This document shows positions 1 to 44,219 of a stretch of DNA of 44,219 nt, one piece after another. A model generated the notes under the pieces. The model saw only the letters and a program-made list of their open reading frames with translations. It had not been told where the DNA came from and searched no databases. Source of the DNA: Bryobacteraceae bacterium (GTDB taxonomy: Bacteria; Acidobacteriota; Terriglobia; Bryobacterales; Bryobacteraceae). The position numbers were made by a program, and so were the translations under genes. The stretch is from contig JASIAM010000293.1 in assembly GCA_030041985.1 (NCBI GenBank), forward strand, positions 1 through 44,219, given 5' to 3'. The first letter of the stretch is position 1, and every line of letters starts with the position of its first letter.

Positions 1-27
1 CCGGATTCCCTGAAGTAGCCGCGGCGA

Positions 28-33
28 TATAAT
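28..33 (+). promoter_or_regulatory. Putative -10 box (TATAAT) before the sigma-factor remnant
   Basis: A perfect TATAAT sits 24 bases before the ATG at 58 and would start transcription near position 40. No convincing -35 box is visible, partly because the window begins at 1. The spacing suits an ATG at 58 better than the longer open frame that begins with GTG at 40. Confidence 0.4.
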
Positions 34-39
34 CAGGCG

Positions 40-1492
40 GTGCGAATCGAGCGGGCAATGGTTGGCGAGCTGAAGAGGAACGAGATAAGCCGGCTCCTCC
101 GCGCCTGGAGCAATGGAGATGCGAGCGCGCTCGACGGCCTGACGCCGATTGTGCACGGCGAGCTTCGCCACCTGGCTCACCACTACATGGCACGCGAGCG
201 CCCCGGCCACACCGTGCAGACCACTGCGCTGGTGAATGAAGCCTACATGCGTCTGGTGGACTACAAGCGCGTGAAGTGGCAGGATCGGGCGCATTTCTTT
301 GCGGTTGCGGCACAGGTCATGCAGCGAATATTGGTCGACCATGCCCGCAGCCACAACGTGAAACGGGGCGCCGGCATAAAGCACGTCACCCTCGATGATG
401 CCGCCGTCGTGAGCGCCGATCGTACCGGTGATCTGGCCGCTCTCGATGACGCCATGGATCGCTTGGCCCGCCTCGATCCGCGTAAGGTGCAAATCATCGA
501 GATGCGTTTCTTTGGCGGACTCAGCTTTTTCATCACGGTAAATTATCAGCAACAGTTCACCGGAAACCTGGAAGAAGCAGAGCGTGCCGCGGAGTTGTGG
601 AGCGCGACTTATCCGCGCGACCTGGACGCCTATACAATGCTTTCGTGGATTGATCAGAATCTCGGCAAATACGAGAAATCGGCCGCCGCTGCGAAACGAG
701 CGGTGGAGATGAACCCCGGTTTTCCTCCGGGCCCAACGAACCTCGCATGGGCCTATTTGTTCCTCGAGCGTTATGCGGATGCGGAAAGAACCGTTCAGCA
801 GGCCGCCGAACGCCAGCTCAGCGTTCCCGACCTTATCCTCTTGCCGTACGTTCTCGCGTTTTATAAAAGCGACCAGCGGGAAATGGAGCACGCCGCCGCT
901 CGCGCACGGGACAACCCGGAATCCGCGGACTGGATGGCGAACACGGAGGGAGTGGTTCTGGCCTGGTCCGGTCACTTACAACAAGCCAGAACGATGACGC
1001 GCCGCGCCGGCAGTATGGAGCGGCAAGCACACCAGCCGGAAAGAGCGGCCATGTATGAAGCCGGATACGTTCGTCAAGTTTACGTATCTCCCGATTCTCC
1101 GGGCACTGGCGGCGCTCAGCCGGGACGATTCGCCGGCCGCGATGGAACAACTGCAGGCCGCGGCGCTGTACGATCTCGCCATACCAGGAAGTTGGTTTGC
1201 GTTCTTCGGAAACATGTACGCGCCCTTTGTGCGTGGACAAGCCGATTTGAGCGCTCATCGTCATCGCCAAGCTGTTGCCGAGTTCCAGAAGATCCTAGAC
1301 CATCCGGGAATTGTTTTCGCCGACCCAGTGCGCCCAGCGGCACACTTACAACTGGCACGCGCCCTCGCGGCGGCGGGCGACAGGATGAAGGCAAAAACTG
1401 CTTATCAGGATTTTTTCACCCTCTGGAAAGACGCTGATTCCGGCATCCCCCTGCTGAAGCAAGCCAAAACAGAATACCTGAAATTGAACTAG
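40..1492 (+). pseudogene. Chimeric remnant: sigma factor 5' end fused to the TPR end of a kinase-type protein
   Basis: The first part (about 58-527) encodes an ECF-like sigma factor of the acidobacterial type: region 2 with NEAYMRLVDY and RAHFFAVAAQVMQRILVDHA, then the start of region 4 (DPRKVQIIEMRFFGGLS). The helix-turn-helix that should follow is absent. The frame instead enters a TPR segment (FTGNLEEAERAAELW, TYPRDLDAYTML) of the kind found at the C-terminus of acidobacterial Ser/Thr kinases. Near 1056 the frame breaks: the first frame runs into unrelated residues, while the family sequence resumes one frame over (TFVKFTYLPILRAL) and ends at 1492 (LKQAKTEYLKLN). I infer two deletions: one removed sigma region 4.2 and the kinase domain, the second an internal TPR block. 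The sigma part can no longer recognise a -35 box. Start at 58 or 40 is uncertain. Confidence 0.75.
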
Positions 1493-1692
1493 CCGGCTCG
1501 CTGGGCCCCAAGGCCGCTGTCCCGGCAAGTAGATGCCTGGCTGAGACGAAACGCCTATTCACGATGTGGCCGAACTGAATCCCGGATCATCGGCGATCCG
1601 GAAGTTAGCCGGAAATATTCACGAGGTTGCGACGCGCCGAATCGCTGGGCGCCGATGCCGTCTTCGTTCCCGGTAGTGGGCCATAGTCGCCA
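1493..1692. other. Gap between converging remnants, with one small hairpin
   Basis: No gene is visible. The only structure I see is a 7-bp inverted repeat, CCGGATC at 1582-1588 and GATCCGG at 1595-1601, around a six-base loop. It has no T-run and so is a poor intrinsic terminator candidate. The gap lies between the plus-strand remnant ending at 1492 and the minus-strand remnant ending at 1693. Confidence 0.4.
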
Positions 1693-2452
1693 CTATCGGC
1701 ACTCCTCGAACTGCAAAGGTTCCATTCCACTCGGCAATGTGTCCGGAATCAGGGAGCAGAGGTTCTCGCGCGCGGCGTGTTTATCCAGCAGGCCGGTGCG
1801 GACGAACGTAACCAGGTTCTCGAATTCTTCCGGTGTCAGAGAAGGAGGGTCGAGAAGGAGCGGGTCCAGGCGTGCCAGAACGGGCTCGATCGGCCCAAGG
1901 CGCAGCGTCAGATCCGCTGCCACACCCGCGCGGATTGGATCGTAGTTCCGCGCTGATTCAAACACATGGAGATGATGCTGAATAGCATCCTCCAGGCGGG
2001 TGAATGCCCCATTGTGAAAGAAGGCCGGTTGTAGGGCGATATTGCGCAGCGGCGACGTCCGAAATCTATAACGGTCGGCCGGGTCGGAGGTAATCTGCTC
2101 CAATCCGAAATCTTCGTTTTCGTTCAGACCGTCGAAGATCACATTGCCTTTACCGACACCGAACTCAGGCGCTATCTGCGGCACCCCGATCACATGCATC
2201 TGAAAATCGCTGAACATCTCATTGGACTGGCCCGCGACCGCATGGCAGGCGACGCATTTGCCTTTACCGAAGAAAACCAGCGCGCCTTCCTTTTCGGCAA
2301 TACTCATCGCTGCATGTTGACCCCGGGCGAAGCGATCAATGGGAGCATCGGCAGCAATCAGGCTGAACTCAAATTCGGCGATGGCACGGCCAAACATCGA
2401 AAAATCGATCGGGCCGCCCGACTGAACGTCCGGAAACACTTCGGCGAAAAGG
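1693..2452 (-). pseudogene. C-terminal half of a MauG/cytochrome c peroxidase-type di-heme protein
   Basis: The frame encodes the second half of a di-heme peroxidase. It starts in LFAEVFPDVQSGGPIDF, then AIAEFEFSLI and the heme-binding motif CVACH (DNA about 2242-2256), then TSPLRNIALQPAFFHNGAFT and a C-terminal HHLH segment near the end. In the MauG/CcpA family an N-terminal domain with its own CxxCH precedes this; here it is missing. The upstream DNA instead belongs to an exported protein of another family, so the N-terminal heme domain and signal peptide were lost by deletion. An ATG-like start at 2535 lies inside the other gene and is not a real start. Without the first heme the product could not work as a peroxidase. 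Confidence 0.7.
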
Positions 2453-3070
2453 TTTCGTGGCTGTAATCCCTTCGGCGACTTGCCACGCATCCGGGAGCCC
2501 GGCACAAGAGAACGTAACGATTCCCGTAGTTCCATCGGAATAGGCGACGCGTAAAACCGCGAGACCGCCCGTGGCCTGACTGAGGTTGCCGATATTGTCG
2601 GTGGTCAGGCATGCGTCAGACTCGCACACCGGCAGTTCCAGCGGCTCGGCCTTCTGCCACTCGAGGAGTTCCGTGACGATAAAGGTTCCTTTGGTGATGG
2701 TCCCCCCCGTGCAACCTGGGGCGGGAGGGCCGGGCGGTGGGAACGCGATCCCGGTGCACGACGCTGACACAACCCACGTGCCGCCGCCAGAGACTATCGG
2801 TGACGGGCCCCCTCCTGGGAGCGTAAGGAAGGTTCCCGAACCGGTCAACGTGATGAAGGAGCAGCCAGCGTTCAGCGCGCAATCGGTGGCCATTGCCGTT
2901 GCGCTGCCATGAGGATTCAGAGTACACGGATACGAGCCGCCGGGCCCGGTACAAGAAACGGCGGCAAGGTCCCATCGGACGAATTGCATTCCTTGAGCGG
3001 ATACCAGTGGGGCGCCGGCCGTGATAAGGATGAGCGGCAAGGTCAAAACGGTAAATTTCGCGTACTTCAC
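2453..3070 (-). pseudogene. Exported protein of unknown function, 3' end lost at a deletion junction
   Basis: The start is GTG at 3070 with a strong GGAGGT (3077-3082) six bases upstream. The N-terminus is a signal peptide (KYAKFTVLTLPLILITAGAP, cut after VSAQ). The mature part is rich in Gly, Pro and Cys, with segments such as GGGTWVVSASCTGIAFPP and GIVTFSCAGLPD, and matches in style a family of small acidobacterial secreted proteins. After EGITATK (near 2453) the frame changes character, runs over the peroxidase remnant in the wrong frame, and stops at 2369. I therefore read it as truncated at the junction. Function unknown. The start region looks intact, so a secreted truncated protein of about 233 residues may still be made. 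Confidence 0.55.
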
Positions 3071-3076
3071 AGTAGT

Positions 3077-3082
3077 ACCTCC
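3077..3082 (-). promoter_or_regulatory. Ribosome binding site GGAGGT that fixes a GTG start
   Basis: GGAGGT on the minus strand lies six bases before the GTG at 3070. It supports that start for the exported protein and shows that its translation start is preserved although its 3' end is lost. Confidence 0.7.
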
Positions 3083-3232
3083 AGAATGGGAAATGGATCG
3101 TGTGATGAGGTCACACGAACGCTTCGAGCGAATCCAGTTTGGGCTACCTGCCCGCGCCGTACAATCAGCGCGGGCTTAGTTGTTCCTGAGCCGCGGATTT
3201 GCCGATAAGCTGCGTGTCTTCTGTGGTTTTCG

Positions 3233-3262
3233 AGGACAGCTTAGGAGTGTTAGCGGTATAAT
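3233..3262 (+). promoter_or_regulatory. Putative sigma-70-type promoter of the winged-helix regulator remnant
   Basis: TATAAT at 3257-3262 is preceded, with an 18-base spacer, by AGGACA at 3233-3238, which matches the -35 consensus in its last four bases. The predicted start of transcription near 3269 lies just before AAGGA (3273-3277) and the ATG at 3286. The position is consistent with a real promoter that has outlived its gene. Confidence 0.45.
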
Positions 3263-3285
3263 TACCGGAACTAAGGACGCCCCTC

Positions 3286-5130
3286 ATGAATCCCAACGGC
3301 CGCAAGACGGATGCGTTGCGTTTCGGGATATTCGAGTTGGACCCCACCGGCTGCGAACTCCGGAAGAGCGGCGTTCTCATCAAGCTCCAGTCCCAACAAT
3401 TGCAGCTTCTCATGTTGCTTGCCGGGCGGCCGGGTGAGGTGGTCAGCCGTGACGAGATCCGGCGGGCGCTCTGGGACAGCCAGACATTTGTCGATTTCGA
3501 TCAAAGCATCAATTTTTGCGTGAACAAGGTTCGCGAAGCTTTAGGGGACAATCCGCAAAGCCCGCAGTACATCGAAACTGTGCCTCGCAAAGGCTACCGC
3601 TTCATTGCTCCGATTTTCGAGTCTGGACCGTCCGCCGAAGCGGAGACGCCGCCAATCGTCCAAGCTGTACCGGCGGCGCGCGGGTGGCTGCTGATCGGGG
3701 TTGCGGCGGCGTTACTCATCGCAATTGCACTGGCAGCCGTGACAAGTGCATTGCGGTAGCATCCTGCGAAACCAATCACATCTCTCGCCGTGCTTCCACT
3801 TGAGAATCTTTCTCACGATCCGGAACAGGAATACTTCGCCGACGGGATGACAGACGATCTGATCACGTACCTTGCAAAGATAGGCGCTCTCCGGGTGATT
3901 TCGCGAACTTCCGTCATGCAGTACAAGGGGACGAAGAAGACCGCGTCCCAAATTGCGCGAGAGCTGAATGTGGATGCGGTTTTGGAAGGCACCGTTCAGC
4001 GGGACCGGGACCGCGTCAGGATTACCGCCCAACTGATAGCTGCGTTGCCGAAAGGCATCTTTGGGCCGAAAGGTATGAAACCCGCTTAAGCGATGTCTTG
4101 ACGGTGCAGGCTTCCGTGGCAAATGCCGTCGCGCAGGCCATTCAGATGAAAGTGACTCAGGGACGCCCGGAGGTGGCCCGACAGCATGTGGTCGATCCCG
4201 AGGCTTACGAAGCTTATCTGAAGGGCCGCTATCTATGGGAGCCGGGCGGGGAAAAGCACCTCAGCAAGAGCCTGGAGTTCTTCGAGCAGTTCACAAGGAC
4301 CCCAGCTATGCGCCGGCCTGGGCAGGGCTGGCGGACACCTATAACCGGCTGGCGAGTTGGGGTGTGCTTCCGCGGAGTGAGGCCGCTCCGCACGCCCGGA
4401 CTGCCGCCGAAAAAGCGCTGGAACTGGACAGCAGCCTCGTCGAACCGATAACTGCGCTTGCAGAGGTGAAGATGCAGTACGAGTGGGATTGGTTGGGGGC
4501 CGAGCATTTGTTCCAGCGCGCAATCGAGTCGGCTCCCAAAAACGGGATTGCTCACGCTGAATACGCGGTCCTCCTGGCCGCGACCGGCAGGAAACAGGAA
4601 GGAGTGGCCGAGATGCGGCTGGCCAGCCAGGCCGACCCTCTCGATTCCACGATCTCCGCAAATCTTATCTGGAAACTCTATCTCGCGCACAACTATGAGG
4701 AAGCCGAACGGGAGAACCGCAAGTGGCACGAGTGGCATCCTTGGGAGCGAGGGGATTACATTATGGCCTCCATTTACCTGCAAACGGGGCGCACACGAGA
4801 GGCCGTGGAGGAGTTGCAGACGGGCGCATCCGACACACATCACCAGGCCCTGCTGGAGCTGATGTACCTGGGTCACGCCTTGGGCGTCACTGGCACCCGC
4901 GATGAGGGCAGGAAAGTGCTAGCGGAGATACAGGCGCTGTCGCAGTCCCGCTACGTTCCTCCCGATTACCTCGCCATGGTATACGTGGGACTCGGGGATC
5001 GCGGCCAGGCGATCAAGTGGTACGAAAAGGCGGTCGAAGAACGATCCGTGAATATTTGGGTGCTCCCCGACCAGCGCCTGGACCCCATTCGCTCCGATCC
5101 GCGATTCAAAAGTCTGATGCGGCGAATGGG
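3286..5130 (+). pseudogene. Winged-helix (CadC-like) regulator with TM helix and TPR domain, broken by one stop and two frameshifts
   Basis: Read across its breaks, this is a one-component regulator of about 615 residues. It has an OmpR/PhoB-type winged helix (residues about 10-105, ending VPRKGYRFIAPI), one transmembrane helix (WLLIGVAAALLIAIALA), a TolB/adenylate-cyclase-associated N-terminal domain (AVLPLENLSHDPEQEYFADG), then TPRs. Break 1: an in-frame TAG at 3757-3759 between SALR and HPAKPITSLAVLPLEN. Break 2: one base lost near 4042, after which ERHLWAERYETRLSDVLTVQ continues in another frame. Break 3: near 4280, after SLEFFEQ, a four-base loss consistent with slippage in a GCAG repeat; AVHKDPSYAPAWAGLADTYN follows one frame over. 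The last TPR frame reaches RFKSLMRRMG at about 5130. The ATG at 3286 has AAGGA eight bases upstream. Confidence 0.8.
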
Positions 5131-5508
5131 AAAGAAGCGGCACCTGCGAGTGGCCGCGCTAACTTCGCAGCGAAGGTCCAGGGAGCACATGCTACTGTAC
5201 GCCTCGCAGCAGGAGGTCTGCAGAAATTTCGGGTTTGCAGCGTCGATCCCGCGCGGTATAGACTCTACACCCTTCGGTCTACAAAGAATTCGCGAGAAGT
5301 AACGATATCAAAGGTCAATGTTTGGTTCGGAGGGGCTAAATCCGTATTATCGGAATCCGAGATTCCGATTACCATTGAGGCCGCAGACAGCGGTTGTTTC
5401 ACGATCACTCCGAAAGTACCGTTAGCGGATGGCGAGTATGCCATTAGCCCCGTTGGAGAAGAATACGCTTTTACATTCGGGGTAGGGGCAGTCAAAGCGC
5501 CCAAGTAA
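5131..5508 (+). pseudogene. 3' remnant of an exported protein of the family seen at 13695
   Basis: This frame (frame 1) differs from the TPR frame that overlaps it. It contains KFRVCSVDPARYRLYTLRST, VNVWFGGAKSVLSESEIPI, FTITPKVPLADGEYAISP and ends EEYAFTFGVGAVKAPK. The arrangement resembles the C-terminal domain of the intact gene at 13695-14348 (QFLVEMPSSV, FQLYPLETK, LTPGEYAFSP, DAFCFGVD). No start codon or signal peptide belonging to it is visible, because the regulator remnant runs directly into it, so its 5' part is gone. The boundary with the regulator is placed by eye. Confidence 0.55.
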
Positions 5509-5657
5509 GTCATCCGTCAGGGCAAATTGCCGCCCTCGGACACACCGGGCATGGCGGCACTATGTTCCGGGTCGCGGTTCCTCCAGTCCGGATTGAAGAC
5601 CTTTCGCACACCCCAAGCCCCCATCGTCAAAATTTTGAGATATACTTCGTTAGTTTT

Positions 5658-5688
5658 TTGACAAATCGGCTTCGGGGGAACCTATAAT
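5658..5688 (+). promoter_or_regulatory. Consensus -35/-10 boxes overlapping the receptor start codon
   Basis: TTGACA at 5658-5663 and TATAAT at 5683-5688 both match the sigma-70 consensus exactly, 19 bases apart, slightly longer than optimal. The -10 box overlaps the ATG at 5687. Transcription from it would begin after that ATG, so it could only serve a later start such as GTG at 5711, or be a chance match. A ribosome binding site (GGGGGA, 5674-5679) supports the ATG. Confidence 0.4.
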
Positions 5689-8600
5689 GACTTCGCTTGG
5701 TAATGGGCGGGTGTGTGCCGCTTCCTCTCTCAGTCAGTTGCTTCTACTCGGCGTGATCGGCGTGGGCGGCCTTTACGCGCAGGTCACCGCCACGATCTCG
5801 GGTACGGTAACTGATAGCTCGGGTGCCGCGGTGAGCGGCGCGCAAGTAGATGTGAAAAATTCCGGAACTGGGGTTTTGCATTCCACCATGACCGATGCGC
5901 AAGGGCGATACAGCGTGCCCGAGCTGCCCATCGGCGATTACGAGGTCCAAGCCGTGGCGTCCGGCTTTCAGAATGTGGTTCATACGGGAATCACGCTCAC
6001 TGTGGGCGCACAAAGCGTAGTCGATTTGTCCCTGCCTGTTGGGCAGGCGCAGCAGACTGTAACTGTAGAGGGAGAGGTTTCGCAGGTGGACACCACTTCC
6101 GTGTCCGTTGCTAACCTGGTGGAGCCTACGCAGATGCGCGAACTGCCGCTAAACGGCCGCAACTATGAATCGCTGCTGAATCTGCTTCCCGGCATAACGG
6201 CAGTCCCGGGGACCACCGGGGTTTTCGGGGCCTTCTACGGAACGCAACAGAATTATTCGGTGAGTGGCTCCCGGCCCGAAGGGCAGTTGTTTCTGCTCGA
6301 CGGCGCGAATACTGCGGATTTTTTCAATCACGGAACAGGGTCCGGCGCTCTCGGAACCTCGTTGGGAATCGAGGGGATCGCCGAGTTTCAGACGCTGACC
6401 AACACCTACAGCGCGCAATTTGGGGGGAACGGCGCAGTAGTGAACGCTGTGACCAAATCGGGAACTAACGGGTTGCACGGTTCGGCTTACGAATTCCTGC
6501 GCAATAGCGCCCTCGATGCGCGCAATTTCTTCGATACGACGAACCCCGGAGGCGGCCCGCCACCTTTCCGCAGAAACCAGTTCGGAGGCAGCCTGGGCGG
6601 CCCCATAAAGAAAGACAAGATGTTCTTCTTCGTGAATTACGAAGGACTGCGGCAAAGCCAGGGAGTCAGTCAGATCGCGACCGTTCCCGACGCCAACGCG
6701 CACAATGGCATTCTGCCCACCGGCAACGTGGGAGTGAGTCCGAACGTTGCTTCGACCCTGGCGCTGTTTCCCTTGCCCACCAGCGAAGTATTAAGCGCGA
6801 CCGGCCAGCCCACCGGAACCGGTCAACTGACAGAGGTTGCCAACCAGGTGGGAAATGAAAACTACGTCCTTGGCCGATTCGATTACAACATATCATCAAA
6901 GGATTCTGTGTTTGTGCGATACGTTTTAGACAGGGCCAATTACAACAATCCTTTCGGCGGCTCGCCCATTCCACTCTGGGCGGAAACGGACATCACGCGC
7001 AACCAATACCTTACGGCCCAATGGCAGCGATTGATTTCGCCCACCCTGCTCAACATAGCGCATGCGAACTTTGTGCGTCCGGTGGAGGCTCAAAGTTTAA
7101 CCAGCAGCACTCCCGCGCTCGATTTCTTCGCGGGGCGGAACGTACCGGGCACAGTAGGGATCGGAGGCTTGACTGGAATCGGCGGCAATGGTTTCCTCCC
7201 AGATAACTTTTACACCAATAAATTCAGTGGAGCCGACGATGTTCTATGGACTAAGGGATCTCATAGCATTAAGTTCGGCTTCTCGGTCGAAAGAATTCAA
7301 GACAATACCAGCCAGTCTTTGTTTCTCGGCGGAACGTGGTCGTTCGCCAGCCTGACCAGTTTTCTGAAAGGCCAGGCGAGCACTCTTCTCGGGCCACCGC
7401 AGGGCGAAAGCGACGGCTACAAGGATTTCCGTAGCCTGTTTCTCACTCCCTATCTCCAGGACGATTGGAAAGTGACTCGAAAACTGACCCTCAATCTCGG
7501 CTTGCGCTATGACTGGGAGGGCAATCCGACCGAGGTGAATCACGTGATGACGACGCTGATTAATGCGCCGTTCGGGACGTATACACCGGTGAATAGTGCC
7601 TTCGCGTCCAATCCTTCCACTAAGAATTTCGATCCCCGAATCGGCTTGGCTTACGATCCATTCGGGGATCACAAAACTTCAATTCGCGCCGGCTTCGGAA
7701 TTTTTCACGACATCATTCAAGCGCGTCTGTACGCCGGCAATTATTGGCTGAATCCGCCCTATTCCATCAGCCTGCAACTGGAACCCGATTATCCGATTCC
7801 ATTTGCCGTCGGTGGAATTACTCCCCCGCCAACTATCTCAGAGATGGAGGGGGTCGATTACCATTTCGGAACCACTCCCTACGTTATCCAATATAATTTC
7901 AACATCCAGCGGGACCTTGGCGGCGGTAATGTTCTCACAGTCGGGTATGTCGGATCGGAGGGGGTGCATTTGGTGGAGTCCTACGATTCCAATGCTCCCA
8001 TTCCGGAGATCGGTCCCGACGGGCAGCAGATTTTCGGCGTATTCGTGCCTCCTACTCCGATATCCGGCCCGACTGTCAGTGCGCTGCCGCGCAAAAATCC
8101 CGCCTACAGCTATATTTCGTTGAAGGAGCCGTGGGGCCATTCCAACTATAATTCGCTCCAGTTGGGTCTGCATCGGCGCTTGAATCGCAACTTACAGGCG
8201 CAGGTTTCTTATACCTGGTCGAAATCCATGGACGATGGATCGACAAGTTCGAGTCTCGAAGGCGCCGGGCAGGATATTTCCGACCCGTATAACGCGTCGC
8301 TCGACCGTGGCCTGTCCGGTTTCAACCGGGCTCAGAGCTTTGTGACGAGCCTTGTTTATATGCTGCCCTTCCAAAAAAATAAGCTTGTCAACGGCTGGCA
8401 AGTGAGCGGAATCTTTACTGCGTTTACCGGCGCTCCGTTCTCGGTCATTACAGGCTACGACCAGACCGGCATCGATGACCTCTCGGTCCGGCGGCCCAAC
8501 CTGGTTGCGGGCTGCAATGAGAATCCGACCGTCGGGAACGTGAATGACTGGTTCAAAGCGGCCTGTTTCTCCGCTCCACCGATTGGCGAACTCGGCAACC

Positions 8601-8866
8601 TCGGTAGAAATACCCTCATCGGTCCGGGGTTCTGGGGTCTCGACTTTGCCGTGATGAAAAACACACGCATCTCCGAAAAGTGGACGGCTCAATTCCGCGT
8701 GGAGGCTTTCAACATTTTCAACCACCCCGATTTCGATCTGCCGAATAGCAGCCTTTTTACTCTCGGCGCGACCGGCAACGGCGTTGCCAATCCCCTTGCC
8801 GGCCAGATTACGGATACGATCAATGCGCCCCGGCAGATTCAGTTTGCGCTGAAGTTCCTTTTTTGA
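5687..8866 (+). CDS. TonB-dependent receptor, Oar-like, with N-terminal carboxypeptidase-regulatory domain
   Basis: This 1059-residue outer-membrane protein starts with a signal peptide (LLLLGVIGVGGLYAQ), followed by a carboxypeptidase-regulatory/Cna-B-like beta-sandwich (about 33-115; ATISGTVTDSSGAAVSGAQV). A plug domain follows (ELPLNGRNYESLLNLLPGI, SGSRPEGQLFLLDGANT, AVVNAVTKSGTNGLHGSAYE). The rest is a long beta-barrel with SWSK-type and YDPF strands, ending in aromatic FALKFLF as outer-membrane proteins do. In acidobacteria such proteins are abundant and usually assigned to uptake of glycans or other large ligands, but no ligand can be named here. No clear TonB box is visible. The start is ATG 5687 with GGGGGA upstream. 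It is followed after 12 bases by a permease gene, so the two are probably one operon. Confidence 0.9.
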   Translation: MTSLGNGRVCAASSLSQLLLLGVIGVGGLYAQVTATISGTVTDSSGAAVSGAQVDVKNSGTGVLHSTMTDAQGRYSVPELPIGDYEVQAVASGFQNVVHTGITLTVGAQSVVDLSLPVGQAQQTVTVEGEVSQVDTTSVSVANLVEPTQMRELPLNGRNYESLLNLLPGITAVPGTTGVFGAFYGTQQNYSVSGSRPEGQLFLLDGANTADFFNHGTGSGALGTSLGIEGIAEFQTLTNTYSAQFGGNGAVVNAVTKSGTNGLHGSAYEFLRNSALDARNFFDTTNPGGGPPPFRRNQFGGSLGGPIKKDKMFFFVNYEGLRQSQGVSQIATVPDANAHNGILPTGNVGVSPNVASTLALFPLPTSEVLSATGQPTGTGQLTEVANQVGNENYVLGRFDYNISSKDSVFVRYVLDRANYNNPFGGSPIPLWAETDITRNQYLTAQWQRLISPTLLNIAHANFVRPVEAQSLTSSTPALDFFAGRNVPGTVGIGGLTGIGGNGFLPDNFYTNKFSGADDVLWTKGSHSIKFGFSVERIQDNTSQSLFLGGTWSFASLTSFLKGQASTLLGPPQGESDGYKDFRSLFLTPYLQDDWKVTRKLTLNLGLRYDWEGNPTEVNHVMTTLINAPFGTYTPVNSAFASNPSTKNFDPRIGLAYDPFGDHKTSIRAGFGIFHDIIQARLYAGNYWLNPPYSISLQLEPDYPIPFAVGGITPPPTISEMEGVDYHFGTTPYVIQYNFNIQRDLGGGNVLTVGYVGSEGVHLVESYDSNAPIPEIGPDGQQIFGVFVPPTPISGPTVSALPRKNPAYSYISLKEPWGHSNYNSLQLGLHRRLNRNLQAQVSYTWSKSMDDGSTSSSLEGAGQDISDPYNASLDRGLSGFNRAQSFVTSLVYMLPFQKNKLVNGWQVSGIFTAFTGAPFSVITGYDQTGIDDLSVRRPNLVAGCNENPTVGNVNDWFKAACFSAPPIGELGNLGRNTLIGPGFWGLDFAVMKNTRISEKWTAQFRVEAFNIFNHPDFDLPNSSLFTLGATGNGVANPLAGQITDTINAPRQIQFALKFLF

Positions 8867-8878
8867 TAGATATCGATC

Positions 8879-11407
8879 TTGAAACCTATCTTGCAGAATG
8901 CATTCGCGGCCCGCTTGGAATCGCTGGCCGCCGATGCCGTTTTCGGTGGGCGGCTACTGCGCAAACGAAAGATCGCCTCCGCGTCCGCGATTCTCTCGCT
9001 TGCGCTGGGATTCGGCGCTTCCATAGCTGCGTTTCGCCTGATCGACTCCCTTTTCCTGCGTCCGCTGCCGGTGGCCCATCCCGAGCAGCTCTACGTTCTC
9101 ACCTTTCAAGACCTCTTCGAACGGCAGATTGGTACCAGAGACCAGTTCGAGTATCCTGCCTTTCGCCTCTTGCGCGCGTCCGCAAATGATCAGGCCGATC
9201 TGCTGGCGATTGCATTTGCCACGCGCACCGATCTCACCTTCGGCTCGGAGCAGGAAACGGAACGCGCTTGGCGGCAGTATGTTTCCGGATCGATGTTCCG
9301 CGAGTTCGGATTGAAGCCCGCGCTGGGGAGGCTCCTCACCGAACAAGATGATGTCACGCCCGGCGCCGATCCCTACGCAGTGATTTCCTGGGATTATTGG
9401 TCGCGGCGCTTTGGCAAGGATCCAGGCGTGATCGGCCGCCATTTCCGCATGGGCAATGACTCCTTCGAAATTATCGGCGTGGCTCCCCAGGGATTTACCG
9501 GTACCGACCGGGGTACATTTACCGATATTTTCCTCCCCAACATGATGAATGTATCGGCGCTGAATGGCCCTTACAACGGCTATCGGATCTACGTCATTCC
9601 GAAAGCAGGCGCCCGTCTCTCCATCCTGAGGGATCGGTTGAGCGCGGCTCTGCATGCGTACCATGCTGAGGAGGTGAAATCATGGCCCGCGGTGCGGCTG
9701 AAACAGGAGCGTGATTTCTTCGTGGCCGCGCCGGTTTCGCTCGAACCGGCAGCCACTCCGCGCTCCGGCACACAGCGGGGATACCGGCAGGCGCTGATGA
9801 TTCTTGCAGTGCTGGTGGGCCTGGTGCTGCTGATCGCCTGCGCGAACGTGGCGAATCTGATGACGGCTCAGGCAGCGGCGCGGGCGCGTGAAATGGCGTT
9901 GCGGATCTCGATCGGCGCCGGACGCGCGCGGCTCATGCAGCTTGTTCTGATGGAGAGCGCCCTCATCGCCGCGGCTGCATCGGCGCTTGGCCTAGCTTTC
10001 TCCTGGTGGGCCGCGCCATTCGTCGTAAGCAAGCTCGGCCTGCCGGACCAGCCCGTGCGTCTCGACCTGATTGCGGACTGGCGCGTTACGATTTTCGCGG
10101 TGGGCCTCGCGTTTGCCGTCACCGCCCTGTGCGGCTTGGCGCCCGCGCTGCGCGCCTCCTCCATCAGCCCGGCCAGCGCGCTCAAAGGAAGCAGCAGCCT
10201 GCCTCGGGCACGGCGGCTGATGCACGGCTTGACGGCCGCGCAGGCTGCTTTCTGCACGTTCGTCCTGTTTGTCGCCGGCCTTTTCATTGCCACCTTTGAA
10301 AAGATGGCGAACCAGCCAACCGGCTTTTCCGCGGCGCGCGTGCTCACGCTCGAATGCGAAATCAGTGCGGCGTTGCCCAGTGAGAGTCTGCGCCAGGCCG
10401 TCGAGCAACTGCGCTCGGTTCCCGGTGTGGAATCCGCGGCGTTGTCTCAATATGCGTTGATGAGTTTCAACGCGCAGACCGCATATGTCTGGGCCAACGG
10501 CCATTCCCCTGCTGGCACCTGGAGCAACAGCACGTGGATTCTGGGGATCTCGCCCGGATGGTTTGAAACCATGAAGATGCCCTTACTCGCGGGCCGCGAT
10601 TTCCGCTGGAACGACGAGTTTCCCAAGGTCGCGGTAGTGAACGAGAAATTCGCGCACCGGTATTTCGGCACTGAATCTCCCGTAGGCCGCAGCCTGGAGG
10701 TGCTTTCCAATGAAGGCTTCGCCAGGAGTCCCGGCAGCAATGGCCGGGTCGCGATCATGATTGTGGGCGTGGTCCCCGACGCGCGGTATGAAGATATGCG
10801 GCTCCCCATCCCGGCTACTGCCTATGTGCCATTTCGGCTTCTCGATAGCCGCTCGGGGAGAGGTTCCCGCGCAACATTCCTGGTCCGCACGAAATCGCCG
10901 GACCCGATGCCGCTCGCTCGTGTGCTGCGGCAACGAATCCAGGCGGCGAGGCCTGAAATCGCGGTGTCCAATATCGTCACGCAGGAGGAACTGGTGCAGG
11001 CGCAAATGACCCGCGAACGCCTCTTGGCAACGCTGGCGCTGTTCTTTGCCGCGGTCGCGCTGATCCTGGCGGCTGTGGGTCTTTACGGTGTGCTCAATTA
11101 CGCGATTGTGGAACGGCGTCGCGAACTGGGTATTTGTCTCGCACTGGGCGCGACTGCGGGTGCGATTGCCCGGCGTGTGGTCGTGAGCCCGGTCGTTATG
11201 ATCGCACTGGGCGCGGCATTGGGGGTTACAGCCGGCCTCGATTCCGAACACTACATCACTTCCTTGCTTTATCAAGTGAAGGGCACCGGCGCCGGCATGC
11301 TGGCGTGGCCGCTGGTCACCATTTTCGGAGCTGCTCTGGTGGCCTCACTTGGGCCTGTGCTGCGCGCGGTGCGCATCGATCCGGCGGCGTTATTGCGCGC
11401 GGAGTGA
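8879..11407 (+). CDS. MacB/FtsX-type permease, acidobacterial duplicated orphan permease family
   Basis: A protein of 842 residues with two copies of the MacB arrangement. A transmembrane helix (ASAILSLALGFGASIAAF) and periplasmic domain lead to an FtsX block (LVLLIACANVANLMTAQAAA, AREMALRISIGAGRARLMQL). A second periplasmic domain follows (ILGISPGWFETMKMPLLAGR), then a second FtsX block near the C-terminus (ERRRELGICLALGATAGAIA). No ATPase domain is fused or adjacent, which is the mark of the orphan permease family. The N-terminal soluble helix domain many members carry is missing; the first transmembrane helix begins about residue 35. The TTG at 8879 is the earliest start and has no obvious ribosome binding site. 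It lies 12 bases after the receptor stop, so translational coupling is likely. Confidence 0.88.
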   Translation: MKPILQNAFAARLESLAADAVFGGRLLRKRKIASASAILSLALGFGASIAAFRLIDSLFLRPLPVAHPEQLYVLTFQDLFERQIGTRDQFEYPAFRLLRASANDQADLLAIAFATRTDLTFGSEQETERAWRQYVSGSMFREFGLKPALGRLLTEQDDVTPGADPYAVISWDYWSRRFGKDPGVIGRHFRMGNDSFEIIGVAPQGFTGTDRGTFTDIFLPNMMNVSALNGPYNGYRIYVIPKAGARLSILRDRLSAALHAYHAEEVKSWPAVRLKQERDFFVAAPVSLEPAATPRSGTQRGYRQALMILAVLVGLVLLIACANVANLMTAQAAARAREMALRISIGAGRARLMQLVLMESALIAAAASALGLAFSWWAAPFVVSKLGLPDQPVRLDLIADWRVTIFAVGLAFAVTALCGLAPALRASSISPASALKGSSSLPRARRLMHGLTAAQAAFCTFVLFVAGLFIATFEKMANQPTGFSAARVLTLECEISAALPSESLRQAVEQLRSVPGVESAALSQYALMSFNAQTAYVWANGHSPAGTWSNSTWILGISPGWFETMKMPLLAGRDFRWNDEFPKVAVVNEKFAHRYFGTESPVGRSLEVLSNEGFARSPGSNGRVAIMIVGVVPDARYEDMRLPIPATAYVPFRLLDSRSGRGSRATFLVRTKSPDPMPLARVLRQRIQAARPEIAVSNIVTQEELVQAQMTRERLLATLALFFAAVALILAAVGLYGVLNYAIVERRRELGICLALGATAGAIARRVVVSPVVMIALGAALGVTAGLDSEHYITSLLYQVKGTGAGMLAWPLVTIFGAALVASLGPVLRAVRIDPAALLRAE

Positions 11408-11440
11408 GGAAGGTGCGCCAGCGCCGGAACTCTGGTAGCG

Positions 11441-11476
11441 CCGGCGGTCTCCGCCGCCGGCGGCGCAGACCGCCGG
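11441..11476. repeat. 36-bp near-perfect palindrome in a GC-rich gap
   Basis: The left arm 11441-11458 and right arm 11459-11476 pair at 17 of 18 positions, with no loop. It lies 34 bases after the permease stop. There is no T-run after it, so it may be a cruciform or protein site, a repeat-family member, or a transcript-end stabiliser. Its reading CCGGCGGTCT...AGACCGCCGG recalls dispersed palindromic repeats, but I see only one copy in the window. Confidence 0.7.
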
Positions 11477-11537
11477 GCACTACAAAACTGGTGCGTTTGG
11501 CGGAGTAGATCTCTCGGGAAATAGAGAAATTCCAGAC

Positions 11538-11579
11538 GCCGGGCAGAAGCCCGGCGGCAGCCCGGAAGGGCTGACCCCA
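11538..11579 (-). repeat. Double-hairpin intergenic repeat, copy 1
   Basis: Read on the minus strand, this 42-base unit is a lead TGGGGT, hairpin 1 (CAGCCC-TTCC-GGGCTG, 11573-11558), then hairpin 2 (GCCGGGC-TTCT-GCCCGGC, 11555-11538). A second copy of the same length lies at 35649-35690 on the plus strand. In hairpin 1 two base pairs differ between copies, but both partners change, so the stem is kept. Both copies are intergenic. Confidence 0.75.
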
Positions 11580-11690
11580 CTGAAGCCGTTTTTGCGGCTG
11601 CGGACTGTGACCGATCGACCGGTGCATTCGTCTACCAGTAGAGGTGCTGCGCGTTCCCATGCGGGCGCCCGGTTGTGTAATGATACGCAC

Positions 11691-12806
11691 ATGATGGCGT
11701 TTCCGCGAGCACTCGGCCTGAAGCATACCGTGTACCTGTTGCTGTTTCTCTTTGGTCCGTCTGCGAAGGCGCAGTTTCAGGAAATTGGTCCGGCTCCGTT
11801 TTCTCCGGCCGTGGCGCACCAGCGGATACGCGCATTGCTGGATGCGGCCGAGCCCTCGAACCGCAAAAAAACAATTGATTCCTTAAATGCTCTGACGCCC
11901 TGGTTCCGCAATGTTCTGGACGATGAACTGATCGCCGGGTGGCAGACAGACAATCGGTCACGATTGCTGCTGGTGCTGGAACCGCTGGCCGATGCGGCGG
12001 TTGCGGCCGGAGTAGTGCAGTTTTCGTGGCGCCAGCGGACGGACGCCAATTTCAATCCCGCTTACGCGGCTGTGCTCGGACACTTGATGGCCCGCTATCC
12101 GGAGAGCGGCAACATGTTTCTCTCCGATCTCCTCGCGCCCGCGCCACCGCAGCTTTCGCCGGTGGGAACCGAAACGGTTTGCAGAATTCTGCTGGATATG
12201 CCCGACATCGGAACGTGGCGCCAAAGCGCCCTCCGGATTCTTCCCCACTATCGTTCCACCGCTGAGCGCTTACTAACGCAGGACAAGCAAGGGGGCGATC
12301 AAGAGAAGAGTTATCGCGCCCAGATATGGCTGGCGGAACTCCACGGAGAAACGCCAGGCTTCGCTAACCAGGCATCTGTTCCGCGCCAAAGACCCGCCGT
12401 GACGCCGTTGCCGGGCGCAACTAGCGGCCCTACTCTTTATCCACCGCCGTCTGCGCCGCCAGCCAGGGTGGATCGCCAGCCCGCTCCCCCACCCGTCTAT
12501 GCCCCGATCCCCCCGCCCCCGCCGGCCACGCCTGACGCGGCTCCGGTTTCCGCGCCGCCAGCAACCCTGCAGGCATATAACGGAGCGATGTCCGGAACCC
12601 TTCAATGCCAGGGCGCTCCCGTTCCGCAAAACGCCGAGTATGTTTTCCGGGATTTGCCGCCTCTCAAATTGCGGCTTGATTATGATCAGAAAGTCTGGGA
12701 GGCGCGCTTGCTGCCCGCCGATAACCAGACGCAACGTTTAATTCTGAGAAACAAAAGCTCCGGCCCGCAAAAACGATGCGTGGTGCATTGGAACGTTGTC
12801 CAGTAG
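11691..12806 (+). CDS. Exported protein with helical N-terminal domain and proline-rich linker, unknown function
   Basis: I do not recognise the family. The ATG at 11691 (a second follows at once) starts a signal peptide (HTVYLLLFLFGPSAKA, cut before QFQEI). A mainly helical domain of about 190 residues follows (HQRIRALLDAAEPSNRKKTI, RPEILLDM-like LLDMPDIGTWRQSALRIL). Then come about 80 residues of Pro/Ala-rich linker (PPPVYAPIPPPPPATPDAAP) and a C-terminal domain of about 75 residues with two Cys (GTLQCQGAPVP, KRCVVHWNVVQ). The linker suggests two domains held apart in the periplasm. The longer open frame from 11592 enters repeat DNA and is not used. The next gene starts 13 bases downstream, so this is the first gene of a three-gene operon. 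Confidence 0.75.
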   Translation: MMAFPRALGLKHTVYLLLFLFGPSAKAQFQEIGPAPFSPAVAHQRIRALLDAAEPSNRKKTIDSLNALTPWFRNVLDDELIAGWQTDNRSRLLLVLEPLADAAVAAGVVQFSWRQRTDANFNPAYAAVLGHLMARYPESGNMFLSDLLAPAPPQLSPVGTETVCRILLDMPDIGTWRQSALRILPHYRSTAERLLTQDKQGGDQEKSYRAQIWLAELHGETPGFANQASVPRQRPAVTPLPGATSGPTLYPPPSAPPARVDRQPAPPPVYAPIPPPPPATPDAAPVSAPPATLQAYNGAMSGTLQCQGAPVPQNAEYVFRDLPPLKLRLDYDQKVWEARLLPADNQTQRLILRNKSSGPQKRCVVHWNVVQ

Positions 12807-12819
12807 CAGGTGAGAACCG

Positions 12820-13698
12820 ATGAACAGAACTTTACTTCTTTCACTATGGCTGTTCGGAATGCTGGCCGGCACTTCTGCGTTGGCTGACGTCATCACCCTG
12901 AAAGACGGACACCAGGTCTCCGGATCAATCGTGGACGGCAATATTGAGCAGGTTCACATACAGACCGAGGGCCGCTCCGAAACCATCGCCGTAGATGAGA
13001 TCCAGTCGGTTCAATTCGGAGTAAACGCAGTTGCGCCGCCCAAGCCTTCTACCGCGGTGCGTGCTCCGGCGCCGGCGCCCGCAATTCCAGCCGCTCCACA
13101 ACCTGCTCCTGCGATCAGCTCATCCGCAGCCCCGCAAGCTACCGCTCCGGCTGCTTCATCCGGGACGCCGCCGCCGGGCAGCATCACTCTGCCAATCGGC
13201 ACGGAGATCGCGGTGCGCACCATCGATCGCATCGATTCGAAGAAGGCGGATCTCTCGCACGAATACGCCGCCAGTCTGGATGACCCCATTATCGTGAATG
13301 GCGTAACGGTGGTTCCCGCTAATGCGAATGCGGTGCTGAAGATCGTGGAAGCGCAGGGGCCGGGACTGACGCATAGCGCCTCTCTAGCCACGGCATTGGT
13401 TGCCGTGATCATTAACGGGCAGAGAGTTAACGTGGAAACCGGTAAGGTCGACTCAAAGGCTGGCTCACGGGCTAAGCGAACTGCGGCCGGCGGGGCCATA
13501 GGCGCAGGGGCCGGAGCGGGTATCGGAGCCGCGGCTGGCGGTGGAGTGGGCGCCGCGGCTGGAGCCGCAGCCGGTGCTGGCGTGGGAGCCATCGCCGCAC
13601 GGGTTACCGGCAGGGGCGTAGAGATTGCTCCGGAAACTCGCTTTACTTACACACTGAGTCAGCCGGCGGTGATCCAGCCCGCCGGGGCGGCCAAATGA
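12820..13698 (+). CDS. Exported protein with SH3/LSm-like N-terminal domain and C-terminal glycine zipper
   Basis: A signal peptide (LLLSLWLFGMLAGTSALA) is followed by a short SH3/LSm-like domain (DVITLKDGHQVSGSIVDGNI, VDEIQSVQFG). A Pro/Ala linker (about residues 68-120) comes next, then a beta-rich domain (ITLPIGTEIAVRTIDRIDSK). Near residue 225 a glycine zipper appears (AIGAGAGAGIGAAAGGGVGA and on), the kind that inserts in or associates with membranes. I cannot name a function; an envelope role fits the zipper. The ATG at 12820 has GGTGAG upstream. The stop overlaps the next start as ATGATGA, so translation is coupled to the following gene, whose N-terminal domain is related. Confidence 0.8.
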   Translation: MNRTLLLSLWLFGMLAGTSALADVITLKDGHQVSGSIVDGNIEQVHIQTEGRSETIAVDEIQSVQFGVNAVAPPKPSTAVRAPAPAPAIPAAPQPAPAISSSAAPQATAPAASSGTPPPGSITLPIGTEIAVRTIDRIDSKKADLSHEYAASLDDPIIVNGVTVVPANANAVLKIVEAQGPGLTHSASLATALVAVIINGQRVNVETGKVDSKAGSRAKRTAAGGAIGAGAGAGIGAAAGGGVGAAAGAAAGAGVGAIAARVTGRGVEIAPETRFTYTLSQPAVIQPAGAAK

Positions 13699-14348
13699 TG
13701 ACCCGGCCGGCCGTTCTACTCCTGATAGTCTCGCTATGCGCTGGCTCTGATACGTTGATCCTGCGCAGCGGCAAACGTGTTTCGGGGAGATGGTGGGCAA
13801 CGGATGCCAAGATGGTCAGTTTCCTGGTAGATGGGCGCCTGGAGTCGTATCCGCGCTCCGATGTATCGGAAGTGTTCTTCGGCGCAGAACCAAGCGCCGA
13901 TGCAGTCCATGCACTCGTTCCGAAACCTGACCAGATCGGGACAGTTTACTTGCAAGCGAGCGCGGGTAACCTGCTCGAGTTGGAGCGCACTCAGCCATCC
14001 GGGCATCGCGAAGGCGGCCAATCCTGGACTATGCCGGGCGGGCGATCTTCGTTTCGTTTGAATAACGACTCCCGTATGCAGTTCCTTGTGGAGATGCCCT
14101 CCAGCGTTGCCCCGAGTTCGTTCCAACTGTATCCACTCGAAACCAAGGGGAACACCCGGCGGACGAAGGCGAGTAACCGGAACGGCCCGCCACTTACGGC
14201 GCCTCTCACCACGACACAAGTGGCGGACAACACCTACATCCTCACCCCAGCGGCTGCACTAACGCCGGGCGAATATGCCTTCAGTCCCGGGTACTCGAAT
14301 GACGCATTTTGTTTCGGCGTTGACCCGGCTGTAACGGGCGCTCACTAA
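13695..14348 (+). CDS. Exported protein, SH3/LSm-like N-terminal domain plus acidobacterial C-terminal domain
   Basis: This 217-residue protein begins with a signal peptide (AVLLLIVSLCAGS). Its first domain (DTLILRSGKRVSGRWWATDA, RSDVSEVFFG) is related to that of the preceding gene. The second part has the pattern of an acidobacterial exported domain (VYLQASAGNLLELERTQPSG, FQLYPLETKG, ALTPGEYAFSPGYSNDAFCF) that is also seen as a remnant at 5131-5508. The start overlaps the previous stop by four bases (ATGA), so it is the third gene of the operon that starts at 11691. Function unknown. Confidence 0.78.
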   Translation: MMTRPAVLLLIVSLCAGSDTLILRSGKRVSGRWWATDAKMVSFLVDGRLESYPRSDVSEVFFGAEPSADAVHALVPKPDQIGTVYLQASAGNLLELERTQPSGHREGGQSWTMPGGRSSFRLNNDSRMQFLVEMPSSVAPSSFQLYPLETKGNTRRTKASNRNGPPLTAPLTTTQVADNTYILTPAAALTPGEYAFSPGYSNDAFCFGVDPAVTGAH

Positions 14349-14490
14349 GCGGCCCCGGCAACCGCAAAGTTAACGAAAGTTCTATCAGTACTTAAAGCGT
14401 ACTTACCATTACCTTTTGGAATTTGCTCATACGAAAACCTCTTTCCAACTGGAGTTTTTCGCACTATCCTGGATCACAGACTAAACCACG

Positions 14491-14498
14491 GGAAGGGG
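14491..14498 (+). promoter_or_regulatory. Ribosome binding site GGAAGGGG that fixes the peptidase start
   Basis: GGAAGGGG ends six bases before the ATG at 14504 and decides in favour of that start over an ATG at 14423, whose first 27 residues look random and would hide the signal peptide. Confidence 0.65.
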
Positions 14499-14503
14499 TA
14501 ATT

Positions 14504-15379
14504 ATGCACAAATGCCTATCGCCGAGCCGTATTGTGGCATGTTTGAGTCTTGCTTTTGGGTTAGCCGGGCACGCCGCGGAATTGCCGGGACGCTCGGAGC
14601 TCACGCCCGGCGGAAAGCGTCACGTGCTGCAACTCGTCAGAAATTCGGACGGTGCTGTGCAGCGGGTATCGGATACCTTGTATTCGACCAATTGGGCCGG
14701 TTACGCGCAGCCCAATTATCAAACCAACACTACTTATACTTCGGCCAGTTTCAGTTGGGTCGTTCCCGCGGTCACTTTTGGCAAGGAAAACAGTAAGTCA
14801 CAGACTATCGAGGCCTCGGCGATCTGGGTAGGCATCGGTGGATTCTGCGAGAATGCGGCATGCTCAACCGTCGATTCCTCGCTGATTCAGATGGGCACTG
14901 CTCAGGAAGTGAACAGCGCGGGGCAGACTCTCTACTATGCCTGGTATGAGACGCTGCCTCAGGCTGAGGTTGCTTTTGCTTACGTCTCACCGGGCGATCA
15001 TATAACCACTTTGCTGGAGTGCCTGGCCAATTGTAAGGCAGGCGTCACACAGACCTGGGAGATTGTGATGGCTGATGTGACCCAGGGTTGGAAGGCCAGC
15101 GGCACACTGAGCTATAAGTCTTCGCTGCTTTCGGCTGAGTGGATTGTGGAAGCGCCTTCCAACTCCAACGGCACTGTTTATCCCTTGGCTGACTTTGGCA
15201 CAGTGACTCTCTCGGGCCTGGTGGCAGACGGATTGAATCCCGGTTTGATATCTACAGAAGCGATTTATCTCGACGATTCGCAGGGCCAGACGGCGAGTGT
15301 CTCCGTGCCCGTAGCGGGAGATGAGTTCAGTGCGTGCTGGGCTGCCGGAACTTTGTTTGCAGCCTGTGCCGCGCCGTAA
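14504..15379 (+). CDS. Secreted glutamic peptidase, family G1 (eqolisin-like)
   Basis: A protein of 291 residues with a signal peptide (IVACLSLAFGLAGHAA). The eqolisin signature follows in order: NWAGY (63-67), the strand SFSWVVPAV, IWVGIGG (107-113), Gln129 in LIQMGT, AWYETLPQ (146-153), and Glu212 in AEWIVEAP. In the fungal enzymes the matching Gln and Glu form the catalytic pair, so both are conserved here. G1 peptidases work outside the cell at low pH, which suits an acid-soil acidobacterium. A propeptide of about 30 residues may precede NWAGY. The gene is transcribed alone, 155 bases after the preceding operon, and converges with the minus-strand gene ending at 15392. Confidence 0.85.
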   Translation: MHKCLSPSRIVACLSLAFGLAGHAAELPGRSELTPGGKRHVLQLVRNSDGAVQRVSDTLYSTNWAGYAQPNYQTNTTYTSASFSWVVPAVTFGKENSKSQTIEASAIWVGIGGFCENAACSTVDSSLIQMGTAQEVNSAGQTLYYAWYETLPQAEVAFAYVSPGDHITTLLECLANCKAGVTQTWEIVMADVTQGWKASGTLSYKSSLLSAEWIVEAPSNSNGTVYPLADFGTVTLSGLVADGLNPGLISTEAIYLDDSQGQTASVSVPVAGDEFSACWAAGTLFAACAAP

Positions 15380-15391
15380 CTTGCCGGCCGC

Positions 15392-17179
15392 TCACTTCAC
15401 CTCCTCAAAAGGGTTCTTGGGAGTGGCGCCCGGGGCCGGAACGGGTGACGGCTCGCTCGGCGTTGCTTGGTAAGGAGTCAGGCGAGGCGGGCGAAAATCA
15501 GGTTCCAACAGCCACACCGAGCGATCCGAATAATATGCGCGCAGCTTCTCATCCTCTTTGGGACCGAGATCGCGCGCCCAAACTACTCGCGAGCCATCAA
15601 TATCTGCGCGGTTGTACACCCACTCTTCCTGAAACTTATGCTCAGGATAATAGCGCACGAACACCAACAGTTTGCCGGGGAGGGCCTCGATTTGCCGGTT
15701 CACGCCGGGACGCACGGCCGGGTTGCGCGGGTTCAAACTGAGGTGGTTCAGGCCGTCCCAGGTTTCATAGGGGCGCAGCGCGAGAGAGAAGTTTGCCGTA
15801 TCGAACACGTGCAGTGTGTACCAAAAGATAAATTGCGCAATGCACAGAAATACGAGCAACTCCGCCGCCGGTCGGCTGAAGCGTGATAAGCACTCCAGGC
15901 CGGCCACGCTCACCAGGACAAACAAACACGTTACGCCTGCAAGGTAATGCGGTTCGAAATTCGGGAAGAAATTGGCGCCCAGCGCAAACAGAGCCAGGAC
16001 GAGCGCCACCCAGGCGAACCAATATGTCCGGACACGCCAGAAGAATGCCGGCAGGGCGAGGTATAGGGGCGCCAGAAAGAAGAATCGGTAGAAGCGCACG
16101 CGGTACTCGAGCCGATCGAGATACTTTTTCAGGGTTTCCGGACCGCTGCCCCGAAAACCGGACTGCATTTGAAAGTTCAGTGCCTGTTCGCGGTTCAGTT
16201 CGCGGTGTGGGACCGGGTTCTGCTGAAAGGTGAGAGCCGCCGGAACGCCGTACTGGTATTGGCTCAGCGAATAGGGCATCGTGATCCAACTGCCTGTGGC
16301 CTGGCGGTTGTGCAGCAGCATGAGCCCGGCGGCCAAAATCAAGGGCACGGAAGCGGGCGCCAAAAGCCGCACATAGCCACGCAGCACGCGCGGTTTGCGC
16401 AGAAGAGGAACCAGGAACAAAACTACGCCTGCCGCAAGAAACAGGGTTTCGTAGGGACGGATGAGCAGGTGCAATCCCAGTCCCAAACCCAGCAGCGCGG
16501 CATCGCGGGCGTGGGCGCCGCCGGCATGGGAGCCGAACAGGCGTGGGAGCGCGCCGCACACCAGGCATCCGGCCGCAGCGGCCGCTGCCCCACCCCAGTA
16601 GCTGTTCATCCAGTAGCTAAGCGGGCCGAATTCGATGACGGCCAGAACGCCGCCTACCAGCGCCCAACCGGGAGTGGTCCACGCGCGCAGCATCCAGTAG
16701 CAGAGCGCGCAGAATGCGGCCGTTGCGAGTAGCACGCCGGCCCACGGGTGGCCGAACAAAATCCAGCCCGCAGCCAACACCAGCCCTTGCCCAATCGGGT
16801 AGATCGAGCTGTAGGACGGCTGCTGGAGCACGAACTGCGTCTCGAAGAATTGAGAAAGCGCATGCGGAGGATTGGCCAGGCGAAAATGACGCAGCGTATC
16901 GGCGGCCAGAAGATGACTGAACTCATCATAAACATCGGGCCAGGGCGCCGGATGATGCGGCAGCAGCGCCAGGCGAAGCACCACTGGCAGCACAGCCAGC
17001 GCCAGCATGCAGAATGCTGTGCGTTGCGCCAGGCGCGCGGCGAGCGGTTGGATGCGCAGCCGGACGACCGCCCACATGAAAAGCAGAAAAGCCAGGACCA
17101 ACAGCAGGAAATCGCTCGCGCCAAAGCCTAGGGGATTGTGGAGGGGCAGCAACGAACGGAAAAAATCGAAGAGAAACAC
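15392..17179 (-). CDS. Polytopic membrane protein, glycosyltransferase-39/ArnT-like
   Basis: A protein of 595 residues with about ten or more transmembrane helices (for example FLLLVLAFLLFMWAVV, VGGVLAVIEFGPLSYW) and a soluble C-terminal part of about 110 residues. In the first loop DVYDEFSHLLAADTLRHFRL resembles the acidic-residue loop of GT-C transferases such as ArnT and PMT, which use polyprenyl-phosphate sugars. The family call is from topology and this loop only; neither substrate nor reaction can be stated. The start is GTG at 17179. It lies 13 bases after the kbl stop and is probably cotranscribed with it. Confidence 0.6.
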   Translation of the reverse strand: MFLFDFFRSLLPLHNPLGFGASDFLLLVLAFLLFMWAVVRLRIQPLAARLAQRTAFCMLALAVLPVVLRLALLPHHPAPWPDVYDEFSHLLAADTLRHFRLANPPHALSQFFETQFVLQQPSYSSIYPIGQGLVLAAGWILFGHPWAGVLLATAAFCALCYWMLRAWTTPGWALVGGVLAVIEFGPLSYWMNSYWGGAAAAAAGCLVCGALPRLFGSHAGGAHARDAALLGLGLGLHLLIRPYETLFLAAGVVLFLVPLLRKPRVLRGYVRLLAPASVPLILAAGLMLLHNRQATGSWITMPYSLSQYQYGVPAALTFQQNPVPHRELNREQALNFQMQSGFRGSGPETLKKYLDRLEYRVRFYRFFFLAPLYLALPAFFWRVRTYWFAWVALVLALFALGANFFPNFEPHYLAGVTCLFVLVSVAGLECLSRFSRPAAELLVFLCIAQFIFWYTLHVFDTANFSLALRPYETWDGLNHLSLNPRNPAVRPGVNRQIEALPGKLLVFVRYYPEHKFQEEWVYNRADIDGSRVVWARDLGPKEDEKLRAYYSDRSVWLLEPDFRPPRLTPYQATPSEPSPVPAPGATPKNPFEEVK

Positions 17180-17192
17180 GCGCGGCTCCGCC

Positions 17193-18374
17193 TCAAATCA
17201 ATCCGAGCGATTTTCCGGCTTTTTGAAACGCCTCAAGCGCTTGATCCAACTCCGCACGCGTATGGGCCGCGGTTACGATCGTCCGGACGCGCGCTTTGCC
17301 CTTCGGCACGGTGGGAAAGCCAATGCCCGTTGCCAGCACACCTTGCTGAAACAGCGCCCGTGACAGTTCATGCGCCGCTTTGGCCTCACCAACAATTACG
17401 GGCGTGATCGGTGTCTCGCTCATCCCGGTATCAAAACCGGCGGCCATCAGCCCAGCTTTGAAATATTTGGTGTTGTCCCAAAGCGTTTTCATGCGCTCTG
17501 GTTCTTCTTCGAGCACGTCGAAAGCGGCCATACAAGCGGCCGCCACCGCCGGCGGATGGGAGGTCGAAAAAAGGAAAGGGCGGGCGCGGTGATAGAGAAA
17601 CTCGATCAGATCGCGGCTGCCGCAAACATAACCGCCTAGCACGCCAATGGCTTTCGAAAGCGTGCCCACCTGTACATGGACGCGCCCGTAAAGATTGAAG
17701 TGATCGATCGTGCCGCGGCCATTGCGCCCCAGCACGCCCGAGGCATGCGCGTCATCGACCATCATGATGGCGTCGTGCCGCCCGGCAGCTTCCACCAGGC
17801 CCGGCAAAGGGGCGATATCCCCATCCATCGAAAAGACGCCATCGCTGATCAGCAGCTTGCGGCCGGGCGCAGCGTCCAGCTCCGCGAGGATCTTCTCTGC
17901 GGCAGCGGCATCTTTATGGGGGAACACGTGGATTTTGGCACGCGAGAGCCGGCATCCGTCGATAATGCTGGCATGGTTCAACTCGTCGGAAATGATGTGG
18001 TCCTCGGCGCTGAGGATTGCGGCCACCGTCCCGGCGTTGGCCGCAAAGCCGGACTGGAACACTACACATGCTTCGACCCCTTTGAAAGCGGCGATGCGCT
18101 CTTCCAGTTGCATGTGCAGCTTCATGGTGCCCGATATGGTGCGCACCGCGCCGGAACCCACTCCAAACGACCGCACCGCGGCGAGAGCGGCCTCGCGCAA
18201 CTTGGGATGGGTAGTCAATCCCAGGTAGTTATTGGAGGCGAGATTGATGACCTCCCGGCCATCGAAACGCGACACCGCGGCGCTCTCCGATTCGAGCACC
18301 CGCAAGCGCTGATAGGTGCCCTCCTTTTTCCATTCCGCGAGCTGATCGCTAAGATAAGAGAGAGGATTCGCCAC
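17193..18374 (-). CDS. kbl: 2-amino-3-ketobutyrate CoA ligase (glycine C-acetyltransferase) / AONS-family PLP enzyme
   Basis: A 393-residue alpha-oxoamine synthase. PLP-lysine lies at Lys241 in TLSKAIGVLGG, with ASNNYLGL (46-53), SGFAANAG (108-115), DELNHASIIDG (130-140), VDDAHASGVLG (206-215). Kbl cleaves 2-amino-3-ketobutyrate with CoA to glycine and acetyl-CoA in threonine breakdown. The length and the N-terminus (EWKKEGTYQRLRVLES) favour Kbl over BioF, but BioF cannot be excluded from sequence alone. No tdh lies nearby. The start is ATG 18374, only 60 bases from the divergent gene at 18435. Confidence 0.75.
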   Translation of the reverse strand: MANPLSYLSDQLAEWKKEGTYQRLRVLESESAAVSRFDGREVINLASNNYLGLTTHPKLREAALAAVRSFGVGSGAVRTISGTMKLHMQLEERIAAFKGVEACVVFQSGFAANAGTVAAILSAEDHIISDELNHASIIDGCRLSRAKIHVFPHKDAAAAEKILAELDAAPGRKLLISDGVFSMDGDIAPLPGLVEAAGRHDAIMMVDDAHASGVLGRNGRGTIDHFNLYGRVHVQVGTLSKAIGVLGGYVCGSRDLIEFLYHRARPFLFSTSHPPAVAAACMAAFDVLEEEPERMKTLWDNTKYFKAGLMAAGFDTGMSETPITPVIVGEAKAAHELSRALFQQGVLATGIGFPTVPKGKARVRTIVTAAHTRAELDQALEAFQKAGKSLGLI

Positions 18375-18434
18375 GAATTCAGTCTACCGTGCCATGCCTC
18401 TGGGGGTCCGAAGCATTCTTTGGAAACGATTACC

Positions 18435-18923
18435 ATGAGCGATCGTCTAATAGGCATGCGTTATTGGGCCCTGTTCGCTGCTAAGCTGCTGGCAGCCGCC
18501 GCGCCCTTGTATGGCCTGCTGGTTCTGCTGGCGAGCCTGTTTCCGCCCAAGCCCAAGGACGCGCCGGACAATTGGGCGCTGGCAAACAGTTCCCAAGCGC
18601 TGCTTTGCAATCTGGCTCTGCTGGGGTGGTTCTTGTTGTGCACAGGCGTGATGTATCTCATCGTCTGGGACCAGCGCCATCGCTGCCGCGTGTGCCTGCG
18701 GCGGCTGCGAATGCCCGTGGAGACCGGTTCCTGGAGCCACATGCTGCAATTGGGCCGCCCGCGCATCGAGTACATTTGCCCCTATGGCCATGGAACCCTG
18801 CGCCAGGAGGAGATCCAAATCCTGGGGCTGGAGGCGCCGCAATGGGACCAGACCGCGGACCTGTGGGAGGATCTTTGCGCTGCCAGTAAGGACTCCGAGG
18901 GAGGCTCCAAAGGCGCTCTGTGA
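18435..18923 (+). CDS. Small membrane protein with a CxxC...CxxxH zinc-binding-like site, unknown function
   Basis: A protein of 162 residues with two transmembrane helices (about 12-36 and 55-77) and a soluble tail. The tail has RCRVCLRRL (Cys84, Cys87) and YICPYGHG (Cys115, His119), spaced like a small zinc ribbon. I do not recognise a family. The ATG at 18435 starts the gene; the longer frame from 17676 is the shadow of kbl. It overlaps the next gene (GTGA) and so is cotranslated with it. Confidence 0.7.
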   Translation: MSDRLIGMRYWALFAAKLLAAAAPLYGLLVLLASLFPPKPKDAPDNWALANSSQALLCNLALLGWFLLCTGVMYLIVWDQRHRCRVCLRRLRMPVETGSWSHMLQLGRPRIEYICPYGHGTLRQEEIQILGLEAPQWDQTADLWEDLCAASKDSEGGSKGAL

Positions 18924-19264
18924 ACCAGGTCCCTCGATGGCGCATTGTGGCTGCGATCTTAGTGCTCGCGGCGCTGGTATTTTTCGCTGCCATGTTTGCG
19001 CCGGTCTACGTTCACAACCTGGAATTGCAGAACTTCGTCGCGAATGTGACGGCGCGCCAAGACACGCAATCGAAATCGGATGATCTGGTGCGCACGTGGG
19101 TAATCGATAAAGCCAATCAGCTCGATCTTCCCGTGCACGCAGACAACGTGAAGATCTCTCATTCCTCCGACGGCGTGCGCATCGATGTGCGCTACCAGGT
19201 GAGAGTGGACCTGCCGGGCTATACCGTAAATCTGCATTTTTATCCGGGCGCCGGCAGCCGGTAG
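18920..19264 (+). CDS. Small single-pass membrane protein (DUF4845-like)
   Basis: A protein of 114 residues with one N-terminal transmembrane helix (IVAAILVLAALVFFAAMF) and a periplasmic domain (DLVRTWVIDKANQLDLPVHA, GVRIDVRYQVRVDLPGYTVN). It resembles DUF4845-type small proteins in layout; this is a guess from topology and pattern. The GTG at 18920 overlaps the preceding TGA. A large hairpin terminator follows at once. Confidence 0.65.
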   Translation: MNQVPRWRIVAAILVLAALVFFAAMFAPVYVHNLELQNFVANVTARQDTQSKSDDLVRTWVIDKANQLDLPVHADNVKISHSSDGVRIDVRYQVRVDLPGYTVNLHFYPGAGSR

Positions 19265-19270
19265 GTAGCA

Positions 19271-19337
19271 AGCTGTCAGCAATCAGCACTCAGCCATCAG
19301 CTGCTGAATGCTGAGCGCTGAAAGCTGACAGCTTTTT
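19271..19337. terminator. Long imperfect hairpin built of TCAGC/GCTGA units, followed by TTTTT
   Basis: Left arm 19271-19293 and right arm 19311-19333 pair with three mismatches over 23 bases. The 17-base loop holds a further TCAGC-T-GCTGA. TTTTT at 19333-19337 follows the right arm. It separates the plus-strand gene ending at 19264 from the converging leuS and probably stops transcription from the left. The TCAGC motif recurs within it, so it may also be a repeat element. Confidence 0.75.
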
Positions 19338-19338
19338 A

Positions 19339-21798
19339 TTACCGCACCACGAAATTCACCAGCTTGTCCGGCACCACAATCGCCTTCACCACCTGTTTTC
19401 CATCCACGAACGGCCGCACTTTCTCATCTGCCCGCGCTTGCTCGATCAAGTTCTGCTCCGCCATTCCGAAAGCAACATGAATGCGGCCGCGCAGCTTGCC
19501 GTTTACCTGCACTACCACCTCCGCCAGATCCTCGCGGGCCAGCTCCGGATCGAAAGCCGGCCAGGGGTGGCGGAATACCGGCCCCTGCTTGCCCAGCTCT
19601 TCCCAGATCTCCTGCGAAAGATAGGGCGCGAAAGGCGCCAGCATGAGCGCCAGGTTCTCCAGCGCCGCGCACATCGCCTCGGCAGAAATGTCTCGCTCCG
19701 CCGCATACAGCACGTTCATGAGCTCCATGATGGATGAGATGCAGGTATTGAAGTGCCAGCGGGTCTCGAAATCTTCGGTGATCTTTTTGAGCGTCTGGTG
19801 CAGCTTTCGCAGCACCTCGCGGTCCGCGCTATTGGGCGCAGGAAAATCCGTCCGGCCGATATTGCGCGTGGCGAACCGGTACACTCGCCCGAGGAAACGG
19901 TAAATTCCTTCCGCGCCTTCACTACGCCAATCGACTTCCTTTTCGGGCGGCGCCGCGAACAGCACGAACATGCGCGCCGTATCCGCGCCGAAGCGCTCCG
20001 CGAGCATATCCGCGCCGACCACATTGCCTTTCGATTTCGACATCTTGGCGCCCTCGGCAATCACCATTCCTTGCGTAAACATGCGCCGCGCCGGCTCGCT
20101 GTTTTTGATCAGCCCGATGTCGCGCATCACCTTCGTGAAGAAGCGCGAATAGATCAGGTGCAGAATGGCGTGCTCGACCCCGCCAATGTATTGATCGATT
20201 TCGAACCAGTAGGCAATCTTCGCCGGATCGAACGGCATGCGGCTGTTATGCGGATCGCAATACCGGTAGAAATACCAGGAGGAATCGATGAAGGTATCCA
20301 TCGTATCAGTCTCGCGCCGCGCCGCGCCGCCGCAGCGTGGGCAAGCAACGTTCACGAATTCCGGCACACTTTCCAGCGGCGAACGCCCCGTCCCTGTGAT
20401 TTCGATGCTGGCGGGAAGGATCACCGGAAGCTGCTCTTCCGGCACCGGCACGATTCCGCAGTGCGCGCAATGGATCATCGGAATCGGCGTGCCCCAATAA
20501 CGCTGCCGCGAGATCCCCCAGTCCTTAATGCGAAACGTGATGGCGGCTTTGCCAAAGCCATTTTTCTCTGCGTAAGCGCTCATGGCGCGGCGCGCTTCCT
20601 CGCTCGCCAAGCCCGACCATTGGCCGCCGTGTTCTAACACGCCATCTTCCGGGAATGCTTCTCGTGGATTCGTCTCCAATGACCCAGCAACGGGGCGAAT
20701 TACCGGACGTATGGCAATGCCATACTTCGTACAGAATTCAAAATCGCGCTGGTCGTGAGCGGGCACCGCCATGATTGCGCCCGTGCCGTAACCCATCAGG
20801 ACGAAATTACCGGCCCACACCGGCACTTTCTCCCCACTGTATGGATTCACGGCGAAGTGGCCGGTAAAAAAACCCTCCTTCTCGATGTCGCCAGGATCAC
20901 GTCCGGCGCGCTCATCTACCATGGCTTTCGCTCTCGCCTGCCCGGCTTGATCCAGGAGTTGTCCGTTCAGCGGATGCTCCGGGGCAAGGATCACACAAGT
21001 CGCTCCGAAGATGGTGTCCAGGCGAGTTGTGAAGACGCGAATGGTTCCCTTCGCCGGCGCGGCCAGCCCGAAGTCCACTTCCGCGCCTTCCGAACGGCCG
21101 ATCCAGTTGCGCTGCATGGTGAGCACGCGCTCCGGCCATCCGCCTTCCAGTTGCGCCATGTCGTCCAGCAGTTGCTGGGCATAATCGGTAATTTTCAGGA
21201 ACCATTGGTCGAGCGCCCGCTGCTCCACCGGCGTATCGTCATGGCGCCAGCAGCAACCCTCGACCACTTGTTCGTTCGCCAGCACAGTGGCGCATTTGGG
21301 GCACCAGTTCAGCAGCGCCCTCTTGCGGTACGCCAGGCCACGCTCGAACATTTTCAGGAAGAACCACTGGTTCCATCGATAATATTCCGGTTCGCAGGTA
21401 GTAACTTCGCGGTCCCAGTCATAGCTGAAGCCGAAGCGGCGATGCGTCCGTTTCATGGCCGCGATGTTCTGCAGCGTCCACTGCCGCGGCGGCGTCTGAT
21501 TGGCAATCGCGGCATTCTCCGCCGGCAGCCCGAAAGCATCCCAGCCCATGGGATGGAGCACATTGAATCCGCGCATCCACTGATAGCGCGCCAGGGCGTC
21601 TCCAATCGAGTAATTGCGGATGTGCCCTATATGCAATGTGCCGCTGGGATAGGGCAGCATCTCCAGCACATAAAACTTCGGCTTGGGAGAATTTTCTTCC
21701 GCCTTATAAAAGCCGGCATTTTCCCAACGCGCGTGCCACTTCAACTCGATCTGATTATGATCGTACTGTTTCTCGGACATAACGGCAGTTACGTCCAT
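19339..21798 (-). CDS. leuS: Leucyl-tRNA synthetase
   Basis: A class I synthetase of 819 residues that attaches leucine to tRNA-Leu in the cytoplasm. HIGH is at 56-59 (PSGTLHIGHIRNY), the editing domain is present (TTRLDTIFGATCVILAPEHP), and KMSKS is in GAKMSKSKGNVV. The C-terminal anticodon-binding and LeuRS-specific parts end QVVKAIVVPDKLVNFVVR. Two stops in tandem (TAATAA) end the gene. Either ATG at 21798 or ATG at 21780 (MSEKQYDHNQ) could start it; the second looks more like relatives. No ribosome binding site is clear. The VWA gene ends 33 bases downstream of the opposite side, so it lies upstream of leuS on the same strand. Confidence 0.97.
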   Translation of the reverse strand: MDVTAVMSEKQYDHNQIELKWHARWENAGFYKAEENSPKPKFYVLEMLPYPSGTLHIGHIRNYSIGDALARYQWMRGFNVLHPMGWDAFGLPAENAAIANQTPPRQWTLQNIAAMKRTHRRFGFSYDWDREVTTCEPEYYRWNQWFFLKMFERGLAYRKRALLNWCPKCATVLANEQVVEGCCWRHDDTPVEQRALDQWFLKITDYAQQLLDDMAQLEGGWPERVLTMQRNWIGRSEGAEVDFGLAAPAKGTIRVFTTRLDTIFGATCVILAPEHPLNGQLLDQAGQARAKAMVDERAGRDPGDIEKEGFFTGHFAVNPYSGEKVPVWAGNFVLMGYGTGAIMAVPAHDQRDFEFCTKYGIAIRPVIRPVAGSLETNPREAFPEDGVLEHGGQWSGLASEEARRAMSAYAEKNGFGKAAITFRIKDWGISRQRYWGTPIPMIHCAHCGIVPVPEEQLPVILPASIEITGTGRSPLESVPEFVNVACPRCGGAARRETDTMDTFIDSSWYFYRYCDPHNSRMPFDPAKIAYWFEIDQYIGGVEHAILHLIYSRFFTKVMRDIGLIKNSEPARRMFTQGMVIAEGAKMSKSKGNVVGADMLAERFGADTARMFVLFAAPPEKEVDWRSEGAEGIYRFLGRVYRFATRNIGRTDFPAPNSADREVLRKLHQTLKKITEDFETRWHFNTCISSIMELMNVLYAAERDISAEAMCAALENLALMLAPFAPYLSQEIWEELGKQGPVFRHPWPAFDPELAREDLAEVVVQVNGKLRGRIHVAFGMAEQNLIEQARADEKVRPFVDGKQVVKAIVVPDKLVNFVVR

Positions 21799-21831
21799 CG
21801 TAACAAGCGGAATGGCGGAGCCTGATGGCGG

Positions 21832-22824
21832 CTACCTTGCCGGCGTGTAATAGCCCGTACGCGCGTATACTTGCATCGGCGGCGTCCCCGGCGGCACCAT
21901 AAGCTGCACTTTGATGTGGCGATACTTGCCGCTGGGAGCGTTGTCGGGCGGATAGTATCCCAACACGTACTGGTTGTGCAGACTTATTCCAATGATACTC
22001 ATGCTGTCGCCGAAATGATTGAGATCCTTAACAAAAAAAGGAACCCCGCCGGTTTTTTCGGCCAGATCCTCCAGCAGTTTGGGACCGTCCCATTCTTCTA
22101 TGCTTTGCGGGTTGTAATACAGGCAAATGGTATAGATCGTGGTGTCGGATTCGACTGCCTTCTCCACTAACTGCCGCAATGTGTACCGGCTGTTATTGTC
22201 GCCACCATCCGACACCACTACCAGCGCCTTGCGCGCATTGTGAGCTTTTCTCATCTGCTCGAGTCCCAGGTAGATGCCGTCCAACAACGATGTGCTCCCA
22301 TCGGCGCCGGTGAATGCCAAAGCATCGCTCACCGCGGCCAGCTCAGAGGTGAAGCCGCGGCGCAACACCGCGCGTTTGGATACGGTCACCAGAAACGCTT
22401 CATCTTGCGGATTCAGCTCGTGGAAGAGGTGCGCCGCTGCATTGCGCTCGGTTTCGATCTTATCCCGCATACTGCGGCTGGCATCGAAGATCAGACCCAC
22501 CGAAACCGGGGCGTCGTCACGGCTGAAGGCCGCAATCGGACGTTGTTCGGTATTGTCGTAAACGCGAAAGTTCTCCTTGTGGAGACCGACCACGTTCCGT
22601 CCGTATTCATCGGTGACGGTCACAGGGACCAGTGTCATATCGGCATCCACTCGTATATTGGTGCTTCGTGTGGCGGTGTTGCTCTTCTGCCCGCCTGGCG
22701 TTGCGGGAGGTAAGGTTTCGAGCAGCGGTCCCTGCTGCAGGCCGTCAGGATCGTAGGGCGCCGCTGCAGTTGCTGCCGAGAGGAATAGAAGAAACGATAG
22801 GGAAATTACGTTAAGGCTGCTCAT
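21832..22824 (-). CDS. Exported von Willebrand factor A protein, VWFA-related acidobacterial family
   Basis: A protein of 330 residues with a signal peptide (ISLSFLLFLSAATAAAP) and a VWA domain from about 105. The MIDAS residues are DASRS (114-118), the Thr/Ser loop AFTGADGSTSLLDG and VVVSDGGDNNSR. Before it lies the family's N-terminal piece (LVPVTVTDEYGRNVVGL, FRVYDNTEQ), and after it the usual end (NQYVLGYYPP, ARTGYYTPAR). These proteins bind a divalent metal and probably act in protein contacts outside the inner membrane; the partner is not known. It is upstream of leuS on the same strand. Confidence 0.85.
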   Translation of the reverse strand: MSSLNVISLSFLLFLSAATAAAPYDPDGLQQGPLLETLPPATPGGQKSNTATRSTNIRVDADMTLVPVTVTDEYGRNVVGLHKENFRVYDNTEQRPIAAFSRDDAPVSVGLIFDASRSMRDKIETERNAAAHLFHELNPQDEAFLVTVSKRAVLRRGFTSELAAVSDALAFTGADGSTSLLDGIYLGLEQMRKAHNARKALVVVSDGGDNNSRYTLRQLVEKAVESDTTIYTICLYYNPQSIEEWDGPKLLEDLAEKTGGVPFFVKDLNHFGDSMSIIGISLHNQYVLGYYPPDNAPSGKYRHIKVQLMVPPGTPPMQVYARTGYYTPAR

Positions 22825-22896
22825 GGCACGTTACGCTGCTGATGGATTCCGGTCGAAGCCTAAGCCGTAGCTCAGCGTCGCTTCATCAGGACTTCG

Positions 22897-23880
22897 TCAG
22901 GGCTTCATCACGCGGCTTGCCTTTGTGAGTGGAAGGGTAGCCAAAGATTTTAAAGTGTCGAGGTTCTTACGATCATCGCCTGGCTGGTCTATGGGTGTTT
23001 CCAGAATGAAGGCTTTGCGCCGCAGCTTGGGATGAGTGAGAATGCGCCGGAAGCCTGCGAGTCCAATATGCCCAGCGCCAATGTGCGCATGCCGGTCGAC
23101 GCGCGATCCCAGTGGCGTTTTGGAGTCGTTGGCATGAATTAAGCGGACCTGCGTGAAACCGATACTCTCCTCGATAGAGCGAATTGTCGTCTCCAGGCCT
23201 GCCTGCGTTGCGACATCAAAGCCGGCCGCCAGCAGATGGCATGTATCCAGGCAGAAGCCCACCGCCAGATCCGTTAGATCGCGAGCCAATTCCCGTATCG
23301 ATTGCAATTCTTCAAGGCGGCTCCCGAGGCTGCAGCCGCTTCCCGCAGTATTTTCCAGCAGAACGGTCAGAGGCTTCTTCCGGTTGCCGGCTTCGAATCC
23401 CGCGGCTGCTTCCTTCAAGCCCAGCGCGAAGGCCGTGATGCCCTCTTCCACCGACTGCCCTTTGCAATTTCCCGGATGCAGCACCAGGTATTCGGCCCCA
23501 ATCAGCGCGGCCCGCTCCAATTCGCCGCGAAAAGCCAGTATGGATTTGGCCCGCACGGTTTCATCGACTGATGCCAGATTGATCAGATAATTCACGTGAA
23601 TGGCGAGTGGACGAAGATCAAACCGCTCGCGCGCCTTCCGGAATAATCGAATTTGCTCCGGATCGGGCGCCCGCGCGCGCCACATGCGAGGGCTGGCCGA
23701 AAAAATCTGGAACGTGTTGGCTCCCAACTCAGCCGCTCTAAGCGCAGCCTTTTCGAGGGACCCCGCAATGAATGTATGGATGCCTATGCGCGTAGAAAAA
23801 ACAATGGTAATCGAAAAACCATTTCGAGCCGCAGATAAACACAGATGAACGCCGATAAATTTGTTTTGATTTGCGTTCAT
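22897..23880 (-). CDS. nfo: Endonuclease IV (AP endonuclease), with an abnormal start
   Basis: The protein from RIGIHTFIAGSLEKA (DNA about 23790) to the end is a complete endonuclease IV of about 298 residues: a TIM barrel that cuts abasic DNA with zinc. Metal ligands lie in YLVLHPGNCKG, VLLENTAGSG, GFCLDTCHLLAAG, RLIHANDSK, GSRVDRHAHIGAGHIG and FILETP. Relatives begin MRIGIHT. Here the codon before CGC is ACG (23791-23793), and no ATG, GTG or TTG lies in frame until 23880. The extra N-terminal segment is read through intergenic repeat-like DNA and looks random. Either the start is the far ATG, or ACG/ATT is used, or a T-to-C change removed the start. Confidence 0.85.
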   Translation of the reverse strand: MNANQNKFIGVHLCLSAARNGFSITIVFSTRIGIHTFIAGSLEKAALRAAELGANTFQIFSASPRMWRARAPDPEQIRLFRKARERFDLRPLAIHVNYLINLASVDETVRAKSILAFRGELERAALIGAEYLVLHPGNCKGQSVEEGITAFALGLKEAAAGFEAGNRKKPLTVLLENTAGSGCSLGSRLEELQSIRELARDLTDLAVGFCLDTCHLLAAGFDVATQAGLETTIRSIEESIGFTQVRLIHANDSKTPLGSRVDRHAHIGAGHIGLAGFRRILTHPKLRRKAFILETPIDQPGDDRKNLDTLKSLATLPLTKASRVMKP

Positions 23881-23881
23881 C
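23834..23881. repeat. Intergenic repeat-like segment with inverted arms at the nfo 5' end
   Basis: GATGAACGC at 23844-23852 is inverted as GCGTTCATC at 23873-23881, with a 20-base loop. The left side reads CAGATAAACACAGATGAAC, a type of sequence that I recall as a dispersed intergenic repeat in several bacterial genomes. Only this copy is in the window. It forms the N-terminal extension of the nfo frame. Confidence 0.45.
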
Positions 23882-23904
23882 GGCAGCCGGCAGTCCGGCC
23901 GTAC

Positions 23905-24090
23905 TCAAAATACTGATCTGGGCAACGGTACCCGGCGCCCGAACTTCCGTTTCCCCGCGATTTTTCTCTCCCTGATCCGCTCCCACAAAACCGGAAATTC
24001 GGTCCCGCATTGGAGACATACGTAGTGGCCATGAATGGGCCACGTAGTTCGCTTGTGAGCCAGCTTGGCACCAATATCGTTTCGATCGCG
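23905..24090 (-). pseudogene. Small zinc-ribbon-like protein remnant, no start codon
   Basis: Between a stop at 24091 and a TGA at 23905-23907, a 61-residue frame has HKRTTWPIHGHYVCLQCGTE, with a CxxCG knuckle and then FPVLWERI. It recalls short acidobacterial zinc-ribbon proteins of the form C-x-H...TWP...VCLxCG..F..W. The first expected Cys before His is absent (KLAHKR), and no ATG, GTG or TTG lies in frame, so the 5' end appears lost. It is upstream of nfo on the same strand. The rest of 23881-24234 shows no gene. Confidence 0.4.
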
Positions 24091-24234
24091 TTAACATGCT
24101 TCCCCTCCGCTCGAACTAAAGTGACGCTTCTCCTGCGTTCGTATCACAGGTAAAAGCAATCCGCATACCTGCGATCGGCAACATTTCCAAGATTTGCTTG
24201 ATTTCGCACGGACGCGGGTAGTCTGCGCCCGCCT

Positions 24235-24843
24235 TTAGAAGTACCAGCGGATGCCGCGCCGCGCCATCTCTTCTTCCAATTGCGCGGGCGACAGGAATTG
24301 GACAGCGTCGATGCCCGCCTGTTGCGCGGCTTCCACGTTTACGGCGATATCGTCCGTGAAGAAGCATTCTTCCGGGCGGCACCCGGCGCGTTCCAGAGCC
24401 GCGTGAAAAATGGCGGCCTCCGGTTTAGCGGCGTGCACTTCGAACGAGAGCACGCGATCGTGGAAATGACGCATCATGGGGTACTTCGCGCGAATCATTT
24501 CCCAGTGAATGGGGTTGGTATTGGAGAGCAGTAGCAAACGGTAGCGGGACGCCAGCGATTCCAGGACCGCGTCGCTAATCAACTGGCCGTGGAAAATGGA
24601 GCACCAGGCATGGCAGAAATCGCCGTAATCCATCCGTAGTTCCAAGGCGGCAGAAAGCTGCCGCACGAATTCGCGCGGTTTGATGAGTCCTTTCTCGAAC
24701 GGCTCCACAAGGCGGCTCTGGGCGATGCGCCTCCGAATCTCAAGGACGTCGTGAGAACAACGCCCCGCCAGGGCGCGATACCCGACTTGGAAATCGAAAG
24801 GGACGAGAACCTTCCCCAGATCAAAGATGACGGTTTTGTGCAT
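24235..24843 (-). CDS. HAD-superfamily hydrolase, YihX-like
   Basis: A protein of 202 residues from ATG 24843 (MHKTVIFDLGKVLVPFDF). Motif I is FDLGKVL with Asp8; motif II LLLSNTNPIHW; motif III Lys in HAAKPEAAIF; motif IV FTDDIAVNVEAA. The pattern FDLGxVLxxFDF and the helical cap place it beside YihX-type sugar-phosphate phosphatases, but the substrate is not shown. The longer frame to 25011 is out of its neighbour's reading and is not used. It lies 20 bases downstream of the exported protein at 24864 and is probably last in that operon. Confidence 0.8.
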   Translation of the reverse strand: MHKTVIFDLGKVLVPFDFQVGYRALAGRCSHDVLEIRRRIAQSRLVEPFEKGLIKPREFVRQLSAALELRMDYGDFCHAWCSIFHGQLISDAVLESLASRYRLLLLSNTNPIHWEMIRAKYPMMRHFHDRVLSFEVHAAKPEAAIFHAALERAGCRPEECFFTDDIAVNVEAAQQAGIDAVQFLSPAQLEEEMARRGIRWYF

Positions 24844-24863
24844 GGGATACAGGGCAGATTGGA

Positions 24864-25694
24864 TTAACGTTCGGGCGGGCGGAGAAACACCACACGGGAA
24901 TTGGCTTCGAATTTTTTGTACTGGCTGAAGCTGTAGTCCATTTCGCGGTTCAGACTTTTCAGCAGGAGGATGCGCGCCGCGGCGGTAATCGAAACATGGC
25001 GCGGCAGCCACAGGTCATCGTCCATGCGGGCCTGTTCGATGAGGATTTTGCTGCCCTTCTCGAGCCGCAGCAAAAAGCCGCCAAACGCGATCGTGTCCAT
25101 GGCTTCGATCTCGATGCGGGAACCCTGAAAATCGGCCTTATCGATCCAGGCGCGGATTTTCACTTTGGGAAAGAACGATGTGAACTGCGATTTCGGCTTG
25201 TAGCCGGGCTTGGGCACAGCGTCAATCACGTAAGTGGGCCGGCCGTTCCAATCCTCTTCCGTCACCAGTTTGAAATCGAAGGCGTCCGGCAATTCGAGAA
25301 GGGGTTGGCGCTGCCGGTCCTGGCGATGCCGCCATTCGGCGACCCTCCGCTCGCGCTGTCCGGACGTTTCGTGCAGCCGCTCTTCGGTGTTTTGCTGCAG
25401 CTTTTGATCCTCGATCCGCTGCTCCACCGGAGAGAGCGGCCGGTCATTGCGGGCGACCAAACGCTTGTAAGCCGAGCCTTCGAGCGGGATCACTTCATAG
25501 GTTTCGGCTCGCTCGCTTCTCATCTGGCCGGAGTGATCCAGCTCGCGAATTTCCTGGCGCTGCAGAAAGGTGTAGTTGTCCAAAACCTGGGAGTTCCGCT
25601 CATCCTGCTCTACGGCTTTGCGCACGATCTCCCGTGGGCCAGCGGCAAATAGCGCGCACGCCAAACAGCCAAAAGTAACCAGGGCCTTGCGCAT
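24864..25694 (-). CDS. Exported protein, LolA-like fold suspected, second of a tandem paralogous pair
   Basis: A protein of 276 residues from ATG 25694. A signal peptide (ALVTFGCLACALFAAG) is followed by a charged helical segment (VAEWRHRQDRQRQPLLELPD) and a beta-rich domain (TYVIDAVPKPGYKPKSQF, RAWIDKADFQGSRIEIEAMD, LRLEKGSKILIEQARM). The domain resembles outer-membrane lipoprotein-sorting (LolA-type) domains in the way strands carry WID and conversion of a measured quantity, but this is tentative. It is clearly paralogous to the gene just upstream. The start is 7 bases after that gene's stop. Function unknown. Confidence 0.7.
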   Translation of the reverse strand: MRKALVTFGCLACALFAAGPREIVRKAVEQDERNSQVLDNYTFLQRQEIRELDHSGQMRSERAETYEVIPLEGSAYKRLVARNDRPLSPVEQRIEDQKLQQNTEERLHETSGQRERRVAEWRHRQDRQRQPLLELPDAFDFKLVTEEDWNGRPTYVIDAVPKPGYKPKSQFTSFFPKVKIRAWIDKADFQGSRIEIEAMDTIAFGGFLLRLEKGSKILIEQARMDDDLWLPRHVSITAAARILLLKSLNREMDYSFSQYKKFEANSRVVFLRPPER

Positions 25695-25701
25695 ACAAGT
25701 C

Positions 25702-26508
25702 TTACCGCGCGGCCGCCTGCAGCGCGGCGGGCTTACTGTAGTCATTGTACGTGATGTCCTGTTCGAAATTGTGTTCGAAGAACAAGAAGGTCCGCGCTTC
25801 GGCTTTGGCTTCCAGACTCTTTGGCACCCAATCACCATTGGGCAGTTTCGCCTGCTCGAGATCAATGTGCGAGCCCTTGAACAGGCGCGCAATGAACAGC
25901 CCAAAGGACACGTTTTCAGTGGCGACCGCATCGGCCTTTACCCACTGAACGTCCTTCTGATCGATCCACAGAGTGCCGCGCATTTTGGGGAAGACGTGGG
26001 CGTAGCGTGACTTCGGCTGGAAACCCGCCCGCGGCGTGGCTTCCAGAACCCAGGCGCGTCCGGTGGGCAGTTGGTCCGTGCGGATGATGCGAAAGTTGAA
26101 GGCGTCCGGCACCTCCTCCATGTAGGAGCGATCCGCCAGCGCCCTTTCAAACCGGCGGCGCTTCTGAGCAGGAGATTCCGCGCGCAACTTTTCCAGTTGA
26201 TTCTGTACTCGCTCGCGGGCTTCCGGCGGAAGCGGCTCTCCATCATGTTCGATGTGTTCGGCGAAAGAAGCGCCGTAGCCCAACGGAATCATGGCGAAGA
26301 GATCGTTGGCAGCCGTCCTCGGTTCGCCCTGCGAAGTGAGTTGCCGGACCACTACTCGCCTGGTGCAAGCATATCCCGTCGATACTTCCCAACTCCGCTT
26401 CCCATTTTGGATGGACTGCCGAACCAGTTGTTCCGGGTCCGGCGTGTTGGCGGCGTGCAATGCCGCACAACAGCCAGCGAGTGTGAAAATTACCAGAACC
26501 GCACGCAC
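25702..26508 (-). CDS. Exported protein, paralogue of the following gene
   Basis: A protein of 268 residues from GTG 26508, with signal peptide (VLVIFTLAGCCAALHAA). Residues about 145-250 (RAWVLEATPRAGFQPKSRYA, GTLWIDQKDVQWVKADAVAT, ARLFKGSHIDLEQAKLPNGD) align with the next gene's (TYVIDAVPKPGYKPKSQF, IRAWIDKADFQ, LRLEKGSKILIEQARM). Both have PDAFxF before them. A tandem duplication followed by divergence explains the pair; two versions kept together may handle different partners or form a heteromer. The pair lies between a putative lipoprotein gene and a HAD hydrolase gene on one strand. Confidence 0.7.
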   Translation of the reverse strand: MRAVLVIFTLAGCCAALHAANTPDPEQLVRQSIQNGKRSWEVSTGYACTRRVVVRQLTSQGEPRTAANDLFAMIPLGYGASFAEHIEHDGEPLPPEARERVQNQLEKLRAESPAQKRRRFERALADRSYMEEVPDAFNFRIIRTDQLPTGRAWVLEATPRAGFQPKSRYAHVFPKMRGTLWIDQKDVQWVKADAVATENVSFGLFIARLFKGSHIDLEQAKLPNGDWVPKSLEAKAEARTFLFFEHNFEQDITYNDYSKPAALQAAAR

Positions 26509-26542
26509 CGCTGTGGCAGGAGCAATTGATATGCCTTTGCTT

Positions 26543-27658
26543 CTATTTCCAGGAGATGGCTTCGCCTCCGGTGACGATTAGGTTGGCTATGGCGGAATTA
26601 CCCGGATCGAATGTCACTCGCACCAGTTTCCCCCCGTAAGGTTTGAAGACCATAAGCTGGGGCAGAATGCTCGTAGGATCAGGGTTGCCGGCCTCTCGCA
26701 GTATGCCGGCAATGTTTGTCCCCCAATGCACGAAAGTTGGTTTCCCATTTACGCTAACAGGAACGAATCCATTAATAGCCACTTGTTTGGGGACCTGCAC
26801 GCACAGATCGTTATGTAAGCTTTCGCAGGAGGCGGCGCCGGTTTCGAGTGCTTGGGTGTGGCGTTCCAAATCGGTGAGCGTGCGGGCTGCAATGATGAGG
26901 GCGGCAAAATCCGTCGGCTCGGCTTCGTAGTAAATCCGGTAGAACCCCGCCGCCGGAAGGGATTGGAAGTAGTTAACGGCAGGCGCCGCCCGCCGCTCGA
27001 CTTGATCTCCCAGATGAATCTCTGCGTACTGCGGAACCACCGCGAGGCCGCTGCCATGGTCTTTCGGTTCCGCTGCATAAAACGCTCTTTCGTAGCCGTG
27101 ACTGGTCATCGGGCTGACTACTTCGAGCCTCATTTGCGGAACGATATCGAGCCACACGTTCCATTGCGAGTGCAGTAGCTGAAACGCTTGATTCTCCTGA
27201 AGCGGCAATGCCTCCGCGATCTCTGCGGCCAGCGCGGAAGCCTGACCCCGCGGAAGGCAGCCCAGCGATTCCAGATTGGCGGCCCAAACCGTAAGCCATC
27301 CCGGCCGTTTGTCCGCGAGCATCGCCGCGCCAACCGTAATCGAGATTCGGCGATGCCCGGGCCGAACTGGGATGCCCTCAATGGATGCCGGGCAGTTTGG
27401 GTTCGGGGCAGAGAAGGCGAAGCTGATTTTTCGCGGCGCTACATCCGGGCGCGCAACGCCAGGCGGTATCAGAATCTCGCTGGCGCCGCTCCGAACCAGG
27501 CTCACGCGGACGCCAGGCGGCCCGGACGGCGACGCCAGAATCGGATCAGTGCCGCTCCGAACCAGGCGAAATGTATGAATTGAGGGCGCGTGCACAGCGC
27601 ATCCGGCCGCGCTGCAGATTGCCGCGGCCAGTAAAGCGAAGCAGGTGGATCCATTCAC
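26543..27658 (-). CDS. Putative lipoprotein of unknown function
   Basis: A 371-residue protein. The N-terminus (FALLAAAICSAAGCAVHAPS) is a signal sequence ending in a Cys that fits a lipobox only loosely (AAGC). A direct repeat encodes LVRSG twice (about residues 32 and 55). The rest has beta-rich stretches (WNVWLDIVPQMRLEVVSPMT, QYAEIHLGDQVERR) and ends LIVTGGEAISWK. I do not recognise the family. The start taken is GTG at 27658. It is the first gene of a four-gene minus-strand series (34, 7 and 20 bases apart) with the exported pair and the HAD hydrolase. Confidence 0.65.
   Translation of the reverse strand: MNGSTCFALLAAAICSAAGCAVHAPSIHTFRLVRSGTDPILASPSGPPGVRVSLVRSGASEILIPPGVARPDVAPRKISFAFSAPNPNCPASIEGIPVRPGHRRISITVGAAMLADKRPGWLTVWAANLESLGCLPRGQASALAAEIAEALPLQENQAFQLLHSQWNVWLDIVPQMRLEVVSPMTSHGYERAFYAAEPKDHGSGLAVVPQYAEIHLGDQVERRAAPAVNYFQSLPAAGFYRIYYEAEPTDFAALIIAARTLTDLERHTQALETGAASCESLHNDLCVQVPKQVAINGFVPVSVNGKPTFVHWGTNIAGILREAGNPDPTSILPQLMVFKPYGGKLVRVTFDPGNSAIANLIVTGGEAISWK
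27485..27567. repeat. 17-bp exact direct repeat inside the lipoprotein gene
   Basis: GCCGCTCCGAACCAGGC occurs at 27485-27501 and again at 27551-27567, 66 bases apart (a multiple of three). Both copies encode LVRSG in the minus-strand gene. The surrounding sequence is partly similar, so a 66-base in-frame duplication has probably happened. Confidence 0.75.
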
Positions 27659-27732
27659 AAGAGGCCGATTCCAGGTCGTGCCTCAAGTGTATCACAAAGG
27701 TGCTAGATTTTTAGCAGGTATATGCTGACTCT

Positions 27733-28695
27733 TTAGGAAGCGATCTCCACCGGCGGCGTCCCATAGGTGTGGAACGAATCGATGGTCTTCAGGCCCCATG
27801 CCTGGCCTTTCTTGCGCTCCGCCTCGGTCCAGCGGATAGGCTTCCAGTCGGGCGCGAGGATCAGGCGCGCGCCCGCATTGGCCACTTCCACGCGGTTGCC
27901 GCCCGGTTCGTAGACGTATAAGAAAAACGTTTGCTGGATGGCGTGTTTGTGCGGCCCGGTTTCAATGTGGATTCCATTTTCGAGGAAAATGTCTGCGGCC
28001 AGGAGAACCTCTTCGCGGCTGTTCACGGCGTATGTCACATGATGGAATCGCCCGCGTGTGCCGGTATGATCGCGCGTGTATGCAAAATCGTAGCTTTTAT
28101 TGGTGCAGGTCATCCACATGGCAGCTTCGGCGCCGTTGTCGAGCACGATTTGCTCGGTAAGCCGGAAGCCGAGGTACTTCTCGAAGAACTGGCGGTTAGC
28201 CGCGATGTCAACAGCCAGTCCGTTCCAGTGATCCAGGCGCCGGACGTTGACTCCGCGCGCCGGAAATTTCTGCGCCTGATTCTTGAGCGCGGGCCGCAAT
28301 TCCGGTGGCGCTTGGTACCACTGCGTTTCGTAATACAGCTCAATACGATGACCATCCGGGTCGCAGAAAACGAAGGCTGGGCCATGCGCCAGATCGCCAT
28401 CAGTCCAGCCGTGGCCGTAGCCCGATCCCTTTAGCGCGGCTACGCGCCGTTCCAGGGCTTGCGGGCTGCGTGCGCGAAACGCCACATGACCGAGGCCCGG
28501 CAACTTGGAGGCAGTCAGTTTTAGAGAATGCCGTTCGTAGTCGTCAAAAGCGTGGAGATAAACGGAGTCACCTTCCCGGCCACTCTCTGTCATTCCCAGG
28601 ATGTTGACAAAAAAATCCAGGCTCTCGTCAGGTTTCGGTGTCAACAGCTCCAGGTGGCCCAAATGAGCTATGTCTGTGATAGGTTCCATTGGCAT
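27733..28695 (-). CDS. Extradiol ring-cleavage dioxygenase (catechol 2,3-dioxygenase family)
   Basis: A protein of about 320 residues made of two vicinal-oxygen-chelate (VOC) domains. Fe(II) ligands by alignment with XylE are His157 (RLDHWNGL), His220 (GRFHHVTY) and Glu271 (GGNRVEVA); the catalytic His (PHKHAIQQ) and Tyr (FFLYVYEP) are also in place. (Numbering counts from the TTG at 28698.) Such enzymes open a catechol or similar ring next to its hydroxyls. Which ring it prefers cannot be told. ATG 28695 or 28689 starts the gene; neither has a strong ribosome binding site. It is divergent from the MFS carrier at 28826, 130 bases away, which suggests joint control. Confidence 0.85.
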   Translation of the reverse strand: MPMEPITDIAHLGHLELLTPKPDESLDFFVNILGMTESGREGDSVYLHAFDDYERHSLKLTASKLPGLGHVAFRARSPQALERRVAALKGSGYGHGWTDGDLAHGPAFVFCDPDGHRIELYYETQWYQAPPELRPALKNQAQKFPARGVNVRRLDHWNGLAVDIAANRQFFEKYLGFRLTEQIVLDNGAEAAMWMTCTNKSYDFAYTRDHTGTRGRFHHVTYAVNSREEVLLAADIFLENGIHIETGPHKHAIQQTFFLYVYEPGGNRVEVANAGARLILAPDWKPIRWTEAERKKGQAWGLKTIDSFHTYGTPPVEIAS

Positions 28696-28825
28696 CAAAA
28701 CCTGATTCTAACAATTGGTGTCCCGGGCGCGCCGCAACCGGGGCCTAGTACTTCCGCTGCTTCTGGTTGCTTTCCCTCCTCTGCCGGTGCTGTAATTGGA
28801 GTCCCGCCGTTCGGGAAGGCACTAG

Positions 28826-30145
28826 ATGAAAAAAATGGCCACGGCAACTGCGCCAATACGTGCCACCGGCACAATGCCGCTCACCCGCGAACAGAAGCGC
28901 GCTTTCTGGGCCGCCTGGGGCGGGTGGACGATGGACGGCATGGATTCTTTCATCCTTTCGTTGGTCCTGGTGCCGGCTTTGCGCGAGGTTTTACCGAAAT
29001 CCGGAATACCAGCCACGACCAGTAATGTGGGCTTCTATAGCGGTCTGCTGTTTGCTCTCTTCATGATTGGATGGGGAACGGCACTGATGTGGGGACCGGC
29101 CGCCGACCGGTTCGGCCGGGCCAGAACCTTGATGCTGACCATCATCTGGTTCTCGGTCTTTACGTTGCTCGCGGCTTTCTCGCAGAACGTGTGGACGCTG
29201 GCTGTTTTTCGCTTCCTCGCAGGCGTGGGCATTGGCGGCGAGTGGTCGATTGGTGCATCACTGCTGTCGGAGGCCTGGCCGGAGGAGCGCCGCACCTGGG
29301 GCGCCTGTATGATGCACACCGGCTACTACTTCGGACTGGTGCTCGCCGGCGCAGCCAATTACTTCATCGGCAGCCAGTTCGGGTGGCGCTACATGTTTGT
29401 GGTGGGCGGGTTGCCGGCGGTGCTGGTAGCCTTTCTCTATAATCGCCTGCATGAGCCCGCGCGATGGAAACAGAAGCGCGCGCAATTGGGCCAGCAATTA
29501 ACGCTGCGGCGCGCGTTCCTGCGCGTGTTTTCGGGCCAGTACCGGCGGCGGACGATTCTCAATTCCATCTATCTGATCGCCTCCATCGCGGGCCTTTGGG
29601 CAGGTTCGACGTATGTGCCGCAGGCAGTGACCTACATCGCCGAAAGAACCGGTGACTCAGCGGCCGAAGCGGCGCGGCTGGCTTCTTATGCCACGGCTTT
29701 GTTGGGGTTGAGCACCATTCTCGGCGCCGTGCTCACGCCCTGGCTCGCCAAGCGGATCGATCGCCGCGCGACACTGGGCATCTTCTTCGCGCTAATGCTG
29801 GTGTTCGTGCCCCTGACTTACGGATACTTTTTCTATTTGCCGCAACACGCGCTCGGTTGGTTTCTGGCAGGCACTTTCTTTCTGGGATTGGGAGGGGCGA
29901 ATTTCGCAGTCTACTCTTTCTGGCTGCCGGAACAATACGCGACCGATTGCCGCGTCAGCGCGTTTGCGTTCACCACCAATATCGGCCGTTTCGCAGGCGC
30001 GGGACTCACTTACCTGGTGGGAGTCGGTGTCCGGCACTACGGGACTCTGGGAACGCCTGTGGCCATGGTAGCGCTGGCGTTCGCCGTCGCACTGGTGCTG
30101 CTGCCTCTAGGGGTGGAGACTAAGGGACAGCCACTGCCGGCCTGA
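28826..30145 (+). CDS. MFS carrier, aromatic-acid or sugar/H+ symporter type
   Basis: A protein of 439 residues with 12 predicted transmembrane helices. The first helix has GWTMDGMDSFILSLVLVP, like the DGxD of aromatic-acid/H+ symporters. The loop 2-3 motif is AADRFGRARTLML. Helix 4 has RFLAGVGIGGEWSIGASLLS followed by EAWPEERR, the family signature. It probably sits in the inner membrane and imports an organic acid with a proton. Divergence from the extradiol dioxygenase makes an aromatic substrate plausible, though this is inferred from neighbours. The start is ATG 28826, with GGGAAGG upstream. Confidence 0.85.
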   Translation: MKKMATATAPIRATGTMPLTREQKRAFWAAWGGWTMDGMDSFILSLVLVPALREVLPKSGIPATTSNVGFYSGLLFALFMIGWGTALMWGPAADRFGRARTLMLTIIWFSVFTLLAAFSQNVWTLAVFRFLAGVGIGGEWSIGASLLSEAWPEERRTWGACMMHTGYYFGLVLAGAANYFIGSQFGWRYMFVVGGLPAVLVAFLYNRLHEPARWKQKRAQLGQQLTLRRAFLRVFSGQYRRRTILNSIYLIASIAGLWAGSTYVPQAVTYIAERTGDSAAEAARLASYATALLGLSTILGAVLTPWLAKRIDRRATLGIFFALMLVFVPLTYGYFFYLPQHALGWFLAGTFFLGLGGANFAVYSFWLPEQYATDCRVSAFAFTTNIGRFAGAGLTYLVGVGVRHYGTLGTPVAMVALAFAVALVLLPLGVETKGQPLPA

Positions 30146-30162
30146 GTCACCGCCTTATATGC

Positions 30163-30258
30163 TTCGGCCCTGATTTCGGTGTCATCCCTGTAAAGCTGCA
30201 TCAGTTGTGGTCTAATCAGTAAGACCATGGGACGCGCAGTGATCGCTCTGGTCTTCCT
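30163..30258 (+). repeat. Duplicated promoter/start region, copy A (truncated gene start)
   Basis: This segment repeats 31718-31847. From 30178 on, 81 bases match 79 bases with few differences, and the first 14 bases (TTCGGCCCTGATTT) match again upstream, with about 34 bases missing here. It includes an ATG at 30227 and the first 10-11 codons (MGRAVIALVFLP) of the gene that is whole at 31816. After that the frame runs into unrelated sequence, so the copy is a dead start. Confidence 0.8.
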
Positions 30259-30324
30259 ACCGATTTACCAATTCCTGCTGCTCAACCAAGACACTGTTTC
30301 GAGGCAACCAGGGCCACAGACATG

Positions 30325-30343
30325 GATCGCCAGTCTGGCGATC
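30325..30343. repeat. 19-bp palindrome GATCGCCAG-T-CTGGCGATC
   Basis: Two nine-base arms are perfectly inverted around one base. It sits 35 bases beyond the stop of the PEP-CTERM gene (minus strand). The loop of one base is too small for a stable RNA hairpin, so it could be a protein-binding site or chance. No second copy is seen. Confidence 0.5.
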
Positions 30344-30377
30344 GCTGCGAGCCGGCGAAAGCGGCGACGCCAAGCCG

Positions 30378-31115
30378 CTATTTTCGAAAGCGGGAGGCAC
30401 TCCCGGCGACAAAACGATGTCTCGAGGTCAGGAATGCAGCGATTACGAGCAAAGTCAGGCCGACCGACGAAAAAGAAGACGGCTCCGGCGTGCTCACCGC
30501 GGCTGGTATCAGAGATACGTCATCGATAAAAGCGCTGACGTCCCCCGTGCTCGTAAGGAGACCTTCGAGTGTTAGCGAATGAATACCGGCAGTGGCGCTA
30601 AAATCGAGAGTTTCCTGAGTCCAGCCGCCAGACAATCCACTGTAAGTGCCTCCCGGGAGCACGGAGTTGTCTAACAGTACAGAAACGGTCTGCGGCCCGT
30701 TGTTCCCTGCAGGAGCACTGCGGTTGGCGGCATAGAAGGTCAGGGTGTATGTGCCAGTTGTGGGGATGTCGATGGACTGAGTTGCCGTGGGAGTGACCTC
30801 ATTAAAATAAGTCTGAAGGATTAGAGCATTGGTGGCGCCTCCCGGGTCGGGTTGAGGAATTCCAAAACTAACCCCGAAAACTCCTATAGTGCGATCGTCG
30901 CCGATTTGATACTTGCCGGTCCAGTCGGCTGCGGAGCAGGCCCCGTACGGGTATACAGCCGTGTACGTCGTACAGATCTGGTTGGTTGTCAACGAGGGAG
31001 TAACGTCAGAGAAATCCCCGTTGGTGATTAGATCCGCCTTTACCAGAGGCGCAAGCGTGAGCAGAGCGAACAGGGCAAGCGCAGGTCCCGAGGCAGAAAT
31101 TTTCGTTACGTCCAT
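30378..31115 (-). CDS. PEP-CTERM sorting-signal protein
   Basis: A protein of 245 residues with a signal peptide (LALFALLTLAPLVKA) and a beta-sandwich body (DLITNGDFSDVTPSLTTN, STGDVSAFIDDVSLIPA). The C-terminus is the exosortase signal: STPEPSSFSSVG, then the hydrophobic LTLLVIAAFLTS, then RHRF. Such proteins are cut by exosortase and released or attached at the cell surface. No exosortase gene is in the window. The ATG at 31115 has AGAGGAAA upstream. The gene lies between the two copies of the duplicated start region. Confidence 0.88.
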   Translation of the reverse strand: MDVTKISASGPALALFALLTLAPLVKADLITNGDFSDVTPSLTTNQICTTYTAVYPYGACSAADWTGKYQIGDDRTIGVFGVSFGIPQPDPGGATNALILQTYFNEVTPTATQSIDIPTTGTYTLTFYAANRSAPAGNNGPQTVSVLLDNSVLPGGTYSGLSGGWTQETLDFSATAGIHSLTLEGLLTSTGDVSAFIDDVSLIPAAVSTPEPSSFSSVGLTLLVIAAFLTSRHRFVAGSASRFRK

Positions 31116-31433
31116 ATAATTTCCTCTTTCCTTGTGGCTGTTGCCCGGTTATGTACCCAGGGCTTTTATCTGACTCAGAGATTGGGGCCCTCATAATATC
31201 ACAAACCCCCAAAATCTCGATCCGCCGAAGCGAGTTTTTGCCGAAGCGAGTTTTTTCTCCCGGGGGTCTCTTTTTTCTGCCAAGTGCCGAATTGTACTCG
31301 CCGGAAAACCGAGTCTCCGCAGCGATTTCCATAAACCCGTCCCCCGAACTCCGGACCTTCACGTCCTGGTTGCGTGATTTCGCTGGTGTCACCGCCTCCT
31401 GCTATCCAGTCACCACCGCCAGCGCTTCGATCC
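31116..31433. other. Gap with a 16-bp tandem repeat; no gene seen
   Basis: The space between the PEP-CTERM gene and the transposase remnant holds two copies of GCCGAAGCGAGTTTTT (31224-31239 and 31240-31255), followed by a run of T and C. The lower strand frames here are low in coding character. I see no gene. Confidence 0.5.
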
Positions 31434-31705
31434 GCCGGACCATTCTCGTGAACAGCCACAGCGTGAGATGGCTCTCGGCCAGCATCGCGGTTTCGAACGT
31501 TTGCAAGCGAGGACAACGCCACTCCTCGATCCCACACCTTCCCCGACCAGATCAGCCGGAATGCCGAATCTTGCGAAAGGCGCTCGGTGTCATTGACATC
31601 CTCATAGTCCACCATGCGGCTGTAGACGGCCGCCCGCTCGGCGGCAATACTTGCACCGCCAATTACCGGCTTGCTGTTACAGATTAGCGGCAACGCCTGG
31701 AACAT
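31434..31705 (-). mobile_element. IS1380-like transposase remnant
   Basis: The frame from 31705 reads AAVYSRMVDYEDVNDTERLS, then QDSAFRLIW and SGKVWDRGVALSS. This YEDVND-ERL pattern is seen in the N-terminal part of IS1380-family DDE transposases. Near 31495 the frame breaks: FETAMLAESH, which matches what should come next, lies in another frame and soon ends (TG, TGA/TAG). The DDE catalytic domain is absent. No terminal inverted repeats were found. It is a dead fragment. Confidence 0.55.
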
Positions 31706-31717
31706 CGTGTTTTATAG

Positions 31718-31847
31718 TTCGGCCCCGATTTACACGACTGGCGTAGTCTATTGGTGGATCATCGATCCGGTGTCACCCCTGTAAAGCTGCGAGTTGTGGT
31801 CTAATCAGTAAGACCATGGGACGCGCAGTGATCGCTCTGGTCTTCCT
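31718..31847 (+). repeat. Duplicated promoter/start region, copy B (with the intact gene)
   Basis: The longer copy of the duplicated segment (130 bases against 96). It leads into the intact gene at 31816 and so is the likely parent. The two copies bracket about 1.5 kb holding the PEP-CTERM gene and the transposase remnant. Confidence 0.8.
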
Positions 31848-32625
31848 GCCAGCCACTTTGGCGATGCCGCTGGCCGCACAGTGGGTGCATTACCCGACCG
31901 CGGGTGTCCCGAAAACTGCCTCTGGCGCGCCTGACCTCAACGCACCTGCCCCCCGCGCAGCCAATGGCAAACCCGATCTTTCCGGCATCTGGGCGCCCGA
32001 GAAGAATCGGCCCTGTCCGCCCCAAGGCTGCGATGACATGGAGATCCCTTACGAATTCCTCGATATCGGCTGGTCGCTCCAGGGCGGCCTGCCGTATCAG
32101 CCGTGGGCCGCGGCCCTGGTCAAGCAGCGCAAGGCGGAAGCCGGTATCAATGACCCCACGACCCACTGCCTTCCGGGAGGCGTGGTCAAAATGTATACCA
32201 CTCCGCTGCTTCACAAAATCGTCCAGACACCCAGCCTGATCCTGATGCTCACCGAGCGCGATGCAGCCTATCGTCAAATTTTCACCGATGGCCGCCCCCT
32301 CCCTGACGATCCGCAGCCTTCCTGGAATGGCTATTCCACCGGGCATTGGGACGGCGACACGCTGGTCGTCGCAACCAACGGCTTTCGCGATGGCCTCTGG
32401 CTTGATCGCAACGGCAGCCCCATGACCGATGCCGCCAAAATGACCGAACGCTTCCACCGGGTCAACTTTGGCAAGCTGGAAGTGGAAATCACCGTGGATG
32501 ACCCCAAGGCTTACACCAAGCCCTGGACTGTCAAGCTCAACCAGCTCATTGTGCTCGATACGGAGTTGCTCGATTACATTTGCCTGGAGAACGAGAAGGA
32601 CTTGCGCCACTTTGGGACGAAGTAG
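31816..32625 (+). CDS. Exported acidobacterial protein with GKPDLSGIW motif, unknown function
   Basis: A protein of 269 residues with a signal peptide (VIALVFLPATLAMPLAAQ). It contains GKPDLSGIWAPEK (about residues 51-63), a segment found in a large family of acidobacterial secreted proteins, and GYSTGHWDGDTLVVATNGF, RFHRVNFGKLEVEITVDD. The family is typically called hypothetical. The TAG stop lies 14 bases inside the start of the next gene, so the two may be cotranslated. The ATG at 31816 is shared with the dead copy at 30227. Confidence 0.8.
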   Translation: MGRAVIALVFLPATLAMPLAAQWVHYPTAGVPKTASGAPDLNAPAPRAANGKPDLSGIWAPEKNRPCPPQGCDDMEIPYEFLDIGWSLQGGLPYQPWAAALVKQRKAEAGINDPTTHCLPGGVVKMYTTPLLHKIVQTPSLILMLTERDAAYRQIFTDGRPLPDDPQPSWNGYSTGHWDGDTLVVATNGFRDGLWLDRNGSPMTDAAKMTERFHRVNFGKLEVEITVDDPKAYTKPWTVKLNQLIVLDTELLDYICLENEKDLRHFGTK

Positions 32626-33400
32626 GATCCTCACGCTGGCCGCTGCACTCGCGTGTCTCGCCCTTCCCATACGGGCGTCCATCTTCATCGTGGCGATCTG
32701 CAAAGATGGGATCGTCGCCGTTGCGGACTCCCGTTTTACATTCGCAGACAGCGATACTGGCCGCGCGCTTGCCTACGCGGATGGCCTTGAGAAAATCATC
32801 CATCTTCCCTCCGCGCTGCTGGCGGAAACCGGCCAGGAATTCATCTCCGGCGTACGGTTCGATCGCTTTTTGGCGGCGTTCTCCGATGCTTCCGGCTCTT
32901 TGCCCGCGGAACAGGTGCTTCCGTCGCTCCTCGAATATGGCAGCCGACGGCTTTCCGCGGAGGATTTTCAGGTGCTCGAACGGCAGCATCTGGCAGCCGC
33001 CAAATTCCGCGGTGGGCTCCCTGTCGTCTGCGGCTATGACGGCAGATTCCGTCCCTGTGTAAACCAGGGCTACGTGCAGAGTTCGCCCACGGATTTTGAG
33101 GCGCTCACTAACAAATTGCCGGCGATGACCGCGCTCGAAACAGCCCAATCAGCACGCGCCAGCATGCAACGCTATATCGCGGCTACTGGCAAATCGGCAA
33201 TCATGGGCGGCGAATTTTCAGCGGCGTTATTAACCCCCGCCGGTATTCGCGATCTCTGGCGGCTGCAGCACCCGATTTCCGCTCGTACACTCGACGAACT
33301 GATCTCGCTCGTAGCCGCGCATCGGATCCCGGTCACTCTTATTCCGCCGGCCAGGCGGAGCGATCTCGACGAGTTGCTGCACTCAGGCGCGGGGAACTAG
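32612..33400 (+). CDS. Exported proteasome-fold (Ntn-hydrolase-like) protein with Ser at position 1 of the predicted mature chain
   Basis: A protein of 262 residues from TTG 32612. Residues 1-22 form a signal peptide (RILTLAAALACLALPIRA). Cutting after Ala22 gives a chain starting SIFIVAICKDGIVAVADSR. Aligned with proteasome beta subunits, Ser is residue 1, DSR falls at 17-19 as in the enzymes, and Lys in EKIIHL matches Lys33 after a six-residue insertion. GLPVVCGYDGRFRPCVNQGY resembles the beta-subunit strand before the ligand pocket. Thr is normal at position 1; Ser occurs in some Ntn hydrolases. It overlaps the previous gene by 14 bases. GAAGGA lies 12 bases before the TTG, rather far. A lipobox at Cys15 is a weak alternative. 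Confidence 0.65.
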   Translation: MGRSRILTLAAALACLALPIRASIFIVAICKDGIVAVADSRFTFADSDTGRALAYADGLEKIIHLPSALLAETGQEFISGVRFDRFLAAFSDASGSLPAEQVLPSLLEYGSRRLSAEDFQVLERQHLAAAKFRGGLPVVCGYDGRFRPCVNQGYVQSSPTDFEALTNKLPAMTALETAQSARASMQRYIAATGKSAIMGGEFSAALLTPAGIRDLWRLQHPISARTLDELISLVAAHRIPVTLIPPARRSDLDELLHSGAGN

Positions 33401-33405
33401 CATCC

Positions 33406-34095
33406 CTACCGCATATAGAAAAGACTCAGCCGGGGCAGCCCCGCTTTCTCCAACAGGTTTCTTTCGAGATACTGTTTCTCCAGCATGGCGAGTTGATCGG
33501 CCGTCATTTTGCCGCGGTACGGACGAAGGTGGCGATCGAGTTCGCGCCGCGCCTCTACTAAATCTTCTTCGCTCTGGCGGGATCGCTCCATGGCAATCAT
33601 CTTCTCCTCCAGCACCGTCAGGCGCCGCTCCAGTGACTCCAGATCTTCGTAATATTGCTCGATCTCACCCGCAAGCCGTTCGAGCGCCGCCGCAATCTCA
33701 GCGTGTACCGGTGCGAGCGCGGCCGCATTATTTCGCAGATACTCGCGCAGCTCTTCGATCGAGAACGGAGCCGGGGCCTGCCGTTTCACCGATTGCGCAG
33801 CCGCTCCCGCGGCGTCCGCCATCAGTTGCGCTTCCGTCAGCACGGCCTGCGCGCAGAAGGCCAGCGAGTTCACCATCTGGGTTTTCACTTTGCGGCTGCG
33901 CCATTTTTCGAAAGCCGTATCCACACCGCGCAGCACCGCTTCGAGCGGCACGCCCGCGTTCTTCCACGTTTCGATCAGCGCCCAATCGAGCGGCGAGAGG
34001 AGAAAGAGGCTCGTTCCCCGCGCCCTTTGAAAATGCTCCTCGATTTCCGTGAAGTAGTTGAAATAGTTGTAAACCCAGTCTTCGCCGCCAGTCAC
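33406..34095 (-). CDS. Coiled-coil protein of unknown function in the coaX operon
   Basis: A soluble protein of 229 residues. The first 75 residues are helical (WVYNYFNYFTEIEEHFQRAR, LSPLDWALIETWKNAGVPLE). The second half, from about 110, is a long coiled coil rich in Glu and Leu (EIAAALERLAGEIEQYYEDL, ESLERRLTVLEEKMIAMERS). No signal or transmembrane segment. I do not recognise the family. It begins seven bases after the coaX stop and is probably cotranscribed with birA and coaX. It converges with the gene ending at 33400, five bases apart. Confidence 0.7.
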   Translation of the reverse strand: MTGGEDWVYNYFNYFTEIEEHFQRARGTSLFLLSPLDWALIETWKNAGVPLEAVLRGVDTAFEKWRSRKVKTQMVNSLAFCAQAVLTEAQLMADAAGAAAQSVKRQAPAPFSIEELREYLRNNAAALAPVHAEIAAALERLAGEIEQYYEDLESLERRLTVLEEKMIAMERSRQSEEDLVEARRELDRHLRPYRGKMTADQLAMLEKQYLERNLLEKAGLPRLSLFYMR

Positions 34096-34102
34096 CGGCC
34101 AC

Positions 34103-34873
34103 TCACTGCGGATGGTTCCGTTCCCAGATCATCTGTAAGCCTTCGAGCGTAAGATGCTCGTCCACCTGTTTCAGGTAGCGCGATCCCGAAACGATGAGGC
34201 GCGCCTGGCCCCCCGTTGCAATGGTCCTTGTGCCGGGACCCAGTTTCGCGATCATGCGCTCCAGCAGGCCATCGATCATTCCCACCGCGCCGAAATACAG
34301 CCCCGATTGCATGCTGGCCACTGTGTTGGTGCCGATCACATCTTTGGGTGGGCGGAAATCCACCAGCGGCAGCCGCGCCGTCTTGGAGAATAGCGCGTCG
34401 ATAGCAATGCCGATTCCCACTGCGATCGCACCGCCCAGGTATTCGCCCGCCTCGGAAATCACGTCGAAATTGATGGTCGTTCCCAGGTCCACAATCACGC
34501 ATGGGCCGCCGTACTTATAGAATCCCGCCACTCCGTTTACCAGCCGGTCGGCCCCCACTTCGTTCGGATTATCGTAGCGGATAGTCAAACCGAGATTGGT
34601 CTGCGGCGTTACGAACATCGCTTCTGTACGGAAGTAACGCTGCGTCATAGCGGCCAGCGTACTGTTAACCGGCGGAACCACGCTGGCGATGATAATGCCG
34701 TGCACGTTGATAATATCGAGGCCCGCGGGCACAAACAGGTTGCTCAGCAGAATGCCCCATTCATCGGCGGTCTGCTCTGGAACCGTGCGCAGCCGCCAGT
34801 GGGCGATCAGGTTCCTTCCTTCGAACGCCCCGATGGTGATGTTGCTATTTCCCGCGTCAAGCGCCAGCAGCAC
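34103..34873 (-). CDS. coaX: Type III pantothenate kinase
   Basis: A protein of 256 residues that phosphorylates pantothenate, the first step to CoA. It has LLALDAGNSNITIGAF (the ATP-binding DxGN), WRLRTVPEQTADEW, NEVGADRLVNGVAGFYKYGG and VDLGTTINFDVISEAGEYLG, as in type III enzymes. I take GTG at 34873 as start, since GGAGGAG lies five bases before it and the protein then begins like relatives; an earlier TTG at 34891 is possible. The gene overlaps birA by 17 bases. Confidence 0.93.
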   Translation of the reverse strand: MLLALDAGNSNITIGAFEGRNLIAHWRLRTVPEQTADEWGILLSNLFVPAGLDIINVHGIIIASVVPPVNSTLAAMTQRYFRTEAMFVTPQTNLGLTIRYDNPNEVGADRLVNGVAGFYKYGGPCVIVDLGTTINFDVISEAGEYLGGAIAVGIGIAIDALFSKTARLPLVDFRPPKDVIGTNTVASMQSGLYFGAVGMIDGLLERMIAKLGPGTRTIATGGQARLIVSGSRYLKQVDEHLTLEGLQMIWERNHPQ

Positions 34874-35576
34874 GAACTCCTCCGGCCACAATTAGCGTAT
34901 CGGTTCCATCGTCCTGGCGCACGCGCAGGTACCCGGCATCGGTCAGGCCGGCCGTGACTCCTTCGATAATTCCATCCGGCTGGTCGACAACCACGCGCCG
35001 TCCACGCGTATAGCTCGAAGCCTCTGGGAACAGCCGCAAAATTGCGTCGTCCGGCATTTCCCGAAAGCGCTCTACCGCCGGAATCAGCGCCTGCAGGATG
35101 TCCATGCGCGAAAACTCATGACCCGCGTGGATGCGCAAAGAAGTCGCAAGTTGCGCCAGTTCCCGTGGAAACGCGGATTGGTTGACATTGATGCCGATGC
35201 CCCCGATAGCAATTCCATCGCTGAGTTGCACCAGAATGCCGGCCACTTTCCGGCCTCCTACCATTACATCGTTGGGCCAGCGGAGATCGCAGACAATTCC
35301 GGTCGCGCTTGTGATGGTTTCGGCGGTTGCCAATCCGAGCGCCATGGTGAGCAACCGTGCGGGCCGCAGCACAATGGATAAATAAATGCCGGACCCAGCT
35401 TCGGAATGCCACGAACGCCCATAGCGCCCCTGCCCCGCAGTTTGTTGCTCAGCCAAAATCACGGTTCCCAGCGCGCGGCCCGCAGCGGCACGCATGGTGG
35501 AATCGATGGTGTTGTAGTGCTCGATTGCGCGCGAGGGGAATGCCTTCCGAAGAAGGTTGGCATCTAACGATTGCAT
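34857..35576 (-). CDS. birA: Biotin-[acetyl-CoA-carboxylase] ligase, without N-terminal DNA-binding domain
   Basis: A protein of 239 residues that activates biotin and attaches it to the carrier protein of acetyl-CoA carboxylase. Motifs: AEQQTAGQGRYGRSWHSEAG (biotin loop), LRWPNDVMVGGRKVAGILVQ (substrate pocket), GGIGINVNQ. The winged-helix domain that lets E. coli BirA repress the bio operon is missing, so it is a plain ligase. It starts the birA-coaX-coiled-coil operon. Downstream of the double-hairpin repeat at 35649. Confidence 0.92.
   Translation of the reverse strand: MQSLDANLLRKAFPSRAIEHYNTIDSTMRAAAGRALGTVILAEQQTAGQGRYGRSWHSEAGSGIYLSIVLRPARLLTMALGLATAETITSATGIVCDLRWPNDVMVGGRKVAGILVQLSDGIAIGGIGINVNQSAFPRELAQLATSLRIHAGHEFSRMDILQALIPAVERFREMPDDAILRLFPEASSYTRGRRVVVDQPDGIIEGVTAGLTDAGYLRVRQDDGTDTLIVAGGVRAAGA
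34877..34883 (-). promoter_or_regulatory. Ribosome binding site GGAGGAG that decides the coaX start
   Basis: GGAGGAG on the minus strand ends four bases before the GTG at 34873. It lies inside the end of birA and supports that start rather than TTG at 34891. Confidence 0.7.
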
Positions 35577-35648
35577 ATCGCTCTTGTCAGCCTCTGCGAA
35601 CTCTGCCGCCCCCGCGCCTGCTAAGTGAAGGGCGCCGGTTGCGATTCG

Positions 35649-35690
35649 TGGGGTCAGGGCTTCTGCCCTGCCGCCGGGCTTCGGCCCGGC
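35649..35690 (+). repeat. Double-hairpin intergenic repeat, copy 2
   Basis: TGGGGT, then hairpin 1 (CAGGGC-TTCT-GCCCTG, 35655-35670), then hairpin 2 (GCCGGGC-TTCG-GCCCGGC, 35673-35690). It matches 11538-11579 (other strand) over 42 bases with about six differences. In hairpin 1 two pairs change on both sides, keeping the stem. It lies in the 184-base gap between nadC (ends 35761) and the birA start (35576). Confidence 0.75.
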
Positions 35691-35760
35691 GCTCCGCCGC
35701 CGCGCCTTTCAGCTCCGGGTATTGACCAAGCCCAGCTTGGTCTCTCGCTCTGCGGTGCCC

Positions 35761-36573
35761 TCACCCCAGCTCCAATCGAAAGCTAATATCCATGGCGCGC
35801 GCCGAATGCGTAATCGCGCCGGAAGAAACGAAATCCGCGCCGGCCCGCGCGTACGCGGCAACATTCTGCAGCGTGATGCCACCCGAAAGCTCTACCTTCG
35901 CCCGCCCTCCGATGGCGCGCACCCATTCCGCGGCCTCTTGCGGCGACAAATTATCCAGCAGCAGATGCACGGCCCCCGCCTCAAGCGCTTCCGCCAGCTC
36001 TTCTTTGGTTCGCACTTCAATCTCGATGGGCAAGCCCGTGCCGCGCGCCCGCTCGATAGCCGGCCGCACGCCCCCGGCGGCTTCAATATGGTTGTTCTTA
36101 ATGAGAATCGCATCGTACAGGCCCATGCGATGGTTGGTCACGCCGCCCGCCGCCACGGCATTCTTTTCCAAAGCGCGCATTCCGGGCGTGGTCTTACGCG
36201 TATCGAGCACGCGGCAACCGGTTCCTGCTACCGCATCGGCGAAGCACCGCGCGGCCGTGGCCACGCCGCTCAACCGCTGTAGAAAATTCAGTGAGACTCG
36301 TTCGCATTCGAGCAGCGTACGCGCACTGCCCGAAACCGTCGCGAGAATCTCGCCATCACCGACGCGATCGCCATCCTTACGAAGCAGTGTCAACTCGTCC
36401 ACACCGCCGCGCAGGCCGTAAATCTCGTGGAGCAGATCAAGCCCCGCAATCACCATCGGCTCGCGCGCGATGTACCGGCCGCGCGCCTTCTGGCCGGCCG
36501 GCACGCAGGCCTGAGTAGTGACGTCTCCCGAGCCGATGTCTTCTTCCAGCGCCAGGCGCACCACCTCGGTCAT
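35761..36573 (-). CDS. nadC: Nicotinate-nucleotide pyrophosphorylase (quinolinate phosphoribosyltransferase)
   Basis: A protein of about 270 residues that turns quinolinate and PRPP into nicotinate mononucleotide in NAD synthesis. Motifs: [70 protein letters not shown], and [32 protein letters not shown]. The ATG at 36573 shares bases with the valS stop (ATGA), so the two are cotranslated. The longer frame from 36789 overlaps valS and is not used. Confidence 0.95.
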
Positions 36574-39227
36574 AACGCGCCGTCGAGCTTCTGTAACTGC
36601 TCCTGGTATCGGCCGAGTTTCTCCACCAAGCCGTTCACAATATGCGGCGGCGCTTTGGCCTTGAACGTTTGATCTGCAAGCTGGCGAAGGATATTCGCAA
36701 TATTCTTGCGAAGCTGATCCCGCTCCTTCTCGAGGCGCTTGCGCACTGTCTCTTCCTGAGACACAGGCATTTCGACAACCAATGTCCATCCGGAGGCGGC
36801 GCGGCTGGCGGCGGCCTTCGGTGCTTCTTCCGCCCGGAACTCCAGCGTTACTTCAGCCAGCCGCTCGATAGCGTCCGCGTGGCGCTTCGCTACTTCGAGC
36901 TCCGGACCCTGTGAATACAACGCTCCCGCGAGCCTTTGCCGAGGATCGAGCTTGTTATCGGCCCGTAATTGGCGCGCCGCCAAAACGATTTCCTGCACGT
37001 GTTCGAGCTCGCGCTCGGCCGCGTAATCGGTCAGTTCGGCCCGATATTGCGGATAGGCCGCGAGCGCAATCGAAATCGGCCGGTCCGTGCGCCCGCTGGC
37101 CAGCCTCTGCCACAACTCCTCGGTGAGAAACGGCATGGCCGGATGCAGCAACCGCAGCGCGGTTTCGAGTGCCGCCAGCGCATTGCGCATATGCACCGAA
37201 AATCCGATATCGTCCTGGAAGCGCAGCTTTTTTAGTTCCAGGTACCAGTCGCAGAACTCGTGCCAAAAGAAATGCCAGATCACCTGCGCGAACTCGTGAT
37301 AGCGATACTGCTCAATGGCCCGATTCGCCTGTTCCACCGCGTTGTTCAGCCGGCTGAAAATCCAGCGATCCTCCACCGGCACTTCCAGCGTGTCCGGCGA
37401 AGGCTCCGGCCGGAAAACTTCGAGCGAGTCGGGAACCCAGGCCTCCACCCCGGCCTTTTCCATGGCCTGGAAAAAGAACCGCGTTGCGTTCCAGATCTTG
37501 TTGGCGAAGTTGCGCGACCCCTCCATGCGTTGTTCGCTCAGCGCGATATCGGTTCCGGGCGCTGCCCCTTGCAGCAGCGCCATGCGCACCGCATCAGTTC
37601 CGTATTTTTCCGTGACCTTCAGCGGGTCGATGGTGTTGCCGCGCGTCTTCGACATCTTCTGCCGCTCGGCATCGCGCACCAGGCCATGAATGTAAACCTG
37701 GCGGAACGGCACATCGCCCATGAATTCCACGCCCATCATGATCATGCGCGCCACCCAGAAAAACAGGATGTCAAAGCCGGTGATCAGCAGCGAAGTCGGA
37801 TAGAACACGGCCAAGTCTTCGGTTTGCGCGGGCCAACCAAGCGTGGAGAAGGGCCACAGCGCGGAGCTGAACCAGGTGTCGAGCACATCGGGATCCTGCT
37901 CGAAGTGCGTGGAGCCGCAGCGCGCGCAACTGTGCGGCGCTTCCCGCGCCACCAGAACCTCGTGGCATTCCTTGCAGTGCCACGCGGGAATGCGATGCCC
38001 CCACCAGAGCTGCCTGGAAATGCACCAGTCGCGAATGTTGTACATCCATTCGTTATAGGTTTTCACCCAGTTCGGCGGCACGAACGTGATGCGGCCCGTT
38101 TCCACTACATCGATGGCCTTCTCGGCCAGCGGCTTGGTGCGCACGAACCATTGCGTGGAAATCAGCGGTTCCACCACCGTCTGGCAGCGGGCGCATTTGC
38201 CGAGGTTCAGCGGGTAGTCTTCGATTTTTTCGAGCAGGCCGCGCGCCTCGAGATCGGCCACCACGCGCTTGCGCGCCTCGAAGCGATCCTCCCCGGCGTA
38301 CGGTCCGGCGGCCGCGGTCATGCGGCCGCGCTCGTCAATCACCTGGATCTTGGGCAGGTTGTGCCGCCGCCCCGCTTCAAAATCATTAGGGTCGTGGGCG
38401 GGTGTCACTTTCACTGCGCCGCTGCCGAACTCCGGATCAGCCAGGTCGTCGAGAATAATCGGAATCTCGCGGTCCATCAGCGGTAACTGCACGGTCTTGC
38501 CGTGGAGGTCGAAGTAGCGCGCGTCCTTGGCGTTGATCCCCACCGCGGTATCGCCCAGCATGGTCTCGGGCCGCGTCGTGGCCACCACCAGGTACCGGTT
38601 CGTGATGCCATTCACAGGGTACCGTATGTGCCACAGGTGGCCCTCGACGTCGGTGTGGCTCACTTCCAGATCGGAGATCGCGGTCTGGCATCGCGGGCAC
38701 CAGTTCACCATGTACTCGCCGCGATAAATCAGGCCTTTTTCATACAGCCGCACGAAAACTTCGCGCACTGCCGCGGAGAGGCCCGGATCGAGCGTGAAGC
38801 GCTCGCGGCTCCAGTCGCAGCTCGCGCCCAGGCGGATCATCTGGCGCTTGATGGTGTCGCCGTATTGGGCCTTCCATTCCCACACCCGCTCTTCAAATTT
38901 CTCGCGCCCCAGGTCCTGCCGCCGGATGCCCTGTTCGGCCAGGCTCCGCTCCACCACCATCTGTGTTGCAATCCCCGCATGATCGGTGCCCGGCAGCCAC
39001 AGTGTGTTATCGCCCAGCATGCGGTGCCACCGGATGGTTACATCGATCTCGGTATGTTCGAGCATGTGGCCGATATGCAGCGAGCCGGTCACATTAGGCG
39101 GAGGAATGACGAGTGAGAAGACACGGCCACCGGAGCGGGTTGCGGCGTCAAACACGCCTTCCTCAATCCACCATTGTGCCCAGCGCGGCTCGAACCGTTG
39201 CGGCTCGTACCTGGTATCGATTTCCAT
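36570..39227 (-). CDS. valS: Valyl-tRNA synthetase
   Basis: An 885-residue class I synthetase. HIGH is at [14 protein letters not shown]; the KMSKS loop reads KMSKTRGN, a common ValRS variant. The editing domain has [13 protein letters not shown]. Zinc-type cysteines appear in [10 protein letters not shown] and CPRCQ. The C-terminal coiled-coil arm ends [20 protein letters not shown]. The protein begins [20 protein letters not shown] at 39227. It is followed by nadC with a four-base overlap, which ties NAD synthesis to tRNA charging in one transcript. Confidence 0.97.
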
Positions 39228-39256
39228 GGGGAATAGTTACAGGATAGCAATAGCTC

Positions 39257-40396
39257 TCAGCTATCTGTCTTCCGCGCCCGGACCGGTGTTTGGGCTTGAC
39301 TTCGCGCTGGGTTGAGGCCGTGGAACACCATTCGCAGCTCGTCTCCGGCCGCCTTCCGCAGCCCAAGTGCAATCGCCATCCATGGTGAAATTTTCGAAAA
39401 TACGCCGCCCACAGCGTAAAGAGTGCGCACCGAAAATCGCGGCTCATTCGAGACAGCGTAGACCGTTTCCCAGTGTTCCGGCGACATCTTCAAGCGAAAA
39501 TGCTCGAGGCCGCGAAAGTTGTAAAACCGATTGGCATGCGCGCGCGCGAAGTACATGAGCGCCCGCAGCCAACCGGGATTGTTTCGGATTTCCCGGTCGG
39601 CCGCATGCGCCAGCGCCACCAGGCCGAGCGTTGCATAACGGCAGCCCTCGGCCGCGAACCGGCGCATGGCAGAATCGATCAGTAATTCGCTTGAGCCGTT
39701 CGGAGCGTACGGCGATCTGGCAAGAAGTTCGACCAGGTACCCTTTCCTTGCACGGATCGGAGAAGCCACCAGAAAGGCAACCGATTTTCCATCCCTGCGA
39801 GCAACCAGGACCATGCGGTCCGCCAGCACTCCATCCAAAACATTCGGCTCCACCAGAAAATGCAGCGGGGGAAGCCTTCGCGTGCTGAGCCACTCCCGCA
39901 GAATATTTCGCAGTTCCCGATCCGCCGCGGCTGCTCGCCCGCTAACCGCTTCCACCACGACTCCCTTGTTGGCAGCCCGATGCAACTGTCCCCGCAGCGA
40001 CGCCCGATTGCGAATCACACCCGGCCACGAACACGGATTCCACACCGGCTGCGCTCCCAGAGCAATCGAAGAGTGACCGGTGGAATGCCCCAATACCGTT
40101 CGGATCTGCTCTTCGGCGCAAACGTAACACACCCCACAACCGCTACGCCTTGCAAACGTCTCAAATTCGTCACAAACCGACGCGAGGGCCTCTCTTTCGC
40201 AGACGGGCTCGCCGGCCGCTACCAGCATGCCCGCGCGTCGTGTATAGCCCGAAACCGCCCGATTCTGCCCGGAAAACCACAGCTCCAGCCCGGGATTCAG
40301 AATCTGATAGGACGTGGTATTCCAGCCGTACTTGACGACAATCTCCCGCGCGAGGTTCACGTGTTCGGGAGAAACATAGGCCATCACTCCCATCAT
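39257..40396 (-). CDS. Phosphatidylglycerol lysyltransferase C-terminal domain protein (DUF2156, MprF-C-like)
   Basis: A soluble protein of about 379 residues that corresponds to the catalytic C-terminal domain of MprF without its membrane flippase part. Features: YGWNTTSYQILNPGLELWFS, CGVCYVCAEEQIRTVLGHST, NKGVVVEAVSGRAAAADREL, REWLSTRRLPPLHFLVEPNV and the GNAT-like NPGWLRALMYFARAHANRFY. In MprF this part moves an aminoacyl group from tRNA to phosphatidylglycerol; this protein may use a different acceptor. Lying next to valS in the same orientation fits a tRNA-related role, but this is inference. The start is uncertain: ATG 40396, with ATG 40393 and 40384 possible; the long frame from 40417 has TTG. 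Confidence 0.7.
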   Translation of the reverse strand: MMGVMAYVSPEHVNLAREIVVKYGWNTTSYQILNPGLELWFSGQNRAVSGYTRRAGMLVAAGEPVCEREALASVCDEFETFARRSGCGVCYVCAEEQIRTVLGHSTGHSSIALGAQPVWNPCSWPGVIRNRASLRGQLHRAANKGVVVEAVSGRAAAADRELRNILREWLSTRRLPPLHFLVEPNVLDGVLADRMVLVARRDGKSVAFLVASPIRARKGYLVELLARSPYAPNGSSELLIDSAMRRFAAEGCRYATLGLVALAHAADREIRNNPGWLRALMYFARAHANRFYNFRGLEHFRLKMSPEHWETVYAVSNEPRFSVRTLYAVGGVFSKISPWMAIALGLRKAAGDELRMVFHGLNPARSQAQTPVRARKTDS

Positions 40397-40444
40397 GCAA
40401 TGTCCATGAAGGCCCAAGCGCGGGCATGGAGTAATGCCGCCTCC

Positions 40445-40993
40445 CTATTTGCACCGGTTTGCGAGCGGCTTCTCGCGCCACTTTCGGTGGCAGTTGGCGC
40501 ACGCCACAGTCATCGTATCGGCGACCTCGACCATATTGTCCTGGTTCCTGGTTTGCGCCGCCTGGTAAGCCTTCATTGCGGCATCCCGAAACTGTTGGAC
40601 GAATTTCGGCCAGTCCGGATCGTTCATCGGAACAGGCACACCGTTCGCGCACTTGCGTCCTGGGATCAAAAGTAGATTTGCGGATTCCGCCAGCGCCAAT
40701 GCCGCGGCGTCCACTGCCCGCCAGCCTCCGAATGTGCTGAGCAGGGGATCGGTCGCCATCGAGGGATCCTTGCCCGGGACGGGCTTCGCGTCGGCAGGAT
40801 TGTCAGTTTGCGCCGAGAATACCACGTTAGATGCCGGATAGAGAATGCCCCGCATCAACTGAAGCAGATCGGATTCAATCTGCATCGCCGGCGCCGCCGG
40901 TTGCGTGGGCGCCGCGGCTTTTGACGGCGTCTGCGCCGCCAAACACAATACCAGCATCGGTATTCCGATCAGAGTCGAAACGATTCTGCGCAT
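40445..40993 (-). CDS. Exported cytochrome c'-like protein
   Basis: A protein of 182 residues with a signal peptide (TLIGIPMLVLCLAAQTPS) and one heme-binding motif CANCH (about 165-169) close to the C-terminus (VACANCHRKWREKPLAN). This is the layout of cytochrome c', a four-helix periplasmic heme protein, here with a long Ala/Pro-rich start. The redox partner is unknown. It lies 46 bases after the permease stop and before the MprF-C-like gene on the same strand. Confidence 0.75.
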   Translation of the reverse strand: MRRIVSTLIGIPMLVLCLAAQTPSKAAAPTQPAAPAMQIESDLLQLMRGILYPASNVVFSAQTDNPADAKPVPGKDPSMATDPLLSTFGGWRAVDAAALALAESANLLLIPGRKCANGVPVPMNDPDWPKFVQQFRDAAMKAYQAAQTRNQDNMVEVADTMTVACANCHRKWREKPLANRCK

Positions 40994-41039
40994 TCGATTA
41001 TTCTAATCTCGCGGAATCCCGATTCGCACCGTGGGCCCG

Positions 41040-43460
41040 CTACTCTTGCCTTAAGGCTACGAGCGGGTCGATCTTCGTGGCGCGTCGTGCAGGAATGTAA
41101 CTTGCGAGGATGGTCAGCGCTGCTAACAGGACACTGACGCCCGTTAGAATTATAGGATTGGTTGCTTTCACCTCGAACAGCATGCTGGCGATTAGCCTGC
41201 TCGTGGCCGCCGCACCTGCCAGGCCGACGGCCAGACCTATGCATGCGAGCGCTGCTGCCTCACGAAGCACCAGCGACAATACGTTGCCGGAACCGGCGCC
41301 TAAGGCCATCCGTAATCCGATCTCTGTGACACGATTGCTGACAGCATACGTAATCACTCCGTAAACACCAGCCATCGCCAAACCGAGCGCGATCGCAGAG
41401 AAGATCCCAACCAGAATAGTGCGGAACCGCGGTGTGGCAATATTCTCGCTGAGAGATGCCTGGGCTGTCGTGAACCGTACGGATGCATCCGGTGCCACCT
41501 CCCGCAGTTTCTTTCGCATCGCTTGTGCTATCCCGGCTTGTCCGGCAGCGGCGCGGGCAACGATGCTGAGATCCAAGCCCCAATAGGGATGCTGTTGGTA
41601 TGGGAGATAAATCTCCGGAAGCGGTTCGCGGTTCGCTATTTGTCGCACGTCGCCGGCGACGCCGATGATCTTAAGCGGCCTGTTCGGAACATACGCACTG
41701 ACGATCGCACGGCCGATCGGATCCTGGCCGGGAAACGACTTCCGCGCTAACGTCTCGTTAATCACCGCTGAGTACGGCGCTCCGAGCGTATCACTGTCGT
41801 TGAAATCCCGGCCTCGTTTGAGCGGAATTCCAAGAGTTGCAAAAGTGCCTGGGGCCACCGGCGAGAATACGGCTTGAGGCGCACTTACTTGTTGAGCCTC
41901 AGGTCCGGGAAGGCGGTCGATCCAATAATCACCTATCAGGAAGGGCTTACCTGGTGGCAGCCGTAAGGAGCCAACGGCGGAGATGCCGGGTATTGCCGCG
42001 ATCTCTTGCAAGAGCTTCTTGTCGAGTTGCGTTGCGCGTCGCTCTTCCGCAAAGGTCGTTGCCGGAATATTGATCTCCATGACCAGCAAATTCTCCGGCC
42101 GGAATCCAAGCGCGACATTACTCAGGGCAACGAAGCTCTTCAACAGCAGCCCCGCGCCAGTCAACAATATGACTGATAAGGCTATCTCAGCAACAACCAA
42201 AGCCTGTCTCATACGTCTCGCTGCCGGTAAACTGTAATGGCCGCTCTGTTTCAGAGCGCGGATGAGATCGACACGCGAAGCGGCTATCGCGGGAGCGATT
42301 CCGAATAACACGCTCGCTAGCACTGCAACAGACAATGTAAAAGCCAGAACCGATCTGTCGATAACGGCAGTTTCCGCGAGTCGCGGCACGCTTGCAGGCG
42401 CAAGCGCAATCAGGGCGCGCGTTCCCAGGAGAGCCAATATCAACCCGGCAACGCCCGATACAGCCGCAAGCGCCGTGCTTTCGGTGAGCAACTGCCGTAT
42501 GATGCGGTCCCGCCCCGCGCCGAGGGCAGCGCGGATCGCGATCTCCCGCGTCCGCGCTGCAGCCTTGGCCAGCAACAGGTTCGCCACATTCGCGCAGGAA
42601 ATTAACAATACGACAGCCACACCGCCCAGCAGCAGATACAATGTGGGCTTCACACCAGCAACCATCTGGTCACGGAGGTGCGTCACACGGGCTGTCTTAT
42701 CCCGGTTGCTCGCCGGATACTGTTGCTCCAGCCTTTCGGCGATTGCGGTCATCTGAGTCTGCGCCTGTACCACGCTCACCCCAGTCTTAAGCCGCGCAAC
42801 GACGGTAAGGATATTGGCCGACCGGTTGCCCGCCCGGCCGAATCCGAATATCGTATCCGCCGGCGCCCACATCTCCGTGGGGTGCAGAGCCGAATACGCC
42901 GGGAACGTAAAAGTCGGGGGCATGACACCCACAATTTCTAACGGCTTCTGAAACACTCGAATAATTTTTCCGGGAGAGAAACCGCTTGCTCCAAAGTGCC
43001 TGACCCAAAAAGCATGGCCGACGACGACGGCGCTGGGCCCGCCCATCTGCTCCTCCTCCGTGGTGAACAGGCGCCCGAAGATCGGTTCCACGGCGAATAC
43101 CCTGAAAAACTGCGGTGACACGAAGGTGATTTGTGTAAACTCGGCTTGCTGTCCTACCATTACCGAGGGTTGTTGACTGCCGTAGAAGGCCATGGCATCG
43201 AAGGCCGTACTCTGACTTTCCCAATCGCGGAAATTCGGCGCCGATACAGCTCCCCGCGAGGCGAGGCCACCTTTTTTAGGGACAAATTCGAGCGTGACGA
43301 TCCGGTCCGCATCACCGTAAGCGAGCGGCTTCAGGACAACGGCATTCAGCACGCTGAACACTGCTGTATTCGCGCCAATGCCGATAGCCAGGATAGCAAT
43401 AGCCAGCAGAGTAAAACCCGGATTTTTGCGGAACAAGCGCAGCGTAAATCTGAAGTCCAT
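41040..43460 (-). CDS. MacB/FtsX-type permease, acidobacterial duplicated orphan permease family, second copy
   Basis: A protein of 806 residues with the same two-part layout as that at 8879. First transmembrane helix GFTLLAIAILAIGIGANTAV, then FSVLNAVVLKPLAYGDADRI; FtsX block VVLLISCANVANLLLAKAAA; AREIAIRAALGAGRDRIIRQ; second block VTEIGLRMALGAGSGNVLSL. The N-terminal soluble domain of longer family members is absent. There is no adjacent ATPase. It starts 94 bases from a divergent TolC-family gene, a pairing that fits a MacB-TolC-type export route, but is not proof. Its C-terminus ends DPLVALRQE. Confidence 0.9.
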   Translation of the reverse strand: MDFRFTLRLFRKNPGFTLLAIAILAIGIGANTAVFSVLNAVVLKPLAYGDADRIVTLEFVPKKGGLASRGAVSAPNFRDWESQSTAFDAMAFYGSQQPSVMVGQQAEFTQITFVSPQFFRVFAVEPIFGRLFTTEEEQMGGPSAVVVGHAFWVRHFGASGFSPGKIIRVFQKPLEIVGVMPPTFTFPAYSALHPTEMWAPADTIFGFGRAGNRSANILTVVARLKTGVSVVQAQTQMTAIAERLEQQYPASNRDKTARVTHLRDQMVAGVKPTLYLLLGGVAVVLLISCANVANLLLAKAAARTREIAIRAALGAGRDRIIRQLLTESTALAAVSGVAGLILALLGTRALIALAPASVPRLAETAVIDRSVLAFTLSVAVLASVLFGIAPAIAASRVDLIRALKQSGHYSLPAARRMRQALVVAEIALSVILLTGAGLLLKSFVALSNVALGFRPENLLVMEINIPATTFAEERRATQLDKKLLQEIAAIPGISAVGSLRLPPGKPFLIGDYWIDRLPGPEAQQVSAPQAVFSPVAPGTFATLGIPLKRGRDFNDSDTLGAPYSAVINETLARKSFPGQDPIGRAIVSAYVPNRPLKIIGVAGDVRQIANREPLPEIYLPYQQHPYWGLDLSIVARAAAGQAGIAQAMRKKLREVAPDASVRFTTAQASLSENIATPRFRTILVGIFSAIALGLAMAGVYGVITYAVSNRVTEIGLRMALGAGSGNVLSLVLREAAALACIGLAVGLAGAAATSRLIASMLFEVKATNPIILTGVSVLLAALTILASYIPARRATKIDPLVALRQE

Positions 43461-43554
43461 TGCCTGACTATATCAGCGCTGGGCCGTTTCCCTGCCGCCG
43501 TAGCTCTCCAGTCGCATTGTTGATTCCGCCGCAACTAGGTCAAAATTGTAAGGA

Positions 43555-44219
43555 ATGCAAAGCTTACGTCTTCTTCGTTTCGCCGGTATCTTATATGTTG
43601 CCGGTTTGGCGGCCCAACCGTTACTGCCGACAGGCCCGCGGCAGCTCAATTTTCAGAATTCCCCGCGCTTTCATGAATTGGTCCGCGCCGGCGATTTGTA
43701 TCTCTCGGTGCGCGATGCGCTCGCGCTGGCCATTGAGAACAATCTGGACGTTGAGTTGCAGCGCTACCTGCCGGCGGCCGCCGATGCCGAACTGCTGCGC
43801 GCCAAGGGAGGCGGCACGGTGCGCGGGCTCGATTTTACGTTGGCCGAAGTTCCAACCGGTGTGGGCGGCCCCCTCAGCCCGGTATTGCTCAATCCCGCCG
43901 TTTCAACCGGCGTATCCGGGGGAAGCTCGGTTAGCACCAATGCGCTCGAGCTCGGTGTGCTGGCGGCGCCCCAGGTGAATCTCGCGGTGGGAGGCACTAT
44001 CCCGCAGTCGGCCGGCACGGCCATTCCGATTTACGACCCCTCGGTCACCGGCGAGCTCAACTGGACTCACGCCACCACGCCGGAACCCAGCATCCTGACC
44101 ACCGGCTTTCCCACACTCGTTACCAATATCTCTACGGCCAATGTCGGAATTCAACAGGGATTCTCTACCGGCGCCCAGGTGGCCCTGAATTACGATAACA
44201 GCCACGAATCGCTAAATTC
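43555..44219 (+). CDS. TolC-family outer-membrane protein, partial (runs off the window)
   Basis: An open frame from ATG 43555 with no stop to 44219, so at least 221 residues. Signal-like start (SLRLLRFAGILYVAGLAAQP), then YLSVRDALALAIENNLDVEL, the TolC-family sequence at the first helix, followed by QRYLPAAADAELLRAKGGGT. After about residue 110 it shows the Gly/Thr/Ser-rich strands of an outer-membrane barrel (FDFTLAEVP-like GLDFTLAEVPTGVG, STANVGIQQGFSTGAQVALN). TolC-family proteins form the outer channel of efflux systems. AGGA abuts the ATG closely. Divergent from the permease at 41040. Confidence 0.7.
   Translation, partial: MQSLRLLRFAGILYVAGLAAQPLLPTGPRQLNFQNSPRFHELVRAGDLYLSVRDALALAIENNLDVELQRYLPAAADAELLRAKGGGTVRGLDFTLAEVPTGVGGPLSPVLLNPAVSTGVSGGSSVSTNALELGVLAAPQVNLAVGGTIPQSAGTAIPIYDPSVTGELNWTHATTPEPSILTTGFPTLVTNISTANVGIQQGFSTGAQVALNYDNSHESLN

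Follow-up and report, generated by a model that had tools for sequence, protein, structure and literature searches.

A putatively exported proteasome-like protein of a Bryobacteraceae bacterium whose N-terminal serine may be uncovered by signal peptidase

Results

The locus encodes a conserved 262-residue protein

The window, by which we mean the whole stretch of 44,219 nucleotides analysed here (contig JASIAM010000293.1), carries on its forward strand a reading frame with a TTG start for a 262-residue protein (Table 1). Its translation opens LGRSRILTLAAALACLALPIRA↓SIFIVAICKDGIVAVADSR..., the arrow marking the predicted cut between Ala22 and Ser23. A protein from the same genus (the congener, G002), read from an ATG start, is 62–64% identical to the window protein, and over 235 codons the two genes differ at 65, 47 and 143 first, second and third codon positions; on these two grounds we regard the gene as real. 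With a dN of 0.28 and a dS of 3.6 (saturated), it is under purifying selection against its congener.

The start of the gene overlaps the end of the preceding one by 14 bases, as the preliminary description had noted. When the window was compared with 14.7 kb around the congener gene, DNA likeness was confined to positions 31876–33353 (68.7%); the neighbour and the enzyme gene are shared as a pair, and the surrounding DNA differs. The neighbour's product had no Pfam match over the cut-off and no NCBIfam match. Because its family has 93 matches in the window genome (and 152 in G074), the neighbour says little about function and was set aside as a clue to it.

Further upstream, two stretches that are 96–98% alike and lie 1.59 kb apart (30177–30261 and 31768–31850) are copies of the first codons of the gene at 31816 together with the sequence before them. 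They flank an opposite-strand gene (30378–31115), whose product we take to be a PEP-CTERM protein, and the paired copies read as a duplication or insertion scar. Beside the related genes L008 and L007, described below, lie what we presume to be a VKOR–DsbA fusion (L008, 2320–3225, minus strand) and a secreted M64-type peptidase (L007, 3–1244, plus strand) respectively; another gene next to L008 (37–867, minus strand) seems to belong to the 31816 family.

Table 1. Features at the locus (positions in the window; residues after the predicted cut are numbered from Ser23 as residue 1).
Feature	Position	Strand	Details and basis
Preceding gene, read as exported; very large paralogous family	31816..32625	+	ORF, genome matches
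Possible ribosome-binding site AGAAGG	32594..32599	+	12 bases 5′ of the TTG start; sequence reading
Gene for the exported proteasome-like protein (predicted)	32612..33400	+	262 aa, TTG start, stop included; relatives, fold
Predicted signal peptide, residues 1–22 of the precursor	32612..32677	+	n-region Arg3/Arg5, hydrophobic stretch, c-region Pro-Ile-Arg-Ala; hydropathy, cut scores
Predicted signal peptidase I cut Ala22↓Ser23; Ser23 is residue 1, presumed nucleophile	32675..32680	+	Cut scores
Asp17 equivalent, first of Asp17-Ser18-Arg19	32726..32728	+	Invariant 6/6
Lys39, candidate equivalent of proteasome Lys33	32792..32794	+	Invariant 6/6
Gly52, candidate equivalent of oxyanion-hole Gly47	32831..32833	+	Alignment, invariant 6/6
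Cys118, possible disulfide with Cys127	33029..33031	+	Invariant 6/6
Cys127, second Cys of the invariant pair	33056..33058	+	Invariant 6/6
C-terminal Gly-Gly 177–178, opens late core strand	33206..33211	+	Aligned with the GG of proteasome beta chains

A predicted signal peptide ends directly before Ser23

The precursor has the predicted hallmarks of Sec-dependent export and signal peptidase I cleavage, namely a positive n-region, a hydrophobic core and a (−3,−1) site. Its hydrophobic stretch scored 2.6–2.7 in the window and congener proteins, compared with −0.41 to −1.52 for six 12-residue N-terminal segments of HslV taken as controls, and the 30 leaders scored from the phylum were all hydrophobic (1.74–3.42). 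Cut sites were scored with simplified (−3,−1) weights, which is a motif test distinct from SignalP. By this test both proteins have just one site scoring at least 3 past the hydrophobic stretch and up to residue 1, namely the one directly before residue 1 (Ala22↓Ser23 in the window protein). The motif reads Ile-Arg-Ala↓Ser in the window protein, where Ile at −3 is permitted though not optimal, and Ala-Asn-Ala↓Ser with Pro at −4 in the congener. Weaker or earlier candidates, e.g. ALA↓C and CLA↓L, fall within the window protein's hydrophobic stretch. A lipoprotein reading was ruled out, since ALAC lacks Leu, Val or Ile at −3 and the congener has LYC. The window protein has a signal-peptide-like N-terminus and seems to be exported; the preliminary description had proposed an exported protein whose cut exposes Ser, and the best-scoring site beyond the hydrophobic stretch agrees with it.

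Relatives form a small near clade

The near clade comprises six proteins, those of the window and its congener and those of G058, G074, G113 and G124, which belong to another family of the same class. It was found in two of 237 genomes of the window's own family (a third match, L072, is treated below), in four of 11 genomes of the other family and in five of 399 sampled genomes of the class, four weaker matches having been dropped. A single-protein search of a genome-contig collection returned no relative; the six-protein search returned five loci, four already in the set and one an archaeal proteasome subunit. No match was obtained when two relatives were compared with plasmids by tblastn. 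Rows excluded from the clade were L011 and L012 (stop codons in the matched frame), L009 and L010 (relatives without a leader), L021 and L023 (without a leader), and L022 and L024.

Structure prediction gives a proteasome-type Ntn fold

With the six sequences as input, AlphaFold2 gave one confident model of five for the window protein in its mature form (pTM 0.70, mean pLDDT 69.9; the others had mean pLDDT of 54–39). For the mature protein of G124, from the sister clade, the result was similar (pTM 0.75, pLDDT 73.6, again one model of five, the others at 40–34). A Foldseek search of the PDB with the window model returned 444 matches at E ≤ 0.001, with a best E of 2.5e-7, and the best 50 of the 444 were all proteasome or Anbu entries. 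In VIA the best row had a Z of 16.8 and an rmsd of 3.4 over 170 aligned residues (model 1..196 to chain 2..195), and several rows, including Anbu 5lox and 5nyw, ran from residue 1 to residue 1; the sister protein matched a human 20S chain (Z 19.3, rmsd 3.0, 173 aligned, 1..189 to 1..191). These ranges give the first and last residues only, and families absent from the VIA lists may still be relatives. The agreement at residue 1 is only partly independent, because we had chosen that residue as the start of the models. The core fold with flanking helices of the proteasome-like family (PMC8665760) is thereby seen in one moderately confident model of five, with two long helices at 61–72 and 77–91. 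The window protein is predicted to have a proteasome-type Ntn fold, the fold that the preliminary description had expected of a structure prediction.

Sequence profiles pointed the same way once relatives were pooled. The six-protein profile, compared with the PDB, placed proteasome beta chains at the top (E 0.0084, 3–186 to 3–190). The window protein by itself matched nothing in Pfam or NCBIfam, staying below the PF00227 cut-off of 22.4 bits, and phmmer against the PDB returned for it only chance matches to annexin and DXS. One relative had Pfam Proteasome at E 0.0012, under the cut-off; PF00227 scores were 18.9 bits for L008, 19.9 for L072 and 22.2 for L020, and the distant L010 passed at 26.6. 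By hhalign the window family had no similarity to 20 HslV proteins of the phylum (probability 0.2%) or to nine proteins that we take from their sequence to be Anbu-like (3.5%, a C-terminal stretch only). The window genome itself presumably encodes one HslV (C301) and one Anbu (C259), as judged by motif.

Candidate catalytic residues stand in proteasome register

Counted from Ser23 as residue 1, Asp17 lies exactly 16 residues on, and Asp17-Ser18-Arg19 carry their proteasome numbers, as the preliminary description had proposed. An alignment of the mature forms shows Asp17, Ser18, Arg19, Lys39 and Gly52 unchanged across the six proteins of the near clade, two of which have Ser as residue 1 and four Thr. 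The earlier expectation of Ser or Thr in relatives is thus borne out in all five near relatives, and in the wider ones below. The preliminary description had also named a Lys33 equivalent. An invariant Lys is indeed present, and it sits at 39 rather than 33 because of an insertion. The Thr1/Ser1–Asp17–Lys33 triad of the family (PMC8665760) can thereby be traced, Ser1 and Asp17 by spacing and the Lys at 39. By contrast, the reading of CGYDGRF as the proteasome GYD strand did not hold: the family alignment and the HMMER alignment to a proteasome beta chain put that strand at LAAAKFRGG, and CGYDGRF follows one strand later.

The ungapped Ser1 register was obtained only when mature forms were aligned. 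MAFFT on the full-length proteins introduced a gap that set Ile24 opposite the Thr1 of relatives; since this breaks the register, we rely for it on residue spacing, on the structure and on the larger collection of relatives. No placement was obtained for Ser129. The candidate Asp166 position, four residues before the C-terminal GG, is Asp in all four sister proteins and Ser in both Ser-type congeners. We considered that Asp166 had been lost once self-cleavage became superfluous, and dropped the idea since only one of 19 other Gly(−1) proteins listed (L144) has Asp at this spacing.

All six near-clade proteins also share a Cys pair (118/127; 109/119), and the four Thr-type proteins have an extra C-terminal pair. 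Cys pairs fit an oxidizing compartment, but they are weak evidence of export, because the cytosolic HslV and Anbu also keep Cys (Cys159 in 20/20 HslV and Cys3 in 9/9 Anbu proteins).

A wider group of proteasome-like proteins in Acidobacteriota

L072, a distant match in the window's own family (E 2.9e-4), was itself matched in 18 of 399 class genomes, and a profile of 15 such proteins (A5) had matches in 15 of 396 genomes of the phylum; some matches of both searches were later dropped. In A5, Asp17, Cys32, Lys33 and Gly47 (20S numbers in the first sequence) are invariant in 15/15 and Thr1 is present in 14/15; Lys stands at 33 or is aligned to it in all 15, and each of the 15 has a Cys at 31–37 and another near the C-terminus. 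The best PDB matches of A5 were proteasome beta chains (E 0.0022), and three of its 15 members reached PF00227 at E ≤ 0.1 (best 0.0072). Comparison of the window clade with the wider group by hhalign gave 95.7%, confined to 54 C-terminal columns; with this and the L072 match at E 2.9e-4, the link between the two is thin in sequence.

We placed 33 proteasome-like proteins of the phylum in one register, set by eye, in which Thr occupies position 1 in 28 proteins and Ser in five. A mechanical motif search recovered Thr or Ser 16 residues before Asp in 31 of the 33, missing L143 and L144. Rows dropped from the wider group were L126 (a TPR-like protein), L122/L128 (one N-broken gene, whose start is also Gly↓Thr), L134, L137, L138 and L141 (without a leader), L139 and L142 (other proteins), and L129, L145 and L146 (repeats of counted genes). 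L132, L133 and L144, which have no clear leader or start, stayed outside the leader scoring.

Several observations describe the make-up of this set. A hydrophobic leader followed by Gly↓Thr or Gly↓Ser was seen in L072, L110–L121, L123, L124, L127, L136, L020 and others, the A5 subset having the C-terminal Cys. L132 and L144, both from G650, are Thr1-group relatives with Gly↓Thr and no hydrophobic leader in frame, and are possibly cytosolic members. In L125 (G136) a proteasome-like Gly↓Ser start continues in frame into another reading, presumably that of an integrase or recombinase, which marks a truncated or fused gene.

Two arrangements before residue 1

Across the 33 proteins residue −1 is Gly in 26, Ala in six and Gln in one. 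The Ala(−1) proteins are those of the window and G002, with Ser1, and L130, L131, L140 and L143, with Thr1. All six have the (−3,−1) motif exactly at residue 1, with scores of 3.05–6.11, whereas none of the 26 Gly proteins scores above 0.25 there. Part of this contrast follows from the weights themselves, under which a site with Gly at −1 reaches 2.92 at most. The part of it that is free of the weighting is residue −3, which is of an allowed kind in 6/6 Ala(−1) and 7/26 Gly(−1) proteins (one-sided p 0.002, uncorrected for relatedness). As a background, sites of at least 3 occurred at 57 of 660 other positions.

Most Gly proteins have a different layout. Among the 24 scored, 15 have a site of at least 3 located 1–22 residues upstream and separated by a spacer from Gly↓Thr or Gly↓Ser, and nine have no such upstream site by these weights. 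In 20S beta subunits self-cleavage occurs at the bond to Gly(−1) (PMC4792962). By analogy, a signal-peptidase site, a spacer and Gly↓Thr are the layout that would be expected for self-cleavage in these relatives.

In L130, L131, L140 and L143 an A-x-A-like signal-peptidase motif ends immediately before Thr1, which repeats the arrangement of the window protein with Thr; past the hydrophobic stretch these four have one to three further sites of at least 3 besides that at residue 1.

In a tree of 40 rows (L125, fused or truncated, was omitted, and the tree label 'Gly' includes L133, which has Gln), the window and G002 proteins form one branch (support 100/99) beside the four sister proteins, which read Gly-Gly↓Thr (92/88). 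The remaining Ala proteins, four in number, fall elsewhere, in a weakly supported group, and the strongly supported branches require at least two changes of Ala type, whether gains or losses. The deep branches are long and weak, so export or the Ala type may have had one origin or several; two gains would be the simpler reading. The stem of the window protein and L002 is itself long, at 1.76 changes per column. The six Ala proteins come from two parts of the tree, and the proposed maturation by signal peptidase looks recurrent. That signal peptidase takes the place of self-cleavage, as had been suggested for the window protein, is supported by the contrast between Gly(−1) and Ala(−1) plus motif among its relatives.

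Discussion

A proposed route to an N-terminal nucleophile

We consider it probable that the product is an exported Ntn hydrolase (or acyl transferase) of the proteasome-beta kind, and that signal peptidase I exposes its N-terminal Ser. Computation supplied the predicted fold, the register, the signal-peptide-like N-terminus, the position of the cut motif and the conservation; the cut itself, catalysis, substrate and oligomeric state are inferred. The Sec pathway would move the precursor over the inner membrane, and the cut after Ala22 would free both the alpha-amino group and the hydroxyl of Ser23 in one step, making a propeptide and self-cleavage dispensable. With Lys39 (in the role of Lys33) and Asp17 to activate it and Gly52 close to the oxyanion hole, Ser1 would then attack an amide or peptide bond to give an acyl-enzyme that water (or an amine) resolves. 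Peptides outside the cytoplasm are the most likely substrate. The ancestor of the branch probably self-cleaved at Gly-Gly↓Thr, as the sister clade still appears to, and in the window lineage Gly↓Thr would have been replaced by Ala↓Ser together with a signal-peptidase motif. Ser should be able to act as the nucleophile, because in the 20S proteasome a T1S mutant, in which one activity is down by 40–45%, keeps much activity and its Ser1 reacts with inhibitors (PMC4792962).

Catalysis is the step on which the most serious alternative turns, that of an exported proteasome-fold protein with a binding or structural role, in which Ser23 merely follows an ordinary signal-peptide cut. Ser in place of Thr, the long stem of 1.76 changes per column and the lack of any protein-family match would suit such a protein, as would the Ser that both congeners have at the Asp166 spacing. 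Ala at 166 blocks both autolysis and catalysis in the archaeal 20S proteasome (PMC4792962), so little or no activity is a possibility for the window protein. Yet Ser1, Asp17, Ser18, Arg19, Lys39 and Gly52 are all kept between window and congener, the last five of them in all six near-clade proteins, and dN is well under dS; we therefore regard loss of catalysis as unlikely.

The place and nature of the first cut allow two other readings. Signal peptidase could cut upstream and the protein then cleave itself before Ser23, as happens in 20S beta subunits and, probably, in the relatives with Gly↓Thr. Gly at −1 in 26 of the 33 wider relatives and the upstream sites in 15 of 24 give this some appeal, and candidate sites do lie within the window protein's hydrophobic stretch; but past that stretch neither the window protein nor its congener has another site of at least 3, both lack a spacer, and both have Ala rather than Gly at −1, which leaves the two-step route improbable. 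Alternatively, the hydrophobic N-terminus might be an uncleaved membrane anchor and the apparent cut coincidental. Some N-termini in the sister clade are short (17–18 residues, with starts as we set them), and L006–L008 have no site of at least 3. Against an anchor stand the congener's Ala-Asn-Ala↓Ser with Pro at −4 and the coincidence of the motif with residue 1 in six proteins from two parts of the tree, at a background of 57/660, and we give it very little credence. A direct cut by signal peptidase before a catalytic Ser23 is the reading that we retain.

Relation to known Ntn enzymes

Proteasome-type enzymes are regarded as cytosolic, with Thr1 freed by self-cleavage or by removal of Met. 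The window protein resembles 20S beta subunits (PF00227) in its predicted fold, in the Thr1/Ser1–Asp17–Ser18–Arg19 register and in its candidate Lys and Gly equivalents; it differs in its signal peptide, in Ser for Thr, and in having no Gly(−1), no propeptide and no Pfam match. Where 20S beta propeptides end in Gly(−1) and are removed by Gly↓Thr autolysis, the window protein has Ala(−1) directly before Ser1, with no spacer. It is also akin to HslV and Anbu, the bacterial proteasome-like proteins encoded by single genes. Both are cytosolic, and the six HslV segments that we scored have no hydrophobic N-terminus, unlike the window protein.

The preliminary description held that a periplasmic, single-chain Ntn-type enzyme would be unusual. 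As a statement on periplasmic Ntn enzymes at large this is too broad, since penicillin acylase and gamma-glutamyl transpeptidase are well-known examples; what stands is that exported proteasome-like ones were not found described in the literature searched. The window protein shares with these two enzymes export and an N-terminal nucleophile. They become two chains by autoproteolysis inside a longer precursor, whereas in the window protein the signal-peptide cut itself would make the nucleophile. In the literature searched we found no precedent among penicillin V acylases and bile salt hydrolases for a nucleophile exposed by signal peptidase.

Closer comparisons come from the prokaryotic relatives of the proteasome. 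Connectase, a monomeric member of the family that is not a protease, lacks helices H1 and H2 (PMC8665760), whereas the window model has long helices there (61–72 and 77–91). Fuchs, Alva and Lupas (2021; PMC8665760) described 22 further proteasome-like families, distant relatives with the same core and triad whose first residue is written Thr1/Ser1, and reported propeptides in proteasome beta and HslV and not in other members. Signal peptide, periplasm, secreted, extracellular and Acidobacter are terms that do not occur in the main text of that paper; the window group is set apart from the 22 families by this main-text description only and may equal one of them. More generally, the openly accessible literature that we searched described neither proteasome homologues with a signal peptide or in the periplasm nor proteasome-like proteins in Acidobacteria.

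Implications

If the proposed route is correct, signal peptidase would make the active site, and activation would be coupled to export instead of assembly. The window protein would also be a natural Ser1 homologue of the proteasome, which is of interest because proteasomes are said to use Thr strictly (PMC4792962). The proposal makes a clear prediction, namely the N-terminal residue of the exported protein.

Judging from the relatives in Acidobacteriota, exported cousins of the proteasome may form a group that is little known. Tentatively, and with rather less assurance than for the window protein itself, we propose that Acidobacteriota have a broad group of exported proteasome-like enzymes, undescribed in the literature searched, that mature by two routes: self-cleavage at a Gly↓Thr that follows a signal peptide and a short pro-segment, or exposure of Thr1 or Ser1 by signal peptidase itself. 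The latter route may have arisen repeatedly, accompanied in the genus of the window by a change from Thr to Ser, and the enzymes may act outside the cytoplasm as peptide hydrolases or ligases without an ATPase. If so, the finding directs attention to extracytoplasmic proteolysis, so far unexplored, in a major phylum of the soil.
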